From the NCBI GenBank assembly GCA_016870355.1, contig VGBR01000001.1, positions 376,989 through 440,988 of the forward strand: a DNA stretch of 64,000 bases, read 5' to 3'. A program made the position numbers and the translations under genes. The stretch is from Actinomycetota bacterium. Lineage in GTDB: Bacteria; Actinomycetota; Acidimicrobiia; IMCC26256; PALSA-555. Shown in pieces: positions 1-64,000 of the stretch. Numbering within the stretch: the first letter of the stretch is position 1; each line of letters starts with the position of its first letter. The notes under the pieces are model-generated. The model searched no databases. It was not told the origin of the DNA and saw nothing but the letters and a program-made list of their open reading frames with translations.

Positions 1-1
1 C

Positions 2-397
2 GCCGCGGTGCCGACGACCACGGCACAAGTGCGCGCCGTGCTCGAGCAGTCCGTGGCGCTGAACCGCGAGGACTCGTCGCTGGCTCGCTTCCTCGTGACC
101 GTGCCGACCGACGTCCGCCGCCACGCGGAGCTCTCGCCACTGCTCGGCCAGCTGGCGCGCTACAACGAGCGGCTCCTCGGACCGATCGTCGACGGCGCCC
201 TGCGGCGCGAAGAGGTAGCAGCCGGGGTGTCGCGCGCCACGTTGCTCGGCATGCTCGGGGTCATCCTCGCGGGACTGGTGGAGGTCTCCGCGAACCTCAC
301 CACACCCGACCAGCACGCGCGCAACACCGAAGCCGTGCTCGCGCTGCTCGAGGGCCACTTGTTCGAGCCGGTGGGCGCGCCGAGTGCCGGGGCCTGA
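2..397 (+). CDS. TetR/AcrR-type regulator, C-terminal part (partial)
   Basis: The frame is open from the window edge, so the true start and the DNA-binding domain lie upstream. What is visible is an all-helical stretch of about 130 residues of the kind that forms the ligand-binding and dimer domain of TetR proteins (a run such as LARFLVTVPTD, then an amphipathic helix near the end). The helix-turn-helix is not in the window, so the family call rests on overall character and on its place before a dehydrogenase operon 50 bases downstream. It could regulate that operon. A different all-alpha protein is possible. Confidence 0.5.
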   Translation, partial: AAVPTTTAQVRAVLEQSVALNREDSSLARFLVTVPTDVRRHAELSPLLGQLARYNERLLGPIVDGALRREEVAAGVSRATLLGMLGVILAGLVEVSANLTTPDQHARNTEAVLALLEGHLFEPVGAPSAGA

Positions 398-449
398 CAG
401 CGGTCGCGCCGGCCGCGGTCCCACCAACCAACCGGAACAGGAGCAGCCG

Positions 450-1208
450 ATGCCAGAGCAGGTTCGCACCGCGGTGGTGACGGGCGCCGGGCGAGGGATC
501 GGCGAGTCCATCTCCCGCCGGCTCGCCGCCGACGGCTTCTCGGTCATCGCCACCGACGTCGACGAGGCCACGGCCGCGGCCACTGGCGAGGCGATCGGTG
601 GGGTCGGGCGGCGCCTTGACGTGAAGGATCCCGACGACGTCGCCGCGTTCGCGGCCGACGTCGAGCGCTGCGACGTGCTCGTGAACAACGCCGGGGTCTG
701 GCGCTTCACACCTCTTCTCGGGACGAGCCCCGACGACTTCCGCCACGTGATGGAGACCAACGTGCTGGGGACGCTTCTGTGCACCCAGGCGCTGGCGCCC
801 ATCATGGCGCGCGGTGGTGGAGGGTCGATCGTGAACCTCACCTCGCTGACCGCGCGGGCCATCACGCCGTTCGTCGGCGTGTACTCGGCCTCGAAGGCGG
901 CGATCATCGCCCTCACGATCCAGACCGCACTCGAGCTCGCCTCCGATGGGATCCGTGCCAACGCCGTTGGTCCCGGCTTCATCCCCACACCCGGCACCCT
1001 CGACACGTACGGGGCCGACGAGGAGACCCAGCGGGCGCGCGGCAAGATCGTCCCGCTCGGTCGCTACGGGACGTCCGCCGAGGTCGCCGACGCGGTCGCC
1101 TGGTTCGCGTCTCACGAATCGCGCTACGTCACCGGCCAGGTGCTCTTCGTCGACGGTGGTGTGTCCGAGGCCACGGTGCCGTTCCTCTTCCAGGCCCAGA
1201 GCAGGTGA
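450..1208 (+). CDS. SDR family NAD(P)-dependent oxidoreductase
   Basis: Classical short-chain dehydrogenase of 252 residues, predicted to oxidise or reduce an alcohol/ketone with NAD(H). The cofactor loop TGAGRGIG is at residues 11-18, an Asp at about 36 favours NAD, NNAG is at 79-82, and the catalytic Ser132, Tyr145 (YSASK) and Lys149 are all present. The ATG at 450 is chosen because an earlier in-frame start at 384 would run back over the regulator and lacks family similarity. Its stop overlaps the GTG of the next SDR by four bases (GTGA), so the two are translationally coupled. Substrate unknown. Confidence 0.9.
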   Translation: MPEQVRTAVVTGAGRGIGESISRRLAADGFSVIATDVDEATAAATGEAIGGVGRRLDVKDPDDVAAFAADVERCDVLVNNAGVWRFTPLLGTSPDDFRHVMETNVLGTLLCTQALAPIMARGGGGSIVNLTSLTARAITPFVGVYSASKAAIIALTIQTALELASDGIRANAVGPGFIPTPGTLDTYGADEETQRARGKIVPLGRYGTSAEVADAVAWFASHESRYVTGQVLFVDGGVSEATVPFLFQAQSR

Positions 1209-2038
1209 GCGGACCCCGGCTCGACGGCAGGGTCGCGCTCGTCACCGGTGCCGCGAGCGGCATCGGTGCCGAGACCGTCCGTCGCTTCGTGGCGGAAGGC
1301 GCGGCATGCGTCGGCATCGACCTCCAAGAGGAGCCGGGGCGTGCGCTCGCGGCGAGCCTCGGCGAGGTGGTGCGCTTCGTCCCGGGAGACGTGACCGTCG
1401 AAGCGGAGGTCGCCGCCGCGGTCGATCGTGCCGTCGCCGACTTCGGTCGGCTCGATGTGGTGTTCAACAACGCCGGGATCATCGGCGCGGTCGGCCCGCT
1501 CGTGACGACCGACGTCGAGGCTTGGGACGCCACGATGGCCGTCCTGCTGCGCGCGGTCTTCCTCGGCATGAAGCACGGCGCGCGGATCATGATCCCCCAG
1601 CGATCGGGCGTGATCCTGAGCATGGCGAGCACAGCCGGACTCGTCGGCGGTCTCGGTCCGCACGCGTACACCGCAGCGAAGCACGCCGTGATCGGTCTCA
1701 CGCGGTCGGCCGCGTCGGAGCTGGGCCAGCACGGGATCCGGGTGAACGCCATCGCCGCGGGCAACATCGCGACCCCCATGACCGCGACCGTGATCGCCGG
1801 TGACGCGGACGCGGTGCCGACCGCGCACGAATTCATCGAGGCCACGTCGCCGCTCGGACGCGGCGGCGTCCCGGCCGACATCGCCGCCGCGGCGGCCTTT
1901 CTCGCGAGCGACGACGCCGCGTACATCTCGGGGCACTGCCTCGTGGCCGACGCCGGTCAGACCAGTGGCGGCGGACCGGGGACGTTCTCGGGAGTCGAGG
2001 CCGCGATGCTGCGCGAGGCCGGCCGCAGGGGGGTCTGA
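1205..2038 (+). CDS. SDR family NAD(P)-dependent oxidoreductase
   Basis: Second short-chain dehydrogenase, 277 residues, GTG start overlapping the previous stop. It shows TGAASGIG at 14-21, NNAG at 88-91 and the Tyr155/Lys159 pair in YTAAK. An acidic residue closes the second beta strand, which favours NAD. It is followed after one base by the molybdopterin oxidoreductase, so all four genes from 450 to 4537 look like one transcript. The two tandem SDRs differ clearly in sequence and probably act on successive or related intermediates. The pathway cannot be named. Confidence 0.9.
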   Translation: MSGPRLDGRVALVTGAASGIGAETVRRFVAEGAACVGIDLQEEPGRALAASLGEVVRFVPGDVTVEAEVAAAVDRAVADFGRLDVVFNNAGIIGAVGPLVTTDVEAWDATMAVLLRAVFLGMKHGARIMIPQRSGVILSMASTAGLVGGLGPHAYTAAKHAVIGLTRSAASELGQHGIRVNAIAAGNIATPMTATVIAGDADAVPTAHEFIEATSPLGRGGVPADIAAAAAFLASDDAAYISGHCLVADAGQTSGGGPGTFSGVEAAMLREAGRRGV

Positions 2039-2039
2039 C

Positions 2040-4199
2040 GTGCACACGACCCAGACGTTCTGTCGCATCTGCCACGCCGCCTGCCCGATCGAGGTGGACG
2101 TGGATGCGGGCCGGATCACGAACGTGCGCGGTGTGCCGGCCGACCCGCTGTTCGAGGGTTATACGTGCATCAAGGGACGCCAGCTGACCGACCAGCTCCG
2201 TCACCCCGCTCGGCTCCTCGGTGCGCAGCGGCGCGCCCCCGGCGGTCACTTCGAGCAGATCGGCTCGGCGGCGGCGCTGGACGAGATCGCGGACCGGCTG
2301 CGGGCGACGATCGAGCGTCACGGCCCCGCGTCGGTCGCCGTGTACGTCGGCACCGGCGGGTACCAGAGCTCGTGCTCGGTGGCCGTCTCGCGCGCGTGGT
2401 TGAAGGGCTTCGGCTCACGGTCCTTCTACACGTCGCTCACGATCGACCAGCCGGCCAAGGCGATGGTGCCGCCGCTCATGGGGATGTGGGAGGCGGGCTT
2501 CCACGGGTATCGCGACGCCGACGTGCTCATGGCCGTGGGCTACAACCCACTGGTCTCGAGCTTCGGGCCGGCGCACGGGCTGCAAGGGACGAACCCGTTC
2601 GTCGAGCTGCGCCGCGCGAAGCAGCGCGGGATGGCGCTCGTGGTGGTCGACCCGCGCTGCACCGAGCTGGCAACCTTCGCCGACGTGCACCTCCAGGTCC
2701 GCCCGGGTGAGGACCCCGCGCTGCTCGCTGGGATGCTGCGCATCGTGCTCGAAGAGGGCTGGTTCGACGCCGCGTTCTGCGAGCGCTGGTCCGACGGTCT
2801 CGACGAGCTGGCGGCGGCGGTCGAGCCGTTCGACCTGGGCTCGGTGGCCGAGCGCTGCGATGTGCCGGCCGCCGACGTCGTGGCCGCGACCCGACTCTTC
2901 GCCGAGGCGCGCCGGGGCGCCGCGGGGACCGGCACCGGTCCGAGCATGGCCCCGCACTCGAGCCTCACCGAGTACCTCGTGACGGCGCTCAACATCGTGT
3001 GCGGGCGCGTGAACCGAGCCGGCGACCGGCTCGGCGCGGGATGGTTCCTCTACCCCGAGGCGCCGCGGAAGGCCCAGGTCATCGCCCCCCGAGACCCGAG
3101 CCGCGGCCGGCAGCATCGCGTCGTCGACCTGCGCGGGTTCGGCGGGCCCGGGCCGCTGGCGGGCGGTGAGATGCTCACGAGCGCGCTCGCCGAGGAGATC
3201 CTCGCGCCCGGCGACGGTCAGGTACGCGCGGTCGTCGTGAACGGTGGCAACCCGGCGGTCGCATGGCCCGATCAGGCGCTCACGATGCGCGCGCTGCGCG
3301 ACCTCGAGCTGCTGGTGGTCATCGACCACCGCATGACCCCGACGGCGGCGGTCGCCGACTACGTGCTCGCCCCCAAGCTGTCGCTCGAGCGGGCGGACGT
3401 GCCGCACCTCATGGACATGTGGTTCCCGGCGCCGTACACGAACTACACCGAGGCGGTCGTCCCTCCTGCCGGTGACGTCCTGGCCGAGTGGGAGGTCTTC
3501 GCCGGCCTCGCACGGCGCATGGAGACCCCGATCCAGCTCCCGGGGGGCGACCTCTCGGCCGTCGACGACCCCGACGACGACCACGTGCTCGAGCTCGTCT
3601 ACGCGGGGTCACGCATGCCGATCGACGAGGTGCGCCACGCCCGGGGCGTGATCCACGAGGACCGGGCGCTGGTGGTGCAGCCCGCCGACCCCGACTGCCA
3701 GGCCCGGTTCGCGCTCGCGCCGGCGATGTTCACGGCCGAGCTCGACGCGGTGCGTGAGGAGGGGACGAGCGCGCAGGTGCTCGCGCCGGGCCGAGCAGGG
3801 GAGTACCCCTTCCGGCTCGTGTCCCGCCGACTCAAGCACGTGCTCAACTCGCTCGGGACCGAGCTCCCGGGTCTGCGCGCGAAGGGCACCACCAACCACG
3901 CGTACATGCATCCCGCGGACCTCGAGGAGATCGGCGTCGTGCCCGGCGAGCTCGTCGACATCGTGTCGCCGCATGGCAGCATCGCCGCGGTAGCAGCCGC
4001 GGCACCCGACGTGAAGCGAGGAGTGGTCTCCATGGCGCATTCGTGGGGCGACGCGTCGATGGACGACGCCAAGGTGCGTGACATCGGCGCGCCGACCAAC
4101 CGACTGGTGACGACAGCGGTCGGACGGGACCCGATCACCGGGATGGCGGTCCAGAGCGCGATCCCAGTGGCGGTGACGAAGCGGGAGGAGCGCTCGTGA
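2040..4199 (+). CDS. Molybdopterin-dependent oxidoreductase (DMSO-reductase superfamily)
   Basis: 719 residues. The N-terminus carries Cys8-x2-Cys11-x3-Cys15 and Cys43, the normal 4Fe-4S site of this superfamily. The central part holds the bis-MGD domains, including the run NGGNPAVAWP, and the C-terminal 110 residues match a molydopterin-dinucleotide-binding barrel (RLVSRRLKHVLNSLG, then NHAYMHPADLEEIGV). No Tat signal is seen, so it should act in the cytoplasm. The GTG at 2040 is used because the Cys motif sits directly after it. Neighbouring SDRs suggest a catabolic role. No membrane or electron-transfer subunit lies beside it, so the redox partner is unknown. Confidence 0.88.
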   Translation: MHTTQTFCRICHAACPIEVDVDAGRITNVRGVPADPLFEGYTCIKGRQLTDQLRHPARLLGAQRRAPGGHFEQIGSAAALDEIADRLRATIERHGPASVAVYVGTGGYQSSCSVAVSRAWLKGFGSRSFYTSLTIDQPAKAMVPPLMGMWEAGFHGYRDADVLMAVGYNPLVSSFGPAHGLQGTNPFVELRRAKQRGMALVVVDPRCTELATFADVHLQVRPGEDPALLAGMLRIVLEEGWFDAAFCERWSDGLDELAAAVEPFDLGSVAERCDVPAADVVAATRLFAEARRGAAGTGTGPSMAPHSSLTEYLVTALNIVCGRVNRAGDRLGAGWFLYPEAPRKAQVIAPRDPSRGRQHRVVDLRGFGGPGPLAGGEMLTSALAEEILAPGDGQVRAVVVNGGNPAVAWPDQALTMRALRDLELLVVIDHRMTPTAAVADYVLAPKLSLERADVPHLMDMWFPAPYTNYTEAVVPPAGDVLAEWEVFAGLARRMETPIQLPGGDLSAVDDPDDDHVLELVYAGSRMPIDEVRHARGVIHEDRALVVQPADPDCQARFALAPAMFTAELDAVREEGTSAQVLAPGRAGEYPFRLVSRRLKHVLNSLGTELPGLRAKGTTNHAYMHPADLEEIGVVPGELVDIVSPHGSIAAVAAAAPDVKRGVVSMAHSWGDASMDDAKVRDIGAPTNRLVTTAVGRDPITGMAVQSAIPVAVTKREERS

Positions 4200-4537
4200 T
4201 CGTGCTCGTGGGTTGGATCGACGTGGATCCCGCGCGACGGGCCGAGCTGCTGGCCGCCAGCGAGTCGCTCCAGCGGGCCACTCGCGACGAGGAGCCCGGC
4301 TGCCTCGCGTACGTGTTCGCGGCGGATCCGCTCCATGACGGTCGCATCGCCGTCCACGAGGCCTGGAGCGACGCCGATTCGCTCCAAGACCACTTCGCCC
4401 ACGCCAACTACCTCGGGATGCTCGAGCTCCTCGGCTCCGCGGGGATCACTGGCATGGATGTCGCCAAGCACGACGTCGCCCGGAGCGCCCCGGTGTACCG
4501 CCCGGACCGCGTGCCGGACGCGTCGTGGTGGGGCTGA
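4196..4537 (+). CDS. Antibiotic-biosynthesis-monooxygenase-like (ABM/dimeric alpha-beta barrel) protein
   Basis: 113 residues. The pattern is that of ABM-fold proteins: a first strand (IVLVGWIDV), a helix with EPGCLAYVF, then HEAWSDADSLQDHF and a final strand. Such proteins are small dimeric barrels acting as cofactor-free oxygenases or binding proteins. GTG start with a GTGA overlap onto the oxidoreductase stop, so it is coupled to it. It may be an accessory or a downstream oxygenase of the pathway; the family alone does not say which. Confidence 0.75.
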   Translation: MIVLVGWIDVDPARRAELLAASESLQRATRDEEPGCLAYVFAADPLHDGRIAVHEAWSDADSLQDHFAHANYLGMLELLGSAGITGMDVAKHDVARSAPVYRPDRVPDASWWG

Positions 4538-4558
4538 GGCCCGCGGGTCCGCCCGCGG

Positions 4559-5116
4559 TCAGGCGGGCGGACGCTCCCTGGCGCCCTCTTGCTTGATCCA
4601 TCCGATGGCGGCCCGCATCATCTTCACGCCGTCGTAGTCGATGCGTTGACCGGGCTCGATCCGCAGGATCACCCGGTCGGGCGAGTCGAGGAAGCGCTCG
4701 AAGCCGCGTCGGAAGCCCTCGTCACCCGGGCTCACGACCTCGGCCAGGGCCGGGTAGAACCATGCCTTGGTGTCCGCGTCGTCGTGGATCGTGCAGATCC
4801 CCTTGTAGGTGACGGTCTTCATCCCTCCCACCGAGGTGCCGATCGACGACACGCACATCGAGACGCGGGGGTCACGTGCGACCGCCTTGACCCGCGGACG
4901 GTGCGCGGCCGCGGTCGTCCAGAAGCAGCCGTCGCGCCAGAGGTACGCGACCGTCACACCGACCGGCCAGCCCTCTCGGTTCGACCAGATGAACGTGCAC
5001 TCGGTCTGCGCACGCAGCATCGCCTCCTCGTCCTCGGGATCGAGGCGGTACTGCCGCAGGTCCTCGAAGTCGTGCGGTTCGCCGGTCAATGGCTGCCCCT
5101 TCCGGTCGACGCTCAC
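4559..5116 (-). CDS. Pyridoxamine-5'-phosphate-oxidase-like flavin/F420-binding protein
   Basis: 185 residues from a GTG at 5116. It shows the split-barrel pattern of PPOX proteins: a middle strand TVAYLWRDGCFWTTA, then RPRVKAVARDPRVSMCVSS, typical of the strand-helix unit that binds FMN or F420. It is the last gene of the minus-strand Liv cassette and overlaps the livF stop by four bases, so it is co-transcribed with the transporter. It may reduce or bind the imported compound. The enzyme activity cannot be assigned. Confidence 0.78.
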   Translation of the reverse strand: MSVDRKGQPLTGEPHDFEDLRQYRLDPEDEEAMLRAQTECTFIWSNREGWPVGVTVAYLWRDGCFWTTAAAHRPRVKAVARDPRVSMCVSSIGTSVGGMKTVTYKGICTIHDDADTKAWFYPALAEVVSPGDEGFRRGFERFLDSPDRVILRIEPGQRIDYDGVKMMRAAIGWIKQEGARERPPA

Positions 5117-5832
5117 AGCGCGTTCTCGCCGAGGTAGCTCACCTCGAGCATGTCGCGACGTCGGACGAGCTCGTCGGACGCCGCCGCCACCGCGACCTCG
5201 CCGTGCACCAGCACGTAGGCGCGGTCGGAGATCTCGAGTGCCTGGTGCACGTGCTGCTCGACCAGCAGGACGCCGGTGCCGGTGTCGTGCGCGATCGTGC
5301 GCATCAGCGGGAGCAGCGTCTCGACGATGATCGGCGCGAGCCCGAGGCTGAGCTCGTCGACGAGCAGGAGCCGCGGCGCACCGGCGAGCGCCCGAGCGAG
5401 CGCCAGCATCTGCTGCTCGCCGCCCGAGAGCAGCCCGGCCTGGCGGTCGAGCAGGGGCACGAGAGCCGGGAAGTAGTCGAGCGCGCGGGCCAGATCGGCG
5501 CCACCGCGGTGCCCCAGCCGCAGGTTCTCCCGTGCCGTCAGCCCGTAGAAGAGCCCTCGGCGCTCGAGCACGTGCGCGAGCCCGCGGCGCGCGACCCGGT
5601 GGGCGCGCCGAGGGTTCACCGGTTCGCCCAGGACCTTCACCGACCCCGCGATCGCGGGCAGCAGCCCCGAGATGGTGAGCAGCGTGGTGGTCTTGCCGGC
5701 GCCGTTCGGGCCGAGAAGTGCCACGACCTCGCCGGGTCCCACCGTGAGGTCGAGCCCGCGCACCACGGGGACGCCGAGGTAGCCGGCGTCCAGGCCCGAG
5801 ACCTTGAGCAGCGCGCCGCCGTGGTCGGTCAC
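5113..5832 (-). CDS. livF: Branched-chain amino-acid-type ABC transporter ATPase LivF
   Basis: 239 residues. Walker A GPNGAGKT at 41-48, signature LSGGEQ at 135-140, Walker B LLLVDE at 155-160 and switch His194 are intact. The long form with VEQHVHQALE and DRAYVL after Walker B is typical of LivF rather than LivG. The GTG at 5832 overlaps the livG stop by four bases. Together with livG, the fused permease and the binding protein upstream it makes a complete importer for amino acids or another small carboxylate such as an amide or aromatic acid. The family is often wrongly specified from sequence, so the substrate is open. Confidence 0.9.
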   Translation of the reverse strand: MTDHGGALLKVSGLDAGYLGVPVVRGLDLTVGPGEVVALLGPNGAGKTTTLLTISGLLPAIAGSVKVLGEPVNPRRAHRVARRGLAHVLERRGLFYGLTARENLRLGHRGGADLARALDYFPALVPLLDRQAGLLSGGEQQMLALARALAGAPRLLLVDELSLGLAPIIVETLLPLMRTIAHDTGTGVLLVEQHVHQALEISDRAYVLVHGEVAVAAASDELVRRRDMLEVSYLGENAL

Positions 5833-6623
5833 GTCGCGTCCCCGTCGACGCGGTCGAGGGTGTCCGCGAGGCTCTCGCCGAGGTACGCCTCGATGACGCT
5901 CCGGTCGCCCCGGACGACCGACGGCGGTCCTGTGGCGATGACGCGGCCGAAGTCGAGAACGACGAGGTGGTCGCACACCTCCAGCACGAGCCCCATGTCG
6001 TGGTCGACCAGCAGCATCGAGGTGCCTCGGTCGAGCAGGGTGCGGAGGCGCCGGCCGAGCTCGGCGCTCTCGTCGGTGTCGAGCCCCGACGCCGGCTCGT
6101 CGAGGAGGAGCAGCTTCGGGTGCGTCGCCAGCGCGCGCGCGACGGCCACGAGCTTGCGCTGCCCCTGGGAGATCTCGCCGGGGCTGCGGCCGGCGAGCTC
6201 GGCGATTCCCACCGACTCGAGCGCGCCGTCGATCTCGGCGAGCTGGTCGCGACCGAGCCGGGGCCACGCGACCTCACCCGCAAGGCGCCACCAGGGGGGC
6301 CGTTCCGACGCCGCCAGGAGGTTGTCGCGCACCGAGAGGTCGTCGAAGAGCTCCAGCGACTGGAAGGTGCGCACGAGCCCCGCGCGGGCTCGCTGATGAG
6401 GCTTGCTCCGCGCGAGGTCGACGCCGTCGAAGAGGACGCGGCCGGTGCTGATGGGGACGAAGCCGGAGATCGCGTCGACGAGTGACGTCTTGCCCGCGCC
6501 GTTGGGCCCGATGAGGCCCACCAGCTGTCCCGGCTCGACCGCGAGGCTCGCACGGTCGACGGCGCAGACCCCGCCGTAGTTCACCGACACGTCGACGCAC
6601 TCGAGCAGTGCCGCCGCCCTCAT
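5829..6623 (-). CDS. livG: Branched-chain amino-acid-type ABC transporter ATPase LivG
   Basis: 264 residues, with Walker A GPNGAGKT at 39-46, signature ISQGQ at 151-155, Walker B LLLLDE at 171-176 and [12 protein letters not shown] as the switch region, the usual LivG form. The ATG at 6623 overlaps the permease stop (ATGA). It is a separate protein here. In the paralogous cassette at 11332-14163 the same unit is fused to the permease, which makes this arrangement the likely ancestral form. Confidence 0.9.
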   Translation of the reverse strand: MRAAALLECVDVSVNYGGVCAVDRASLAVEPGQLVGLIGPNGAGKTSLVDAISGFVPISTGRVLFDGVDLARSKPHQRARAGLVRTFQSLELFDDLSVRDNLLAASERPPWWRLAGEVAWPRLGRDQLAEIDGALESVGIAELAGRSPGEISQGQRKLVAVARALATHPKLLLLDEPASGLDTDESAELGRRLRTLLDRGTSMLLVDHDMGLVLEVCDHLVVLDFGRVIATGPPSVVRGDRSVIEAYLGESLADTLDRVDGDAT

Positions 6624-8587
6624 CGCGGCCTGCCCTCCAGAAAGCGGGAGGCCCGGGACTGGCGAAGTGCGCCGGCGATGCCTTCCGGGTTCAGCACCGC
6701 CATCGCGACCAGCGCGACGCCACCGATGAAGAGCTCGAGGTTCGCGCTCGAACCGCGGCCGACGATCTCCTGGGTCGCGAAGAAGAAGATCCCACCGGAA
6801 GTCACCGCGCCGGCGATCAGGGCCCCGCCGACGCTGGCGATGCCGCCGATGTAGGCGAACGCGAGGACGGTGAGCGACGCGAAGAGCCCGTAGCTCGCGT
6901 CGGAGATCGTGCCGAAGCGGTAGCCGATGAGCGTGCCGCCCACTCCCGCGACGAACGCTGAGAGCGCGAACGCGACGAGCTTCGTGCGGGCCACGTCGAT
7001 GCCGGCCGCCGCCGCAGCTCGCTCGTTCGCGCGCACCGCCAGCATTCGGCGCCCGAGCGTCGCGCGCCGAAGGTTCATGACGGCGACCACGAGGACCAGC
7101 AGCACCGTGGTCACCATCACGCCGAATGCCGGGCGGAACAGTGCTCCCTTCACGGTGAGACCGAGATCGATGCCGAACAGCTCGGGCTTCGGGATCCGGA
7201 CCCCGCCGCCGGCGATGCTGCCGGTGTAGTCGGGGTTCTTGAACACGAACTCCTGGATGGCGACGCCGCCCGCAAGGGTCACGATGGCGAGGTTGATGCC
7301 GCGCACCCGGAGCGCGGGGAGCCCGACGAGCAGGCCGAAGGCCGTCGCGACCAGCGCGGCAAGAAGCGGCGCGATCGGAAAGGGGATGCGCATGTCATCG
7401 GCGAAGCGGGCCAGGGCGAACCCGGCGATGCCGGCGAATGCCATCTGCGCGAGGGAGATCTGGCCGAGGAATCCGGTGAGCACCACGAGCGACAGCGCCA
7501 GGACCGCGGCGATGAGACTGGTGAGGAGCGCGATCCGCCAGCCTCCGGGCAGGATGAAGAACGCGGCGACGGTGGCGGCGTAGCCGAGACCGAGCTCGGC
7601 CGCCCGAGCGCGGGCGATTGGTGCGCGGGGGAGCCGGGCGATCTCGATCGAGCCGCGTGTCGGGAGCCGGCTCCCGAGCAGCACCAGCGCACCGACGATC
7701 GCCAGGAACGGAAGGCCCTCGCGAGCCCCGATCTCGGGCCACCAGCTCACGTCGACCTGGAGCTGCACGAACGTCGACTGGACCATCCCGATGGCGAGTC
7801 CGGCGGCGCAGGTGACGCCGAACGACGTGAACCGCCCGATCAGCGCGGCGCCGAGCGCCGGGACGAGGTACAGCGCGGTGAACAGCAGCGGGGAGAGCTG
7901 AGTGAGCGGCGACGCGAGGATTCCCACCGCGCCGGCCACGACCGCGGCGGCGGTCCAGTTCAGCGCCGCGAGAGCATCGGGGGAGAGGCCGAGCGTGATC
8001 GCACCCCGCTCGTCCTCGGCGGCGGCGCGTGTCGCAAGGCCGAAGCGGGTGAAGCGGTACACCGCCCACAGCGCGATCGCCAGCGTGATCGCGATCCCCG
8101 CCAGCCAGAAGCCGTCCCGAGGCACGGTCAGATCTCGCGCGATCGTGACCGGCTCCGACGGAAGGATCTTCGCCGGGCTGAGGATGGTCGACTCGAAGCG
8201 CAGCTGCACCATCGCCAGGACGGCCACGAGCACACCCACCGAGGCGACCACCTTGGCCAGCGCGGGGGCCAGCCTCAAGGGTCGGAACACGAAGGCGTAG
8301 ACGAGCAGGCCGAGGGCGGCCGCGGTCGCGAGCGAGATGGCGATCGCCGGGACGAACGCCATCTCGTCGCCACCATCGATGCGCTCGGGCAGGCCCGGGA
8401 ACGGGAGCACGTAGTCACCGTCGGCTCGCAGGCCGTAGAAGACATACGCGACCCACGTCGCGATCGCGCCGTAGGCGAAGTTGACCACGCCCGAGCCGCG
8501 GTAGGTGAGGACCAGCCCCATCCCGAGCATGGCGATCACCGCGCCGGCCCCGGAGCCGAGCAGCAGGTAGAAGGCGTAGTCGGTCAC
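6620..8587 (-). CDS. Fused LivH-LivM branched-chain amino-acid-type permease
   Basis: 655 residues, about the sum of LivH (300) and LivM (330). The first half has the LivH hallmark GSGVVNFAYGAIA near residue 32 and about eight hydrophobic helices. The second half, from about residue 340, has the LivM hallmark [16 protein letters not shown] and a further set of helices, ending [10 protein letters not shown]. The two permease halves that usually form a heterodimer are thus one chain. GTG start at 8587. The stop of the binding-protein gene lies 36 bases upstream, so they form one operon. Confidence 0.92.
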   Translation of the reverse strand: MTDYAFYLLLGSGAGAVIAMLGMGLVLTYRGSGVVNFAYGAIATWVAYVFYGLRADGDYVLPFPGLPERIDGGDEMAFVPAIAISLATAAALGLLVYAFVFRPLRLAPALAKVVASVGVLVAVLAMVQLRFESTILSPAKILPSEPVTIARDLTVPRDGFWLAGIAITLAIALWAVYRFTRFGLATRAAAEDERGAITLGLSPDALAALNWTAAAVVAGAVGILASPLTQLSPLLFTALYLVPALGAALIGRFTSFGVTCAAGLAIGMVQSTFVQLQVDVSWWPEIGAREGLPFLAIVGALVLLGSRLPTRGSIEIARLPRAPIARARAAELGLGYAATVAAFFILPGGWRIALLTSLIAAVLALSLVVLTGFLGQISLAQMAFAGIAGFALARFADDMRIPFPIAPLLAALVATAFGLLVGLPALRVRGINLAIVTLAGGVAIQEFVFKNPDYTGSIAGGGVRIPKPELFGIDLGLTVKGALFRPAFGVMVTTVLLVLVVAVMNLRRATLGRRMLAVRANERAAAAAGIDVARTKLVAFALSAFVAGVGGTLIGYRFGTISDASYGLFASLTVLAFAYIGGIASVGGALIAGAVTSGGIFFFATQEIVGRGSSANLELFIGGVALVAMAVLNPEGIAGALRQSRASRFLEGRPR

Positions 8588-8623
8588 ATGAGGTGGTCGA
8601 GGAGCCGCCGGGTCACCTGCCGG

Positions 8624-9862
8624 TCAGGGCAGGTACGGGATCCCGTCGACGAGCTTGCCCCCCTCGTAAGGCTTGAGCTTGCCGCCCGGTCCCACGACGG
8701 CGAAGGGGATCGCGAACGCGCACACCGCGGGGTACTCAGCGACCTGGCCGCACTCGTAGGGCTGGCCGCCACCCCACAGTCGCCTGCCCTTGGCGGTCGC
8801 GAAGGCGTCGAAGACCGAGGTGCCGGTCACCTCACCGCCGGCCGCCAGATCCTGTGAGGCCTCGGCGACCGATGCCAGCGCCACGAAGCCCACGAGCGCG
8901 AGGCCCCCGGCGTCGGCCTTCTTGCGCGAGACACCCTGGACCTTCGCGAGGTACTTCTTCGCCACGCGCACCAGGCCCGTCTCCTCGCCGCTCGCGCCTC
9001 CGAAGATCCAGCCCGCGGCGTCGTCACCGGTCGCGTCCAGCACCTCCTCGGTGCCGCACGTGGCGATCGCGATCGCGGGGATGTCGAGCCCCAACGACGC
9101 GCGCGCCCGGATGGTGCCGGTGCACCCGGCGCCGGTGTACAACGAGATCAGGGCATCCGGGCCATCCGCCGTCGCTGTGCGCACGAGTCCCTGGTACCCG
9201 GCGTCGGTCTCGTCGTCGCCACCCTTCACGACCGTGTACTCGATCCCGGCCTTGTCGAGCGAGTCCGTCATGAGCTTGAGCCCAACGTTGCCCGCGGCGT
9301 TGTCGGTGCTGACGAGCCCGACCGACTTCGCGCCCAGATCCTCCTTGGCGATCCTGACGATGGCCGGCATGATCGAGAGGTTGCCGCCGGTCGTGAACAC
9401 CGCGTGCTGCTGCTGGTAGTCGCCGGGCAGGACCGGGATGGTGCCGACTACCGGGATTCCCGCGGCCTCGAGGGTGGTGAAGTCGGTGAACACGTCGATG
9501 CCCACCATCACGAGGTCGACGCCATCGTCGACGAGCTGCTGCGCGCATTGCTGCGACGATTCGGGCGTGCCTCCCGCGACGCACGGCACGGTCTCGACCG
9601 TTCGCCCTCCGAAGCCCCCGAGCTTGTCGTTCGCGTAGAGCCCGGCGGCCTCGAACCCCTCGGTGAGCTCGGGGAAGTCGAGGCCGGGTGCGCCCTCGGA
9701 GTTGATGATGCCGATCCGCAGCGGCGGACCCGTCGGCTTCGGCGCCGCCGCGCTCGGCCCTGCGGCCACGACCGACGCAAGGCACACCGTCGCCACCGCG
9801 AGCGCGCCGACAGATCGAGCGCGCCCCCTTCCGGACGACGTCCGGCCGCTGTGTCGTGCCAT
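8624..9862 (-). CDS. ABC transporter substrate-binding protein (Liv type, Peripla_BP_6)
   Basis: 412 residues. An Arg-rich start and a hydrophobic stretch ending AAGPSAAAPK make a Sec signal peptide. No convincing lipobox is seen, which is unusual for a Gram-positive binding protein. The mature part starts with LRIGIINSEG and has the two-lobe type I binding fold (FEAAGLYANDKLGGFGG; SSQQCAQQLVDDGVDLV). The ATG at 9862 is preferred to 9883 or 9928 because GGGGGGAGC stands just before it. It is divergent from a related binding protein across a 169-base shared control region. Confidence 0.9.
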   Translation of the reverse strand: MARHSGRTSSGRGRARSVGALAVATVCLASVVAAGPSAAAPKPTGPPLRIGIINSEGAPGLDFPELTEGFEAAGLYANDKLGGFGGRTVETVPCVAGGTPESSQQCAQQLVDDGVDLVMVGIDVFTDFTTLEAAGIPVVGTIPVLPGDYQQQHAVFTTGGNLSIMPAIVRIAKEDLGAKSVGLVSTDNAAGNVGLKLMTDSLDKAGIEYTVVKGGDDETDAGYQGLVRTATADGPDALISLYTGAGCTGTIRARASLGLDIPAIAIATCGTEEVLDATGDDAAGWIFGGASGEETGLVRVAKKYLAKVQGVSRKKADAGGLALVGFVALASVAEASQDLAAGGEVTGTSVFDAFATAKGRRLWGGGQPYECGQVAEYPAVCAFAIPFAVVGPGGKLKPYEGGKLVDGIPYLP

Positions 9863-9956
9863 CCCGCTCCCCCCGATCTCCATGGGGCCGCGGCCCGGGC
9901 CGGCCGCCGGCGATCCCCGAGGCCACAACCTATGCCGCTCCGCGCGGCGCGGGCTA

Positions 9957-9986
9957 TTGACCGGTTAGTTTCTCGACTGGTTGAAT
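9957..9986 (+). promoter_or_regulatory. Candidate promoter for the plus-strand Liv cassette
   Basis: In the 169-base region between the two divergent binding-protein genes, TTGACC (9957-9962) is followed after 18 bases by TTGAAT (9981-9986), a plausible -35/-10 pair lying 45 bases before the ATG at 10032. The block contains a near-direct repeat, GACCGGTT and GACTGGTT, that could be a regulator site. A minus-strand -10-like TAGGTT is seen near 9930. These are pattern matches only. Confidence 0.35.
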
Positions 9987-10031
9987 GCGGCTCCGCCGCC
10001 GAGGGCTCGGCGTGCAGACAGGGGGGACGAG

Positions 10032-11261
10032 ATGCGTGGTGTCCGGTTCGCGACCGCGACCGCGGCGGTCGTGGCGCTTCTGACCACGGCAACGGGGGCC
10101 GGCGCCGCCGCGCCGCGCCAGGGAGGTGCCGAGCCCTTCGTCATCGGGGTGATCAACGCCGAGGGCTCGCCCAGCTTCGACTTCCCCGAATACCGCCAGG
10201 CCATCGAGGCGGCGGCGAAGTACGCCAACGCCAAGCTCGACGGGATCAATGGGTCCGAGATCGAGCTCGAGACCTGCAACACCAAGGGAAGTGGCGAGGG
10301 TAGCGACGCCTGCGCCCAGCAGCTGATCGACGCGGGTGCCCAGATCGTGCTCGCGGCGCTCCCGGTGTTCGTGGCTCACGACACGTTCGCGGCCGCCGGC
10401 ATCCCGGTGATCGGCAACGTCCCGATCCTTCCCTCGGACTTCACGGCCGAGAACGCCGCGTACTTCGGCGGCGGGAACCCCGGCGTCATGGCCTCGATCG
10501 CGATCTACCTGAAGGAGAACCTCGGCGCCAAGCGCGTCGGGATCGTCTCCACGACGAACCCCGCCGGCGCCACGGCGCTCCCACTGCTCACCGACGCGCT
10601 CGACGAGCTCGGTGTCGAGTACCAGGTCGCGACCGGAGGCGATGCCGAAGCCGACTACACGCCGCTGTTCCGCGCCGCGAACGATCCGGAGGCCGACGCC
10701 TTCGTGTCGCTGTACGCCGGGGAAGGGTGCACGGGCACCATGAGCGCGCTCGACCAGCTCCGTCAGACCGACCCCGTCTTCGACAAGCCCGCCGTCACCA
10801 CGGCGCTCTGCGCGTCGGAGTCGGTGATCGAGTCCGTCGGCGAGGCGGCGCGCAACTGGCACTTCAGCGGCGGCGGCATCGAGGTGCGCAAGCCAAAGAC
10901 CAAGGACCCCGACGCGAAGCTGTATCGGTCCGCGATGAAGAAGTACAACGAGGAAGGGCTCGTCGTCGGCGGCTTCTCGGTCCCCGGGTTCCAGCTCCTC
11001 ATGACGACCCGCGCCGCCGCGGTCGCGGTCGCCGAGCAGGAGGGCACGAAGGGGGCGCCGAGCGGCCAGGCGATCTTCGACTCCATCAAATCCAACCCCG
11101 CCGACATCGAGGTGTTCATCACGCACGAGAAGCTCGACTGCGGGGTGCTCCCGGATCGGCCCGCGGTTTGCGTGCTCGCCAACCCCTTCACGTCCTATGT
11201 GAAGAACGGGAAGTTCAAGCTGACCGCAGAGCGGATCGACCCCACCCCCCTGCTGGGCTGA
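10032..11261 (+). CDS. ABC transporter substrate-binding protein (Liv type, Peripla_BP_6)
   Basis: 409 residues with a Sec signal peptide (hydrophobic AAVVALLTTATGAGAAA) and again no clear lipobox. The mature part begins FVIGVINAEGSPSFDFPEYRQ, a close match to the paralogue at 8624-9862 in layout and in the run CAQQLIDAGAQIVLAALPVF. A GGGGGG stands about six bases before the ATG at 10032. It heads the second Liv cassette. The two binding proteins are related but clearly diverged, which suggests an old duplication with different ligands. Confidence 0.9.
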   Translation: MRGVRFATATAAVVALLTTATGAGAAAPRQGGAEPFVIGVINAEGSPSFDFPEYRQAIEAAAKYANAKLDGINGSEIELETCNTKGSGEGSDACAQQLIDAGAQIVLAALPVFVAHDTFAAAGIPVIGNVPILPSDFTAENAAYFGGGNPGVMASIAIYLKENLGAKRVGIVSTTNPAGATALPLLTDALDELGVEYQVATGGDAEADYTPLFRAANDPEADAFVSLYAGEGCTGTMSALDQLRQTDPVFDKPAVTTALCASESVIESVGEAARNWHFSGGGIEVRKPKTKDPDAKLYRSAMKKYNEEGLVVGGFSVPGFQLLMTTRAAAVAVAEQEGTKGAPSGQAIFDSIKSNPADIEVFITHEKLDCGVLPDRPAVCVLANPFTSYVKNGKFKLTAERIDPTPLLG

Positions 11262-11273
11262 ACCTCGGTCACG

Positions 11274-11310
11274 CCCGGGTGAGCGCGGCCGACCGTCGCG
11301 CTCACCCGGG
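11274..11310. terminator. Perfect 14-bp inverted repeat between binding protein and permease
   Basis: Left arm CCCGGGTGAGCGCG (11274-11287) and right arm CGCGCTCACCCGGG (11297-11310) pair without mismatch around a nine-base loop. It begins 12 bases after the binding-protein stop and ends 21 bases before the permease ATG. There is no T-run, as is common for terminators in high-GC actinomycetes. It is placed to lower downstream expression or to protect the 3' end of the binding-protein message, so that more binding protein than transporter is made. Confidence 0.6.
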
Positions 11311-11331
11311 GACCTCCTGGATGGCGCCGAC

Positions 11332-14163
11332 ATGAGGGACTACGTCCTCTACGCGCTGTACGGCTTGGGCTCGGGCGCCGTCATCGGCATGTTGGGCCTC
11401 GGCATCGTCGTGGCGCACCGAGGCTCGGGGGTCATCAACTTCGCCCACGGGGCCATCGCCATGTGGGCGGCCTACATCTACTCCGAGCTGCGCGGAGCCG
11501 GCGACTACGTCCTCCCGGTCGGCCGCCTCCACCTGGGGGCACCGTTCGGGCTTGCCGCCGCGCTCGTGATCGGCGTGGTCAGCGCGGCGCTGCTCGGGCT
11601 GTTGCTGCACCTCCTGGTCTTCAGGCCGCTGCGTGACGCTCCGGCGCTGGCCAGGGTGGTCGCGTCGGTCGGTGTGCTGATCGTGCTGCAGGCTCTCGTC
11701 CTGCTCCGGTTCGAGGACGTGAACCGGATCGTCCCGCCGATCCTGCCGCGCGAGGCGTGGACGCTCCCGGGCGACTTCCCGGTCCAGAGCGACCGGATGC
11801 TCTTCGCCGGCGTCCTGGTGGTCGTGGCGCTCGCATTGGCGGCTCTCTACCGCGGCACCCGCTTCGGCGTCGCGACCCGGGCGGCCGCCGAGAGCGAGAA
11901 GGGCGCGACCCTGCTCGGGTACTCCGCAGACTGGCTCGCCGGTGCGAATTGGGTCGTGGCGGGGACGGTCGCCGGCCTCGGAGGCATCCTCGTCGCCCCG
12001 ATCACCGGGGTGAATCCGCTCAACTACACGCTCTTCGTGGTGCCGGCGATCGGCGCGGCGCTGGTGGGACGCTTCGGCTCCTTCCTGGTCACCGCGGCCG
12101 CGGGCCTCGGCATCGGCATCGTCCAGGCCGAGTTCCTCCAGCTCCAGGGCGACTTCCCCGACTTCTTCCGCGACTACGGCGTCGGTCTGCGTGAGGCCGT
12201 GCCCTTCGCGGTGATCGCGATCGTGATCTTCCTCCTCGGTGCCGGGCTGCCCGCTCGGGGAGCGCTGCACGCCGGCCGTCTGCCCTTCTCGCCCCGACCC
12301 CGACCGAACCTGGTGACCGTGGGCGTGCCGTTCGCCCTCACCACGGCCGCACTGCTCGTGCTCGGCTCGGGGTACCGCCTCGCGCTCGTGAACAGCCTCA
12401 TCGGTGCTGTCGTCTGCCTCTCGCTCGTCGTGCTCACCGGCTGGGTCGGGCAGATCTCGCTCGCGCAGATGTCGATGGCCGGCGTCGCGGGGTTCGCGCT
12501 GAGTCGCTTCACCGACGACTGGGGCATCCCGTTTCCGATCGCACCCATCCTCGCCGCGTTCCTCGCGGCGCTGTTCGGCGTGTTCTTCGGGATCCCGGCG
12601 CTGCGCGTGCGGGGCGTGAACCTCGCGATCGTCACCCTGGCGCTCGCGGTCGCGTGCCAGGAGTTCCTCTTCAAGAACCCGAAGTACACGGGCGCACTGA
12701 TCGAGGGCGCGCCCGTGCCCAATCCGAAGCTCTTCGGGATCGACCTGGGACTCGAGACTCCCGGTGAGCTCTACCGCTGGCAGTTCGGGATGCTCGCTCT
12801 CGTCGTGCTCACGCTGCTGGCGGTCGGGGCGGCCAACCTCCGACGCGGCGCGACCGGACGCCGGATGCTCGCGGTGCGCTCCAACGAGCGGGCCGCGGCG
12901 ACGGCCGGGATCAACGTTGCTGTGACCAAGCTCGTGGCCTTCGGTGCCTCCGCCTTCATCGCAGGCATCGCCGGAGCGTTGCTCGCGTACCAGCGCGGGA
13001 ACCTCAGCGACACCCAGTTTGGGGTCTTCTTCTCTCTCGCCTACCTCGCGTTCGCGTACCTGGGCGGGATCTCGAGTGTGACGGGCGCGTTGGTGGGCGG
13101 ATCCCTCGTCGGTGGCGGGATCTTCTTCTACGTGGTCCGGCAGGTCTTCGGCGGCGGTGACAACTTCGCGGATCTCGAGCTGCTCATCGGCGGACTGGGG
13201 CTCATCGTCGTCGCCGTGCTCAACCCCGAGGGCATCGCCGGCGCGATCCGCGCGGCCGCGGGGGCGAGACGCCCACGCCGCGACGTGCCTGCGCGCCCGA
13301 CCGAGCCGGCAGCCCCGGTGGAGCCCGCGCGGGTGGTCGCACCCTCGGTCGCCCTCGAGGCCGCCGGCGGTGCCGAGGTGTCGGAGGACCGGACGATCCT
13401 CGAGACCGACGGGCTGTCGGTGAGCTACGGCGGGCTGCTCGCGGTCGACGAAGTGTCGCTGCGCGTCGACGCGGGTCGCGTCGTGGGCCTGATCGGACCG
13501 AACGGCGCCGGGAAGACCACCTTCGTCGACGCCGTCACCGGGCTCGTCCCGAGCCGGGGCCGGGTGGAGCTCGCCGGCACCCGCATCGACGACCTCGCCC
13601 CGCATCAGCGCGCCCGTCTCGGGATCGCGCGCACGTACCAGTCGATCGAGCTGTTCGACGACCTCAGCGTGCGTGAGAACCTCCTCGCCGCGGTCGAGCG
13701 ACCGACCTGGCGGGCGATGGCGGCCGACCTCGTGCGGCCCGACCGGCACGCGGCGGCGCCGGGGGTGGAGTGGGCGATCGAGCTGCTCGATCTCGGTGCC
13801 CTGTCCGACGCGTACCCGCCTGCTCTCTCCCAGGGTCAGCGCAAGCTTGTCGGTGTCGCGCGGGCGCTCGCCGCCGAGCCGCGGGTGGTGCTTCTCGACG
13901 AGCCGGCCGCCGGTCTCGACACGGGCGAGAGTGCGGAGCTCGGCGAGCGGATCCGCCATCTCGTCGACCACGGAGTCTCGGTCCTCCTCGTCGACCACGA
14001 CATGGGCCTCGTGCTCTCGGTGTGCGACACCGTGTTCGTCCTCGACTTCGGCCAGGTGATCGCACAGGGCACGCCGGCAGACGTGCGCTCCGACGAGCTG
14101 GTCGTCGCCGCGTATCTCGGCGAGCGATCGGGCACCCGCGCCGATGCGGCCGTGGAACCATGA
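11332..14163 (+). CDS. LivH-LivM-LivG triple fusion: two permease halves plus ATPase in one chain
   Basis: 943 residues with no break in frame. Residues 1-300 are LivH-like ([15 protein letters not shown]), about 340-640 are LivM-like ([16 protein letters not shown], ending [10 protein letters not shown]), then a Pro/Ala/Arg-rich linker of about 40 residues, and from about 685 a LivG ATPase. The ATPase has Walker [10 protein letters not shown] near 723, signature LSQGQRKL near 832 and Walker B VVLLDEP near 855. Half of the importer core is thus one polypeptide, with the ATPase at the cytoplasmic C-terminus. The stop overlaps the livF start (ATGA). Spacing behind the hairpin suggests it is read from the binding-protein promoter. 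Confidence 0.92.
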
Positions 14164-14906
14164 GCGACGCCGTGGCTGCGTCGCCTCGCGTGCTCGAGGT
14201 CGAAGGGCTCCACGCGGGCTACGACGGCGCCGCTGTCGTTCGAGACGTCACGATGCACGTCGCCGCCGGCGAGGTGGTCGCGCTCCTCGGCCCGAACGGC
14301 GCGGGGAAGACCACCACGCTGCTCGCGATCTCCGGCATCGTCGCCGCGATGGCCGGGACGGTGAAGGTGCTGGGTGAGGCCGTCGGATCCCGGCGTCCCT
14401 ACCGGGTGGCTCGACGAGGCGTCGCGCACGTCCCCGAGGACCGGTCGCTCTTCTACCAGCTCTCGGCCCGCGACAACCTGCGGCTCGGCGTCCGGCGGGG
14501 ACGGGCCGACCTGGCCGGCGTGCTCGAGTACCTGCCTGCGCTCGCTCCGCTTCTCGACCGGCGCAGCGGCCTGCTCTCCGGAGGCGAGCAGCAGATGCTC
14601 GCGCTGGCGCGTGCGCTCGTCGCGCGGCCGCGGCTGCTGATGGTCGACGAGCTGAGCCTCGGGCTCGCGCCTCTTGTCGTGGAGCACCTGCTGCCGCTGC
14701 TGCGCCGCATCGCCGACGAGCAGGGCGTCGCCGTGCTGCTCGTCGAGCAGCATGTGCACCTCGCGCTCGAAATGGCCGATCGCGCCTACGTGCTCAGCCA
14801 CGGCGAGGTCGTGCTCAAGGGGCCGGCCCCCGAGCTCGCCCAACGTGCCGAGCTGGTCGAGGCGAGCTACCTCGGTGAGGCAGCGACGACCACGCCCGGC
14901 CCGTGA
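14160..14906 (+). CDS. livF: Branched-chain amino-acid-type ABC transporter ATPase LivF
   Basis: 248 residues with Walker A GPNGAGKT at 44-51, LSGGEQQM, Walker B LLMVDE and the LivF-type tail [18 protein letters not shown]. It overlaps the triple-fusion stop by four bases and completes the second cassette. With the triple fusion it would form an asymmetric ATPase pair in which only LivF is a free subunit. Closest relative in the window is the livF at 5113-5832. Confidence 0.92.
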
Positions 14907-14942
14907 CGGGCGCACGGCGGCCGAGCCGTGCCGGCGAGCGAC

Positions 14943-16085
14943 TCAGCGGCTGAGGATCGTGACCGCGCTGATCCCTGGCGCGCCGTACACGTGCGTGTAC
15001 GCGACGCGGGGGTCGCCGGGCACCTGGCGGGTCCCGGCATCGCCCCGCAGCTGCAGGACGTTCTCGTAGACCTGGCGCAGACCCGATGCCCCGATCGGCT
15101 CGCCGTTGGCGATGCACCCGCCGTCGGTGTTCACCGGGAGCCGCCCCGAGATCTCGGTCTCGCCCTCGGCGATCATGCGCTCCTGCTCGCCGTCCTCGCA
15201 GAAGCCGTTCTCGGCCATGTGCATCACCTCGGCGCCGGCCTCGGTGTCCTGGAGCTGCGCGACGTCGACGTCGTCGGGTCCGATGCCGGCCATCTCGTAG
15301 GCCGCGCGTGACGCGTCGACCGTAGGGCCCGGCGCGTCCTCGAGAGCGATCCACGGGCTGAGCACCTCGAAGCTGCCGAACCGGCGCGACCGGACGACCG
15401 CAGCCCGCAAGTACGTCGGCGTGGCCGTGTAGCGGTGCGCCTGGTCGGCTCGGCACAGCACCAGCGCGACCCCGCCTTCCCCGGGTGAGCAGAACATGTA
15501 GTGGGTGAGCGGGTACGAGAGCATCGGTGAGGCGAGGATCTCGTCCTCCGAGAGCGGCTTGCGGCGCCACGCCATCGGGTTCTCGGCTCCGTTTCGGTAC
15601 GCCTTCGCGGCGACGCGGGCCAGGGTGCGGGGCGTGATGCCGTACCTCTCCGCGTAGCGGTTGATCTTCATCGCGAAGAACTGCGTGGTCAGCGCGAGTC
15701 CCGACGCGCCGTACCAGTCCTTGCCCCGGGAGCCGGTTCTCACACGAAAGGCGCCGCGCTCGTGCTTGTCGAACCCTACGGCGATGCCAACGTCGTAGGC
15801 GCCGGCCTGGATGGCGTTGGCGGCCGTGAACAAGGCGCTGCCGCCCGTGGCGCAGCCGTTCGCGACGTTGATGAACTGGAGGCCGGTGAGGCCGAGGTGG
15901 CTCACCATGGTGTCGGCTGCGCCGGCTGCCATGCTGCCGCCGTACGCGAACTGCACGTCCTCCCAGCCGATCCCCGCGTCGGCGACCGCGCGACGCACGG
16001 CGACGACCCCTTGCTGCAGGCCGGACACGTCCTCGGTGCGTCCGAACTCGTGCATGCCGATCCCCACGATGGCGACGTCGGTCAT
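14943..16085 (-). CDS. Thiolase-fold protein of the lipid-transfer/Ltp2-like group
   Basis: 380 residues. The nucleophilic Cys78 is present in NVANGCATGG. The usual C-terminal GHPxGATG of thiolases reads GEPIGASG, so the catalytic His is replaced by Glu. This is a feature of some SCP2-like thiolase homologues that pair with a DUF35 partner. The ATG at 16085 overlaps the stop of the DUF35 gene (ATGA), so they are coupled. In known cases (Ltp2 with ChsH2-type DUF35) such pairs cleave side-chain aldols in steroid breakdown. Here that role is inferred from gene pairing and the altered motif only. Confidence 0.85.
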   Translation of the reverse strand: MTDVAIVGIGMHEFGRTEDVSGLQQGVVAVRRAVADAGIGWEDVQFAYGGSMAAGAADTMVSHLGLTGLQFINVANGCATGGSALFTAANAIQAGAYDVGIAVGFDKHERGAFRVRTGSRGKDWYGASGLALTTQFFAMKINRYAERYGITPRTLARVAAKAYRNGAENPMAWRRKPLSEDEILASPMLSYPLTHYMFCSPGEGGVALVLCRADQAHRYTATPTYLRAAVVRSRRFGSFEVLSPWIALEDAPGPTVDASRAAYEMAGIGPDDVDVAQLQDTEAGAEVMHMAENGFCEDGEQERMIAEGETEISGRLPVNTDGGCIANGEPIGASGLRQVYENVLQLRGDAGTRQVPGDPRVAYTHVYGAPGISAVTILSR

Positions 16086-16513
16086 GACGAGCGCTCCTCC
16101 TCCACCGGCTGAAAGCCGAAGGTCACGATCTCGTTGCCGTCGTCGTCGGTCGACAGCGGCACGAGCACCAGCTCCATCTCCATCCCGACGTGCAGCCGTT
16201 CGGGATCAGCCTCGGTGAGGCGAGCCTCGACCTTGAGCTCGTGGGGGAGCTCGACGTAGCCGACGCCGAATGGTTCGAAGTGCTCGGTGTCGCCGAGGTA
16301 CGGCGGTGCCTTGGGTGCAAAGCCCTGCACCGTCCAGGTCCACAGCGTTCCCCGCCGCGCCAGTGCCACCCTCTCCATGTCGGTGGCCGTGCAACGCGGG
16401 CAGCCGTCTTGGCGTGGGAACACGTGCGTGCCGCAGCTCCGACAGCGGCTCCCGACGAGATGCGGCTCGTCGGAGAGCTCCAGGATGTCCTCGACGACGG
16501 GAACCTGCGCCAT
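16082..16513 (-). CDS. DUF35 OB-fold protein with rubredoxin-like zinc ribbon
   Basis: 143 residues. Residues 24-41 hold CRSCG and CPRC, a four-Cys zinc ribbon, followed by the OB-fold stretch with GTLWTWTVQGF and FGVGYVELP. These proteins bind acyl-CoA and act as partners of thiolase-like enzymes. It is translationally coupled to the thiolase-fold gene. ATG start at 16513; the 300 bases upstream hold no recognised gene. Confidence 0.9.
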   Translation of the reverse strand: MAQVPVVEDILELSDEPHLVGSRCRSCGTHVFPRQDGCPRCTATDMERVALARRGTLWTWTVQGFAPKAPPYLGDTEHFEPFGVGYVELPHELKVEARLTEADPERLHVGMEMELVLVPLSTDDDGNEIVTFGFQPVEEERSS

Positions 16514-16812
16514 CGGGTCACCTTAGCGACGCGGGTCGGGGGTCGCGGAAGGCCGCGTTCGCAACGGTTGCCTTAACGACGACCCCGACCGCTGCGCCGC
16601 CCTTGTCGCTGAAGGCCTGTAGCCGACGAACCGGCCGGGCTCGACGAATCGGGTTCTCGCCTCAGCAGGCCGCGCCGACCGACAATCGGGGACGCCCGGA
16701 GCTCACAACACGGCCACACGACAGCAGCGACGAGTTTGCGGCACCCTCAGGCCGTGTTCCACTTCTCTGCATTCGCGGACGACGACGGCGCCGAAACGAT
16801 CGCCGACGACGT
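16514..16812. other. Intergenic region, no confident gene
   Basis: About 300 bases between the DUF35 gene (transcribed leftward from its start) and the 3' end of the amidase gene. It must hold the promoter of the DUF35-thiolase pair. A 20-codon plus-strand frame starting GTG near 16754 and ending at 16816 reads FHFSAFADDDG, like the first residues of a sugar-phosphate-isomerase TIM barrel cut short at the amidase stop. That is too short to call. Confidence 0.4.
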
Positions 16813-18255
16813 CTAGAACCTCTGCCTCATGGCAGTCGGTGGTGCCACGCTCAGCGGATCGGTGGCTGCTTCCAGCTGAGCCGCCAACCGGAACAGCGTG
16901 AGCTCGTCGTTGCGCCGCCCTGCGAGTTGCACGCCGATCGGCAACCCTGATCGCGACCGGGCCCTTGGAAGACTCAGCGCCGGCTGGCCGGAGAGATTGA
17001 ACGGCTGACAGAAGTTGGCGAACGACCTGAACGATTCGAGGTGCGCTTTCGGCGTTTGGTCCCAGGGTGCCCACGCAACCGATGGAGCGGTCATCCCGGC
17101 CGTCGGCGTCACGAGCACGTCAATGTCGTTCCAGAACTCGAGGAACTCGGCCGACGCGCGGCGGACCAGACTGACCCACGCCGCGTGCTCCACGACGGTG
17201 AGCGACGCAAGCAAACGCAGCAACGGACGGTTCCGCGGCTCGAGTTGGTCGATCTGATCCTCACGAATCATGGCTGCCAGTCCAGGTGCGCTCATCGGGC
17301 CGGTCGCGGCGACGAGGATCGCATTCCAGTTCGGCGTCGCGGCTTCGACGTCGTGGCCCAACTCGGCCAGACGCTCGCCGACTTCGAGCGCGGCCGCTGC
17401 ACACTCACTGTCAACGTCTCCGAACGGCGCAACCGTCGAAACCGCAATGCGCAACGTTCCGGGATCGCGCACCGCCTCGGTCATGTCGACGGCCGTGCCG
17501 GTCAGGACTGCCTGCATCGCAACGGCGTCGGCAACTGATCGCGTCAGCACGCCGTCGACACTTGTTCCGTAGTACGGATTGCTCTCCTCTGCGTCGAAGC
17601 CAGCCCCACGCGTGGGCTTCAACCCGACGAGTCCGCAGAACGCCGCGGGCACACGAACCGAGCCTGCGCCATCGGTGCCATGTGAGACCGCGCACAACGC
17701 CGCGGCTAGCGCGGACGCAGCACCGCCGCTCGATCCCCCGGGGGTGCGTTCGAGATCCCAGGGATTGCGGCAGATCCCGTTCAGCTCGGACGATGTCATC
17801 GACGTGCAGAACTCGGGAACGTTCGTCTTGCCCAAGACGATGAAGCCCGCGTCGCGAAAACGACGGACGACAAGATCGTCACGTATCGCAACATTGTCGG
17901 CGAGCACCTTGCACGAGTGGGTTGTGGGCATCCCCTCCACGTCGACGGCGTCCTTCACCGAGATGGTGACGCCGTGAAAGGGTGGAAGACGCTTGGGATC
18001 ACCCGTGCGGAGCATCTCGTCACAACGCACGGCGGCGGCCCGCGCCCCGGCGACGTCAACCGTGACGTACGCCCGCAGTGTCTCGTTGAAGGTTGCGATG
18101 CGATCGAGGAACGCGTTCGTGAGGTCGAGCGCGGTGACCGAACCTTCACGGATCGCCGTCGCCTGAGACCGCGCGTCGCTCCAGACCAACTCGTCGAGCC
18201 CCTGCGCACCGGTTGATGATTGAACAACCACTGCTCCGGCGAGGTCGCCGTCCAT
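16813..18255 (-). CDS. Amidase-signature family hydrolase
   Basis: 480 residues from the ATG at 18255. The catalytic triad of the family is intact: Lys101 (VTISVKDAVD), the cis-Ser in GGSSGG at about 175, and the nucleophile Ser199 in GTDGAGSVRVP. Length fits the family (450-500). It should hydrolyse a carboxylic amide in the cytoplasm. A GTG start at 18276 would overlap the neighbouring gene, so the ATG is preferred; an AGGG stands about ten bases before it. The substrate cannot be told. Base use is slightly less GC-rich than its neighbours. Confidence 0.9.
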   Translation of the reverse strand: MDGDLAGAVVVQSSTGAQGLDELVWSDARSQATAIREGSVTALDLTNAFLDRIATFNETLRAYVTVDVAGARAAAVRCDEMLRTGDPKRLPPFHGVTISVKDAVDVEGMPTTHSCKVLADNVAIRDDLVVRRFRDAGFIVLGKTNVPEFCTSMTSSELNGICRNPWDLERTPGGSSGGAASALAAALCAVSHGTDGAGSVRVPAAFCGLVGLKPTRGAGFDAEESNPYYGTSVDGVLTRSVADAVAMQAVLTGTAVDMTEAVRDPGTLRIAVSTVAPFGDVDSECAAAALEVGERLAELGHDVEAATPNWNAILVAATGPMSAPGLAAMIREDQIDQLEPRNRPLLRLLASLTVVEHAAWVSLVRRASAEFLEFWNDIDVLVTPTAGMTAPSVAWAPWDQTPKAHLESFRSFANFCQPFNLSGQPALSLPRARSRSGLPIGVQLAGRRNDELTLFRLAAQLEAATDPLSVAPPTAMRQRF

Positions 18256-18265
18256 CGGACCAACC

Positions 18266-19807
18266 CTACGCGGCACCGAACGCTTCGTCGGCCCGGACCT
18301 GCTGCTCGTCGAGGATCGCCTGCCGGTCGATCTTCAGGAGGAACCCGGCCTTGATCGTGGCGTCCAGGCTCTTGGTGAACTCCCGCATGTACTGCTCGAC
18401 GGTGCCGTAGCGTTCGGTCAACACATCGGGCGCGAGGAACGTCTCGATGCCCACCAGCTTGCAGTACGGACCGGGGCCGCTGTGCACCACGTACGTCGAG
18501 AGCGGTACATCCACGAACGGTGACCGCACCCCGCCGAGGGTGATCCCGAGGTCGTCCACCGCAGACTCGGACACGTCGCCTTGAACGGCGAGCTCGATGC
18601 GGTCACCCCGTGGCGGCGCAGTGGCGTCCTCGGCCCAGGTCGCGAGGTTCGAAGCCGCGGCGCGCCCGAAGGCCCCGATCGGGAACGACGAGCCGCCGAT
18701 GCAACCTGCGCCCGCTCCGGTGCCATGCGACGCGCCGGCGATCTCCCAGCCCCGGTAGTGGTCGCGCCTCTTGTTGCTGTCGGGCCGTCGGACCGTGGCC
18801 CCACCCGGCGTGACGTAGTCGAAGGTGGGCGTGGTGATGTCTTCGGCGCCTTCGAGGCCCGAATCGACCGCCAGCGCCGTGGGCACTTCGATCGTGAAGC
18901 CCTCGACATCGGCCTGGGCCTCATAGTCGACGACCGGCACGTCGACGCCTTCGATCACTCCGTGTTCGAAGTCCGGGACGACCGAGTCGCCCGACTGGAG
19001 CGGCGACAGGTTCGATTGGCGGCCACCGATGATGTACCCGTCGTACACCGGCGCGCCGTTGCCGAGGCGGGTCAGGTCGTGGATGGCACTGACGAACGTC
19101 GCAGTGTCGACGGCGCTCTGTGAGTACCCACCCATGTAGATGTGCTTCGCGCGCAGCTCGCCGATCGGGTTGGCGGCGTTCTTCGCCTTCAGCAGCGTCC
19201 CCACCTGGCGCAGGATGTCCCACCCGAACTCGTTCTCCGTGAGGTTGATGTCGGCGTAGCGAACCGGGTCGAGCTCCTTGAGCAGGGTGGTCTGGCGGGC
19301 TCGGACCGTCACCCCGACCCAGGCATCACCGCGTTCGGCGATGAGCGGCTGGATCTGAGCCCAGATGACGTCGAAGTCGCCGCCACCCGTGGTGTTCATC
19401 GGCTCGACCCACACGGACCCGCTGAAGTCCGCCTTCTCGGCCGGGGCGCGCACGAGCAACCTCGTGGCGAACGCGTTCCCGTCGCTGTCCTCGGTGACCC
19501 TGCCGGTCACGGGGCCGGCGTAGACGATCGCCGTGCTCTCGAACAGGTACTCGGTCTCGACGTAGCCCTCGGGGAGGGGTGCACGCGCGTCGATTGCGGT
19601 CGCCGACCGTTGCGGGATGCCGGCGCCCTCGGGCATCACGGAGAGCTGCACGTCGCTCACATCGGCTTCCGCGCCCGGGCGCTTGCCCGCGTGGGTCGCA
19701 GCGCTCGCGACGGGGGCGACGAGCGAGACCAGCAGCACGGTCGCCAAGGCGAGCGTCCCGATCCGGCGCCGCCCGGTCGAGGTTCGGTCTTGGGCCCCGT
19801 CTCGCAT
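18266..19807 (-). CDS. Secreted alpha/beta-hydrolase domain protein
   Basis: 513 residues from the ATG at 19807, which has GGGGCGG seven bases upstream. An Arg-rich start and a hydrophobic segment ending APVASAATHA make a signal peptide. The nucleophile elbow is GGYSQS, in the GxSxS form found in a large actinomycete and proteobacterial hydrolase family of unknown substrate (alpha/beta-hydrolase domain, about 450-500 residues). A second conserved block is SHGTGAGAGC. It is probably an extracellular esterase or lipase-like enzyme. Confidence 0.82.
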   Translation of the reverse strand: MRDGAQDRTSTGRRRIGTLALATVLLVSLVAPVASAATHAGKRPGAEADVSDVQLSVMPEGAGIPQRSATAIDARAPLPEGYVETEYLFESTAIVYAGPVTGRVTEDSDGNAFATRLLVRAPAEKADFSGSVWVEPMNTTGGGDFDVIWAQIQPLIAERGDAWVGVTVRARQTTLLKELDPVRYADINLTENEFGWDILRQVGTLLKAKNAANPIGELRAKHIYMGGYSQSAVDTATFVSAIHDLTRLGNGAPVYDGYIIGGRQSNLSPLQSGDSVVPDFEHGVIEGVDVPVVDYEAQADVEGFTIEVPTALAVDSGLEGAEDITTPTFDYVTPGGATVRRPDSNKRRDHYRGWEIAGASHGTGAGAGCIGGSSFPIGAFGRAAASNLATWAEDATAPPRGDRIELAVQGDVSESAVDDLGITLGGVRSPFVDVPLSTYVVHSGPGPYCKLVGIETFLAPDVLTERYGTVEQYMREFTKSLDATIKAGFLLKIDRQAILDEQQVRADEAFGAA

Positions 19808-20147
19808 TCGAGCCGCCCCTTCGATCGTTCGGACCACTTGACCGCTGCAGGCCCCGCCAATGCTGACACAACTTGGACGACCGGCGAGGCCAGCCCTCGA
19901 AGGCCCTCGACATCCCAGCGGAACCGCGTGGCGCGCGGCGGTGGGGTGTGAGCGCCGTCGGTGACGACGGCTTGGCTGCTCACACTCACTGAACGTCGAC
20001 GCGCAGCGCGCGCAGCTGCACGAACCAGCGCTGGTCACCTGCACGCGAACGTCAACAATCTGACGAGCACCGACGACGTCGACCGCCTCGGCGGAATGGC
20101 GCTCTACTCCGGCGTGCCGGTCGAGATCGAAGGGGTGTGATCGAGCC
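19808..20147 (+). other. Intergenic region with a possible 5'-truncated gene remnant
   Basis: 340 bases between the hydrolase start and the NTF2-like gene. From about 20020 to the TGA at 20138-20140 a plus-strand frame reads RTSAGHLHANVNNL, then STDDVDRLGG. This resembles the C-terminus of class-V (cysteine-desulfurase-like) aminotransferases, where a conserved R-x-S-x-H-x-x-N is followed by an Asp-Val-Asp-Arg-Leu helix. No start or upstream domain exists. I treat it as a likely but weakly supported remnant. The part next to 19807 should hold the hydrolase promoter. Confidence 0.3.
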
Positions 20148-20573
20148 TTGGTATCGGCAGAAGAGAACAAGCAGATCGTGCAGCGGTACTGGGACGCGCT
20201 CGCCGCGCGCGACTGGGACGGGATGAAGGCGTTACTCGCCGACGACGCGCACTACACGGATGTGGGAGTGCCCGGACCTGGTGGCATCGGCCCCGACGGT
20301 GTGCTTCAGCGCCTGCGTCTCGGCATCGAGCCACTCGAGGCGTACGAGCACCTACCCGGCACGATCATGATCGCCGAGGGCGACGTCGTGATGACCGAGC
20401 ACACCGAGCGCTGGTGCTTCCACACCGGCGAAGTCGTCGACCACTCGTTCGTGTCGGTCATCGAGCTGCGCGACGGCAAGATCGTCCGTTGGCACGACTA
20501 CTCGAACATCTCGAACATCACCGACAACGCACCATCGTGGTGGCTCGAGCACATCATGTCCGGCATGCAGTGA
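20148..20573 (+). CDS. NTF2/SnoaL-like protein (limonene-epoxide-hydrolase-like)
   Basis: 141 residues. The pattern EENKQIVQRYWDALAARDWDGM, then LADDAHYTDVG and a C-terminal VIELRDGKIVRWHDYSN is that of the SnoaL/limonene-1,2-epoxide hydrolase fold. These small cone-shaped proteins act as hydrolases, cyclases or isomerases on hydrophobic substrates. The first usable start is a TTG at 20148, just after the TGA of the remnant upstream. It seems complete. Function is not assignable further. Confidence 0.8.
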   Translation: MVSAEENKQIVQRYWDALAARDWDGMKALLADDAHYTDVGVPGPGGIGPDGVLQRLRLGIEPLEAYEHLPGTIMIAEGDVVMTEHTERWCFHTGEVVDHSFVSVIELRDGKIVRWHDYSNISNITDNAPSWWLEHIMSGMQ

Positions 20574-20578
20574 GGCGC

Positions 20579-20703
20579 TCAGCGCCCTCGCGCTTCTACG
20601 CGCGGCGGTACGTGCGCGAAGCCACCGTCGGTGTCCTCTTCTTCGCCGCCGGTGCTTGCACGACACCGTCGAGGCTGATGAAGTCGCTGAGAACGATGCG
20701 CAT
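20579..20703 (-). pseudogene. DHFR/RibD-C family protein, N-terminal remnant with frameshift
   Basis: The ATG at 20703 opens with MRIVLSDFISLDGVVQAP, the conserved N-terminus of the actinomycete dihydrofolate-reductase-like (RibD C-terminal domain) family. The next conserved block, EEDTDGGFAH, is present but one frame away, so a single-base change lies near 20645-20655. After about 35 codons the similarity stops, close to the 3' end of the convergent NTF2 gene. The gene has lost its last three quarters and is not functional. Confidence 0.65.
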
Positions 20704-20808
20704 GCACCGCAGCGTAGGTGCCAAGAGGCGACGGCCAAATGTTCTGGTCAGTGAACAATCCGCCAAGCGTGTCCGGATGCTGGCGCGAGGTTCGGTAGGT
20801 TCGGACCG

Positions 20809-21801
20809 ATGGCGGACATCGTCGAGGCAAAGGGATTGGTCAAGCGCTACGGCAAGGTCGTCGCGCTCGATGGCCTCGACCTGACCGTGCCACAGGGCAC
20901 CGTGCTCGGCCTGCTCGGTCCCAACGGTGCTGGCAAGACCACTCTGGTCTCGATCCTCGCCACGCTCCTGCAACCCGACGAGGGCACCGCAAACGTGGCT
21001 GGCTTCGATGTCTGCAACGACCCGGAGGAGGTGCGCAAGCGCATCGGGCTGTCAGGTCAGTTCGCCGCGGTGGATGAGCACCTCACCGGCTTCGAGAACC
21101 TCGACATGGTCGGGCGCCTCTACCGGAAGGGGCGCAAGGCATCACGTGATCGAGCGCGAGAGCTGCTCGAGGTCTTCGACCTCGCCGAGGCCGGCGATCG
21201 GACGGCCAAGACGTACTCGGGTGGCATGCGTCGCCGCCTCGACCTCGCGGGCGCACTCGTCGCGGAGCCGCCGGTGCTCTTCCTCGACGAGCCCACGTCG
21301 GGTCTCGATCCTCGCAGCCGCACCGGCTTGTGGGGGGTGATCCGCGACCTCGTCGCCCGCGGCACGACGTTGCTCCTCACGACGCAGTACCTCGAAGAGG
21401 CCGACCAGCTCGCCGACGATGTCGTCGTCATCGACCACGGGCATGCCATCGCGCACGGCACCCCTGCCGAGCTGAAGACCAGCGTTGGGGGCGAGCGGAT
21501 CGAGGTGACAGTGCGCGAGACGGGCGATCTCCCGTCCGCACAGACGATCCTGACCGGCTTCGCGAGCGGTGAGATCAGCATCGACGAGCAGCGCGGCACG
21601 CTCATCGCGCCGATCGCGGGTGGCGTGCCCACGCTCACCAAGGCGCTGCACGAGTTCGAGGCTTCCAAGATCGACCTGTTCGATGTCGGGCTCCGGCGCC
21701 CGACGCTCGACGACGTGTTCCTCACACTGACCGGTCACGTCGCCGAGGAGGCCGTCAGTGAAGAGGCGGACGGCCAGAAGAGCGAAGAGATGGCCGGATG
21801 A
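20809..21801 (+). CDS. Drug-exporter-type ABC ATPase (DrrA-like)
   Basis: 330 residues. Walker A GPNGAGKT at 37-44, signature YSGGM at 136-140, Walker B VLFLDE at 156-161 and the long C-terminal extension (FDVGLRRPTLDDVFLTLTGH) typical of the DrrA/daunorubicin-resistance group. It pairs with the membrane protein that starts within its stop codon (ATGA at 21798). In known systems the pair exports a hydrophobic compound or lipid. ATG at 20809 follows about 100 bases after the remnant ATG on the other strand, so this gap holds its promoter. Confidence 0.9.
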   Translation: MADIVEAKGLVKRYGKVVALDGLDLTVPQGTVLGLLGPNGAGKTTLVSILATLLQPDEGTANVAGFDVCNDPEEVRKRIGLSGQFAAVDEHLTGFENLDMVGRLYRKGRKASRDRARELLEVFDLAEAGDRTAKTYSGGMRRRLDLAGALVAEPPVLFLDEPTSGLDPRSRTGLWGVIRDLVARGTTLLLTTQYLEEADQLADDVVVIDHGHAIAHGTPAELKTSVGGERIEVTVRETGDLPSAQTILTGFASGEISIDEQRGTLIAPIAGGVPTLTKALHEFEASKIDLFDVGLRRPTLDDVFLTLTGHVAEEAVSEEADGQKSEEMAG

Positions 21802-22601
21802 ACAGCCTCGCGGTCGCATTCGCCGACACCACCGTCATCGCCAAGCGCAACCTCATCAAGATCAAGCGCGTCCCCGAGATCCTCGTGTTCGTGCTCCTGT
21901 CACCGATCATGTTCGTGCTGCTGTTCGCGTTCGTGTTCGGCAACGCGATCGACATCCGCGGACTCAACTACCGCGAGTTCCTGATCGCAGGGGTGTTCAC
22001 CCAGACCGTGATGTTCGGAGCCACGTTCACCGCGGCCGGGCTCGCGGAGGACATGCAGAAGGGCATCATCAGCCGGTTCCGAGCGCTTCCCATGTCGCGC
22101 GCGGCCGTGCTCGCCGGTCGAACCGTCAGCGACATCGCCTACAACCTGCTGTCGCTGGTGATCATGGCGTTGACCGGTCTTGCGGTGGGATGGACGATCC
22201 GCACCTCGTTCGGGGAGGCCATCGCAGGCTTCGCGCTGTTGCTGCTGTTCTCCTACGCGATCTCGTGGGTGATGGCGTCGATTGGTCTCGCGGTACCCAG
22301 CGTCGAGGTCGTGAACAACGCGGTGTTCATGGTGCTCTTCCCGCTCACCTTCCTCGCGAACACGTTCGTCCCGTCGAACGACCTTCCCGGCGGGCTGCGC
22401 GAGTTCGCGGAGTGGAGCCCGGTGTCGACCGTGACCCAAGCGGTGCGGGAGCTGTTCGGCAACGTGCCGGCGAACGCGCCCGAACCACCGTCGTGGGCGC
22501 TCGACCACGCGATCCTCTACACGCTGATCTGGATCGCGGTGATCATCGCGATCTTTGCCCCGCTCTCCGTGCGCCAGTACAAGAGGCTCCAGCGGGCCTG
22601 A
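21798..22601 (+). CDS. ABC-2 type exporter permease (DrrB-like)
   Basis: 267 residues with six hydrophobic helices. Typical ABC-2 features are the first long helix after a basic segment (KRNLIKIKRVPE), the block GIISRFRALPMSR between the second and third helices, and NTFVPSNDLPGGLREFAEWSPVS near the end. It forms the membrane part of the exporter with the ATPase, to which it is translationally coupled. Substrate unknown. Confidence 0.9.
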   Translation: MNSLAVAFADTTVIAKRNLIKIKRVPEILVFVLLSPIMFVLLFAFVFGNAIDIRGLNYREFLIAGVFTQTVMFGATFTAAGLAEDMQKGIISRFRALPMSRAAVLAGRTVSDIAYNLLSLVIMALTGLAVGWTIRTSFGEAIAGFALLLLFSYAISWVMASIGLAVPSVEVVNNAVFMVLFPLTFLANTFVPSNDLPGGLREFAEWSPVSTVTQAVRELFGNVPANAPEPPSWALDHAILYTLIWIAVIIAIFAPLSVRQYKRLQRA

Positions 22602-22609
22602 CCGCGAGC

Positions 22610-24133
22610 TCAGACCGGGGCTTCGACCTCGAGTCGTGGCTCGCGCGCTGGTGGAAGGTGGTCGTAGAGGTCTGCGACGAGGTCGGACCGGATCGACTCG
22701 CAGCCGGGATCGTCCCAACGGTTGTGGAACTGGTGCGGGTCGTCGACCAGGTCGTACAGCTCGCCCTCGGTACCGTCGTAACCCCCGCCCGGCTCGTACG
22801 CCGTGCAAACCCAGCCGTCGCGAGCGATCGATCTCAAGTGGAAGTCGCCGAGCTGGCTGTCCCACTCGGTGATCATGCGTTCGTGACCGGCGCCATCGGT
22901 CATGGGCAGCACCTCACCCTGCATCCAATCCGGCGCGGGCAATCCGGCGATCGAGCAGAACGTGGGCGCGAGGTCGACGTGTCCCACTAAATCGGTGACT
23001 TCATCGGGCACCGGCCCTGACGACGGTGCCGGGCGCCAGATGAACGGGACACGCATCAACGCGTCGCAGTGGTACGGGCCCTTGAACAGCAGGCCAAAGT
23101 CACCCTGGAGCTCGCCGTGATCGGTGGTGAAGACCACGTCGGTGTCGTCGCCCCAACCGCGTTCGTCGATGCGACGCAGCACGCGTCCGCACGCCTCATC
23201 GATCAGCTCGTTCTCGACATGGATGAGCGCGTTCACTTCGCGCACCTGGTCGTGCGTCATGGTCGCGGGGACGAACCCGGTCGGTCCGCCTTCGCGGTTG
23301 TCGTAGCGGCCGTCGAACCAGTGGAGCCAGTGGCGGGGCTTGCTCCCGAGCACGTTGCGACACGCGTCGACCGATCCGGGGTGACCCGCAGGCAGATCGA
23401 GGTCCTGCCACTTCACGCGCGAGACCTCGGACGCGGGCGGATCCCATGGGTGGTGCGGGTCGGGGAAGCTCATCCACACAAACCAGTCATCCGCCGGATC
23501 GAGCGTGTCGAGCCACGCGATCGTCCGATCGGCCACCCAGTCGGTGTGGTAGTGCTCGCGCGGCACGGGGTTGACCGCGACCTGTTCGAGACCGGTGTCG
23601 CCGCCACCGTCACTGTTGAGCTGTCCGTCCTTGAACAACGCGTAGAACCCGGCCATGTCCTCGGGGTGGTGCGTGTCCAGCCACGTGCCGTAGTGCCAGA
23701 AGGGGAGAGGTCCGTGCATCGCGAGCTCCATGTGCCCGAAGCCGCGGTGGGGTCCGTATGACAGCTCGCGCCCTCGTCGCCCGAGCACATTCTCGGGCCA
23801 CCGGCCGTCGGGATCGAAGCCGGGCTCGAAGTGGGCCTTGCCGATGAGCGCAGTGCGGTAGCCAGCGTCGGCGAGCAGGTCGGCCACGCTGGGTGCGTCG
23901 AGTGGGAGCGGAACGCCGTTGGCGAAGACGCCGTGGGTCCGTACGTACTGACCGGTCAGCATGGTCGAGCGCGCCGGCATGCACACGACGTTCTGGTTGT
24001 GCGCGCGCCGATAGTTGATGCCCGTCGCCGCCAGCGCGTCGACCACCGGCGTGCGCGCGATCTCGCCGCCGTTGCAACCGAGCGCGTCGTAACGCTGCTG
24101 ATCGGTGGTGATGAAGAGGATCTTGCGACCCAT
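22610..24133 (-). CDS. Sulfatase family hydrolase
   Basis: 507 residues. The metal site Asp-Gln (ITTDQQRYDALG at 8-18) and the formylglycine motif Cys51-M-P-A-Arg55 followed by STMLTGQ mark an active type I sulfatase or phosphonate/phosphodiester hydrolase. The second metal motif is FTTDHGELQGDFG. No signal peptide is seen, so it seems cytoplasmic, where the Cys would have to be converted by a formylglycine-generating enzyme that is not in this window. Its ATG lies on the stop of the DUF1330 gene upstream (TGATG). Confidence 0.9.
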   Translation of the reverse strand: MGRKILFITTDQQRYDALGCNGGEIARTPVVDALAATGINYRRAHNQNVVCMPARSTMLTGQYVRTHGVFANGVPLPLDAPSVADLLADAGYRTALIGKAHFEPGFDPDGRWPENVLGRRGRELSYGPHRGFGHMELAMHGPLPFWHYGTWLDTHHPEDMAGFYALFKDGQLNSDGGGDTGLEQVAVNPVPREHYHTDWVADRTIAWLDTLDPADDWFVWMSFPDPHHPWDPPASEVSRVKWQDLDLPAGHPGSVDACRNVLGSKPRHWLHWFDGRYDNREGGPTGFVPATMTHDQVREVNALIHVENELIDEACGRVLRRIDERGWGDDTDVVFTTDHGELQGDFGLLFKGPYHCDALMRVPFIWRPAPSSGPVPDEVTDLVGHVDLAPTFCSIAGLPAPDWMQGEVLPMTDGAGHERMITEWDSQLGDFHLRSIARDGWVCTAYEPGGGYDGTEGELYDLVDDPHQFHNRWDDPGCESIRSDLVADLYDHLPPAREPRLEVEAPV

Positions 24134-24546
24134 CAGGACCGCCCCAGCTCGGCGATGCGGTCCAGTCGGGGTGTGCAGGCAACGACGACCGTGCGCTCGA
24201 GCCCCGACTCGCGGTGCTGATGAGCCTCCTGATACGAGGGCTGCGAGACCATGTCGAGGAACGCGTCGCGCGACGGGTACTGCACGAGCAGCACCTGGTC
24301 CCAGTGCTGCGCGGCGTCGCCGATGAGGATCTGGTCGACCCGACCCGCCCAGATCACACTCCCGCCGCGCTCTTCGATCATGGCTACGGCCACGTCGCCG
24401 TACGCCCGGTACTCCTGCTCGCCGGACTTTTCGCTGTCACCGGTCGCCGCGGGCTTGAACTTCAAGAGGTTCAGCATCACCACCGGTCCCTCATCGGGCG
24501 CGGCGGCGAACTCGCGGAACTGCTCAGCATTCGGGCTGATGCTCAT
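24133..24546 (-). CDS. DUF1330 family protein
   Basis: 137 residues. PVVMLNLLKFKP, then YGDVAVAMIEERGG and the block DQVLLVQYPSRDAFLDMVSQPSYQEA are the conserved parts of DUF1330, a dimeric alpha-beta barrel family related to ABM proteins. The ATG at 24546 is chosen by family length. It is read together with the sulfatase directly downstream. Its start overlaps the 3' end of a broken GGDEF gene. No enzyme function is established for the family. Confidence 0.85.
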   Translation of the reverse strand: MSISPNAEQFREFAAAPDEGPVVMLNLLKFKPAATGDSEKSGEQEYRAYGDVAVAMIEERGGSVIWAGRVDQILIGDAAQHWDQVLLVQYPSRDAFLDMVSQPSYQEAHQHRESGLERTVVVACTPRLDRIAELGRS

Positions 24547-25255
24547 CGGCTGCCCTCCTCCCACTCGCCACGTGCCCACCCCGACCTTTGGCTCGCAGGA
24601 GTGCCGTATCCGCGCGCTCGAGGGTGGCCTCGCCGATCCGGTCGGCTGCGTGGGCCAAGCCGATGCTAATGCCCACCGAGGTTGTGGTCTCGCCAACCTT
24701 GAACGGCTCGGCGATCGCGGAGCACACGCGATTGGCCAACGTGTGCGCTTGGTCCGGCGTCACCTCGGCGCACAAGACCGCAAACTCGTCGCCACCCAGG
24801 CGACCGACGACGTCCTTGGCCCGCACGCTGGCGTGGATGCGTCGCGCCACGGCACGCAACAGCTCGTCGCCAGCCTTGTGACCAAGCGCATCATTCACGG
24901 CCTTGAACCGGTCGAAGTCGCAGTACAGGATCGCTCCCCCGCGCTCGCACTGCTGGAGTGCTTCGAAGATGGCCTTGCGATTCGCGACTCCCGTGAGCGA
25001 GTCGCGCAGCGCCGCATCTGCCAGCTGCTGGGTTGTCGCGTCCATCGGATGATCAGCTCGACGTAGTCCTTTGCCATCGTCATGCCAAGGGTGTGGATCT
25101 CGGGAACGAGGCCGCCGGCGCGCATCCAGAGCGTGACGAGCGCGCACACTTGCCCGTGCTCGTCGGTCACCGGCTCGATCCAGTACGCGCTGAGCCCAAG
25201 CGACTTCACGAGGGCGCGGCGCTCTTCGTCGAGATTCGAAGGGTCGTCGGCGCGC
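24524..25255 (-). pseudogene. GAF/PAS-GGDEF diguanylate cyclase, 5'-truncated and frameshifted
   Basis: The part read from 25045 to 24524 is a complete GGDEF domain: DSLTGVANRKA, CDFDRFKAVNDALGH and the active loop GRLGGDEFAV. The sensory part just upstream (SLGLSAYWIEPVTDEHG to MAKDYVELIIRW) is in another frame, which meets the GGDEF frame at 25040-25050, so a small indel separates them. Upstream of about 25250 the sensor domain stops abruptly at the remnant of a divergent gene. The GGDEF part might still be made from the ATG at 25045, but the original two-domain enzyme is broken. Confidence 0.7.
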
Positions 25256-25561
25256 TGCGTCGACGCGGGCGGGTCGTACCGCTACACGCATTCGAGTGAC
25301 GGAAACGAGTTCCACTTCTACGGGTGCTTCCACGAAGTGCGACCGTCGGAGCTCATCGTGCAGACGTTCACGTTCGAAGGGATGCCCGACGGAGTCGCGT
25401 TGGAGAAGCTGTGGTTCGAGGACCTCGGCGACGGGCGTACTCGCCTCGTGGCCACATCGCTCGTCGACAGCTTCGAAGATCGCGACTCGGTCATCTCCAG
25501 CGGCATGGAAGATGGCATCCTTGAGAGCTACGAGCGACTCGACGAGCTGCTCGCCAAGTGA
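25256..25561 (+). pseudogene. SRPBCC (AHSA1-like) protein, C-terminal remnant
   Basis: From about 25256 the plus-strand frame reads GGSYRYTHSSDGNEF, then FHEVRPSELIVQTFTFEG and ending ESYERLDELLAK, a good match to the second half of actinomycete SRPBCC/activator-of-Hsp90-like proteins. The first 40-50 residues, including any start, are missing. It joins head to head with the 5'-truncated GGDEF gene. The frame stays open upstream to 25082 without similarity. It is probably inactive. Confidence 0.65.
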
Positions 25562-25649
25562 CCGCGTAGCGAGCGGAGCGGATAGAGCGCAGCGGAAGCA
25601 GCGGAGTGGGAGCGAAGCAACGCGAGGAGCGCGCGCGTAGCGTGCGGGC
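25562..25649. repeat. Purine-rich GAGCG/AGCGG degenerate repeat
   Basis: The 88 bases between the SRPBCC stop and the next ATG consist largely of variants of AGCGGAG, GAGCG and AGCGAAGC in loose tandem. Such AGCGG-rich spacers occur between genes in some actinomycetes. No clear period or secondary structure is present. It contains the ribosome-binding region (GAGGAGCG) of the next gene. Confidence 0.4.
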
Positions 25650-26036
25650 ATGCCGCCCGACGCGCTCACCATCACACTTGAACCGTTCACGGGCCCGTGG
25701 CCCGACGACGATCCCGACGCGAACTTCAAAGCTGACCTCGCGCTGTACGCATACGTCGATCCGTTGGAGACGATCCGCAACCTGAGCGCCAACATCGACG
25801 TGCCAGTCGGCGCGCTGTGTCACTACGTGCTCGCGAAGTGGGCGACGGCTGGGAGTGGGGGATTGCTCGAGCTCGGCCCCACGATGATCCATCGGCTCGC
25901 GGTGGTGCCCGACGAGGCCGAAGCCGTCGGGACGGACGAGGCGCGTCTTGCCGCGTACGGGCAGCTGCGCCAGATGCTCGGGTGGTTGCGGCATCCGCTC
26001 GAGCATCCCGAGGTCTACGGGTCAGACGGGGACTGA
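25650..26036 (+). CDS. Conserved hypothetical protein
   Basis: 128 residues, soluble, acidic. Recognisable blocks are ETIRNLSANIDVPVGAL, then LAKWATAGSGGLLELG and a C-terminal helical QLRQMLGWLRHPLEHPEVY. The composition and codon use look like a real actinomycete protein, possibly of the small DUF6027-like group, but I cannot confirm a family. ATG at 25650. It converges on the ECF S-component gene, with the two coding ends overlapping by 15 bases. Confidence 0.6.
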   Translation: MPPDALTITLEPFTGPWPDDDPDANFKADLALYAYVDPLETIRNLSANIDVPVGALCHYVLAKWATAGSGGLLELGPTMIHRLAVVPDEAEAVGTDEARLAAYGQLRQMLGWLRHPLEHPEVYGSDGD

Positions 26037-26822
26037 CGGCTCCGTCGGGACCAGCTCGACCGCCGGCTCGAGGCGGTGCGCAAAGCGCCGCAGCGATCGC
26101 AGCAGCGCGCCGCCGGTGAGCAGCAAGAGGATCGCGTTGCAGAGCGCACCCGCGGCGTCCCAGCCGAACGACGTCGCCACGTAGTACGACCAGTAGTGCT
26201 CGGCGGTGCGCACGAGTCCGAGGCCGGGTCGCCAGAGCGTGTCGCCCTTGCCCTGGAGGAATGGCCACGCCCAGAGATTCATCACCGCGCCGTACAGGAA
26301 CCCCCATGCCCAACCGAATGCGGCGATCGCCACCACCTCGACGCGTGGTGACCACCGCTTCGTGCGTTCACCGAGCAGGCCGGCCGTCGCCCCCATCCAC
26401 GACAGGGCCAGCATCTGGAACGGCAGCCAGGGACCGATCCCGCCGGTGATGACGGCCGAGGTCGCCATGGCGGTGATGCCAAGAAGTAGTCCGAAGCGTG
26501 CGCCGAACGCCACGCCGCCGAGGATCACGAGGAAGAAGATCCCGGCGTTGTTGCCCGGCAGGTCGACCAGGCGGAGCAACGCCGCCGACGCGCCGAGCAC
26601 GCCGAGCACCGCGACCATGGCGCCGTTCATCGTGCCGCGCCGAACTTCGAGCGAGACGGCGCCGACCACGAGCGCGCCGATGGCCGCGGCCCACAAGGGC
26701 GCGTCAGTCGCGTGCGCGTCACCGGGCAGCGCCTCCGACGGGAACCAGAACGGGTAGAGGAACGCGGCCGCGCCCACTATGACCATCAACGTGTACACCA
26801 GCGCGGTCGGCACTCGGTTCAT
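26022..26822 (-). CDS. ECF transporter S component (probable cobalamin)
   Basis: 266 residues with about six hydrophobic helices and short loops, the layout of ECF substrate-binding (S) components. Family-like parts are NNAGIFFLVILGGVAFGARFG, PWLPFQMLALSWMGATAGLLG and a GWAWGFLYGAVMNLWAWPF segment. The last helices carry a basic cytoplasmic tail. It is the final gene of the minus-strand T-A-S operon, coupled to the ATPase (TGATG; a GTG one codon earlier at 26825 is also possible). The B12 call is inference from the riboswitch and transcobalamin-like genes next door; CbrT is the known S-component type it would correspond to. Confidence 0.82.
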   Translation of the reverse strand: MNRVPTALVYTLMVIVGAAAFLYPFWFPSEALPGDAHATDAPLWAAAIGALVVGAVSLEVRRGTMNGAMVAVLGVLGASAALLRLVDLPGNNAGIFFLVILGGVAFGARFGLLLGITAMATSAVITGGIGPWLPFQMLALSWMGATAGLLGERTKRWSPRVEVVAIAAFGWAWGFLYGAVMNLWAWPFLQGKGDTLWRPGLGLVRTAEHYWSYYVATSFGWDAAGALCNAILLLLTGGALLRSLRRFAHRLEPAVELVPTEPSVPV

Positions 26823-28384
26823 CACGGCTCCTTCCGCGCCAATGCCGACTCGACTTCCTCGACGGTGAGGAACGGCGGCAGCACTCGCAGCACCTGCGGT
26901 GCGTACAGCGAACCGGCGAGCACGTCACGTGCGTCTCCCTCCGCCACGACCTCACCGTCTCCGAGCACGACGGCACGCGTCGCGCACCGCGCCGCGAGCT
27001 CGACGTCGTGGGTCGCGAGCACGGCTGCGCCACCGGCAGCAGCGTGCTCGTGGGCCATTCGTTCGAGCACGGTGCGCGAGTGCGCGTCCATGCCGCGGGT
27101 GGGCTCGTCGAGCAGCAGGACTTCTGCGCCGCCGACGGCCACCGACGCGATCGCGACGCGTTGGCGTTCGCCGCCCGACAGCGACCGTGGATGCCGGTCC
27201 GCGAGCTGCTCGAGACCCAGGCGCTGGAGCCAGCCGTCGACCGCGCCGTCATCCACGCGCTTGAGGAGCCGAAGCGTCTCCGCGACCTCGCGGCGCACAC
27301 TCGGCGCGAACAGCAGCAAGCCGGGATCCTGGGGGACGTAGCCGACGGTGGCGTCACCGGAGCGCGTGCCGCCGTCGATGTCCTGGAGGCTCGCGAGCGC
27401 GCGCAACAACGTGGTCTTGCCGGCACCGTTGCGGCCCAGGAGTGCGATCACGTCGCCGCGGTGGATGTCCATCGACACCGAGCGCAGCACCTTCTGTCCA
27501 CCGAGTGAGACGTCGAGGCGGTCGGCCTGCATCAACGGTTCGCCGCGAGTGGGCATTGACGGCTCGAACGGCGCGCCGAGCAGCGGATGCGATGTCGCGG
27601 CGGCGCGCGCCTCACGAACCGTGAGCGGGGGCGGATCCCACCCCAGCACGCGTCCGAGACGGGTGACGCTCGGCGCACCCGAGTAGTCCGCGAGCGCAGA
27701 TCTCGGCCGCGCGGGTGCCGACACCCGTCCGCCGTCGAGGATCGTGATCCGGTCCGCGAGCACCGCGGCGCGCTCCAGGCGGTGCTCCGCGAGCACGACG
27801 GTGGTGCCGAGATCGGCGTTGAGTCGACCAAGAGCCGCGAAGACGTCGTCCGCGCCTTGCGGATCGAGCTGCGAAGTCGGCTCGTCCAGCACGAGCGCCG
27901 ACGGTGCCGCGGCGAGCGCACCCGCGATCGCGGCGCGTTGGCGTTCGCCGCCCGAGAGGGTGGCTGGGGCCCGGTCCCGCAGGTGTGCGATCCCGAGCGC
28001 GTCGAGCGCTTCCTCGACGCGCCGCCGCATCGCCGACTCGGTCATGCCCAGGTTCTCCAGCACGAATGCAATGTCGCGTTCGACGTGGTCGACGACGAAC
28101 TGCCCTTCGGGGTCCTGACCGACGAACCCGACCACGTCGGCGAGCTCACGCGGAGCATGCGTCCGCGTGCTCCGTCCGAACGCGACCACCTCACCGCTGA
28201 ACCGGCCGCCCGACGAATGGGGGACGAGTCCGTTCACGCACCGCAGCAGCGTGCTCTTGCCCGAGCCCGAGCTTCCTGCGCACACGAGCACCTCGCCCGC
28301 AGTGATGCCGAGCTCGACGTCGTGCAGCGCGACGTCAGCGTCGGGGTACGCGAACGAGACGCCGTCGAAGGTGACGGCGCTCAT
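26822..28384 (-). CDS. ECF transporter ATPase with two fused ATP-binding domains
   Basis: 520 residues containing two complete ABC domains, so EcfA1 and EcfA2 are one protein. Domain 1 has Walker A GSSGSGKS at 37-44, signature LSGGE at 143-147 and Walker B ALVLDE at 163-168. Domain 2 has Walker A GRNGAGKT at 317-324, signature LSGGE at 402-406 and Walker B VLLLDE at 422-427. Both should hydrolyse ATP. The ATG at 28384 overlaps the T-component stop (28381) by four bases. It powers uptake through the T and S components. Confidence 0.92.
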   Translation of the reverse strand: MSAVTFDGVSFAYPDADVALHDVELGITAGEVLVCAGSSGSGKSTLLRCVNGLVPHSSGGRFSGEVVAFGRSTRTHAPRELADVVGFVGQDPEGQFVVDHVERDIAFVLENLGMTESAMRRRVEEALDALGIAHLRDRAPATLSGGERQRAAIAGALAAAPSALVLDEPTSQLDPQGADDVFAALGRLNADLGTTVVLAEHRLERAAVLADRITILDGGRVSAPARPRSALADYSGAPSVTRLGRVLGWDPPPLTVREARAAATSHPLLGAPFEPSMPTRGEPLMQADRLDVSLGGQKVLRSVSMDIHRGDVIALLGRNGAGKTTLLRALASLQDIDGGTRSGDATVGYVPQDPGLLLFAPSVRREVAETLRLLKRVDDGAVDGWLQRLGLEQLADRHPRSLSGGERQRVAIASVAVGGAEVLLLDEPTRGMDAHSRTVLERMAHEHAAAGGAAVLATHDVELAARCATRAVVLGDGEVVAEGDARDVLAGSLYAPQVLRVLPPFLTVEEVESALARKEP

Positions 28385-29514
28385 GCGGCCTCGGCGGCGC
28401 GGGTGCGAATCGTGACGGGGGAGTGAACCGCGACGGGCAATGAGCGGCGCGCGCAGGGTGCCAGCAACGCCAGCAGCGCAACCAACGGCAGCACGTTCGC
28501 ACTGGGGAACGCGAGTGGGTCCACTGGCCACTGCAGCGTCTCATCGCCGGACAGGCTGGCGACCGCCAGGGCGACGGGTGCGACGCAGGCCGCGGCCACG
28601 GTGGTCCAGTCCGCGGCAGTCATCCGCCGGCGTCGGTACCTCGTGCGGGTCGACGCGCCCGACACGAGGATCGTGGCCGCGGCCACTGCGATCGCGCCGA
28701 TGATTCCGAGCACGAGCGCGGTGGTGCCCGCACGCGCGACGAGTGCGACGAACGCGGCCGCAAGTGCCAGCAGCGCACCCGCCCCGCACCACCCGGCGAG
28801 GCGCTCGCGACGCGCAGGCGGCCGGTGTCCGAAGCCACGGGCGTCGAGCGACTCCGACAATGAGACGGCGCGCTCCAGTCCGCTCTCGAGCACCGGGACG
28901 AGCCGTCGCAACAGGCGTCCACGCCCCACTCTTCGTCCGCCGGTGCGGGCGCGGTCGGCCTCACCGACGTCGTGCGCAGCCGTGATGATCGACGGGACGA
29001 ACGCCAGCGCGACCACGATCACCAGGCCGAGCTCGTGAAACGCACGCGGCGCGGCCTGCACCAGCTCGTAGTGCGAGGCGACCGCATTGAATGCCGCGAA
29101 CACCGCCACGATCCCCACGATCACGAGGCTCTCGGCTGTGGCGTAGGTGACGATCTCGGTCTGGATGTCGCCGCCGACGGTGAACCCGCCCAGCAGCTCA
29201 GGGAGCGTGAACGACGGCGTAGTGAAGAGGACGTCGTTCCCGCCGTGCGCGGTGGCCGCGGTGAGGATCACGCGCAGCACTCCGAAGAGGATCGCGACGC
29301 CCACCAGGAGCGGGAAGGCTCGGGCGAACGGTCCGCCGAGGCCGTGGGCTTCGACGACGACCCAGGCGATCGCGATGACGACAAGCACGTAGAGCGGATT
29401 GGGTGCGAGCTGCACCGCGGTCGCGCCGGCGAGCGCCCAGAGCAGCCAGGTGAGCGCGTGCCACGGTCGATCGGTGGGTGTGATCGCTGGCGAGGTTTGC
29501 GAGGAGTCGGACAT
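28381..29514 (-). CDS. ECF transporter T component (CbiQ/EcfT family)
   Basis: 377 residues from the ATG at 29514, longer than the usual 260-residue EcfT because of extra C-terminal helices. The coupling region is present: a basic stretch after EADRARTGGRR and the ARG motif in SESLDARGFGHR, which contacts the two ATPase domains. It is the first gene of the T-A-S operon. Its start lies only about 40 bases from the 5' edge of a riboswitch read on the opposite strand, so its own promoter must lie inside that leader region. No riboswitch is seen on this strand. Confidence 0.85.
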   Translation of the reverse strand: MSDSSQTSPAITPTDRPWHALTWLLWALAGATAVQLAPNPLYVLVVIAIAWVVVEAHGLGGPFARAFPLLVGVAILFGVLRVILTAATAHGGNDVLFTTPSFTLPELLGGFTVGGDIQTEIVTYATAESLVIVGIVAVFAAFNAVASHYELVQAAPRAFHELGLVIVVALAFVPSIITAAHDVGEADRARTGGRRVGRGRLLRRLVPVLESGLERAVSLSESLDARGFGHRPPARRERLAGWCGAGALLALAAAFVALVARAGTTALVLGIIGAIAVAAATILVSGASTRTRYRRRRMTAADWTTVAAACVAPVALAVASLSGDETLQWPVDPLAFPSANVLPLVALLALLAPCARRSLPVAVHSPVTIRTRAAEAA

Positions 29515-29550
29515 CGGTCGTACGGTCACGCCTGACAGCGGTTGCGCGCA

Positions 29551-29705
29551 GCCCGGATGCTGCGTGCGGTCCCCGGTTCGCCGGGGACGGGGGAAGTCGG
29601 TGCGAGACCGACGCTGACCCGCAACTGTGAGTGGCTCTGCAGCCGCCGGACGAACCGGCAACTGCACACCGCGAGCCAGGCTACCTGCCGCCGTCCGCCG
29701 GGCCA
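29551..29705 (+). promoter_or_regulatory. Cobalamin (AdoCbl-type) riboswitch
   Basis: The conserved core is easy to read: GGGGGAAGTCGGTGCGAGACC, then GCTGACCCGCAACTGTGA, and a 3' B12 box AGCCAGGCTACCTGCC at about 29674-29690, with a GC-clamped stem at the 5' side (GTCCCCGGttcgCCGGGGAC). Spacing and order fit the cobalamin riboswitch class. It lies 80 bases before the ATG at 29785. A CCACC-ttcg-GGTGG hairpin and the GGCGGAGGAAC ribosome site follow, so control is probably of translation or of early termination, lowering expression of the secreted pair when B12 is plentiful. Confidence 0.93.
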
Positions 29706-29784
29706 CCGGCGCTCCCGTTGGGAGGCCACCTTCGGGTGGTCGTGATACGGCCCTCGTGGACCAGGGGCTGGCGGAGGAACACTC

Positions 29785-31347
29785 ATGGCTCGTCGTCCCC
29801 GTCGCGCGGCGTCGTTCGTCGCGCTCTTAGCACTCGTTGCAGCACTCGTTGCAGCACTCGTTCCCGCCGCGCTCTCCGGCGCGGCGTCGCCGGCTGCGGA
29901 GGCCGCGCTCTCGTGGCTTCGGGCGCAGCAGCAGGCCGACGGAGGCTTCGAAGTCCTGGGCTTCCCGGGCTTCGAGACGTCGGACGCGGTCTTCGCGGTC
30001 GCTTCCGGCGCGCAGACCGGCCCCTGGGACGCCGAGACCGCGCTCGGAGCAGTCGCGGCAACACGTGTCGGGGGCATCGGCAACAGCCCGCTGGACCACC
30101 TGGACAACCTTGCTGACACGCCGATCACGAAGGGCCAGGCAGCCAAGGTCATCGTGTTGGCGACCAACCCCCTCGGGATCGACGCCACGCAGTTCGACCC
30201 AAGGTGTGACGGCGGGACGACCAACCTGGTGACGGTCCTCGGCGCACCAGGTGTGGATGGCCAGTTCGGGTTCTCGCTCGGCGCGTTCAACTCGGTCCTG
30301 TACGCGGCGCGCGCGTACGCGTTGACCGCCGGTGCCGGGCAGCTTCCGGACGCCAGCGTCACGACGATCCGCAACGCACAGAAGTCGGACGGCTCATGGT
30401 CGTTCGACGGCAGCAGCGTCGGCACGGGAGGCGACATCGACACGACGGCGCAGGCAGCCCTCACCCTGTTGGAGGACGGCGACATCCTTGCCACCGATGC
30501 CGACGTGGATGAGGCACTTGATTACCTCGAGGGCCAGCAGCAGGGCAGTGGGGCGTGGCAGTCGTTCTTCGTCGACGACGCGAACTCGACCGCGATGGCG
30601 CTCCTCGCGCTCGGTGTCGCGGGTCGCACCACGACGCTTGCCGCCGGCGATGCGTGGCTCGCGTCCCAGCAACAGGGCGACGGTCGGATCGCGAGTCAGA
30701 ACGACGGGTTCGGCATCAACACCTTCGCCACGTCACAGGCAATCCAGGGACTCGTGCGGCTCGACGTGCCCCGCGCGACGTCGCCGATCGCGATGGCATG
30801 TTCGGACGGCGACGGCATCACCGACGAGACCGAGTGGGGTGCGCCGAACGGTGGCGACGGGAACAACGACGGAGTGCCTGACACCGATCAGGCGGACGTC
30901 GCGTCTCTTCCCGACGTGGTCACCGGTGGCTATGTCACGATCGACTCCGCGGCCGGCGCAGTCGAGGACATCACGTCGGTCAACCCGTCGTCACTGGCCG
31001 CGCTCCCGACGGGTGTCACCTTGCCTCGGGGTGCCCTGCAGTTCACGATCGCAGGCGTCGGTGTCGGTGGCACCGTCACCGTGCAGGTCACGTTCCACGG
31101 CGGACCTGCGTTGACGAAGTACTACAAGCTTCGCGGCGGGGTGTGGACCGACTTCAGCGCCAACGCGACGTTCGCCGGCAACGTCATCACGTTGACCCTC
31201 GTCGACGGCGGCGCGGGCGATGCCGGCGGGGTCGACGGCGAGATCGTCGACCCGAGCGGACCGGCGGCAGTGAGCGTAGGCGCCGGGGGCGGCACCGGTG
31301 GTGTGCCGAACGCGATCGTCGCCCACCCCAGCAACCTCACCGGATGA
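29785..31347 (+). CDS. Secreted terpenoid-cyclase/transcobalamin alpha-barrel-like protein with choice-of-anchor-U domain
   Basis: 520 residues. Signal peptide 1-35, containing a short tandem duplication (LVAALVAALV). Residues 38-330 hold alpha/alpha-barrel repeats of the prenyltransferase/squalene-oxidase type (SWLRAQQQADGGF; IRNAQKSDGSWSF; YLEGQQQGSGAWQSF; WLASQQQGDGRI), the fold of the B12-binding alpha-domain of transcobalamin and intrinsic factor. Residues 341-371 form an Asp-rich calcium-loop segment (DGDGITDETEW). Residues 375-495 match a choice-of-anchor-U beta domain (DGEIVDPSGPA). The start has GGAGG eight bases upstream and sits behind the cobalamin riboswitch. It is coupled to the DUF4430 gene by an ATGA overlap. 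B12 binding is inferred. Confidence 0.85.
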   Translation: MARRPRRAASFVALLALVAALVAALVPAALSGAASPAAEAALSWLRAQQQADGGFEVLGFPGFETSDAVFAVASGAQTGPWDAETALGAVAATRVGGIGNSPLDHLDNLADTPITKGQAAKVIVLATNPLGIDATQFDPRCDGGTTNLVTVLGAPGVDGQFGFSLGAFNSVLYAARAYALTAGAGQLPDASVTTIRNAQKSDGSWSFDGSSVGTGGDIDTTAQAALTLLEDGDILATDADVDEALDYLEGQQQGSGAWQSFFVDDANSTAMALLALGVAGRTTTLAAGDAWLASQQQGDGRIASQNDGFGINTFATSQAIQGLVRLDVPRATSPIAMACSDGDGITDETEWGAPNGGDGNNDGVPDTDQADVASLPDVVTGGYVTIDSAAGAVEDITSVNPSSLAALPTGVTLPRGALQFTIAGVGVGGTVTVQVTFHGGPALTKYYKLRGGVWTDFSANATFAGNVITLTLVDGGAGDAGGVDGEIVDPSGPAAVSVGAGGGTGGVPNAIVAHPSNLTG

Positions 31348-32156
31348 TGCGCAGCATCCGGCGTGCGATTGCGCTCACGGCACTCGTTGTTGCGGGTGCG
31401 GCGCTCCAACCCGCCGCACCCGCGCACGCGGCGACAAGTCGCGCCGTGATCGTGATCGGCAACAGCACGTACACGGTCTCGTTCAACGGGACCATCACGG
31501 GACTTCAAGCGCTGCAGATGGTCGCGAGCGTCGAGACGGTCGGGTACGGCGCGGGCACTGCGGTGTGCAAGATCAACGGCGTCGGCAACCCCGCAGTTCC
31601 TGGGCAGTGCCTCGGCGAGACCAGTGGGCAGTACTGGTCGTACTGGCGCTCGCCTCCGGGTTCGAATGGTTGGACCTACTCGGGACGCGGCGCCGGGAGC
31701 ACGACGGTCTCTGACGGCTCGGTGGAGGGATGGGCGTTCGGGTCGGGCTCACCTCCTCCATACCGCTCGTTCTGCGACGTCGCCGGCTGCGCGCCACCAC
31801 CGCCACCGACCACGGCACCGACCACCAGTGCCGCGTCACCAGGAGGGTCGTCGGGGAGCGCCGCGTCCTCGGGTGACGATTCCACCCGCGGCGGTGATGC
31901 CTCCTCGAAGGGATCCGCGGCGGCGTCCGAGGACCCGTCGTCATCGTCGGCGTCGGCCGATGACAAGGGAGGCGGGAACGAGGGGAGTGACGACTCGGAG
32001 TCGGCCGCGGACACGCCGAGCGGAGGCCGCCCGAACGTCGCCGCGGATGACGGCGATGGTCTCTCGACGGGGACGGTTGCCGTCGCGGCCGCGGTCGTTG
32101 GCCTCGGTGGCGCGGGCGTCGTGCTCCGTCGACGGCGGATGCGACTGCTGCGCTAG
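31344..32156 (+). CDS. Surface-tethered DUF4430 (transcobalamin beta-domain-like) protein
   Basis: 270 residues. Signal peptide 1-30 ending AHA. Residues 33-140 are a DUF4430-type domain: TGLQALQMVASVETVGYG, a Cys75/Cys89 pair and GQYWSYWRS followed by NGWTYSGRGAG, the block seen in the beta-domain of transcobalamin and intrinsic factor. Residues 150-238 are a Pro then Ser/Gly/Asp-rich linker. A hydrophobic helix at 242-261 followed by RRRRMRLLR forms a membrane anchor; no LPxTG is seen. The domain would thus stand off the cell surface. It starts inside the stop of the alpha-barrel gene and shares its riboswitch. Confidence 0.85.
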   Translation: MMRSIRRAIALTALVVAGAALQPAAPAHAATSRAVIVIGNSTYTVSFNGTITGLQALQMVASVETVGYGAGTAVCKINGVGNPAVPGQCLGETSGQYWSYWRSPPGSNGWTYSGRGAGSTTVSDGSVEGWAFGSGSPPPYRSFCDVAGCAPPPPPTTAPTTSAASPGGSSGSAASSGDDSTRGGDASSKGSAAASEDPSSSSASADDKGGGNEGSDDSESAADTPSGGRPNVAADDGDGLSTGTVAVAAAVVGLGGAGVVLRRRRMRLLR

Positions 32157-32178
32157 TAGGCGTCGAGGACTTCGCGCG

Positions 32179-32928
32179 CTACCGACACCGCAACACGAAG
32201 ACGCCCCACCCGAGGTGGTGTCGACCGTGGGCGAGGTAGCTGCGGCGCAAGTGGTCGCGAATCGCTCGAACGTCAGCGGCGTCGGGATCGTGCGCGTGCT
32301 CGTCGAGCCACTGCGCGACGTTGAGCCACTGGCTTGCCGCGTACCGGTCCCAGGTCTCCTCGGTCGCCAGCACCATCTCGACGAGGTCGAGTCCCGCGTC
32401 CTCGAAGCGCACCAACGTGCCGGCCAGGTCGACGAAGTCGCCTCCTTCGCAGAGCTGCTCGTGCACGGCTGGTGACGGGTCGTTCTGCACGTATGGCTTG
32501 CCCATGAGGAGCCAGCCGCCGCCGCGCACGGCCCGGACCATGAGGTCGAGCGTCCCCGCAAGCCCGCCGCCGATCCAGCTCGCGCCGATGCAGCTCACCA
32601 CGTCGAAGGACGCGGGCTCGCTCGCGTACGTGGCGGCATCGCCTTCGAGGAACTCCAGAAGGTGCGAGACGCCGAGCTCGTCGGCGCGAGCCGTCGCCAC
32701 CGTGGTGTACGGAAAGAACACATCGATCCCGACGCCGGCGATCCCGTGGCGACTTGCGAGCTGACAGAGCATCTCGCCCTTGCCTGACGCGAGGTCCAAC
32801 TGACGTTGGTCGTGCCCGAGCCCGCAGATCTCGCCGAGCAGCACGACCTGCTCAGGCGCGAGCGGGTTCATGATCCGATGCGTCGACTCCGAGATCTCGT
32901 GATAGCGGTGCACGTCAACCACACGCAC
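32179..32928 (-). CDS. Class I SAM-dependent methyltransferase
   Basis: 249 residues. Motif I is QLDLASGKGEMLCQLA, followed by an acidic strand end GVGIDVFFPY and motif IV-like FDVVSCIGASWIGGG. This is a small-molecule methyltransferase type with an N-terminal helix (HRYHEISESTHRIMNP). Several GTG starts lie close together (32928 to about 32913), so the first few residues are uncertain. It converges on the DUF4430 gene with a 22-base gap. No link to B12 methyl chemistry can be claimed. Confidence 0.82.
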   Translation of the reverse strand: MRVVDVHRYHEISESTHRIMNPLAPEQVVLLGEICGLGHDQRQLDLASGKGEMLCQLASRHGIAGVGIDVFFPYTTVATARADELGVSHLLEFLEGDAATYASEPASFDVVSCIGASWIGGGLAGTLDLMVRAVRGGGWLLMGKPYVQNDPSPAVHEQLCEGGDFVDLAGTLVRFEDAGLDLVEMVLATEETWDRYAASQWLNVAQWLDEHAHDPDAADVRAIRDHLRRSYLAHGRHHLGWGVFVLRCR

Positions 32929-32965
32929 TGCCTACCAACCCGGTCCCCTCCCGTTCGGACAATTT

Positions 32966-33004
32966 GGAGAGCGTGGGGGGCATCCACGGCCCCACACGCT
33001 CTCC
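32966..33004. repeat. Long near-perfect inverted repeat between divergent genes
   Basis: GGAGAGCGTGGGG (from 32966) is matched by CCCCACACGCTCTCC (ending 33004), with a single one- or two-base bulge around a short loop. It lies between the divergent methyltransferase and DUF2277 genes. No T-run follows, and neither gene ends here, so it is more likely an operator or mRNA-leader hairpin than a terminator. Confidence 0.55.
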
Positions 33005-33057
33005 AGCACGATGTGTCGCGGGCGAATCAGGTGTATCCGCCCCCTAGCCTGGGCGGC

Positions 33058-33321
33058 ATGTGCCGGAACATCACCGAGCTGCGTGGCCTCGAGCCGCCAG
33101 CGACCCATGAAGAAGTCGACGCGGCCGCGCGTCAGTTCGTCCGCAAGGTGACGGGGATCGCCAAGCCGACCGGCGACATTGCCGATCGTTGCGACGCGGT
33201 CGCGGTCACGGAGCTGATCGAGGGGTTGCTCGCGGCGCTCCCGCCCCGGCGGCAGCCGACGATCCCGCCGTTGCGCCGTCCCGAGGTGCGGGCGCGCATG
33301 GGCCTCGCCCCCATCTCCTAG
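33058..33321 (+). CDS. DUF2277 family protein
   Basis: 87 residues from the ATG at 33058. It opens MCRNITELRGLEPPAT and continues EEVDAAARQFVRKVTGI, the conserved start of the DUF2277 family of small helical proteins, and ends with a Pro/Arg-rich tail. Length is normal for the family. Function is unknown. Upstream lies a strong inverted repeat. Confidence 0.85.
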   Translation: MCRNITELRGLEPPATHEEVDAAARQFVRKVTGIAKPTGDIADRCDAVAVTELIEGLLAALPPRRQPTIPPLRRPEVRARMGLAPIS

Positions 33322-33370
33322 ATCGTCAGGTCAGCAGCTCGACGGTCGTGAAGTGCACGCAAGTCGTTGC

Positions 33371-33490
33371 GCGGCGCCGGCCTTCACGGTCGCGCTGGCA
33401 TGGATCATCTTGAAAGAGCCGATCGCTCGCATCCAATCGATCGGTCTCGTGCTCGCGTTCACCGGGTTCGTGCTCATCGCCGCGGGCTGA
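33371..33490 (+). pseudogene. EamA/DMT-family transporter, C-terminal remnant
   Basis: Forty codons ending at the TGA at 33488 read FTVALAWIILKEPIA, then IGLVLAFTGFVLIAAG, the last two helices of drug/metabolite transporters (EamA), including the conserved Glu-Pro after the first helix. The eight preceding helices are absent; DUF2277 ends 50 bases upstream. It has no start and cannot be functional. Confidence 0.65.
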
Positions 33491-33508
33491 CGACTAGACA
33501 TCCCTCCG

Positions 33509-34543
33509 ATGCTGACCCCTCTCCCGATCACTGGCCGCCCCATCCGACTCGCCGTCGTCGGCTTGGGCACGGTGTCCGAGCTCGGGTTGCCGCCGTACAT
33601 CGGGCGCGACGACGTCGAGGTGGTCGGGTTGTGCGACCGCGATCCTGCGCGGCTCGAGCGCTGAGGCGCCGTGTGGCCGGATGCGGCGCGGTGCACCGAG
33701 CTCAGCGAGATGCTCGGCATCGATGCCGACGTGGTCGATGTGCTGGTGCCGCCGCCGTTTCATGGTGACGTCGTGTGCCAGGTGCTCGAAGCCGGCTACC
33801 ACGTCCAGGTGCAGAAGCCGCTCGCGCGGAGCCTCGAAGAGGCCGACCGGATGCTCGCCGCCGCACGCGCGACCGGCGCGGTATTGCGGGTGAAGGAGGA
33901 CTACATCTTCTTCCCGCCGATCACGAAGCTCGCCGAGGTCGCTCGTTCGGGTGAGATCGGTGAGCCCGCGGGCATCCACATGAAGATCGTCGCCACCGGC
34001 CGCGGCGGCTGGGACGTGCCGGCGTCGAGCTGGGAATGGCACTTCAACCAGGCCAAGGACGGGCGCGGGATGCTCGTGTTCGACCACGGATGGCACCAGT
34101 TCGCGGTGGCGATCTGGTTGCTCGGGCCGATTCGGCGCACGTTCGGCTGGGTCGGTTCGACCGAGATCGTGCCCGGCATCTCGATGGATCCACCGTCGAC
34201 GTTCATCTGGGAGCACGAGAGCGGCGTGCGGGGGGTGATGGACATCACGTTCTCGCTCGACCAGTACTTCCGCTCCGAGTGGTACACCGGCGACGAGCGC
34301 GTCGAGCTCACGGGCACCCGCGGCTATGTGCGCTGCAACCGCTGAGATCCGCGGGTACCACGCACCCCCAGACACCTTGCCCGCTGGATTCGAGGCTTCA
34401 CCGACCATGCGCTGGCGTACTTCCGTGGTGAGACGGACGCTCTCACCATGAGCGGCGATCAGGCGCGCGAGGTGCTCGTCGCGCTGCTCGCCGCGGTCGA
34501 GTCGGGCAAGACCGGCGTCCCCGTCGACGTCCCACGTTCCTGA
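33509..34543 (+). pseudogene. Gfo/Idh/MocA-type oxidoreductase, disrupted
   Basis: From the ATG at 33509 a Rossmann start is clear (RLAVVGLGTVSELGLPPY, then VVGLCDRDPARLER). An in-frame TGA at 33662 (codon 52) then interrupts it. The same frame continues with VPPPFHGDVVCQVLEAGYHVQV and the KEDYIFF and HFNQAKDGRG blocks to another TGA at 34343. Beyond it, similarity goes on in the next frame (GYHAPPDTLPAGFEAS) and returns to the first (DHALAYFRGETDALTMSGDQ) up to 34543. About 20 family residues seem deleted near 34340. A nonsense change plus indels mark a decaying gene. Confidence 0.75.
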
Positions 34544-34556
34544 CTCCCGGGATCGG

Positions 34557-34910
34557 TCACTCGGGCCGCGCCTGGATCTTCGAGAAGTCGAAGCTCATCA
34601 CCTGCTGGGCGACGATCGTGACGCCACCACCTGCGTCGGGCTCGGCAACGCCGTGCACCGACACGCCTCGTAGCTCGTAGTAGCTCGGGCACACCTCGGC
34701 GGCCCCGCACACCCGAGGATCGCGATCGACCGCGTCACGCAGGCGCCCGTCGACCTCGATCACCAGGTGCCCCTCCTCGCACCGGCTCGGGACGATCGCG
34801 ATGTCAGGCGCGCCCGTGCTGTCGAGGGTCGCCAACGCGATGTGCGAGCGTGTCATCAGGAAGCTCTCGACCTCGTCCGACGTCATGCGGATCGACTCGC
34901 GCGGCGACAT
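34557..34910 (-). CDS. PPOX-class (pyridoxamine phosphate oxidase-like) protein
   Basis: 117 residues from the ATG at 34910. The split-barrel pattern is VESFLMTRSHIALATLDSTGAPDIAIVP, then HLVIEVDGRLRDAVDRDPRVCGAAEV. This group binds F420 or FMN. The start overlaps the stop of a second PPOX gene upstream by four bases, so two homologous split-barrel proteins are made together and may form a heterodimer. Reaction unknown. Confidence 0.78.
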   Translation of the reverse strand: MSPRESIRMTSDEVESFLMTRSHIALATLDSTGAPDIAIVPSRCEEGHLVIEVDGRLRDAVDRDPRVCGAAEVCPSYYELRGVSVHGVAEPDAGGGVTIVAQQVMSFDFSKIQARPE

Positions 34911-35335
34911 CAGGCGAGCAGCTCGACTCGGTCGGGCACCACACGGAACAGTCCTCGCTTGTTCGTCTCGAGACGGCTCGCGACCTTGCGCACCATCCCT
35001 CCGCTCACACCGGCGGGCGCGGCCGGCGCCGAACCGTCTGTGCCGGGCATGATCGTCCCCGGCGGGAGCAGCTCGGCGCGCCCGTGTACGACGATCGCCG
35101 GCGGCACGAGATCGTCGTCTCCTCCGAGCACGAGACAACAGACGCGCGGGTCGCGCTCGATGTTCCGCGTTTTCACGCTCTTGCGGTACGCGTTGAACCA
35201 GAGGGCGTCGTCACGCCACAGCCCAACCATCGGATGGATCGTTGGCGATCCGTCCGTGCGCAAGGTGACGAGCATCGTGCGCGTGTGTGTCGCCAGGAAC
35301 TCGTCGACCTCGGCCGCGATGGCGAGCTGGTCCAT
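34910..35335 (-). CDS. PPOX-class F420/FMN-dependent protein
   Basis: 141 residues. TRTMLVTLRTDGSPTIHPMVGLW, then LWFNAYRKSVKTRNIERDPRVCCLV is a textbook F420-binding split-barrel (TIGR03618/Rv1155-like) pattern: strand, turn, strand, then a Lys/Arg-rich helix that holds the cofactor phosphate. It is coupled to the smaller PPOX gene downstream and lies 15 bases after the enoyl-CoA hydratase-like gene, so the three may form an operon. Confidence 0.85.
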   Translation of the reverse strand: MDQLAIAAEVDEFLATHTRTMLVTLRTDGSPTIHPMVGLWRDDALWFNAYRKSVKTRNIERDPRVCCLVLGGDDDLVPPAIVVHGRAELLPPGTIMPGTDGSAPAAPAGVSGGMVRKVASRLETNKRGLFRVVPDRVELLA

Positions 35336-35350
35336 CGGCGTCGTTCTCCC

Positions 35351-36328
35351 TCACCGCTCGCAGATCTCGTCGACGAGGCCCCACTCGAGTGCTGTTGCCG
35401 CGTCGAGGTTCGTGCGCGCGAGCGCAAGCAGCGCGGTGCGTTGGCGTCCGATGCGGCGCGGGAGGCTCACCGTGCCGCCCGCGCCAGGAACAAGGCCCAT
35501 CCCGATCTCGGGGAGACCGATCTCGGTGTCGGGATGCGCGACCACGCGTCCGGCGAACACCGGGAGCTCGATCCCGGATCCCATGCACGCACCGTGAAGT
35601 CGGGCAGTGGTCCGCGGCGCCAACCGAGCGAGCACCCGTGCCGGACTTCGAGCCAAGCGCACCATGTGCGCAGTCGCCGGGTCTGGACGCGAGCCGAACT
35701 CATCCAGGTCTCCGCCGCTGCAGAACGAGGGACCGTCGCCTGACAGCACGACCTCGGTGATCTCGGCGTCGTCGACCGCGATCGAGAGTGCATCGAGCAA
35801 GGCATCGCGCATGCGGGCGTCGAACGCGTTGTGCACCTGGGGACGGGTGAGCGTGACCTCGAGTCTCGTGCCGCTTCGCTCGACGCGCACCGGTGACCCT
35901 TCGTCGTCGACTCGGGTGCGCACCGGTGTCGTCGCGCGCCATGCGGCGAACTCGGGGCCGCCCTGGAGGGTGGAGTACGCGGCGGACTCAGCCACGAGCC
36001 CGTCGCCAACCGTTCGATCGGTCGAACCGCGCAGGAGCATGGCGAGCGCCGTCGCCGCCAACGGGTTCGTGGCCACCGTGGCGAGCACCGTCTCCAGCTG
36101 CGGGTGGTCGGCGGCGAGCAGCACGTCGCAGAGCTCGGCGAGGTCGGATGCCGCGTCACCGATCCCCACCACGACGCAGGGCAACGGGGCGAACGCATCC
36201 CGGGCGACTGCGTCCACCCCTGAGGATCCGGCGCCGAGCTCGACGACGACGGCTCCTCCCGTCGGTTGATCGAGCGCGTCGGCCGGGAACGGGGACCGAA
36301 GGGCGTCGAGCAGGTCGCTGGCGAGCAC
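35351..36328 (-). CDS. Enoyl-CoA hydratase/isomerase-like protein with N-terminal extension
   Basis: 325 residues. The crotonase domain covers about 145-320: RPQVHNAFDARMRDAL, the oxyanion-hole block SFCSGGDLDEFG and the second block HGACMGSGIELPVFAG, then GLPEIGMGLVPGAGGTVSLPRRIG. A catalytic-type Glu is present in the last block. The first 140 residues are a degenerate crotonase-like half (AFAPLPCVVVGIGD), so the protein may be a diverged tandem duplication. It is divergent from a canonical enoyl-CoA hydratase. Confidence 0.82.
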   Translation of the reverse strand: MLASDLLDALRSPFPADALDQPTGGAVVVELGAGSSGVDAVARDAFAPLPCVVVGIGDAASDLAELCDVLLAADHPQLETVLATVATNPLAATALAMLLRGSTDRTVGDGLVAESAAYSTLQGGPEFAAWRATTPVRTRVDDEGSPVRVERSGTRLEVTLTRPQVHNAFDARMRDALLDALSIAVDDAEITEVVLSGDGPSFCSGGDLDEFGSRPDPATAHMVRLARSPARVLARLAPRTTARLHGACMGSGIELPVFAGRVVAHPDTEIGLPEIGMGLVPGAGGTVSLPRRIGRQRTALLALARTNLDAATALEWGLVDEICER

Positions 36329-36415
36329 GTGCGAGACGGTGATCCGCGCACTCTAGGGCGGTGCGCACGTTCGACACCCCTGGCTGTGGTGAGGTTCGGG
36401 CTAGGTTGCGCGTGC

Positions 36416-37204
36416 TTGGCCGCCAAGAGCACGAACATCAAGGTCGACGTGAGCGACCACGTGGCGACGGTGACGCTCGACCGTCCACCGGTGAACGCGG
36501 TTGATCGCCCGACGTTCGATGAGCTCCGTGACGCGTTTACGTCCTTCAACCAGAGCCGGGACGTGCGGGTCGCGATCTTCACTGCCGCGGGCGAACGTGC
36601 CTTCATGGCCGGCGTCGACCTCCGGGCAGTCGACGATGCACCGGTCGATCCGCCACCGAGCCGCATCACCGATCCCGGCAGCGCAGCGCGCGAGGCGATG
36701 TGGTCGATCACGGACTGCGCGGTGCCCGTGATCGGCGCGATCAACGGTCCTGCACTCGGGGCCGGACTCGCCTTTGCCGCGTGCTGCGACATCCTCATCG
36801 CTGCCGACAACGCAACGTTCGGGACGACCGAGATCAATGTCGGCCTGCTCGGGGCGAGCGCGCACCTCTCGATGCTCGTCGGACGGCACAAGGCACGCGA
36901 GATGTTCTTCACCGGCGAGGTGGTGAGCGCCGACGAGCTCTACCGGCTCGGCGCCCTTCGCGCGGTCGTGCCGCATGCCGGGCTGATGGACGCAGCTCGC
37001 GAGCTGGCGTCGTCACTCGCCGCGAAGAGCCCGATCGCGTTGCGCCTCGCCAAGGAGGCGATGAACCGCGTCGAGCATCTGCCCCTGAAGGACGCGTATC
37101 GCACCGAGCAGGAGTACACCGCACGCCTTCAACGCTTCGAGGACGCACAGGAAGCCCGGCAGGCCTATCTCGAGAAGCGCGACCCCGACTGGAAGTGGCG
37201 CTAG
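36416..37204 (+). CDS. Enoyl-CoA hydratase/isomerase
   Basis: About 262 residues if the TTG at 36416 is used; a GTG at 36389 is the alternative. The crotonase pattern is complete: VATVTLDRPPVNAVDRPTFDEL, oxyanion-hole GERAFMAGVDLRAV, second block INGPALGAGLAFAACCDI and the third FGTTEINVGLLG with a Glu at the hydratase position. It probably hydrates or isomerises an acyl-CoA in the cytoplasm. A -10-like TAGGTT at about 36402 suggests a short leader. It converges on the ferredoxin gene with one base between the stops. Confidence 0.88.
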   Translation: MAAKSTNIKVDVSDHVATVTLDRPPVNAVDRPTFDELRDAFTSFNQSRDVRVAIFTAAGERAFMAGVDLRAVDDAPVDPPPSRITDPGSAAREAMWSITDCAVPVIGAINGPALGAGLAFAACCDILIAADNATFGTTEINVGLLGASAHLSMLVGRHKAREMFFTGEVVSADELYRLGALRAVVPHAGLMDAARELASSLAAKSPIALRLAKEAMNRVEHLPLKDAYRTEQEYTARLQRFEDAQEARQAYLEKRDPDWKWR

Positions 37205-37205
37205 A

Positions 37206-37397
37206 TCACTCTTCGACCGTGATCGCGGACTCGGGGCAGTTGGCGGCACCGGTGCGCGCTTGAGCCTGGAGGTCGACGGGCACCTCGGCCACCTTCACGA
37301 TGCAGTGACCATCGTCATCCGGCTCGAACACGTCGGGTGCCAGTGAGTAGCAGCGGCCGTGCCCGGTGCACGCGTGGTCGTCCACTCGCACTCGCAC
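37206..37397 (-). CDS. 3Fe-4S-type ferredoxin
   Basis: 63 residues. Cys10-x2-His13-x2-Cys16 and Cys53-Pro give a three-Cys site with His in place of the second Cys, as in the 3Fe-4S ferredoxins that pass electrons to actinomycete P450s. The C-terminal NCPESAITVEE is typical. Three GTG codons in a row of two-codon steps (37397, 37391, 37385) could serve as start. Two P450 genes lie in the window (45512 and 53757), though neither adjoins it. It is divergent from the NTF2-like gene across a perfect palindrome. Confidence 0.88.
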   Translation of the reverse strand: MRVRVDDHACTGHGRCYSLAPDVFEPDDDGHCIVKVAEVPVDLQAQARTGAANCPESAITVEE

Positions 37398-37404
37398 GCG
37401 CCGG

Positions 37405-37420
37405 ACTGTACCCGTACAGT
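37405..37420. promoter_or_regulatory. Perfect 16-bp palindrome, candidate operator
   Basis: ACTGTAC-CC-GTACAGT, two 7-base arms around two bases, sits between the ferredoxin start (37397) and the NTF2-like GTG (37419), touching the latter. The form and length suit a dimeric TetR- or GntR-type repressor site controlling both divergent genes. The regulator gene is not identified in the window. Confidence 0.55.
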
Positions 37421-37877
37421 GCCGGGCGTAAACGACTGGGAGATCGCGGCGCGACTGGGTGTCGAGGACACGATCGCTCGGTACGTGCGCTTCGCTGACA
37501 GCGGTCGTTCGCACGAGCTCGCCGCGTTGTTCACTGACGACGGTGCGCTCGTCGTCGGTAGCGAAGAGCGTCGTGGACCATCGTCGATCACGGAGTTCCT
37601 CGAGGCGAACAAGCAGAGCCTCGCCGGCAGCGCAGGCGGTGGCGGCCGCATCCGGCATCACGTGTCGTCACTGCGCATCGACATCGTGAGTCGCGACGAG
37701 GCGCATGCAACGAGCTACTTCCTTGCGATCACCGGCATCGGACCGGATCACTGGGGCATGTACCGCGACGAGCTACGGCGGGTCGACGACCACTGGCGCT
37801 TCGCTCGTCGCGAAGCGATCACCGAAGGTGCCGCGCCGGGCGGCTGGCAAGGCGACCGTACGACGAGGTCGGGCTGA
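37419..37877 (+). CDS. NTF2/SnoaL-like domain protein
   Basis: 152 residues from the GTG at 37419. It opens with DWEIAARLGVEDTIARYVRFADSGR and continues ELAALFTDDGALVVGSEERRG and GRIRHHVSSLRIDIVSRDEA, the usual SnoaL_4-type pattern of a small steroid- or polyketide-binding enzyme. The start overlaps the palindrome, so a bound repressor would block initiation directly. Function not assigned. Confidence 0.78.
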   Translation: MPGVNDWEIAARLGVEDTIARYVRFADSGRSHELAALFTDDGALVVGSEERRGPSSITEFLEANKQSLAGSAGGGGRIRHHVSSLRIDIVSRDEAHATSYFLAITGIGPDHWGMYRDELRRVDDHWRFARREAITEGAAPGGWQGDRTTRSG

Positions 37878-37886
37878 CGGACCTCG

Positions 37887-38651
37887 CTAGCGACGCATCG
37901 ACACGAGCGCCCCGCCGTCCACGACGAGGATCTCACCCGTCATCCACGATGCGAGATCGCTCGCGAGGAAGGTGATCGCACCGGCGATGTCGTCAGGTTC
38001 GCCGAGCCGCTGGAGCGGCATCGTGGCCGCGACCAGGTCTTCGGCCGGCTCCCAGAGTGCGCGTGCGAAGTCCGTCTTCACCAAGCCGGGAGCGATCGCG
38101 TTCACCCGGACCCCGGGCGCGAGCTCCGCGGCCAGCACCTTCGTGAGGTGGACGAGCGCGGCCTTGGTCACGTTGTAGACGCCGATCCCGCCGTCGTGAC
38201 GCAAGCCTCCGATCGACACGACGTTCACGACGCTGCCACCGTGCTTGCGCATCCAGGTCCGCCATGCCTCCTGGATCCACACCAGCGGTCCGCGCACGTT
38301 GACCTGAAACGTCTTGTCGTAGCGGGAGAGGTCCACGTCGATGACCGGACCCATGTGTGGGTTCGTGGCCGCGTTGTTGACGAGGATGTCGACCGCACCG
38401 AAGCGTTCGACGGTGGCGGCCACGCACGCGGCAGCTTGGTCCGGCTCTCCTGCGTTGGCGGCGAAGGTCGCGACCTTGTCGCCACCCGAGATCGTGGCCG
38501 CCGCCTCGTCGAGCGCGTCAGCCTTGCGCGACGACATCATGACATTCGCACCGGCAGCGACCAACGACGTGGCCGTCGCGAGACCGATCCCGCGGGAGGC
38601 ACCGGTGACGATCGCGGTCTTGCCGTTGAGGTCGAGGGTCGGGTTGGTCAT
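37887..38651 (-). CDS. SDR family oxidoreductase
   Basis: 254 residues. Cofactor loop TGASRGIG at 17-24 and an Arg/Ser-containing second strand end (MSSRKADAL) suggest NADP use. NNAAT, the Ser in VVSIGG and the YNVTK motif complete the active site. Length and the C-terminal LASDLASWMTGEILVVDGG are standard. It converges on the NTF2-like gene. Substrate unknown; the many acyl-CoA genes around make a hydroxyacyl or sterol substrate possible. Confidence 0.9.
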   Translation of the reverse strand: MTNPTLDLNGKTAIVTGASRGIGLATATSLVAAGANVMMSSRKADALDEAAATISGGDKVATFAANAGEPDQAAACVAATVERFGAVDILVNNAATNPHMGPVIDVDLSRYDKTFQVNVRGPLVWIQEAWRTWMRKHGGSVVNVVSIGGLRHDGGIGVYNVTKAALVHLTKVLAAELAPGVRVNAIAPGLVKTDFARALWEPAEDLVAATMPLQRLGEPDDIAGAITFLASDLASWMTGEILVVDGGALVSMRR

Positions 38652-38739
38652 GAGCTGTGGCCTCCGAACAGGCGGTCACAACTTACGGGCCTCCGCCGCC
38701 ACCCGCGACCGTGATCGTGCTCCCCGATGGATCGAAGAC

Positions 38740-39366
38740 TCACACCAGCAGAGCCCCAGAAGATCCGTGGTTGCGCGCCCATCGGAGCGTGGCGCTGATG
38801 CGCGGGCCGGCATGCGCCGCCTTGGGCACCGCGTGCTCGAAGGCGGCCTGGCAGCGACCGCCCATCACGAGCAGGTCGCCCGACGCCGGCCGCAGGTCGC
38901 GTGACCGGCCTCCACCGAGCGGACGCACCAAGAACGGTCGAGCTGCGCCGAGGGTGGTGATCGCGATCAGCGTGTCGTCGATGTGGCGCAGCTCGCGGTC
39001 GCGGTGGAAGGCGACGCTGTCACGCCCGTCCCGGTAGTAGTTGAGCCCGAAGCCACCGAGCTCGACCGCGTAACGGGTGGTCAACGCGGCCCGGATGTCT
39101 GCGAACGCCGGATGCGAGGGCTCCTCGCCGCGTCCGTACCAGCGCGACAAGCGAGGATCGTCGACCATCCGGTCGTACATCCACCGGGTGGTGCACCGCC
39201 AGTCGACGTCGTCGACGAGCGCATCGAGGAACCGGTCGGCGCCGCGGAGCCACCCGCGAGCGACATCGATCCACGACCCGGCCCCGAGATCGATGCGCTC
39301 GAACGGCACCGACCCGTCGACGCGGGGCTCCTCGCTCCCGAGCAGCGTGCACTGGAGGGCGACCAC
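38740..39366 (-). CDS. AlkB-type 2-oxoglutarate/Fe(II) dioxygenase
   Basis: 208 residues. Iron ligands His121-x-Asp123 (AFHRDRE) and His178 (FEHAVPK) and the oxoglutarate arginines in GPRISATLR are all present, as is NYY (109-111) ahead of the iron site. This is the ALKBH2/3-like layout of DNA/RNA demethylases, which reverse alkylation damage. GTG/ATG start at 39366. No adaptive-response partner is nearby. Confidence 0.88.
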   Translation of the reverse strand: MVALQCTLLGSEEPRVDGSVPFERIDLGAGSWIDVARGWLRGADRFLDALVDDVDWRCTTRWMYDRMVDDPRLSRWYGRGEEPSHPAFADIRAALTTRYAVELGGFGLNYYRDGRDSVAFHRDRELRHIDDTLIAITTLGAARPFLVRPLGGGRSRDLRPASGDLLVMGGRCQAAFEHAVPKAAHAGPRISATLRWARNHGSSGALLV

Positions 39367-39415
39367 CCCACCAGCCTACCGAACAGGTGTTCGAGATGCC
39401 AGCGTTCGGCTCCAC

Positions 39416-40393
39416 CTAGGCGAGCAGGTCGATCAGCACCTTGCCGACGGCGCGGCGCTCGGCAACGTCGTGGAGCGCGGTCGCGGCGTCGTCGAGCCGG
39501 TATGCCTTCGACACGTGCGGGCGGATGCGCCCGGCGGCGAAGAGCCCCAGGAGCTCTTCGCGGTCACGCCGGGCCAGGTCGGGCGCGCGCTGGGCGAAGC
39601 TGAGGAACTCGAAGCCCTTGATGGCCACGCCCTTGAGCAACACGAGGTTCAGTGGGATGCGCGGGATCTCGCCGGACGCGAAGCCCACCGTCACGAACCG
39701 GCCACCGAAGCGCGTCGACCGCAAGGCCTGCTCGGCGTAGGGGCCGCCCACCGGGTCGACCACCACGTCGGCGCCGCCGTCGGTGAGCTCCTTGAGTCGC
39801 GTCTTCAGGTCCTCGGCGTCGTAGTTGATCGTGGCATCGGCGCCGCGCTCGCGGCAGACGGCGAGCTTGTCGTCGGACGACGCCGCCGCGATCACGCGCG
39901 CACCGAGCACCTTGGCCACCTCGACGGACGCGAGACCGACGCCACCGGCGGCACCGAGCACCGCGACCCATTCGTCGAGTTGCACGTCGGCGACGCTGCG
40001 CAACGTGTGGTACGCGGTGAAGTAGACGACCCCGAAGGCGGCGGCGTCGCGCAGGTCGATGTCGTCAGGGACATGCGTCAGGCTCGTCGCCGGCATCGCG
40101 ATCTGCTCCGCGAACGCCCCGACCATGCCGGTGCCGCAGACCCGATCACCTGGTGCGACGTTGGTCACGTCCGCGCCGACGGAGCGAACGATGCCGGCGA
40201 GCTCGCCGCCTGGCGTGAACGGCACCGGCGCCGAGATCTGGTACTCATCCTGCACGATCAGCACGTCGGGGAAGTTGACCGCGGCGGCGTGGACGTCGAT
40301 CACCACCTCGTGTGCCGAGGGCTCCGGATCAGGGATCTCCTCGACCATCAGGTCGCGCGGCGGCCCGTATGCGTTGCAGCGCAGCGCCCTCAT
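39416..40393 (-). CDS. NADPH:quinone oxidoreductase-like zinc-free alcohol dehydrogenase
   Basis: 325 residues. The N-terminal GroES-like domain reads PFTPGGELAGIVRSVGADV, followed by the Rossmann loop LGAAGGVGLASVEVAK near 150. The zinc-ligand residues of true alcohol dehydrogenases are absent, which puts it with quinone oxidoreductases (QorA-like), often near acyl-CoA catabolic genes. Length fits (320-330). NADPH preference is inferred. Confidence 0.88.
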   Translation of the reverse strand: MRALRCNAYGPPRDLMVEEIPDPEPSAHEVVIDVHAAAVNFPDVLIVQDEYQISAPVPFTPGGELAGIVRSVGADVTNVAPGDRVCGTGMVGAFAEQIAMPATSLTHVPDDIDLRDAAAFGVVYFTAYHTLRSVADVQLDEWVAVLGAAGGVGLASVEVAKVLGARVIAAASSDDKLAVCRERGADATINYDAEDLKTRLKELTDGGADVVVDPVGGPYAEQALRSTRFGGRFVTVGFASGEIPRIPLNLVLLKGVAIKGFEFLSFAQRAPDLARRDREELLGLFAAGRIRPHVSKAYRLDDAATALHDVAERRAVGKVLIDLLA

Positions 40394-40428
40394 CCGGCGG
40401 CTCTGCGATCAGGCGAGCGCGATGGAGG

Positions 40429-41235
40429 TCACTCCGGCTCCGGAGTGACCTCGCTCAGCGCCGCGAAGCCGTTCTTGAACGCCTGGGCGTCGTCGGGTGG
40501 GTCCCCGAGCGTGGAATCGCACTGCACTGCCTCGGCCGCGAGCACGAGGTCCACGTCACTCGTTGCGGCCGGCACCTCCTTGAGTCCGCGGACCTCCCCG
40601 ATGAGGCACGTCGGGACGTTGAGGTTCGCGACCGTCGTGGCGCCTTTGCCCTTCGCCTTGGTGAGCTCCTTGCGGTGCTCGCGCAGCCACTCGATGGCGT
40701 ACTTGACGCCTGACTCGTAGTCGGGTGGGTCCCCGAGGCCCTGGCTCACCGCGAGTGCGGGGATGCCGCGGCGCACGGCGGTCTTCGCGGCACCGACGGT
40801 GCCGGACACGTCCTGCCCGATCGGTCCGAGGTTCTGACCCTCGTTGATCCCCGAGATCACGACGTGCGGCTTCAGGCCGAGCTCGTCGAGTGCGTAGATG
40901 ACGCTGTCGGCAGGGAAGCCGTTGACCGCGACCGCGTCGGTTCCGTCGGGGAGGGTGGTCTCGGTCGCGACGAGCGGCGGGGGACTCACCTTGTCGCTGG
41001 TGCCGCTCTGGTTCTCGGCCGGGGCGACCACGCTCACCTGCACCTTGGGCTCCTCGAGGAGCGCAGTCACCAGCGCGTGCATGCCTTCTCCCTCGACCCC
41101 ATCGTCGTTGGTGACGAGGATGCGCAGCTTGGCGACCTTCTTCTCGGCGGTGCTCGCGCTGGCTGGAAGCCCCACGAGCGTCGCAGCGACGAACGCCAAG
41201 ACGAGTGCGGCGATCGAGCGGCGGCGTGACATCAT
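40429..41235 (-). CDS. surE: SurE-like 5'/3'-nucleotidase with signal peptide
   Basis: 268 residues. The SurE core is clear: LRILVTNDDGVEGEGMHAL with the metal-binding Asn-Asp-Asp at 43-45, then the second metal region PAENQSGTSD and SGINEGQNLG. Unlike standard SurE, which is cytoplasmic, it begins MMSRRRS followed by a hydrophobic helix and a cleavage-like ASAST, so it should be exported. It may dephosphorylate nucleotides outside the cell to gain nucleosides and phosphate. ATG at 41235 or 41232. Confidence 0.85.
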   Translation of the reverse strand: MMSRRRSIAALVLAFVAATLVGLPASASTAEKKVAKLRILVTNDDGVEGEGMHALVTALLEEPKVQVSVVAPAENQSGTSDKVSPPPLVATETTLPDGTDAVAVNGFPADSVIYALDELGLKPHVVISGINEGQNLGPIGQDVSGTVGAAKTAVRRGIPALAVSQGLGDPPDYESGVKYAIEWLREHRKELTKAKGKGATTVANLNVPTCLIGEVRGLKEVPAATSDVDLVLAAEAVQCDSTLGDPPDDAQAFKNGFAALSEVTPEPE

Positions 41236-41363
41236 TGGCGCCCCCCTTTGCCCTGAGTGCTGAGTGGCCGGTGAGTGTTGCACACGCAAGAGGCTGGTGT
41301 GAGGCGAGGGTGTGCAGCGTTGGCACCATTCACCTTCTGCTCACCTCCCGGGCGCGCCTCGCG

Positions 41364-41369
41364 TAGTCT
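41364..41369 (+). promoter_or_regulatory. Candidate -10 element of the VTC-DUF4956-CotH operon
   Basis: TAGTCT fits the TANNNT form of actinomycete -10 boxes and stands about 35-40 bases before the first conserved codons of the VTC-domain gene. No good -35 is seen. If real, transcription starts near 41376 and excludes the upstream GTG at 41312 as the start codon. Confidence 0.3.
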
Positions 41370-41404
41370 GCGCCCACTGCTGGAGGGGAGCGGCGGGAGC
41401 TGAG

Positions 41405-42172
41405 ATAGAGCACGACGCGATCCGGACGTTCAACCGCTTCGAGCTGAAGTACGTCGTGCCCGTGCGCGATCTCGCCGGCCTGCGCGACGAGATCGCGGCA
41501 TACATGGTGCGGGATCCCCATGCCGGGGCCGACGGCCGCTACATGCTGTCCAGCCTCTACTACGACACGCCGGCGCGGGACTGCTTCTGGGCCAAGCTCG
41601 ACGGGCTCAAGTTCCGGCGCAAGCTGCGGATCCGGCACTATGAGGAGCGGGTCTCACTCAAGGGCGATTCGCCGGTGTTCATCGAGATCAAGCAACGGGT
41701 CGATCGGGTCACGCAGAAGCGGCGGGCGGTGCTGGCGTACCGGGACGCGCTCGACCTCTGTGAGGAGCGGGTCATCCCTGACCACGACGAACAGGACGAA
41801 GCCGTCGTCCACGAGGCGTTCGCGCTGGTCGTCCGGCACGACCTGCGGCCCGCGTGCATCACGACCTATCAGCGCGAGCCGTGGATGGGTGGCGACTACG
41901 ACCCCGGTCTTCGCATCACGATCGACACCGATCTCCGCTATCGCACGAATGACCTTTGGCTCGACTCGAAGCACCCTGGGCGCTTCATGTTCCCGCCGCG
42001 GCTCGCGATTCTGGAGATCAAGGCCAACGATCGGGTCCCGTTCTGGCTCACGCACCTCGTGGCGCGCAACAACCTCCAGCTCTCGCGCATGAGCAAGTAC
42101 TGCATGAGCCTCGATGTGGCGGGCTATGGACAGCGCCCGGCGCGCACTCGCCGGATTCTCTTGGCCGTGTGA
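41405..42172 (+). CDS. VTC-domain polyphosphate-polymerase-like protein
   Basis: About 255 residues. FNRFELKYVVP opens the family tunnel fold, followed by YMLSSLYYDTPARDCFWAKLDG, RRKLRIRHYE and EIKQRV, the basic and acidic residues that hold nucleotide, phosphate and metal. A late ILEIKANDRVP carries the conserved Glu. No canonical start lies near: the nearest is GTG 41312, outside the likely transcript. ATA at 41405 has GGGAG six bases upstream, so I set the start there with doubt. It is followed by DUF4956 and CotH genes, a known grouping. Confidence 0.82.
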   Translation: MEHDAIRTFNRFELKYVVPVRDLAGLRDEIAAYMVRDPHAGADGRYMLSSLYYDTPARDCFWAKLDGLKFRRKLRIRHYEERVSLKGDSPVFIEIKQRVDRVTQKRRAVLAYRDALDLCEERVIPDHDEQDEAVVHEAFALVVRHDLRPACITTYQREPWMGGDYDPGLRITIDTDLRYRTNDLWLDSKHPGRFMFPPRLAILEIKANDRVPFWLTHLVARNNLQLSRMSKYCMSLDVAGYGQRPARTRRILLAV

Positions 42173-42208
42173 AGCACACGTTCGATCAACTCGGGGGGAG
42201 CACACAAC

Positions 42209-42913
42209 ATGGGTGACGTACTGGGGCAGTCCGGCGGGCTGTTCGACTTCAAGGATCTGACCGGTAACTTCGCGGTCGGCGACATCTTTCTCACGCTGGT
42301 GTCGAGCTTCGCCCTCGGCATGCTCATCGCCTACACGTACCGCGCCACGCACAAGGGCGTGTCCTATAGCCAGAGCTTCGTGCAGACCCTCGTGATCCTG
42401 GCGATGGTGGTGTCGGTGGTGATGCTGGTCATCGGATCCAACCTCGCACGGGCGTTCTCGCTCGTCGGCGCGCTGTCGGTGGTTCGATTCAGGAACGCAG
42501 TGAAGGAGACACGTGACGTCGGCTTCGTGTTCTTCACGATGATCATCGGCATCGCGGCCGGCACCCGCTTCTACGTGCTCGCCGCGACCGCAACGGCAGC
42601 GATCTGCCTCGTGATCCTGATCATGGTGAAGTTCAACTTCTTCGCGCTGAACAACATCAGCCAGATCCTGAAGATCCAGGTCGCGAACGATGCCGAGATC
42701 GAAGGCATGTTCGATGAGCTGTTCCTGCGGTACACGAAGGAGTCGGACCTCATCAGCATCGACACGGTGAGGTCGGGAACCCTCACCGAGCTGATCTACA
42801 ACGTCGTGCTCAAGCGCGAGTCAGAGCGTCAGGAGTTCATCAACGCGGTGCGCGAGCGTTCCGGCAACGAGCGCGTGAGCCTCATCACCGGCTACGACAC
42901 GACCGACCTCTAG
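42209..42913 (+). CDS. DUF4956 membrane protein
   Basis: 234 residues. Four or so hydrophobic helices in the first 150 residues, including SFALGMLIAYTYRATHKG and VIGSNLARAFSLVGALSVVRFRNAVKE, the conserved DUF4956 blocks (the Arg-Phe-Arg segment), then a cytoplasmic C-terminal alpha/beta domain of 85 residues. It follows the VTC gene by 36 bases and is nine bases before CotH. The family is found with VTC and CotH proteins, but its role is not established. Confidence 0.9.
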   Translation: MGDVLGQSGGLFDFKDLTGNFAVGDIFLTLVSSFALGMLIAYTYRATHKGVSYSQSFVQTLVILAMVVSVVMLVIGSNLARAFSLVGALSVVRFRNAVKETRDVGFVFFTMIIGIAAGTRFYVLAATATAAICLVILIMVKFNFFALNNISQILKIQVANDAEIEGMFDELFLRYTKESDLISIDTVRSGTLTELIYNVVLKRESERQEFINAVRERSGNERVSLITGYDTTDL

Positions 42914-42921
42914 GAGCACCT

Positions 42922-44409
42922 GTGACCTGGCGCAGTCGGCACTTGGCGTGGCGGCGCAACTGGTGGTTGTTCGCGGCGTTGACGGCGTTCACCGCCGGGA
43001 TGCTCGTGATCATCGGGAACGACACGGTCGTGCCGTACACCGCGAGCGGCTCGCTCGCGGCACAGACCCAGCTCGACGGCACCCAGAAGGCCAAGGTCCG
43101 CGCCGACGCGGTCAAGCAGCAGGGTGCGAACGTGACGAACGCCATCGACATGTTCGATCTGGACGTGGTCCACACCGTCGACATCACGATGGCGCCCGCC
43201 GAGTACGACACGATGATCACGGACTACCAGCGCGACGGCCTCAAGACGTGGCACCCGGCCACGGTCGTCATCGACGGTGCCCGCTTGGAAGACGTGGGGC
43301 TCCGGCTGAAGGGCAACTCCACGCTCATCGGGCTCCGGTACAGCGGCCCGGAGAGCCCGCCGAACCCTGGCGGCTTGGCCGCGATCTTCCCGAGGATCCT
43401 CGCGACCGAGCCGAACAAGATGCCGATGCTGCTGCGCATGGACTACTTCGTCGCGGGTCAGCGCTATCAGGGGGTGAACGAGCTCGCGTTGCGCGCCGGC
43501 AGCTTCGGGGACTCCACGCAGCTGACCGAGCTCCTCGCCAACTTCCTCACCAAGGAGTCCGGCCAGCACTACCTGCGGACTTCGGCTGCGGGGATGAGCT
43601 TCAACAACTCCCGCGAGGGCTACTTCCTCCTCGTCGAGCACCCCGACGACGAATGGGCGCAGCGCATGATCCCGGGCACCCAGGAACCCGCGCTCTACAA
43701 GGCGACGCCCGCGGCGAGCTTCCACTACATCGACGAGGATCCCGCGTCATACGCGAGCGTGTTCAACCAGCAATCCGAGTCCATCGACATCGGGCCGGGG
43801 CCCATGATCGACTTCCTTCGGTTCGTCGACCGAGCGAGTGACGAGCAGTTCGCAGCCGAGCTCGAAGATCGTCTCGACGTGAAGGAGTTCGCGCAATACC
43901 TCGCGTTTCACAACTTGATCGTGAACGGCGACTCCTTCGCCGCGACCGGGAACAACTACTACTTCCTCTACGACCCGAAGACTCGCAAGATGTCGATCGC
44001 ACCCTGGGACCAGAACGTCGCGTTCGGCATGCTCGGCGGCGCTCAGTACAAGCCGTACTACGAGGACGGGGCCGTCATCCCGGAGATCGGTCGGGACATA
44101 GAGGGCATCGATGAGCTCAACGACGGCGGCACCGGTCTGGGCGAGGAGAACATCCTGATGCGCCGCTTCTTCGACACCCCGAAGTTCCTCGAGCTCTACA
44201 ACGAGACGTACCGCGAGCTCTTCGAGCGCTTGCTCCGTTCGGGTCGCGTCGACGAGTTGGCGCGGGAGCTCACCGCCGCGATCCAGGATGAGGCCGCGAC
44301 ACGCAACCTCGTTGCGCCGTCGAGCCTCGAAGGCGCGGCCGAGGGGAAGCGGAGGTTCATCGAAGAACGGATCGAGTACCTCCTCACGCACCCGATCACC
44401 GCTGAGTAG
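42922..44409 (+). CDS. CotH-kinase family protein
   Basis: 495 residues, GTG start with TAGGAG eight bases before it. An N-terminal helix (WWLFAALTAFTAGMLVII) is a signal anchor; the rest is outside. CotH features: GNSTLIGLRYSG and later the metal-binding block YFLYDPKTRKMSIAPWDQNVAFG. CotH proteins are atypical protein kinases of spore coats and eukaryotic surfaces. In this VTC-DUF4956 setting it may phosphorylate a surface protein or glycan. Substrate unknown. Confidence 0.88.
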   Translation: MTWRSRHLAWRRNWWLFAALTAFTAGMLVIIGNDTVVPYTASGSLAAQTQLDGTQKAKVRADAVKQQGANVTNAIDMFDLDVVHTVDITMAPAEYDTMITDYQRDGLKTWHPATVVIDGARLEDVGLRLKGNSTLIGLRYSGPESPPNPGGLAAIFPRILATEPNKMPMLLRMDYFVAGQRYQGVNELALRAGSFGDSTQLTELLANFLTKESGQHYLRTSAAGMSFNNSREGYFLLVEHPDDEWAQRMIPGTQEPALYKATPAASFHYIDEDPASYASVFNQQSESIDIGPGPMIDFLRFVDRASDEQFAAELEDRLDVKEFAQYLAFHNLIVNGDSFAATGNNYYFLYDPKTRKMSIAPWDQNVAFGMLGGAQYKPYYEDGAVIPEIGRDIEGIDELNDGGTGLGEENILMRRFFDTPKFLELYNETYRELFERLLRSGRVDELARELTAAIQDEAATRNLVAPSSLEGAAEGKRRFIEERIEYLLTHPITAE

Positions 44410-44414
44410 CGATC

Positions 44415-45482
44415 ATGGCCGAGCGCATCCCGGTCGAGGTCGACGAGGTCACGCCGGCGTGGCTCGGCGCGGTGCTCGATGCCGAGGTGCGCGGCGTCGA
44501 GGTGCTCGACCAGCACTCCGGCACCACGGGACGGGCGCGTGTCGGCATCACCTATGCCCGCGAGACTCATCTCCCTCCGTCGGTGTTCGTGAAGCTCGCC
44601 CCCTTTGACGAGCGCCAGCGAGCCTTCGTCGCGGCCGGCGGTCTCGGCATCGCTGAAGCCCGCTTCTACCGCGACCTCGCGCACGAGATCACGCTGCGCA
44701 TCCCGCGGGTGCTCTACGCCGAGATCGACGACGATGGCCGGTACGTCATGGTCATCGAGGACCTGGCTGCGACAGGGTGTCGCTTCCCGCGCCCCGGCGA
44801 CGACGACGTCGGGTCATGGGGCGGCGATCTGGTCGAGGAGCTCGCGGCCTTGCACGCGCCGTTCTGGGACAGCCCCCGCCTGCGCGACGGCGGGGATCTC
44901 GAATGGGTGACCCGAGGCGGGCGCACCGGCCGCCGCGGCGTGCCGCGCGGCGGTGGGTTCGTCGCGCTTGCTCTCGATCAGTTCGGCGACGAGATGGGGC
45001 CGACGTTCCGCCGGATGTGCCAGCTCTACATCGACCACACGCCCGAGATCATGGAGCAGGTGCTCGACGAGGGGACTCGCACGCTCATCCACGGCGACCC
45101 GCACCTCGGCAACCTGTTCATCGACTCCGGACGGGTGGGCTTCCTTGACTGGGCGATGGTCGATCGCCGCACCGGCATGCGCGACGTCGGCTATGTGCTC
45201 GGCAACTCGATCCCTCCCGAGATCCGTCGCGCGCATGAGCGCGACTGGATCGCCCGCTACCTGGCGGCGTTGGCGAGCGCGGGCGTCGTGCTGGATGCGG
45301 ACACCGCGTGGGAGCAATACCGGCTCTACGCGGCATGGGCATGGATCTCCGCCACGTCGACCGCCGCGGTCGGCAACCGTTGGCAGGCAGCGAAGGTAGG
45401 ACAGGGCGGCATGCGTCGCGCCACCACCGCGATCGAGGACCTCGACACCATCGCGATCCTCGAAGACCGCCTCGGGGTGTAG
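44415..45482 (+). CDS. Phosphotransferase (aminoglycoside-phosphotransferase/EcKinase-like fold)
   Basis: 355 residues. VFVKLAPF carries the ATP-binding Lys, and the catalytic loop is LIHGDPHLGNLFID followed by the metal Asp in VGFLDWAMV. The fold is that of aminoglycoside/choline kinases and the related ecdysteroid-kinase-like family, which in actinomycetes often sits next to P450 and lipid genes. It begins five bases after CotH and precedes a P450. The substrate is unknown. Confidence 0.87.
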   Translation: MAERIPVEVDEVTPAWLGAVLDAEVRGVEVLDQHSGTTGRARVGITYARETHLPPSVFVKLAPFDERQRAFVAAGGLGIAEARFYRDLAHEITLRIPRVLYAEIDDDGRYVMVIEDLAATGCRFPRPGDDDVGSWGGDLVEELAALHAPFWDSPRLRDGGDLEWVTRGGRTGRRGVPRGGGFVALALDQFGDEMGPTFRRMCQLYIDHTPEIMEQVLDEGTRTLIHGDPHLGNLFIDSGRVGFLDWAMVDRRTGMRDVGYVLGNSIPPEIRRAHERDWIARYLAALASAGVVLDADTAWEQYRLYAAWAWISATSTAAVGNRWQAAKVGQGGMRRATTAIEDLDTIAILEDRLGV

Positions 45483-45511
45483 AGCCCTACGCTGGAGTAG
45501 AACGGACGTCG

Positions 45512-46732
45512 ATGGCAGTGACGCTCGAGGACATCGATCTCTACAACCCTGACGTCTACGTCGACGCGCCGCCATTCGAAGCGCTGGCGTACCTGCGGCG
45601 CGAGTGCCCCGTCTTCCGCCAGGAGATGCCCGACGGCACCTTCTACTGGGCGGTGCTCAAGCACCACGACGTCGTCGAGGTGGCACGCAACCCGCTCGTG
45701 TTCTCGGCCGAAGTCGGTGGCGTCGTACTCGAGGACCAGCCGCCCGAGCAGCTCGAGCAGACCAAGAACATGCTGCTGATGATGGATCCGCCCCGTCACA
45801 GCACCCTGCGCAAGAACGTGTACCCGCACTTCCGCCCCCGGCAGATCCAACAGCTCGAGGTGCGCATCCGAGAGATCTGTCGCGACCTCGTGGCCAAGGG
45901 CATCGAGATGGGTGACGTCGAGTTCGTGCACGACCTCGCCGCACTCGTGCCGTCCGAGGTGTTCGGCGAGATGATGGGCATCCCGCCAGAAGACCGCCCG
46001 AAGATCAACCGGTGGGCGGAGATCATGACCGGCGGCCAGGACCCCGAGGTCAACCCCGACGGCTACACCGCGACGAGCGGAAACGACGGCTCGATGGCCA
46101 TGGCGGTCTACGGCATCGAGTTCGCTGCGGCGCGGCGCGGTCGCGACGGTGAAGATCTTGGCGACCTCCTGCTCGCGACCAAGGTGGACGGCCAGCCCAT
46201 GACCGACCTGGAGTTCGGGTACTTCTTCGTGCAGCTGGTCACCGCGGGCAACGACACGACGCGCACGATGATCTCGTCAGGACTGCACGCCCTGTTGGAG
46301 CACCCCGAGCAGCTCACCCGGTTGCGGGCCGATCGTTCGCTCATCCCGAACGCTGTCGAGGAGATCCTGCGCTACGCAAACCCGCTCCACTACTTCCGGC
46401 GTACGACGACCGCCGACGCGACCGTGGGGGGCCAGGAGATCAAGGCCGGCGAGAAGCTGGCGATGATCTACACGTCGGCGAACCGTGACGAGGACGTCTT
46501 CGCCGCACCCGACGAGTTCGACGTCGGTCGCGTGCCGAACCCGCAGCTGTCGTTCGGGATCGGTGAGCACTACTGCCTGGGCGTGCATCTGGCGCGACTC
46601 GAAGGTCGGATCTGGCTCGAGGAGCTGCTCGACAGCGGCGTGACCATCGAGATGACCGGCGAGCCACGACGGCAGCGCTCCAACCTCAACAACGCGTTGA
46701 AGTCGCTGCCCGTGCGACTGACTCCCGCGTAA
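45512..46732 (+). CDS. Cytochrome P450 (CYP125/124-like group)
   Basis: 406 residues. I-helix AGNDTTRTMISSG near 245, ExxR in EEILRYANPLHYFRRT, and the heme loop FGIGEHYCLGVHLA with Cys near 354. The N-terminal blocks (YNPDVYVDAPPFEALAYLR) and length resemble the CYP124/125/142 group, which oxidises the terminal carbon of sterol side chains and branched lipids. Soluble. An electron donor such as the 3Fe-4S ferredoxin at 37206 is not adjacent. The ATG at 45512 lies 30 bases after the kinase stop. Confidence 0.9.
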   Translation: MAVTLEDIDLYNPDVYVDAPPFEALAYLRRECPVFRQEMPDGTFYWAVLKHHDVVEVARNPLVFSAEVGGVVLEDQPPEQLEQTKNMLLMMDPPRHSTLRKNVYPHFRPRQIQQLEVRIREICRDLVAKGIEMGDVEFVHDLAALVPSEVFGEMMGIPPEDRPKINRWAEIMTGGQDPEVNPDGYTATSGNDGSMAMAVYGIEFAAARRGRDGEDLGDLLLATKVDGQPMTDLEFGYFFVQLVTAGNDTTRTMISSGLHALLEHPEQLTRLRADRSLIPNAVEEILRYANPLHYFRRTTTADATVGGQEIKAGEKLAMIYTSANRDEDVFAAPDEFDVGRVPNPQLSFGIGEHYCLGVHLARLEGRIWLEELLDSGVTIEMTGEPRRQRSNLNNALKSLPVRLTPA

Positions 46733-46750
46733 GCCGGGTAAAGAAGTCCG

Positions 46751-46933
46751 ATGGCCGAGCCGGTGGACGTCGTCGTGCTCGGCATGGGTCCTGGGGCGGC
46801 GAGGTGCTCGCGATGCTCGCACTCGCGGTACAGGCAAGGATCCCGACGGAGGAGCTCCGGCACGATGATCTACGCCTACCCCACGTTCCACCGCGGGGTA
46901 GAAGACGCGCTGCGCTACCTCTACGAGAACTGA
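46751..46933 (+). pseudogene. FAD/NAD disulfide oxidoreductase (mercuric-reductase-like), internally deleted remnant
   Basis: The first 15 codons, EPVDVVVLGMGPG, are the FAD-binding N-terminus of a pyridine-nucleotide-disulfide oxidoreductase. They run directly into the last 45 residues of the same family: GEVLAMLALAVQARIPTEELR is readable in the +1 frame, and MIYAYPTFHRGVEDAL back in the first. About 400 central residues, with the redox Cys pair and NAD domain, are gone, and a frame change remains. Its stop overlaps the end of the GH4 gene by 13 bases. Confidence 0.7.
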
Positions 46934-48279
46934 GGTAGCCACTTTGACGTGGCGGCGAGGAGCTCGTCGGTCATGGTCGTGACGTCCGCGTAGGGAAGTG
47001 AGCCGGCGACCGGGTCGGCGAGCATCGCTTCGAGCACCTTCGTGCGATCCCCGGTCAGGGCGGCTTCGACGGTCAGCTCTTCCGCGGCAGCGACGCGTCG
47101 AAGCTGCTCGCCCAGCACCGACGGCACGAACGCGGTGTCGCGCGGCACCACGTCACCGTCGGCAGCACGTCCGATGCACTCGACGATCACGTCGTCGGGC
47201 AGGTTCTGCACCTGACCGCGATTCGGCAGGTTCACCGGGATCGGGAGCGCGGTGTTGGTGATCAGCGAGTCGATGAGCTCGGCCACGAGCTCGCCTGACG
47301 GAAAGCTCGTGAGCTCGTCGCTCGCGAGGATCTCGGCCACGTGATCGTCGTCGTGCTGCTTGTCGCGCATGTGACCGTCGAGTCGGTAGTGGAAGATGTC
47401 GGTCTTGTGGAGGGCCGCGAAGAACTCCACTACGTGCACATCGTGTGACCCCGGCAGCACGCCGAACTGGCGGAAGAGCTCGAGCTTCACCGCGTTGCCC
47501 GCGATCACGTCGGCCTTGGTCCACTCCGGACCTTCGGACACCTTCGTGTAGTGCATCGCCTCCATCGGAGCCATCCAGACTGGCTCGCGCTGCTTGTCTT
47601 CGTCGTCGAGCAGGTCGCGCAGCTCGGCGAAGCCGTCGCGATCACCGTCGCGCGAGCGGATCGGCATCTCGGTCACCAAGGGAAGGTGGTTCACGCCGGC
47701 AACCACGGGGTCGATCGCCCGCAGGTCAGCGTCCAGCAGCAGGCTGATCACGAACTTGCAGCCGACCATCTCGTTGCACAACCCGACCGTGCGCACGTTC
47801 GTCTCACGCGACACGCTGCGCGTGAGCGCAGAGAGCGGATTGGTCACGTTGAGGAGCCACGCGTCCGGCGCTCGGTGCTCAACGGCCCGAGCGATCTCCA
47901 GCAGCACCGGCACGCTGCGCATCGCCCGCGAGATGCCGCCGGGCCCGACGCTGTCGCCGACGGTCTGGTCGATGCCGTACTTGGCTGGGATCTCGAGGTC
48001 GAAGCGCATGCTGTCGAAGCCACCGACCGAGAACGCGGTGATCACGAACTCCGCGCCATCGAGCGCGGCATCGAGGTCGGTGGTGCCGGTGACCGAGAGC
48101 CCGATCTCAGGTCGGCACTTCGAGATGTGCGCAGCGACGTCGAGCATCGGTGCCAACGACGGCTCGTGCACATCCATGAGCACCACATGCGCGTCCTGGA
48201 GCGACGGCGTGTTCGCGAAGTCGCACAACAGCCGCGGGGTCCAGTGCGTGCTCCCGCCACCGACGATCACGATCTTCAT
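46921..48279 (-). CDS. Glycoside hydrolase family 4 protein
   Basis: 452 residues from the ATG at 48279. GH4 features: the NAD loop MKIVIVGGGSTHWTPRL at the very start, LLNVTNPLSALTRSV, the metal-binding Cys in GLCNEMVG, His in VVAGVNHLPLV, and a MEAMHYTKVSEG block. GH4 enzymes use NAD+ and a divalent metal to cleave alpha or beta glycosides by a redox mechanism. The sugar is not known. A hairpin-rich repeat lies just upstream of the start; the start at 48345 in the same frame would translate that repeat and is rejected. Confidence 0.88.
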   Translation of the reverse strand: MKIVIVGGGSTHWTPRLLCDFANTPSLQDAHVVLMDVHEPSLAPMLDVAAHISKCRPEIGLSVTGTTDLDAALDGAEFVITAFSVGGFDSMRFDLEIPAKYGIDQTVGDSVGPGGISRAMRSVPVLLEIARAVEHRAPDAWLLNVTNPLSALTRSVSRETNVRTVGLCNEMVGCKFVISLLLDADLRAIDPVVAGVNHLPLVTEMPIRSRDGDRDGFAELRDLLDDEDKQREPVWMAPMEAMHYTKVSEGPEWTKADVIAGNAVKLELFRQFGVLPGSHDVHVVEFFAALHKTDIFHYRLDGHMRDKQHDDDHVAEILASDELTSFPSGELVAELIDSLITNTALPIPVNLPNRGQVQNLPDDVIVECIGRAADGDVVPRDTAFVPSVLGEQLRRVAAAEELTVEAALTGDRTKVLEAMLADPVAGSLPYADVTTMTDELLAATSKWLPQFS

Positions 48280-48282
48280 TCC

Positions 48283-48361
48283 GCTCTCGGCCCTTCGGGC
48301 CGGGCCGCTCGGGCCCCGGCTCACTGCGGCGCAGGGTACCTGCACCGCGGCCGTTCGCCTC
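48283..48361. repeat. Intergenic hairpin repeat, copy 1
   Basis: About 79 bases directly before the GH4 start. It shares about 85% identity with 53663-53743. It contains a CGGCCC-ttc-GGGCCG hairpin and GCGGCGCAGG-gta-CCTGCACCGC, where one position breaks the pairing found in copy 2. Both copies lie between two minus-strand genes, so promoter/operator, mRNA-leader and mobile REP-like roles are all possible. Confidence 0.7.
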
Positions 48362-48366
48362 GGGTG

Positions 48367-49590
48367 TCATCCGAGGGCGCCGGACTCCTTGAGTGCGCTG
48401 AGGCGCGTCTCGTCGTAACCGAGGACGTCGCGTAGCACGTCGTCGGTGTGCTGACCGGGCGTCGGAGCTTGCTCCGGGATCGGCTGCTCGTCGTCGAGGA
48501 CCTTCACCGGGAACGGCAGCTCGTCGGCGCCGAGCCGCTCCTTGGGGATCCACGGGAACCGGTCCTGGAACTGAGGATCGGCGGCGATCGTCTGTGGGTT
48601 GTTCACCGGCGCGATCGGCGTGTTCACCTCGTTCGACCACGTGATCCACTCGGCGCTGGTCTTGGTCTTGAAGATGTCGCGCAGTACGGCTTGAAGCTCA
48701 CGGTTGTTGCGTGCGTGGTCGGCGTACTCCTCGCCCGGCCACCGCTCGAACAGATCCATGCGGCCCACGCCTTCGCAGAAGTTCTTCCAGAACTCGCGCT
48801 CCGAGGCCATGAACAGCACGTGTCCGTCGGCGGTGTCGTAGATCTGGTAGCGCACGCCTTCTTTCATGCCTGCTGTCCCCGGTGCGCGGCGCTCGAAGTT
48901 GTCGGATGCGTTGCCCGTCACCTCGGACTCCGGGCGCTCGTACGCGCGCCAGGTCTCGCTGCGGTACCAGTCCATGTAGGCCGCTGCGTCGGACTGCGCG
49001 ATCTCCATGCGGCAACCTTCGCCGGTCTCTCGTGCCCGCACGATGCCCGCGAGGATCCCGAACGCGCCGAACAACGGCCCGGCGTGGATGCCCATCGACG
49101 GGTGCTCGGGCATGTAGCAGAAGCCCTCTTCGTCGTAGGCCGGTGGCACGAGCCCGGCCCAGGTGTCGTACGCGATGCCGTGGCTCGGCATGTCCTTGTA
49201 GGGCCCGGTCATCCCGTAGCCCGAGATCGTGCAGAAGACGATGCGCGGGTTCACCTCGCGGAGGCGCTCGTAGCCGAGCCCGCGCTTCTCGAGCGCGCCC
49301 GGTCGCATGGCCTCGACGACCGCGTCCGAGTTGCGCACGAGATCGAGGTAGACGTCGACCGCGTCGGGGGTGCGCAGGTCGAGCGCGATGCTGCGCTTCC
49401 CGCGATTGATGTGGAGGTGCATCAGCGAGACGCCCTCGACGATGGGCCACGTCATCCGTCGGACGTAGTCACCCTTCGGCGGCTCGACCTTGATGACCTC
49501 CGCGCCGAGGTCGGCGAGGTGCAGCGTGATCGCCGCCGGGCCGAGCAGCGAGCTCTCGACGATCCGGACGCCCCCCAGCAGTCCGGCCAT
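48367..49590 (-). CDS. CaiB/BaiF family CoA-transferase-like protein
   Basis: 407 residues. The family blocks are present: AAITLHLADLGAEVIKVEPPKGD, SIALDLRTPDAVDVYLDL, VEAMRPGALEKRGLGYERL and CTISGYGMTGPYKD. The position of the catalytic Asp, just before the GILAG helix, reads IHAGPLFGAFGI, so the usual Gly-Asp is not seen. It may have another role or use another residue. It lies upstream of the GH4 gene and downstream of a cupredoxin gene. Compare the second CaiB protein (54965), which keeps the Asp. Confidence 0.88.
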   Translation of the reverse strand: MAGLLGGVRIVESSLLGPAAITLHLADLGAEVIKVEPPKGDYVRRMTWPIVEGVSLMHLHINRGKRSIALDLRTPDAVDVYLDLVRNSDAVVEAMRPGALEKRGLGYERLREVNPRIVFCTISGYGMTGPYKDMPSHGIAYDTWAGLVPPAYDEEGFCYMPEHPSMGIHAGPLFGAFGILAGIVRARETGEGCRMEIAQSDAAAYMDWYRSETWRAYERPESEVTGNASDNFERRAPGTAGMKEGVRYQIYDTADGHVLFMASEREFWKNFCEGVGRMDLFERWPGEEYADHARNNRELQAVLRDIFKTKTSAEWITWSNEVNTPIAPVNNPQTIAADPQFQDRFPWIPKERLGADELPFPVKVLDDEQPIPEQAPTPGQHTDDVLRDVLGYDETRLSALKESGALG

Positions 49591-49614
49591 GTCAGCCGCA
49601 GCTCACGAAGCGCA

Positions 49615-50016
49615 TCACAAAGCGGGTGGGGGCGGGGTCGTGCTGGTGGTGGGCGGCGGCGCGGTGACCGTCACCTTCATGTCCATGCCCGGGTGCAGCG
49701 TGCAGACGATCTTGTAGACGCCGGGGTCGAGCAGCGTGCGCTTGTACTTGCCGTCGGCCTGCCTCTTGGACTTGAACTTCTTCGGCGACTTGCCCTTGGC
49801 GACGACATCGTGGATGGCCGAGCCGATCCACTTGAACTGGAGCGTGTCGCCGCCGACGATCGTGAGCTCGTCGGGCTTGAAGTAGTTGTCGCCCACCTTG
49901 ACCTTGTAGACGGTGGCCTGCGCGCCACCGGGGGCCACGTGTGCGACCACGAGTGCGGCCGCGAGTGCGCCGGCAACCAACGCCCGACGCCACGCCCCAC
50001 GATGCAACGCCTTCAC
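49615..50016 (-). CDS. Secreted cupredoxin (plastocyanin-like) protein
   Basis: 133 residues from the GTG at 50016, which has AGGAGAGGAG upstream. Signal peptide 1-33 (AGALAAALVVAHVAPGGAQA). The type 1 copper ligands are visible: His69 in AIHDVV, Cys105 and His108 in CTLHPGM and Met111 or Met113. A Pro/Thr-rich tail ends the protein. It should be a small exported electron carrier. An oxidase or reductase partner is not adjacent. Confidence 0.87.
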   Translation of the reverse strand: MKALHRGAWRRALVAGALAAALVVAHVAPGGAQATVYKVKVGDNYFKPDELTIVGGDTLQFKWIGSAIHDVVAKGKSPKKFKSKRQADGKYKRTLLDPGVYKIVCTLHPGMDMKVTVTAPPPTTSTTPPPPAL

Positions 50017-50190
50017 CAGTCGTCTCCTCTCCTGAGTTCTCCAATACGAGACCACGACGGTACCGATTGCGCCTCGTTGCTCACCAACCAGAGTGGTTGA
50101 TCGTTTCATCCCATCTACCCGCGATCACGGGTGTGCAACGCCGTGACATGGGGCACAGGTTCCCCATTGGTGGGCACTACCGTCGGGCAC

Positions 50191-51345
50191 GTGGGGGCCG
50201 TGAAGCGCCGCACGACAGCGACTGTGGCGCGTGAGCCCAATCTGAAGCGCGACAGCTGGCCCTGGGTCCGGATCATCCTGCTCGCGGTCACTGCGGTCTG
50301 CCTCTACGTCTTCGCGCCGAGCATTGCTGAGGTCTTCGAGGCATGGGACCGGCTCGGCGAGGTGCACCCGTTCGCCGTGGGTCTCGTCGTGCTCTGCGAG
50401 ACCGCGAGCTTTGGGTGCGTCTGGGTCCTGCAACGGATCGCTCTCGGCACGACGCAGTGGTACTCGGTCATCACGTCGCAGCTCGCCGGAAACGCGTTCA
50501 GTCGCATCACGCCCGGCGGCGGTGCCACCGGCACCGCGCTGCAAGCCCGGATGCTCGCCGACGCTGGCATCCCGGCCGCGCGCGCCGGGGCCGCACTCAC
50601 GGTGCAGTCGGTCTTCATCACGGGCGCGGTGGCTGCGATGCCGGTCTTCGCGCTGCCCGCGATCGTGCTCGGTGGCATCGACGTGCCTGGCGGTCTCGCC
50701 GATGGCGCGTGGTTCGGTGGTGGGCTGTTCGTCGCGATGTTGCTGATCGGCGGGCTCCTGCTCGCGTCGGAGGGATGGGCGTGCCGGCTCGGTAGCGCGA
50801 TCGAGTGGGTCGCGAACAAGTTCCCGCGTGACACGCCGCTCACGGGGCTGGGCGAGCGCTTGATCGAGGAGCGCAACCAGGTCCGCAAGACGATGGGGGA
50901 GCAGTGGCCGCTCGCGCTCGGCGCCGCGGTCGGACGGTGGGCATTCGAGTACTTCGCGCTGCTGGTGACGCTCTACGCGATCGGCGCCGAGCCGAGCCCG
51001 TGGCTCGTGCTCCTCGCGTTCGTGTTCGCATCGGCGCTCGGCATGATCCCGCTGACGCCGGGCGGCCTCGGGTTCGTGGAAGCGGGCCTCACCGGGACGC
51101 TCGCGCTCGCGGGTGTGCTCCCCGAGGAGGCTGTGCTCGCGACGCTGGTGTTCCGCCTCGTGTCGTTCTGGCTGCCGATGCCGATCGGCGCCGTTGCCGG
51201 CTTCCTGTTTCGACGCCGCTCTCCCAAGCGTGCGCGGACCGGGAGCAGCAAGAAGAAGACGACGGCGAAGAAGTCCTCCACCAAGAGGTCCTCCACCAAG
51301 AAGTCCAGCAAGTCGACGAAGAAGGCGGCGCGCGCCCGCGCCTGA
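50191..51345 (+). CDS. YbhN/UPF0104-type flippase-like membrane protein with Lys/Ser-rich tail
   Basis: About 384 residues; GTG codons at 50131, 50191 and 50200 are all possible. Seven to eight hydrophobic helices, with SQLAGNAFSRITPGGGATGTALQAR and the C-terminal SALGMIPLTPGGLGFVEAGL, the hallmark of the lysylphosphatidylglycerol-synthase TM/UPF0104 family (MprF flippase relatives). The last 35 residues are almost only Lys, Ser, Thr, Arg and Ala in AKKSSTKRSS-type repeats, like histone-H1-like tails. It is divergent from the cupredoxin gene. Confidence 0.88.
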   Translation: MGAVKRRTTATVAREPNLKRDSWPWVRIILLAVTAVCLYVFAPSIAEVFEAWDRLGEVHPFAVGLVVLCETASFGCVWVLQRIALGTTQWYSVITSQLAGNAFSRITPGGGATGTALQARMLADAGIPAARAGAALTVQSVFITGAVAAMPVFALPAIVLGGIDVPGGLADGAWFGGGLFVAMLLIGGLLLASEGWACRLGSAIEWVANKFPRDTPLTGLGERLIEERNQVRKTMGEQWPLALGAAVGRWAFEYFALLVTLYAIGAEPSPWLVLLAFVFASALGMIPLTPGGLGFVEAGLTGTLALAGVLPEEAVLATLVFRLVSFWLPMPIGAVAGFLFRRRSPKRARTGSSKKKTTAKKSSTKRSSTKKSSKSTKKAARARA

Positions 51346-51364
51346 TCCACTCCTTCGAGCGCGG

Positions 51365-53656
51365 TTACTGCGTGCGCAGACTGCTCTCGACCGCCTCATT
51401 GAAGTCAACGACCGGGGACCCCTCGACCTCGACGACGACATGGCGCAGCTTCCCGGTGAAGGCGAACGGACCGGTGTAACGCGGCGTCACCGCCGAGCCG
51501 GTGTCGTTCCCACACGTGAGGCCGGCGTCGGTGATCGAGAATCGCACCGGTGTGAACCGCGGGATCTCGCCGTCGGCGACGACCTCTCCGTTCACGGTGA
51601 GCTTGGCCTTGCCACCCATGAAGCGACCGGCCGACTCGAACGCGAAGCCGAGCTCGCAGGGACCGGTCGGGACCTTCTGCTTCGCTTCCAGGTGGTCTTC
51701 GCTACGTCCGAGGAAGTTGTGCACGTACTGGAGCCGGTCCTCGTCGACGTAGAAGCTGAAGCCGCCGAGGATCGACCCCATCGCGAGCAGCACACCTTGC
51801 GCGCCGTCGCTCGGGATCTCGACGGTCGCGGTGATCGTGTGCGTACGCCCCTTCACGTCCACCGCGAGCTCTTCGGGCACGCGCGACCCGCCCGGGCGGT
51901 AGACGTAGCGCGTCCGCTCCGGCACCCCGGTCGGCGGCGGATCCATCATCGCAATGGCCGGGCGATTGTCGAGGGGGAGCACCTGGTACTTCTCCGCCTG
52001 TTCCCACCACAGGTCGACGAGCTCCTGGAGCTTGTCTGGCTGCTCGGCGGCGAGGTCGTGGCACTCCGAGAAGTCTTCGGCGACGTGGTACAGCTCCCAC
52101 ACGTCGTCCTCGAACGGCAGGTCGGGGTCGTCTTCGGGGCGGTACATCGCGGCGAGCGGCTTGAACACGACCGCCTTCCACCCGTCGTGGTGGATGGCGC
52201 GCGAGCCAAGCATCTCGAAGTACTGCGTGACGCGCGTCTTCGCCTTCGCGTCGGTGAACGTCTCGAGGATGCTCGCGCCCTCGAGCGGCTTCTGCGCGAC
52301 GCCGTCGATGGTGGAAGGCAACCCCACATTGCAGGCGTCGAGGATCGTGGGCGTGATGTCGATCGCGTGCACGAACTGACGACGCACCTCACCAGTGGTC
52401 GAGATGCGCGCGGGCCAGCGGACGATGCACGGGTCGGCGATGCCACCCTCGTGCGTCTCGCGCTTCCAACGGCGCAACGGCGTGTTGCCGGCCATCGTCC
52501 AGCCCCACGGGTAGTTGTTGTGCATCGTGGGGCCGCCGAGCTCGTCGATGCGCGCCACCATCTCCTTGACCTTCGCGGGCATGGCGTTCCACGAGCGCGC
52601 GTCGTTGATCGAGCCGGCCGCACCGCCTTCGGAGCTCGCGCCGTTGTCGGACACGAGGATCACGAGCGTGTTGTCGAGCTCGTCGAGCTCCTCGATGAAG
52701 TCGATGACTCGACCGATCTGCGAGTCGGTGTGCGAGAGGAACGCAGCGAAGCACTCCATGAACCGCGCGTTCAGCCGCTTCTCGTCGTCGCTGAGCGAAT
52801 CCCACGCCGGCACCCACGGTGGTCGCGGTGACAGCTCGGTGCCGGGGGGGATCACTCCCATTTGCACCTGGCGCGCGTAGATCTCCTCGCGCCACACGTC
52901 CCAGCCCCGGTCGAAGTGACCCTGGTAGCGGTCGATCCACTCCTTGGGCGACTGGTGCGGTGAGTGACACGCGCCGGTCGCGAAGTAGAGGAGGAACGGC
53001 TTTTCGGGATCGACCGCGCGCAGGTCGGTGAGGAACTCGATCGCGTGGTCGGCCAGGTCTTCGGTGAGGTGGTAGCCGTCCTCATAGCTGCGCGGCGCTT
53101 CGACAAAGTGGTTGTCGTACGCGAGCGCAGGATTGAACTGGTGCGTCTCGCCGCCGAAGAATCCGTACCAACGCTGGAAGCCGCGACCGAGAGGCCATCG
53201 AGCACGGGACGCGCCGAGGTGCGCTTCCTCGTGCGGCGTAAGGTGCCACTTGCCGAGCGCGTAGGTCGCGTAGCCCTCGTCGCGCAGCACCTCGGGGAGG
53301 AAGCCGGCCGACTTCGGGATGCGCCCCGAGTAGCCGGGGAACCCACGGGCGAGGTCGGTGATCCGCCCCATGCCCACGGAGTGGTGATTGCGGCCCGTCA
53401 TGAGGCACGCACGCGTGGGCGAACAGAGCGCGGTGGTGTGGAAGTTCGTGTAGCGCAACCCGTCGGCGGCGAGGCGGGCGAACGTCGGGGTGTGGAGATC
53501 GGAGCCGAAGCAGCTCAGCTGGGCGAAGCCGGTGTCGTCAAGCACGAACAGCGCGACGTTCGGTGACCCTGGTGCCGGGCGCGGCTCGGGCGGCCAGTAC
53601 GGCTCCGAGTCGCGCCAGTCACGGCCGATCTTTCCCTTGAACTCGGTGGCTTCCAT
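51365..53656 (-). CDS. Arylsulfatase (AtsA-like, long form)
   Basis: 763 residues. Asp40-Asp41 metal site (LFVLDDTGFAQLSCFG), formylglycine motif Cys78-S-P-T-Arg82 followed by ACLMTGR, ALGKWHLTP and the second metal site VILVSDNGASSEGG are intact. Length and the C-terminal beta-rich part (GILGGFSFYVDEDRL region) match the long arylsulfatases of actinomycetes. No signal peptide is visible. Activity needs a formylglycine-generating enzyme from elsewhere. The ATG at 53656 lies seven bases from repeat copy 2. Confidence 0.92.
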   Translation of the reverse strand: MEATEFKGKIGRDWRDSEPYWPPEPRPAPGSPNVALFVLDDTGFAQLSCFGSDLHTPTFARLAADGLRYTNFHTTALCSPTRACLMTGRNHHSVGMGRITDLARGFPGYSGRIPKSAGFLPEVLRDEGYATYALGKWHLTPHEEAHLGASRARWPLGRGFQRWYGFFGGETHQFNPALAYDNHFVEAPRSYEDGYHLTEDLADHAIEFLTDLRAVDPEKPFLLYFATGACHSPHQSPKEWIDRYQGHFDRGWDVWREEIYARQVQMGVIPPGTELSPRPPWVPAWDSLSDDEKRLNARFMECFAAFLSHTDSQIGRVIDFIEELDELDNTLVILVSDNGASSEGGAAGSINDARSWNAMPAKVKEMVARIDELGGPTMHNNYPWGWTMAGNTPLRRWKRETHEGGIADPCIVRWPARISTTGEVRRQFVHAIDITPTILDACNVGLPSTIDGVAQKPLEGASILETFTDAKAKTRVTQYFEMLGSRAIHHDGWKAVVFKPLAAMYRPEDDPDLPFEDDVWELYHVAEDFSECHDLAAEQPDKLQELVDLWWEQAEKYQVLPLDNRPAIAMMDPPPTGVPERTRYVYRPGGSRVPEELAVDVKGRTHTITATVEIPSDGAQGVLLAMGSILGGFSFYVDEDRLQYVHNFLGRSEDHLEAKQKVPTGPCELGFAFESAGRFMGGKAKLTVNGEVVADGEIPRFTPVRFSITDAGLTCGNDTGSAVTPRYTGPFAFTGKLRHVVVEVEGSPVVDFNEAVESSLRTQ

Positions 53657-53662
53657 CGTCCC

Positions 53663-53743
53663 CGCTCTTGGCCCTACGGGTCGGGCCGCTCGGGCCGCGG
53701 CTCACTGCGGCGCAGGGTACCTGCGCCGCGGGCGATCGCCTCT
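53663..53743. repeat. Intergenic hairpin repeat, copy 2
   Basis: About 81 bases directly before the arylsulfatase start and after the stop of a P450 gene on the same strand. It holds a perfect hairpin GCGGCGCAGG-gta-CCTGCGCCGC and a GGCCC-tac-GGGTC stem with one G-U pair. On the minus strand the loop reads GGTACCCTG, and TACCCT fits a -10 box. Same order and spacing as copy 1 at 48283-48361. Confidence 0.7.
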
Positions 53744-53756
53744 GGCTCCCCGCCCT

Positions 53757-54968
53757 CTATTGCACGTCCCAAGCGACATGAAGGTGATCGGGGTGCCGCA
53801 GCACGCCTCCCCGTGGTTCAGACCCTTCCGGGTCCGAGAGGTGCAGGCCGGGCAGCTTCTCCAACACGACCGTCAGCGCGGTGAGCAGCTCGCGACGGGC
53901 GAGGTGCGAACCCGGGCAGAACTTCGGTCCGAAGCCGAACGTGATGATGTCGGCAGCTTGGACGCCCGGAGCTCGTTCGGGATCGAAGGTGCCGGCGTCT
54001 TCACCGAAGACACGGGGATCGCGGTTCGCCGACGCGAGCCCGAACAGCATCAGCGTGCCCGCGGGGATGTTGGCGCCGGCGTGACGCGCGTCCTTCGACG
54101 CCAGCCGCGGGAGCGTGGGCAGCGGTCCTTCCCAGCGCAGGAGCTCTTGCACGATGCCGGCGCGCACCGACTCGTTCTCTCGCGCGCGTTCGAGAAGATC
54201 GGGACGGTCGAGCAGCGTCCAGAGCATGTTCCCCATGGCGTGCGACGTGGTCGTCGCACCAACGGCGAAGAGAAGACGAATGGTGGCGCAGATCTCGTCG
54301 TCGGAGAGCTTCTCGCCACCGACATCGGTGGCCGCGAGCTCGGAGAGCAGATCGTCGCCGGGGTTGGATCTCCGCTCTTCGAGAAGCGGCCCGAGTGCCT
54401 CGGAGAACTCCTCGGCAGCGGTGACGGCCGCGTCGGGGTCGGCGGGATAGGCGAGCATCCTGTCGGCCCACTCGCGCATCTGCTCGTCGGCGCGCCGCGG
54501 CACACCCAGCTTTCGGGTGATGGCCGCGAACGGGAACACCGTGGTGAGCTCCGACACCAGGTCGGCGTGGCCCCAGTCGGCGAACTTGTCCACCACTTCA
54601 TGAGCGAGGGGAACGAGTGCTTCTTCGTCGAACTGGGTGACCGCGCGTGAGCGGAACGCCGGTGTCGCGAGCTTGCGATGGAGGTCGTGCTCGCGACCGT
54701 TCATGCTGATGAAGGTGCGCCCGACGACGGGTTCGATCGCGCCTTCGTAGAAGTCGCCGCCGGGGAACTTCTGGTCGTCGCGGAACGCCTCGTGCACGTC
54801 CTCGTACCGCGTGAAGAGCACGGCGTCGCCACCGTGGAACTTCACGCTCGCCGCCCTTTGTGATTCACGCAGGTTGGCGAGCACCTCGTGCAGCTCGGTG
54901 CCGGGGAACGGATCGACGCCGAAGTCCAGGTTGGTCAGGTCGACGGGTGTCGAGGAGGAGGTGCTCAC
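53757..54968 (-). CDS. Cytochrome P450
   Basis: 403 residues, GTG start overlapping the CaiB stop by four bases. I-helix FAVGATTTSHAMG, ExxR in QELLRWEGPLPTLPR and heme loop FGFGPKFCPGSHLA are complete. It is distant from the other P450 of the window (45512). Coupling to a CoA-transferase gene suggests oxidation of a lipid or aromatic acid that is handled as its CoA ester. No reductase gene is near. Confidence 0.9.
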   Translation of the reverse strand: MSTSSSTPVDLTNLDFGVDPFPGTELHEVLANLRESQRAASVKFHGGDAVLFTRYEDVHEAFRDDQKFPGGDFYEGAIEPVVGRTFISMNGREHDLHRKLATPAFRSRAVTQFDEEALVPLAHEVVDKFADWGHADLVSELTTVFPFAAITRKLGVPRRADEQMREWADRMLAYPADPDAAVTAAEEFSEALGPLLEERRSNPGDDLLSELAATDVGGEKLSDDEICATIRLLFAVGATTTSHAMGNMLWTLLDRPDLLERARENESVRAGIVQELLRWEGPLPTLPRLASKDARHAGANIPAGTLMLFGLASANRDPRVFGEDAGTFDPERAPGVQAADIITFGFGPKFCPGSHLARRELLTALTVVLEKLPGLHLSDPEGSEPRGGVLRHPDHLHVAWDVQ

Positions 54969-56230
54969 GAGATCACACCTGCCTCGCGCAACCGCGCCAA
55001 CTCCGCGTCGTCGAGGCCGAGGTCGGCGCGCAACACCTCGTCGGTGTGCTCGCCGACTGTCGGGGGCGGTGTGTCGGGACCGTCGGCGACCTTCGACATC
55101 TTCACTGGATTCCCGGGGATCAGCACCGGATCCGAGATTCCCGACACTTCGGAATCCGTTCGCTCCAGCTCCACGAGCATGCGGTGCGACGCGACGTGCT
55201 CGTCAGCGATCACCTCGGGCGCGGTGAAGCAAGGCCCCGCGGCGAGCCCGGCGTCGCTCAGTGCCGCGCACGCTTCGAGCTTGGTCATGCCGCCGGCCCA
55301 CTTGGCGATCGCAGGACGGATCACATCGTCGAGATGTTCGACCCAGCCGGCGCGCGTCGCGAAGCGCTCGTCGCTCACCCATTCCGGACACCCGACGAGC
55401 TCCGCGAGCTTGGCGAACTGATGCTCGCGGCCGACCTGGAGGATGAACCAGCCGTCGCTCGCCTCGAAGCCGTCCATGATGAGGTTGGCGCGCTGATCGC
55501 GCAGGCCCATCGACCAGAAGTTGGTGACGAGGTCGGTCATCGCGACCATCGAGTCGAGCATCGCCACGTCAACCCATTGGCCTTCACCGGTTGCATCGCG
55601 GTGCCGCAGCGCGGCGAGCACGCCGATGACGCCGAACACGCTCGTGCCGATGTCGCCGAGCGCGCCGGCCGGCGCGGGGATGGGTGGCCCGCCGGGTGGC
55701 CGCTTGTACTCGTAGATCCCCGACATCGCCTCGACGACCGGTGCGTACGCAGGCCAGCCGTCATACGGAGTTGGCGTGTTTCCGAAGCCGGAGATGGAGA
55801 GGTAGATGATTCTTGGATTGACCTTGGCGACATCGGCGTAGCCGAGGCCGAGGCGATCCATCGTGCCGGCCTTGAAGTTCTCGGCCACCACGTCAAAGCC
55901 ACCATCTCTACAGAGGCGTAGGAAAAGCTCCTTTCCCTCCGGCTTCTTCAGATCGAGTCCGACGCTGCGCTTGTTGAGGTTGTTCCGCAGGAACGTGGCG
56001 CCGTTGGATCGACCGGTGGCGTCGATCATCGCCGGGAGCGCGCCTCTGCCTGATTCGCCTTCGGTGGGGTGCTCCACCTTCACCACGTCGGCGCCGAGCC
56101 GGGCGAGCAGCTGGGTGCCGTAGGGCAGCGCCTGCATCTGCTCGGCGGCGAGGATCCGCACTCCATCGAGCGGTGTGCCGAACGAGGCCGCGTCAGAGTT
56201 CCGGACTTCCTCCAGCCTCATGGGTCCCAT
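54965..56230 (-). CDS. CaiB/BaiF family CoA-transferase
   Basis: 421 residues from the ATG at 56230 (56221 is an alternative). Blocks YGTQLLARLGADVVKVEHPTEG, SVGLDLKKPEGKELFLRL and AENFKAGTMDRLGLG are typical. The catalytic Asp is present in GALGDIGTSVFGVIGVLAALRHR. It moves CoA between acids or acts as a racemase in this family. It is coupled to the P450 downstream, so the two genes likely serve one pathway. Confidence 0.9.
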   Translation of the reverse strand: MGPMRLEEVRNSDAASFGTPLDGVRILAAEQMQALPYGTQLLARLGADVVKVEHPTEGESGRGALPAMIDATGRSNGATFLRNNLNKRSVGLDLKKPEGKELFLRLCRDGGFDVVAENFKAGTMDRLGLGYADVAKVNPRIIYLSISGFGNTPTPYDGWPAYAPVVEAMSGIYEYKRPPGGPPIPAPAGALGDIGTSVFGVIGVLAALRHRDATGEGQWVDVAMLDSMVAMTDLVTNFWSMGLRDQRANLIMDGFEASDGWFILQVGREHQFAKLAELVGCPEWVSDERFATRAGWVEHLDDVIRPAIAKWAGGMTKLEACAALSDAGLAAGPCFTAPEVIADEHVASHRMLVELERTDSEVSGISDPVLIPGNPVKMSKVADGPDTPPPTVGEHTDEVLRADLGLDDAELARLREAGVIS

Positions 56231-56248
56231 GGTACGAAACCTGTACGC

Positions 56249-56434
56249 ATGTCCGGACGGGCGCGGATCCTGCTCATCGGCGCGGTGCTCGCACTGATCG
56301 TGATCGTGCTGGCGGTGGTGCTGCTGGCAGGGGGAGACGACAAGGGCAAGGACCGGGACCGGGCCGACACGACGACGACCACCTCGAGCACGACGACGAG
56401 CACGCTTCCGCCCACTCGTCGCCAACGCGAGGAC
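56249..56434 (+). pseudogene. N-terminal fragment of a membrane-anchored protein
   Basis: From the ATG at 56249 a single strong helix (ILLIGAVLALIVIVLAVVLLAG) is followed by an acidic/basic stretch and a Thr/Ser-rich linker (TTTTTSSTTTSTLPP). After about 60 residues the frame runs into the antisense of the thiolase gene and loses any sense. It seems to be a signal-anchor plus linker whose extracytoplasmic domain was cut off at the thiolase 3' end. A real short protein cannot be excluded. Confidence 0.4.
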
Positions 56435-57625
56435 TCAGCCCTTCTCGACTCCCACAATCCCGACGAAGCTGACCATCTCGCCGGGGTAGCCGCCGAGGTT
56501 GTGGACCAGGCCCAGGCCGCGGTCGGCGGTCTTGATCTGGCGCTCGGGTGGGGCTTGGCCCGTCAGCTGCAGCCAGTTCTCGAAGAACATGCGCAGGCCG
56601 CTCGCACCGACGGGGTGGCCGAAGGACTTCAGCCCACCGTCGGGGTTCACCGGCAGGTCGCCGTCGAGGTCGAAGGTGCCGTTGAGCACCTCCTTCCACG
56701 CGGTGCCGCGCTCGGCGAAGCCGAGGTCTTCGTAGATGAGGAGCTCGGCCGGGGTGAAGCAGTCGTGCACCTCGGCCATCGCGATCTGTGAGCGCGGGTC
56801 GGTGACGCCGGCTTGCGCGTACGCGTCCTTGCCGGCCTGCTCGATCTCGGGGAAGTGCGTGTAGTCGTAGTCGGGGTCGCTGTTGCCGGTGGCGTCACCG
56901 GAGATGAACTGCAGGCCCTTGATGTACAGCGGCGTGTCCGTGTACTTGTGCGCGTCCTCGGCCCGCACGACGATCGCCGCCGCGCTGCCGTCGGCCACAC
57001 CCGAGCAGTCGAACACGCCGAGGCTGCCGGCCATGAGCGGCGCGTTGCAGATCGTGTCCATCGTGACTTCCTTGCGGAACTGCGCCCGCTCGTTGCGCGC
57101 GCCGTTCTGGTGGTTCTTCCACGCGATGCGGGCGAGCACCTCACGCATCTGCTCGTCGCTCACGCCGTACTTCTTGCCGTAGGCCGGCGCGCACATGGCG
57201 TACATCGCCGCCGCCGCGAGCGTGCGGTTGGTGCCATCGGTGGACGGGCCGCCTCCGCTGGCGAGGCCCTGGTAGCCGGGGTCCTTCACCTTCTCGACGC
57301 CCACGGCCATCGCCACGTCGTACGCACCCGACGCCACCGCGTACGTGGCGTTTCGCATCGCCTCGGAGCCGGTGCAGCAGTAGTTCTCGACGCGGGTGAC
57401 GGGCTTGCGCATCTCGAGCGGGCGGCTGAGCGTCTGACCGCCGCTGCCCATCGCAGTGCCGAGCCAGAACGCGTCGATGTCGTCCTTCTTCAGGCCCGCG
57501 GAGTCGAACGCCTCCTTGGTGGACCACAGGATCAGCTCGTCGGTGCCCTTGTCCCAGTGCTCACCGAACTTGGTGCAGCCCATGCCGACGATGGCGACCT
57601 GGTCCTTGATCCCGTGCGACCCCAT
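56435..57625 (-). CDS. Thiolase-fold acetyl-CoA acetyltransferase/SCP2-type thiolase
   Basis: 396 residues. Nucleophile Cys in VENYCCTGSEAMR and the canonical GHPVGASG near residue 350 are both present, unlike the thiolase-fold protein at 14943. The last motif is HNLGGYPGEMVSF. It should cleave or transfer acyl groups of 3-oxoacyl-CoA. ATG at 57625, with about 95 bases to the RskA remnant. The HMG-CoA-synthase-like gene further upstream on the same strand may act with it. Confidence 0.88.
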   Translation of the reverse strand: MGSHGIKDQVAIVGMGCTKFGEHWDKGTDELILWSTKEAFDSAGLKKDDIDAFWLGTAMGSGGQTLSRPLEMRKPVTRVENYCCTGSEAMRNATYAVASGAYDVAMAVGVEKVKDPGYQGLASGGGPSTDGTNRTLAAAAMYAMCAPAYGKKYGVSDEQMREVLARIAWKNHQNGARNERAQFRKEVTMDTICNAPLMAGSLGVFDCSGVADGSAAAIVVRAEDAHKYTDTPLYIKGLQFISGDATGNSDPDYDYTHFPEIEQAGKDAYAQAGVTDPRSQIAMAEVHDCFTPAELLIYEDLGFAERGTAWKEVLNGTFDLDGDLPVNPDGGLKSFGHPVGASGLRMFFENWLQLTGQAPPERQIKTADRGLGLVHNLGGYPGEMVSFVGIVGVEKG

Positions 57626-57721
57626 GCGATGTGCTCCGTTCCTCCAGACCCCTTTTCGGGCCCAGGTCCGAGAGTCTACGACGCAGGTGCGGAGCCCTTC
57701 GATTGGCCGGCTGGGACAGCC

Positions 57722-58165
57722 TCAGTCGAGGCGGCCTTGGAGACGCGTCGACGACGGTGTCGTTGCTCCGGGCGCGTCCTCGACGCTGATCGCGAATCCG
57801 ACCACCGGTCCGTCGAACTCGAACATCGCGGCTCGCACCGAACGGCCGAGCACACCGGCTGAGACGGTTCGGGGCGCGACGTCCGAGCCGACGAGCGTCC
57901 ACAGCTGATAGGTGCGGCCGGCGGGCAGACGTTCGAGCGAGTCGGCGATCACGAACCCCTGACCATCGTCCGCGTACACGACCTGGACGCGCTGTGACCC
58001 GTCCGCCGACCGCAGCGTCGCGGTCTGAGTGCCATCAGCACGGGCGTCGGCCGCCAGCGCGACGACGTCGGGACGACCGTCGGCGTCGAGCGTGGTGATG
58101 CCGACGGCCACGACGGCTGTTACCGCCGCGGCGACGGCGAGCGCCCGACCTGCAGGCCGAGCATG
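57722..58165 (-). pseudogene. RskA-type anti-sigma factor, N-terminally truncated
   Basis: The C-terminal domain of RskA anti-sigma factors is clear: a helix (ALAVAAAVTAVVAVGI), then RTYQLWTLVGSDVAPRTVSAGVLG and FAISVEDAPGATTPSS. The cytoplasmic zinc-binding anti-sigma part of about 90 residues is absent. The frame can be opened at a GTG at 58195, but those codons are antisense to a TPR gene. It joins head to head with that TPR remnant. No sigma factor gene lies nearby. Confidence 0.65.
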
Positions 58166-58492
58166 CCAGCTCCTCGACGGACATCGCGCAGGCACTCGAG
58201 ATCGCTCAGAAGGCGTACTCCGCGCGCCCCGACAACGTGTTCGTCAACGACGCACTCGCGCTTGCGCTCTTTCGCTCGGGCGACTTCGCCGGCGCGCAGC
58301 GCCACATGGTGCTGGCGCTGCGCCTGGGCACACCGCGCGCGACTCCACTTCCACGCCGCGCTGATCCTCGAAGCCATCGGGGACACCACCGGCGCCCGCG
58401 CCGAGCTCGAGACCGCGCTCGCCATCAACCCGTGGTTCACGTTCTACGACCGGGCGGCGATCGACGCGTTGGCGGCGCGCCTCACGCCCTAG
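58147..58492 (+). pseudogene. TPR-repeat protein, C-terminal remnant with frameshift
   Basis: DIAQALEIAQKAYSARPDNVF, then DALALALFRSGDFAGAQRHMVLAL is two TPR-like helices in one frame. The continuation FHAALILEAIGDTTGARAELETAL, ending DALAARLTP, is in another frame, joined near 58335-58345, so a single-base indel has occurred. No start and no N-terminal part are present. The missing 5' end meets the truncated RskA gene at about 58150-58165. Confidence 0.65.
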
Positions 58493-58531
58493 TCGTGGAA
58501 CGCTCTGATCGGAGCGACTGGTGGCGCGGCG

Positions 58532-59917
58532 TCACCCGCCGCGGAGGGGGCGGGCCTTCCAGAAGTAGTTGTGGATGCCGTCGCCGGTGCCGAGCTTGCG
58601 GAACGTGGGCTCCACCCGGTCGCCCATCTTGATCTGCGACGCGTCGAGGTCACAGAGCTCGAGGGCCGAGCGGGAGCCGTTGTCCATGTCGACCACGGCA
58701 TAGGTGATCGGCGGGCTCGGCGAGAACGCGATGCGGTCGATCGTGAACGTGGCGATCGTGCCCTCCACGTCGGCCATCGGTGCCACATCGGTGTCGTTCG
58801 GGTTGGGCGGCGCGTGGACGTGGCCCTCGGCGTCCTTCGAGCCGATGAACGCGTACTTCCAGTCGGTGCGACGGCCCGCGGCCGCGGCCGAGATGCGCGA
58901 CGGCTCGGGGCGACGCGGCCCTTCCACCTCCACCCACTTCTTCCATGCCAAGAACTTGCCGTAGGTGACCGGGCCCGACGACGCGATCTGGGCGGCGATC
59001 GTGCGTGCCGGCGTGAACGACGTGATCGCGTCGGTGGTGCGGAAGATCAGGCAGTCGGCACCGTCCGCGAGAGAGAGGACGGCGATCACCTTCCCGGGCT
59101 CGGCGCTCTCGAGCACCGAGGTGAGCAACATCGCCGGGTGCGCGGTGCCGGTCCAGCCGACTTCGTTGGCGAGATCGTCGACGAGCTTCTCCTTGTCGAC
59201 GCCGAGCCGGCCGCGGATCGCCTTCACCGACCGTGCGTGCGGGCCGGTGACGATGAGGTGATCGACGTCACCCGCCGACAGCTCCGCCTGCTTCAGCGCG
59301 GCGTTGAAGGCCTGGTCGCCGAGCGGGAGGTACTTCGTCTCGCCGAATCGCTCCTCCCACGTCTTCGAGCGCTGCCAACCGGGGAGGCGCCACCGGTCGA
59401 TGAACTCCTCGGTGGCGGTGCCCACGCCGATGAGCTCGGCGATCAGTGGCCCGGCGGCGTCGGACCCGACGAGCAGCGCGGCCGCGCCGTCGCCACCCAA
59501 CGACTCATCCGCGCTCGTGGGCATGCCGTCACGAAGGTCAGAGGAGATGACGAGCGCCGGACCCGACTGCGTGAGCCCCGCGAGCAGCGCCCCGACCCCA
59601 GAGCGCACCGAGCCGTTGGCGTCGAACGCCAGGGCCGAGGAATCGAGCCGCAGCGCGGCGTGGATGGCGGTGGCGTTCGTCTTGTCGAGGTACGCAGGAT
59701 CCGCAGTAGAGAGGGTGAGCGCGCGCACGTCGACGTCGCCCGCCGACTTCAGCGCCAGGCGCCCAGCCTCCACCCCCATCGTGGTGGTGTCCTCGTCGTA
59801 CGAGGCAACCGCCCGCTGACCCCGGCCGCCACCCAAGCCGAACGTCTCTGAGATCTGTCCCCGGTCGAGCCGCCAGTAGGGGACGTACGCGGCGGCGCTG
59901 ATGATTCCTTGCGGCAT
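58532..59917 (-). CDS. HMG-CoA-synthase-like thiolase-fold protein fused to a DUF35-type OB domain
   Basis: 461 residues. Residues 1-330 have the HMG-CoA-synthase/KAS III fold (GIISAAAYVPYWRLDR, SLGGDGAAALLVGSD, DQAFNAALKQAELSAGDVDHLIVTG). The catalytic Cys of archaeal-type enzymes (ACKAGT) aligns with Val in GSVRSGVGAL, so condensing activity is unlikely. Residues 340-461 form an OB domain (VEGTIATFTIDRIAFSP; GDRVEPTFRKL) with no zinc ribbon Cys. Both modules of a thiolase-DUF35 complex are thus one chain. It may be a scaffold or an acyl-CoA lyase. Confidence 0.82.
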   Translation of the reverse strand: MPQGIISAAAYVPYWRLDRGQISETFGLGGGRGQRAVASYDEDTTTMGVEAGRLALKSAGDVDVRALTLSTADPAYLDKTNATAIHAALRLDSSALAFDANGSVRSGVGALLAGLTQSGPALVISSDLRDGMPTSADESLGGDGAAALLVGSDAAGPLIAELIGVGTATEEFIDRWRLPGWQRSKTWEERFGETKYLPLGDQAFNAALKQAELSAGDVDHLIVTGPHARSVKAIRGRLGVDKEKLVDDLANEVGWTGTAHPAMLLTSVLESAEPGKVIAVLSLADGADCLIFRTTDAITSFTPARTIAAQIASSGPVTYGKFLAWKKWVEVEGPRRPEPSRISAAAAGRRTDWKYAFIGSKDAEGHVHAPPNPNDTDVAPMADVEGTIATFTIDRIAFSPSPPITYAVVDMDNGSRSALELCDLDASQIKMGDRVEPTFRKLGTGDGIHNYFWKARPLRGG

Positions 59918-60019
59918 CCACTCTTCCAGTCGCTCGTGGGCGCGCGGAGTCTATGACGCGGCTGTCAGAAACGCCGAAGGGCGCGCCGTCCCCGCCCACG
60001 ACGAGCGGGGCGGCGTGCG

Positions 60020-60175
60020 CTACGAGTGCAGCTCTCGGTGCACCTCGAAGGTCGAGACCGACGGCGGGTTCGGGAAGGCCTTGTCGCCGAGCTCGGCGAT
60101 GGCCGGACCGAGCGTGCCGCTCATGAACGACTCGTACGCCGCCTTCGACCCGAACACCACCGACACCGTGTGCAT
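60020..60175 (-). pseudogene. Small ABM-like protein, 5'-truncated remnant
   Basis: About 50 residues (HTVSVVFGSKAAYESFM, then LGPAIAELGDKAFPNPP and STFEVHRELH) resemble the last half of ABM/dimeric-barrel proteins, where a final strand contains a Glu-Val-His. An ATG at 60175 could start it, but the first half of the fold is absent. Upstream it meets a truncated DsbA-like gene on the other strand. Confidence 0.45.
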
Positions 60176-60179
60176 GCGT

Positions 60180-60670
60180 GGCCGCTCGAGCTCGTGAACG
60201 GGGAGCCGACCGGCCGCGAGCTCGTCATCGAGGAGATCGAGGAGCTGCGCGCACGGGTCGCCCCCGACCTCTTCACCGGGTTCGATCCGTCCACGTGGCC
60301 CACCACGTCGATGCCAGCCTTCGCGCTCGCGGCCCATGCTTACGAGCGAGATGACGGCTGCGGAGAGCGGGTGAGCCTCGCGTTGCGCAGCGCGCTCTTC
60401 GAGAAGGGTCGCGACATCTCCGACTCCCAGATCCTGGCCGCGATCGCCGCGGAAGAGGGCATCGACCTGCCCGACCTCGCCGACGACTCGAGCGCGCGTC
60501 GAGACTGGGCCGCGAGCAAGGAGCGCGGCGTGCAGGGCTCGCCGCACTACTTCGTCGGTGACGACGACTACTTCTGTCCGTCGTTCGACATCGAGCGGGT
60601 CGATGACGAGCTGCGCATCAACCCCGATCCCGAAGGCTTCCAGGAGTTCGTCGACCGCGTCTTGCGCTGA
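60180..60670 (+). pseudogene. DsbA-family oxidoreductase, N-terminally truncated
   Basis: From about 60185 the frame reads PLELVNGEPTGRELV, then STWPTTSMPAFALAAHAYERD, LALRSALFEKGRDISD and GVQGSPHYFVGDDDYFCPSFDI, a good match to the helical insert and C-terminal part of DsbA-like proteins (2-hydroxychromene-carboxylate isomerase-like group). The thioredoxin strand with the redox CxxC, about 50 residues, is lacking. The frame is open upstream to 60026 without similarity. It joins head to head with the ABM-like remnant. Confidence 0.6.
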
Positions 60671-60706
60671 CGCGCGAAGGGGAACGACAGTGACACCGGC
60701 TCAGCG

Positions 60707-60925
60707 TCAGCAGCCAGGTCGCGCTCGCCAGGTCGACCGCACGCAGGCGTTCCTCGTGTCGCCGTCACCCGTGTGCACCTGTGCGCTGTCCGGGAGCGCT
60801 GACGCGAGGTCGTCCTCGTCGCCGGATGCCAGCACCGTCAACGCGGCACCCCGGTCGGCCAGCAGTCGCGCGACGCGAACCGTCAGGCGTGACAGCCCGG
60901 TGAGGACGAAGCGCTGATCGGGCAA
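60707..60925 (-). pseudogene. TrkA-N/RCK-type nucleotide-binding domain, N-terminal remnant
   Basis: From a TTG at 60925 the first 55 residues read QRFVLTGLSRLTVRVARLLADRGAALTVL, abridged, and AQVHTGDGD, like the NAD-binding start of potassium-uptake TrkA-N domains. After that the sequence turns to Arg/Trp-rich nonsense and stops at 60707. The rest of the domain is missing. The 310-base gap between the DsbA-like and zinc-ribbon genes holds nothing else that I recognise. Confidence 0.45.
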
Positions 60926-60982
60926 CCGAAGCTCCTCGGCACGGTCGAACGCCGCACGGTAGACGCTCTACGGTGAGCGGCC

Positions 60983-61708
60983 ATGAGCGATACCAAGTGG
61001 TGCCCGACATGCGGTGCGGAGTACGTCGCCGGCCACGCGACGTGCGCCGACTGTGGCGTGCCGCTGGTCGACGCGGAACCTGCGACATCGGTGCCGTCTT
61101 CGCCCGAGGTCGTGCGTGGCGGTGACGAGGAGCTCGACGCGGTCGAGTTCGACCTCACGGAATGGCCTGCGGACGCGCGCACCCAGCTCGAGTTCATGCT
61201 GCGGGGACCGGGGATCACCTTCGAGTGGATCGAAGATGGAGTGCTCGCGGTGCCCGGCGCCGAAGCCGACTTCGTTGAGGAGCGGATCGAGTACCTCGCC
61301 GAGGGACCGCCCGACGAGATCACCGAAGAGAGCAACGAATGGCGTGTCACCGGTCCCGAGACCGGAGCCGGCTCCAACGAGCTGACGATCGACGACTTCT
61401 ACGAGGGCGACCCGGCGCGCGAGGACTCCGAGGAGTCACAGTTCGGTGCGGAGTGGACCGACGACGAAGGCGTGCAGTGCGAGGTGAGCTGGATCCACGA
61501 CACCGAAGAGCTCTACCTCATGCGGGCACCGAAGTGGATGCCGTTCATGGTCGAGGTGCTCGATGTGCTCCCGAAGGAAGAGGTCGGTCATCTCCTCCGC
61601 GGCTGGGAGACCGCGATGCCGACGGCAAACAGCGTGCAGTGGGTGCGCGACCGCCTTGCGGCGCAAGCCGAGCAGCGACCCGCGGACGACGAGTCGATCA
61701 CTCCCTAG
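60983..61708 (+). CDS. Zinc-ribbon protein with DUF2007-like signal-transducing domain
   Basis: 241 residues. Residues 6-27 hold CPTCG and CADCG, a four-Cys zinc ribbon (WCPTCGAEYVAGHATC). The rest is acidic and soluble, with two related alpha/beta units (QLEFMLRGPGITFEWIEDGVLAVPG; APKWMPFMVEVLDVLP), similar to DUF2007/PII-like folds found after zinc ribbons in other actinomycete proteins. Its last codons overlap the convergent nucleotidyltransferase gene by 11 bases. Role unknown. Confidence 0.7.
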   Translation: MSDTKWCPTCGAEYVAGHATCADCGVPLVDAEPATSVPSSPEVVRGGDEELDAVEFDLTEWPADARTQLEFMLRGPGITFEWIEDGVLAVPGAEADFVEERIEYLAEGPPDEITEESNEWRVTGPETGAGSNELTIDDFYEGDPAREDSEESQFGAEWTDDEGVQCEVSWIHDTEELYLMRAPKWMPFMVEVLDVLPKEEVGHLLRGWETAMPTANSVQWVRDRLAAQAEQRPADDESITP

Positions 61709-62480
61709 GGTCGCGGGCTTCGGCGTCGACGGCCTGCACGGTTCGGCCGTCGGTGAGGCGGATCGCGAAGTGAAGATGCTCATCGGGTTCGACGCGCGCG
61801 TCGGGCCACACGACGGATGACTCCACGGTGCCGTCCACGACCGCGCCGTCACCGATCACCGACTCACCGCCCGAGACGAGCAGGTTGGCAGCCAGGTAGT
61901 GGCGGGGCGTGCCGCAGTCGGTGAAGCTCCATCGCGTAGGGATGAGCTCGAGCGCGCCCGCCTCCCTGGCCGGCTGCCAGCGCTCGGTGTGCAGATGTGA
62001 GGGCGTGTCGGGGAGATCACGCACCGCCGACCACGGCATCACGCACGCGCCGGCGTACCGCCAGATCCCGTCGAAGTCGGGGTCATGCTCGTCGAACGCG
62101 ACGAGCAACCGGATGCGCTCGCCATCCCAGCCGTCGAAGAGCTCGGTCAGGTCGGGCGCCGTGAGCGCGTCGGCGTTGGTGACGACGATCGGATCGCCTT
62201 CGATCCAGTCACGAAGCCGACCGAGCGCGCCCGCGGTTCCCAGCGCCTCGGTGGGCTCGACCGACACGTGCACCGACGGATGGTGCTCGGCCAAGTGGGC
62301 CTCCATCTGCTCCCGATGCGCATGCACGTTCACCGCGATCTGCGTCTCATCGAGCCGGATCCGATCGATGGCGTAGTCGAGGAGGGGCCGGTTGCCGACC
62401 GGGCACAGCGCCTTCGGGCGCAGCTCGGTCAACGGCTTGAGCCGGGTGCCGTGACCGGCTGCCAGGACGATGCCCTTCAC
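61698..62480 (-). CDS. Sugar nucleotidyltransferase (mannose-1-phosphate guanylyltransferase-like)
   Basis: 260 residues from the GTG at 62480. GIVLAAGHGTRLKPLTELRPKAL is the nucleotide-binding start with the catalytic Arg and Lys. It continues PLLDYAID, the metal Asp in VVTNADALTAPD, and LGTAGAL. The C-terminal left-handed helix is short (GDGAVVDGTVESSVVW), as in MPG1/ManC-like bacterial enzymes that make NDP-sugars for glycans. Which sugar is used cannot be told. Confidence 0.85.
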   Translation of the reverse strand: MKGIVLAAGHGTRLKPLTELRPKALCPVGNRPLLDYAIDRIRLDETQIAVNVHAHREQMEAHLAEHHPSVHVSVEPTEALGTAGALGRLRDWIEGDPIVVTNADALTAPDLTELFDGWDGERIRLLVAFDEHDPDFDGIWRYAGACVMPWSAVRDLPDTPSHLHTERWQPAREAGALELIPTRWSFTDCGTPRHYLAANLLVSGGESVIGDGAVVDGTVESSVVWPDARVEPDEHLHFAIRLTDGRTVQAVDAEARDPRE

Positions 62481-62582
62481 CAGCGCAGTGTCACAGACTC
62501 GCCTCGAAAAGTCGCAAGGTTGGGTGCGCCCGGGACTCCCTCTTTCCGAAGACCGGCGCCGCCGGTCGGAGGAGGCACCATC

Positions 62583-63209
62583 ATGGGCAGCACCCGTCGT
62601 CTCGTCATCGCCGGAGCCTCGATGCTCGCGGCCCTCGCCATCGCAGTGGGGACTGTCTCGTTGGGCAGCGAGCGGCCCGCCACCGACCTCGGCGACGACC
62701 GGGCCCTGGGCACGGACGTCGCGGTGGTCGCTCCGGGCCCATCCGCGCCATCGACCACCGTCGAGGTGCCGGCGCCCGCGGCCGCACCGGATCGCCCCGA
62801 CGTGCCGATCCCGGCACCGGACGCGCCCATCGTTCCCGAAGCCGCCGAGCCGCCCGCCGAGGTCCCGATCCCGAGCAACCCCGTGCCGCTGCCGGATCGC
62901 AGCGGACCGACGATCTCGAACATCCGGATGTCCGGGTGCAGGGTCATCGCCGACATCACCGACCCGGCTGGGGTCGCGGTCGCGACGCTGTCGTGGACGG
63001 GAGTTCCCGACCCCTCGTTCGGGAAGTTGTGGTTCGAGCAGCCCGGGTCGTCGCGCATGTGGGAGCGCCTCAACGGCACAGGCTGGGAGGGCAGTCGGCA
63101 CTGGCCACACCAGGAGATGGTGTTCACGGTGACCGCCGTTGACAGGACGCTGGTTGGCAACCGCTCGTCAGTGAGCTGGATTGAGAGCGCGTGGGACTAC
63201 CCCTGCTGA
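62583..63209 (+). CDS. Secreted protein of unknown function with Pro/Ala-rich linker
   Basis: 208 residues, ATG at 62583 after GGAGGAGG. A signal anchor (VIAGASMLAALAIAVGTVSLG), then about 70 residues of Pro, Ala and Val (VPAPAAAPDRPDVPIPAP), then a compact C-terminal domain of about 90 residues, from PTISNIRMSGCRVIADITDP to the final Cys. It has two Cys that could pair (in SGCRV and at the end). The strand-rich domain may be Ig-like. Codon use and the ribosome site support a real gene. I do not recognise the family. Confidence 0.7.
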   Translation: MGSTRRLVIAGASMLAALAIAVGTVSLGSERPATDLGDDRALGTDVAVVAPGPSAPSTTVEVPAPAAAPDRPDVPIPAPDAPIVPEAAEPPAEVPIPSNPVPLPDRSGPTISNIRMSGCRVIADITDPAGVAVATLSWTGVPDPSFGKLWFEQPGSSRMWERLNGTGWEGSRHWPHQEMVFTVTAVDRTLVGNRSSVSWIESAWDYPC

Positions 63210-63551
63210 TCGTGGGGGCGCTCGCGCTACCGTCCGGCCGTGTGTCACGACCCTGCACCGCGGGCAGGCGACCCCACGTGAACGATGCGGTCGGCGGGCC
63301 GAGCGTGCCACGTGCTTGGACGTACCTGCTGGCGATGAGGGCTAGGCGTCACGGCTGAGGATCACTCGGGCGCTCCACCCGCGCAGCTCCTCCAACGCCC
63401 ACTGGCCACCACCGGTAGCGACGGCCGCGCGGTAGCGCGCGTGGCGGGCGAACTCGGGCAAGTTGGGCATGAAGCGGGGTACCCCTCGAGAACCGGATGA
63501 AACCGCGTGGTTTCGATCGCGCATGGACGCACCTGCCACGCTTGCGCCCAC
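63210..63551. other. Intergenic region before the MMPL gene, with an inverted repeat
   Basis: 342 bases with no confident gene. A minus-strand frame from 63470 to 63342 (NLPEFARHARYRAAVATGGG) could be a remnant or a small protein, but I cannot tie it to a family. At 63499-63514 GAAACC-gcgt-GGTTTC is a perfect 6-base inverted repeat 38 bases before the MMPL start, a possible operator for the transporter. Confidence 0.4.
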
Positions 63552-64000
63552 ATGCTCCGACGCATCGCCACCCTGTGCTTTCGTCACCGTCGCCTCACGC
63601 TCGTGGGGTGGCTGGCGTTGGTGATCGGGCTGGGCGCAGTCGCCAACGGAGTGGGCGACGAATTCGTCGAGGGCTTCCGGAACAACAACACCGAGGCTGC
63701 GAAGGCGTCGGCGCTGCTCGAGCGGACCTTCCCCGACCGCGCCGGCGACACCGGCGAGCTCGTCGTGCACTCCGCCGACGGGCTGATCGACGAGTCGACC
63801 GGCAAAGCGCGCCCGGAGGTCGAAGCGCTCATCGACGAGACGCTCGCCCGGATCGACCGACGGCTTGATCTCGTCAGCGGCTCGACGAGTCCCTTCGTTG
63901 ATGAGGGCGCGCGCCAGATCTCACAAGACGCGACCACCGCCTACGCCGAGATCCAGCTGACGACACGGGCGACGGAGCTCCCGGAGGCGGATGCTCGCAC
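63552..64000 (+). CDS. MMPL-family transporter, N-terminal part (partial)
   Basis: The frame is open from the ATG at 63552 to the window edge (149 codons), so the stop lies outside. LCFRHRRLTLVGWLALVIGLGAVANGVG is the first helix of MMPL/RND-type lipid exporters, followed by EFVEGFRNNNTEAAKASALLERTFPDRAGDT, abridged to its pattern: the porter loop with the family's polar EFxEGF and Phe-Pro. Such proteins export lipids or glycolipids in actinomycetes. It appears unbroken so far. Confidence 0.85.
   Translation, partial: MLRRIATLCFRHRRLTLVGWLALVIGLGAVANGVGDEFVEGFRNNNTEAAKASALLERTFPDRAGDTGELVVHSADGLIDESTGKARPEVEALIDETLARIDRRLDLVSGSTSPFVDEGARQISQDATTAYAEIQLTTRATELPEADAR

Follow-up and report, generated by a model that had tools for sequence, protein, structure and literature searches.

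A candidate split transcobalamin-like pair for vitamin B12 capture beside an ECF importer in an Acidimicrobiia genome

Described B12 capture systems and the present locus

BtuG works together with the TonB-dependent transporter BtuB. The BtuG surface lipoproteins of Bacteroides capture B12 outside the cell with high affinity before it reaches the transporter (PMC13374852), and the locus reported here is likened to them by description. B12 scavenging was also predicted by Burroughs et al. (2007; PMC1796856) for transcobalamin-like SLBB surface proteins of Gram-positive bacteria, which are often fused to a toroid and encoded with CbiO/CbiQ, and animals were proposed to have gained such domains from Gram-positives. 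The general concept, namely the transcobalamin parallel and a toroid accompanied by CbiO/CbiQ in Gram-positives, is already proposed in that work. ECF-CbrT of Lactobacillus delbrueckii was shown to be an ECF cobalamin importer, and CbrT binds B12 without extracellular partners (PMC5997447). In Streptomyces and its relatives, the SCO2321 and SCO2322 families (NF053823 and NF040672) represent a toroid and a small domain in related ECF clusters, and their NCBI names give no function. In openly licensed papers dealing with DUF4430, CbrT or the regulons of cobalamin riboswitches, we found no experimental work on a pair of this kind.

The locus lies within a 64,000-nucleotide stretch of DNA (hereafter the window) and contains the following features.

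26022..26825, minus strand: ECF S component, 267 aa (PF12822, 43.8 bits, cut-off 30.7)
26822..28384, minus strand: fused EcfA-EcfA' ATPase (A-A), 520 aa (two ABC_tran domains; TIGR01166 cbiO, 268.2 bits, cut-off 211.8)
28381..29514, minus strand: EcfT-like membrane protein (T), 377 aa (position, hydrophobic segments, conserved linkage)
29567..29690, plus strand: cobalamin riboswitch aptamer (RF00174, cmscan 52.8 bits, E 2.7e-10)
29785..31347, plus strand: P1, secreted alpha/alpha-toroid protein, 520 aa, toroid at about residues 36-335 (toroid profiles, homologue model)
31006..31266, plus strand: choice-of-anchor U domain of P1, residues 408-494 (NF041766 choice_anch_U, 72.5 bits, cut-off 32)
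31344..32156, plus strand: P2, secreted transcobalamin-like beta-grasp (SLBB) protein, 270 aa, with a long linker and a C-terminal membrane helix (model, hydrophobic segments)
31410..31817, plus strand: SLBB domain of P2, as modelled (AF2 model, PDB fold matches, alignment A1)

Like the proteins of Burroughs et al. (PMC1796856), the present ones combine a hairpin-insert beta-grasp, association with a toroid, a surface location, CbiO/CbiQ-like neighbours and hosts usually lacking B12 synthesis. Unlike those, the toroid and the SLBB domain are encoded here by separate coupled genes, the SLBB protein is membrane-tethered, and the toroid protein bears a choice-of-anchor U domain; the earlier set came mainly from low-GC Gram-positives and planctomycetes, whereas the present one is found in Acidimicrobiia and Chloroflexota, and the word "riboswitch" is absent from the text of PMC1796856. 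With animal transcobalamin and intrinsic factor, the pair appears from the models to share an alpha/alpha toroid and the same beta-domain fold, but it consists of two chains instead of one, has no match at the sequence level, and its domain closure is putative. ECF-CbrT is a demonstrated importer and the present one a proposed importer, whose S component could not be matched by sequence to any solved S component; a search of the PDB with a profile of 22 S proteins found no S component, CbrT included. Against the SCO2322 family (NF040672), P2 of the window scored 24.9 bits, below the curated cut-off of 85, which the P2 genes of two other collected loci (L124 and L135) exceed.

The riboswitch, scoring well above the gathering score of RF00174 (31.5 bits), was the sole cobalamin riboswitch found in the whole genome by the RF00174 search, and is located approximately 95 bases upstream of the P1 start; folding of the leader RNA gave an uninformative z of -1.1. 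The P2 start overlaps the P1 stop codon (ATGA), and the two genes form a translationally coupled pair. The first-pass annotation, which had placed a cobalamin riboswitch at 29551-29705 ahead of a coupled gene pair and a full ECF transporter (T, fused A-A, S) divergent from it, was in good agreement with these results. The T, A-A and S genes are all on the minus strand, with T beginning at 29514, and since they face the opposite way, the riboswitch in the window can serve P1-P2 only. S, T and the ATPases are encoded together, as in ECF importers of the dedicated type, S and A-A being assigned by profile and T, which has no Pfam match, by position, hydrophobic segments and conserved linkage only. 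The genome encodes no PF12822 protein other than the S component.

Predicted folds of P1 and P2

P1 had been described from its sequence as a secreted alpha/alpha barrel with QQ-x-DGGF repeats, and this description was borne out by a hydrophobic signal segment at the N-terminus, by toroid profiles and by Q-rich DG motifs at residues 48, 199 and 295; the C-terminal end has no membrane helix. Because every P1 homologue scanned (25 of 25 family members) matched SQHop_cyclase_C, the squalene-hopene cyclase toroid profile, P1 was assigned as an alpha/alpha toroid. The toroid of a P1 homologue gave a high-confidence model, whose structural matches were terpene cyclases and transcobalamin. The alpha/alpha toroid fold is not specific to B12, as terpene cyclases match equally well. 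In the Pfam scan, neither P1 nor any of its 25 homologues matched the animal toroid family Cobalamin_bind (PF01122), against which one Streptomyces P1 homologue reached 15.4 bits, under the cut-off of 25, and a PDB sequence search with P1 alone gave no route to transcobalamin. Apart from the toroid, P1 contains the choice-of-anchor U domain listed above, which was missing from the earlier description of the protein.

For P2, an AlphaFold (AF2) model built from alignment A1 of 35 homologues had a mean pLDDT of 90.0 and a pTM of 0.81. Its elements (E10-16, E19-25, H31-36, E41-46, E49-55, E75-81 and E104-111) run in the order strand, strand, helix, hairpin, strand, strand, and a hairpin following the helix is the mark of the transcobalamin-like SLBB clade (Burroughs et al., 2007; PMC1796856). 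A structure search of the PDB with this model returned 16 confident matches, all of which were transcobalamin chains, the isolated transcobalamin beta domain or the bacterial 3u7z, at a probability of 1.00, and the E-value leapt from 0.007 for the 16th match to 0.29 for the next; the TM-score over the target was 0.67 for the isolated beta domain (5no0). On the strength of the model, we confidently assign to P2 the beta-domain fold of the transcobalamin type. Cys75 and Cys89, invariant among the 35 homologues of alignment A1, may be linked by a disulphide, judging from the sequences.

The first-pass annotation had also proposed for P2 a secreted DUF4430-type domain on a linker with a C-terminal anchor. 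The fold, the secretion signal and the anchor were recovered, P2 having two hydrophobic segments, one N-terminal (signal) and one C-terminal at residues 243-261, but a sequence match to PF14478 was not: since no P2-family sequence matched DUF4430 (0 of 35 members at E ≤ 1), the label is one of fold only. Likewise, no P2 homologue had a meaningful match to any Pfam family, and PDB sequence searches with P2 alone or with a P2 profile gave no route to transcobalamin.

Conservation, fusions and host B12 physiology

Among 149 genomes, comprising the window's own and its relatives, P2 homologues were detected in 44 at E ≤ 0.01, approximately 35 of them at E < 1e-9. From named genomes, 80 loci were gathered, and 32 had enough flanking sequence for a test of the gene set; a P1-type toroid accompanied P2 in all 32, and the complete T, A-A and S set was present in 31. 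The cluster is distributed over Acidimicrobiia, Anaerolineae and other Chloroflexota, Streptomyces, Glycomyces, Nanopelagicales and others. Beyond the window's own genome, 29 genomes of its class had a riboswitch of the cobalamin clan at the cluster, as did 11 of the 12 Chloroflexota loci and 7 of the 9 other actinobacterial loci (on the opposite strand in two Streptomyces loci), and the loci lacking one were mostly shortened by contig or locus ends or had weak, doubtful P2 matches only. The conservation of the pair with ECF genes and the recurrence of the same gene set near cobalamin riboswitches, both of which had been put forward as checks on the initial reading, were thus found in Acidimicrobiia, Chloroflexota and other actinobacteria. 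T was co-directional with P2 in 23 of 31 testable loci. Since the riboswitch in L100/L060 precedes P2-P1-T-AA-S on a single strand, the ECF genes themselves are tied to B12.

Single reading frames encoding both toroid and SLBB domains, in either order, were also present among the collected loci. The toroid comes first in L053/L084, which are the same contig, the SLBB domain comes first in the Chloroflexota loci L094, L105, L112 and L117, and in the Streptomyces loci L119 and L125 an SLBB domain is followed by two toroids and a C-terminal membrane segment. The cellular form of the L053 fusion is uncertain because a sorting-signal-like and a membrane-like stretch lie between its domains. A model of this fusion, built from alignment A5 (24 toroid rows, 19 SLBB rows and two pairs read through the intervening stop codon), showed both domains at high confidence and a disordered linker. 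Foldseek aligned it with transcobalamin and intrinsic factor over approximately 550-600 columns at E-values of about 1e-6 to 1e-4, with an rmsd of 14-20 Å and a TM-score over the target of 0.43-0.50, values to be read in the light of the mostly unpaired rows, the long linker and the ligand-free model. Both folds occurred in the transcobalamin order, and the closed arrangement of transcobalamin was not reproduced in this ligand-free model from a weakly paired alignment, an outcome that does not count as refuting the clamp.

The genome encodes B12-dependent MetH, methylmalonyl-CoA mutase and NrdJ, each over its curated cut-off. Neither the B12 synthesis markers CobS and CbiC nor CbiM, a BtuF-type binding protein, BtuC or BacA was found in the genome, and no FecCD match lay above the cut-off, the one below it resembling a zinc-type permease. 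As the assembly is 96% complete, these absences are strong but not absolute. With other importers absent, the window locus is by elimination the best candidate for B12 entry. CbiC and strong P2 matches showed zero overlap among the 149 genomes, which was not significant (p about 0.06).

Proposed mechanism, alternatives and implications

The riboswitch, the genes, both folds, the conserved clustering and the sole-importer context are computed results, and B12 capture and import is very probably the function of the locus. Beyond these, we infer that the proteins bind cobalamin, that their two halves close over it and that it is handed over to S. Low intracellular cobalamin would let the riboswitch allow expression of P1 and P2; the P1 toroid would be secreted, while the P2 beta-grasp would remain on the outer side of the membrane, tethered by its flexible linker. 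Cobalamin would then be sandwiched outside the membrane, the toroid serving as the cup and P2 as the tethered lid, and be passed by P1/P2 to the dedicated ECF importer (S, T, A-A). This full account, a riboswitch-controlled P1/P2 cobalamin sandwich feeding a dedicated ECF importer, appears likely, and the clamping of P1 and P2 over B12 as in transcobalamin is the step we favour with some reserve. Of the split transcobalamin beside an ECF transporter that had been proposed at the outset, both folds, the split arrangement and the link to B12 (riboswitch, gene set, enzymes and absence of other importers) stood, and the closed clamp keeps the more guarded standing just given.

P1 and P2 might instead both serve B12 capture without a joint clamp, each binding B12 alone, or with P2 as a docking or relay protein and P1 as a scavenger in serial passage to S. 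The main reason for considering such a relay is that several Chloroflexota and Streptomyces loci encode a second, separate SLBB protein, which in the Chloroflexota loci is the closer relative of P2; many loci of these two groups have two SLBB domains for each toroid system, with a fused or weakly related one alongside a separate one resembling P2, and where two occur, the P2 orthologue may be an additional partner rather than the toroid's own lid. The L053 fusion model, which lacks the transcobalamin docking, is also consistent with this reading. Most loci of the window's class, however, have only one SLBB beside the toroid, and a single frame in L053 comprises precisely P1 and P2, so that we regard independent or serial binding as a possible but rather unlikely alternative to the clamp.

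Import of cobalt or another metal, or of a B12 precursor such as cobinamide, was also considered in view of the CbiO-like ATPase (TIGR01166), the title of the PDB match 3u7z (putative metal binding protein) and the fact that ECF-CbrT takes cobinamide as a substrate (PMC5997447). The genome, however, lacks CbiM; it also lacks CbiC, and hence a corrin ring synthesis that could use cobalt, as well as CobS to finish cobinamide, and the S component belongs to PF12822. Import of cobalt in particular is unlikely given the missing CbiM and CbiC, and the metal or precursor reading as a whole is judged quite improbable. Terpene cyclases carry a conserved aspartate-rich catalytic motif. The best sequence matches of P1 are squalene-hopene cyclases, which could suggest that P1 is exported as a terpene cyclase-type enzyme and has nothing to do with B12 binding, but the corresponding stretch is not conserved in the P1 family (DIDTT, DINTT, RIGST, DAEHT), and the signal segment and the linkage to the riboswitch and ECF genes also argue against such an enzyme, which we consider extremely unlikely.

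The elements that are new relative to 2007 are a split and coupled gene pair with a tethered partner in Acidimicrobiia, a riboswitch link that is consistent in two phyla, and the structural evidence on P2 where sequence methods fail. The results provide a concrete B12-import candidate for bacteria lacking a recognised importer, and define a riboswitch-linked family of Acidimicrobiia, Chloroflexota, Streptomyces and Nanopelagicales that is unnamed, or named SCO2321/SCO2322, in databases. With a natural dissected version and fusions in both orders at hand, the proposed bacterial origin of animal transcobalamin becomes directly testable. An ECF importer dependent on an extracellular two-protein clamp, in which a released toroid and a tethered lid would come together around B12 and hand it to S as a split transcobalamin acting in trans, is in our estimation evenly poised between true and false. 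The locus calls into question the idea that ECF importers can do without a binding protein outside the cell and, if true, the trans-acting clamp would break the rule that the S components of such importers capture their substrates unaided by outside binding proteins.

Signal peptide and anchoring of the proposed cup protein

Within the signal-peptide region of P1, the secreted alpha/alpha-toroid protein, a 12-base stretch, GCACTCGTTGCA, was present in about three tandem copies (window 29829-29863), and this repeat encodes LVAALVAALVP. The P1 homologue at L060:6648-7682 (-), in which the C-terminal end directly follows the toroid, carries a lipobox-like signal (LSAC), suggesting that the protein is a lipoprotein. 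At the C-terminus of other P1s there are LPxTG-like or membrane segments, so the anchoring mode differs among these proteins.

Source records of two loci

The record of L072 (CAMDCC010000072.1) is titled Bifidobacterium breve and that of L075 (QEUQ01000050.1) Acidobacteria bacterium; the contigs match G002, placed in the window's own genus, and G062, placed in its class, respectively, and both records are probably mis-titled.

Riboswitches and additional toroid genes

In the Chloroflexota locus L094, two tandem cobalamin riboswitches (1018-1186 and 1335-1478) lie upstream of the SLBB-toroid gene. Two Streptomyces loci possess an extra toroid-like gene divergent from the cluster (L119:5666-7267 and L125:5678-7483 (-)), with the riboswitch on the same strand as this gene. 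In two other genomes, a second toroid paralogue is located immediately downstream of P2, the proposed SLBB lid (L062:9709-10419 and L063:8861-10579), giving some systems two cups per lid.
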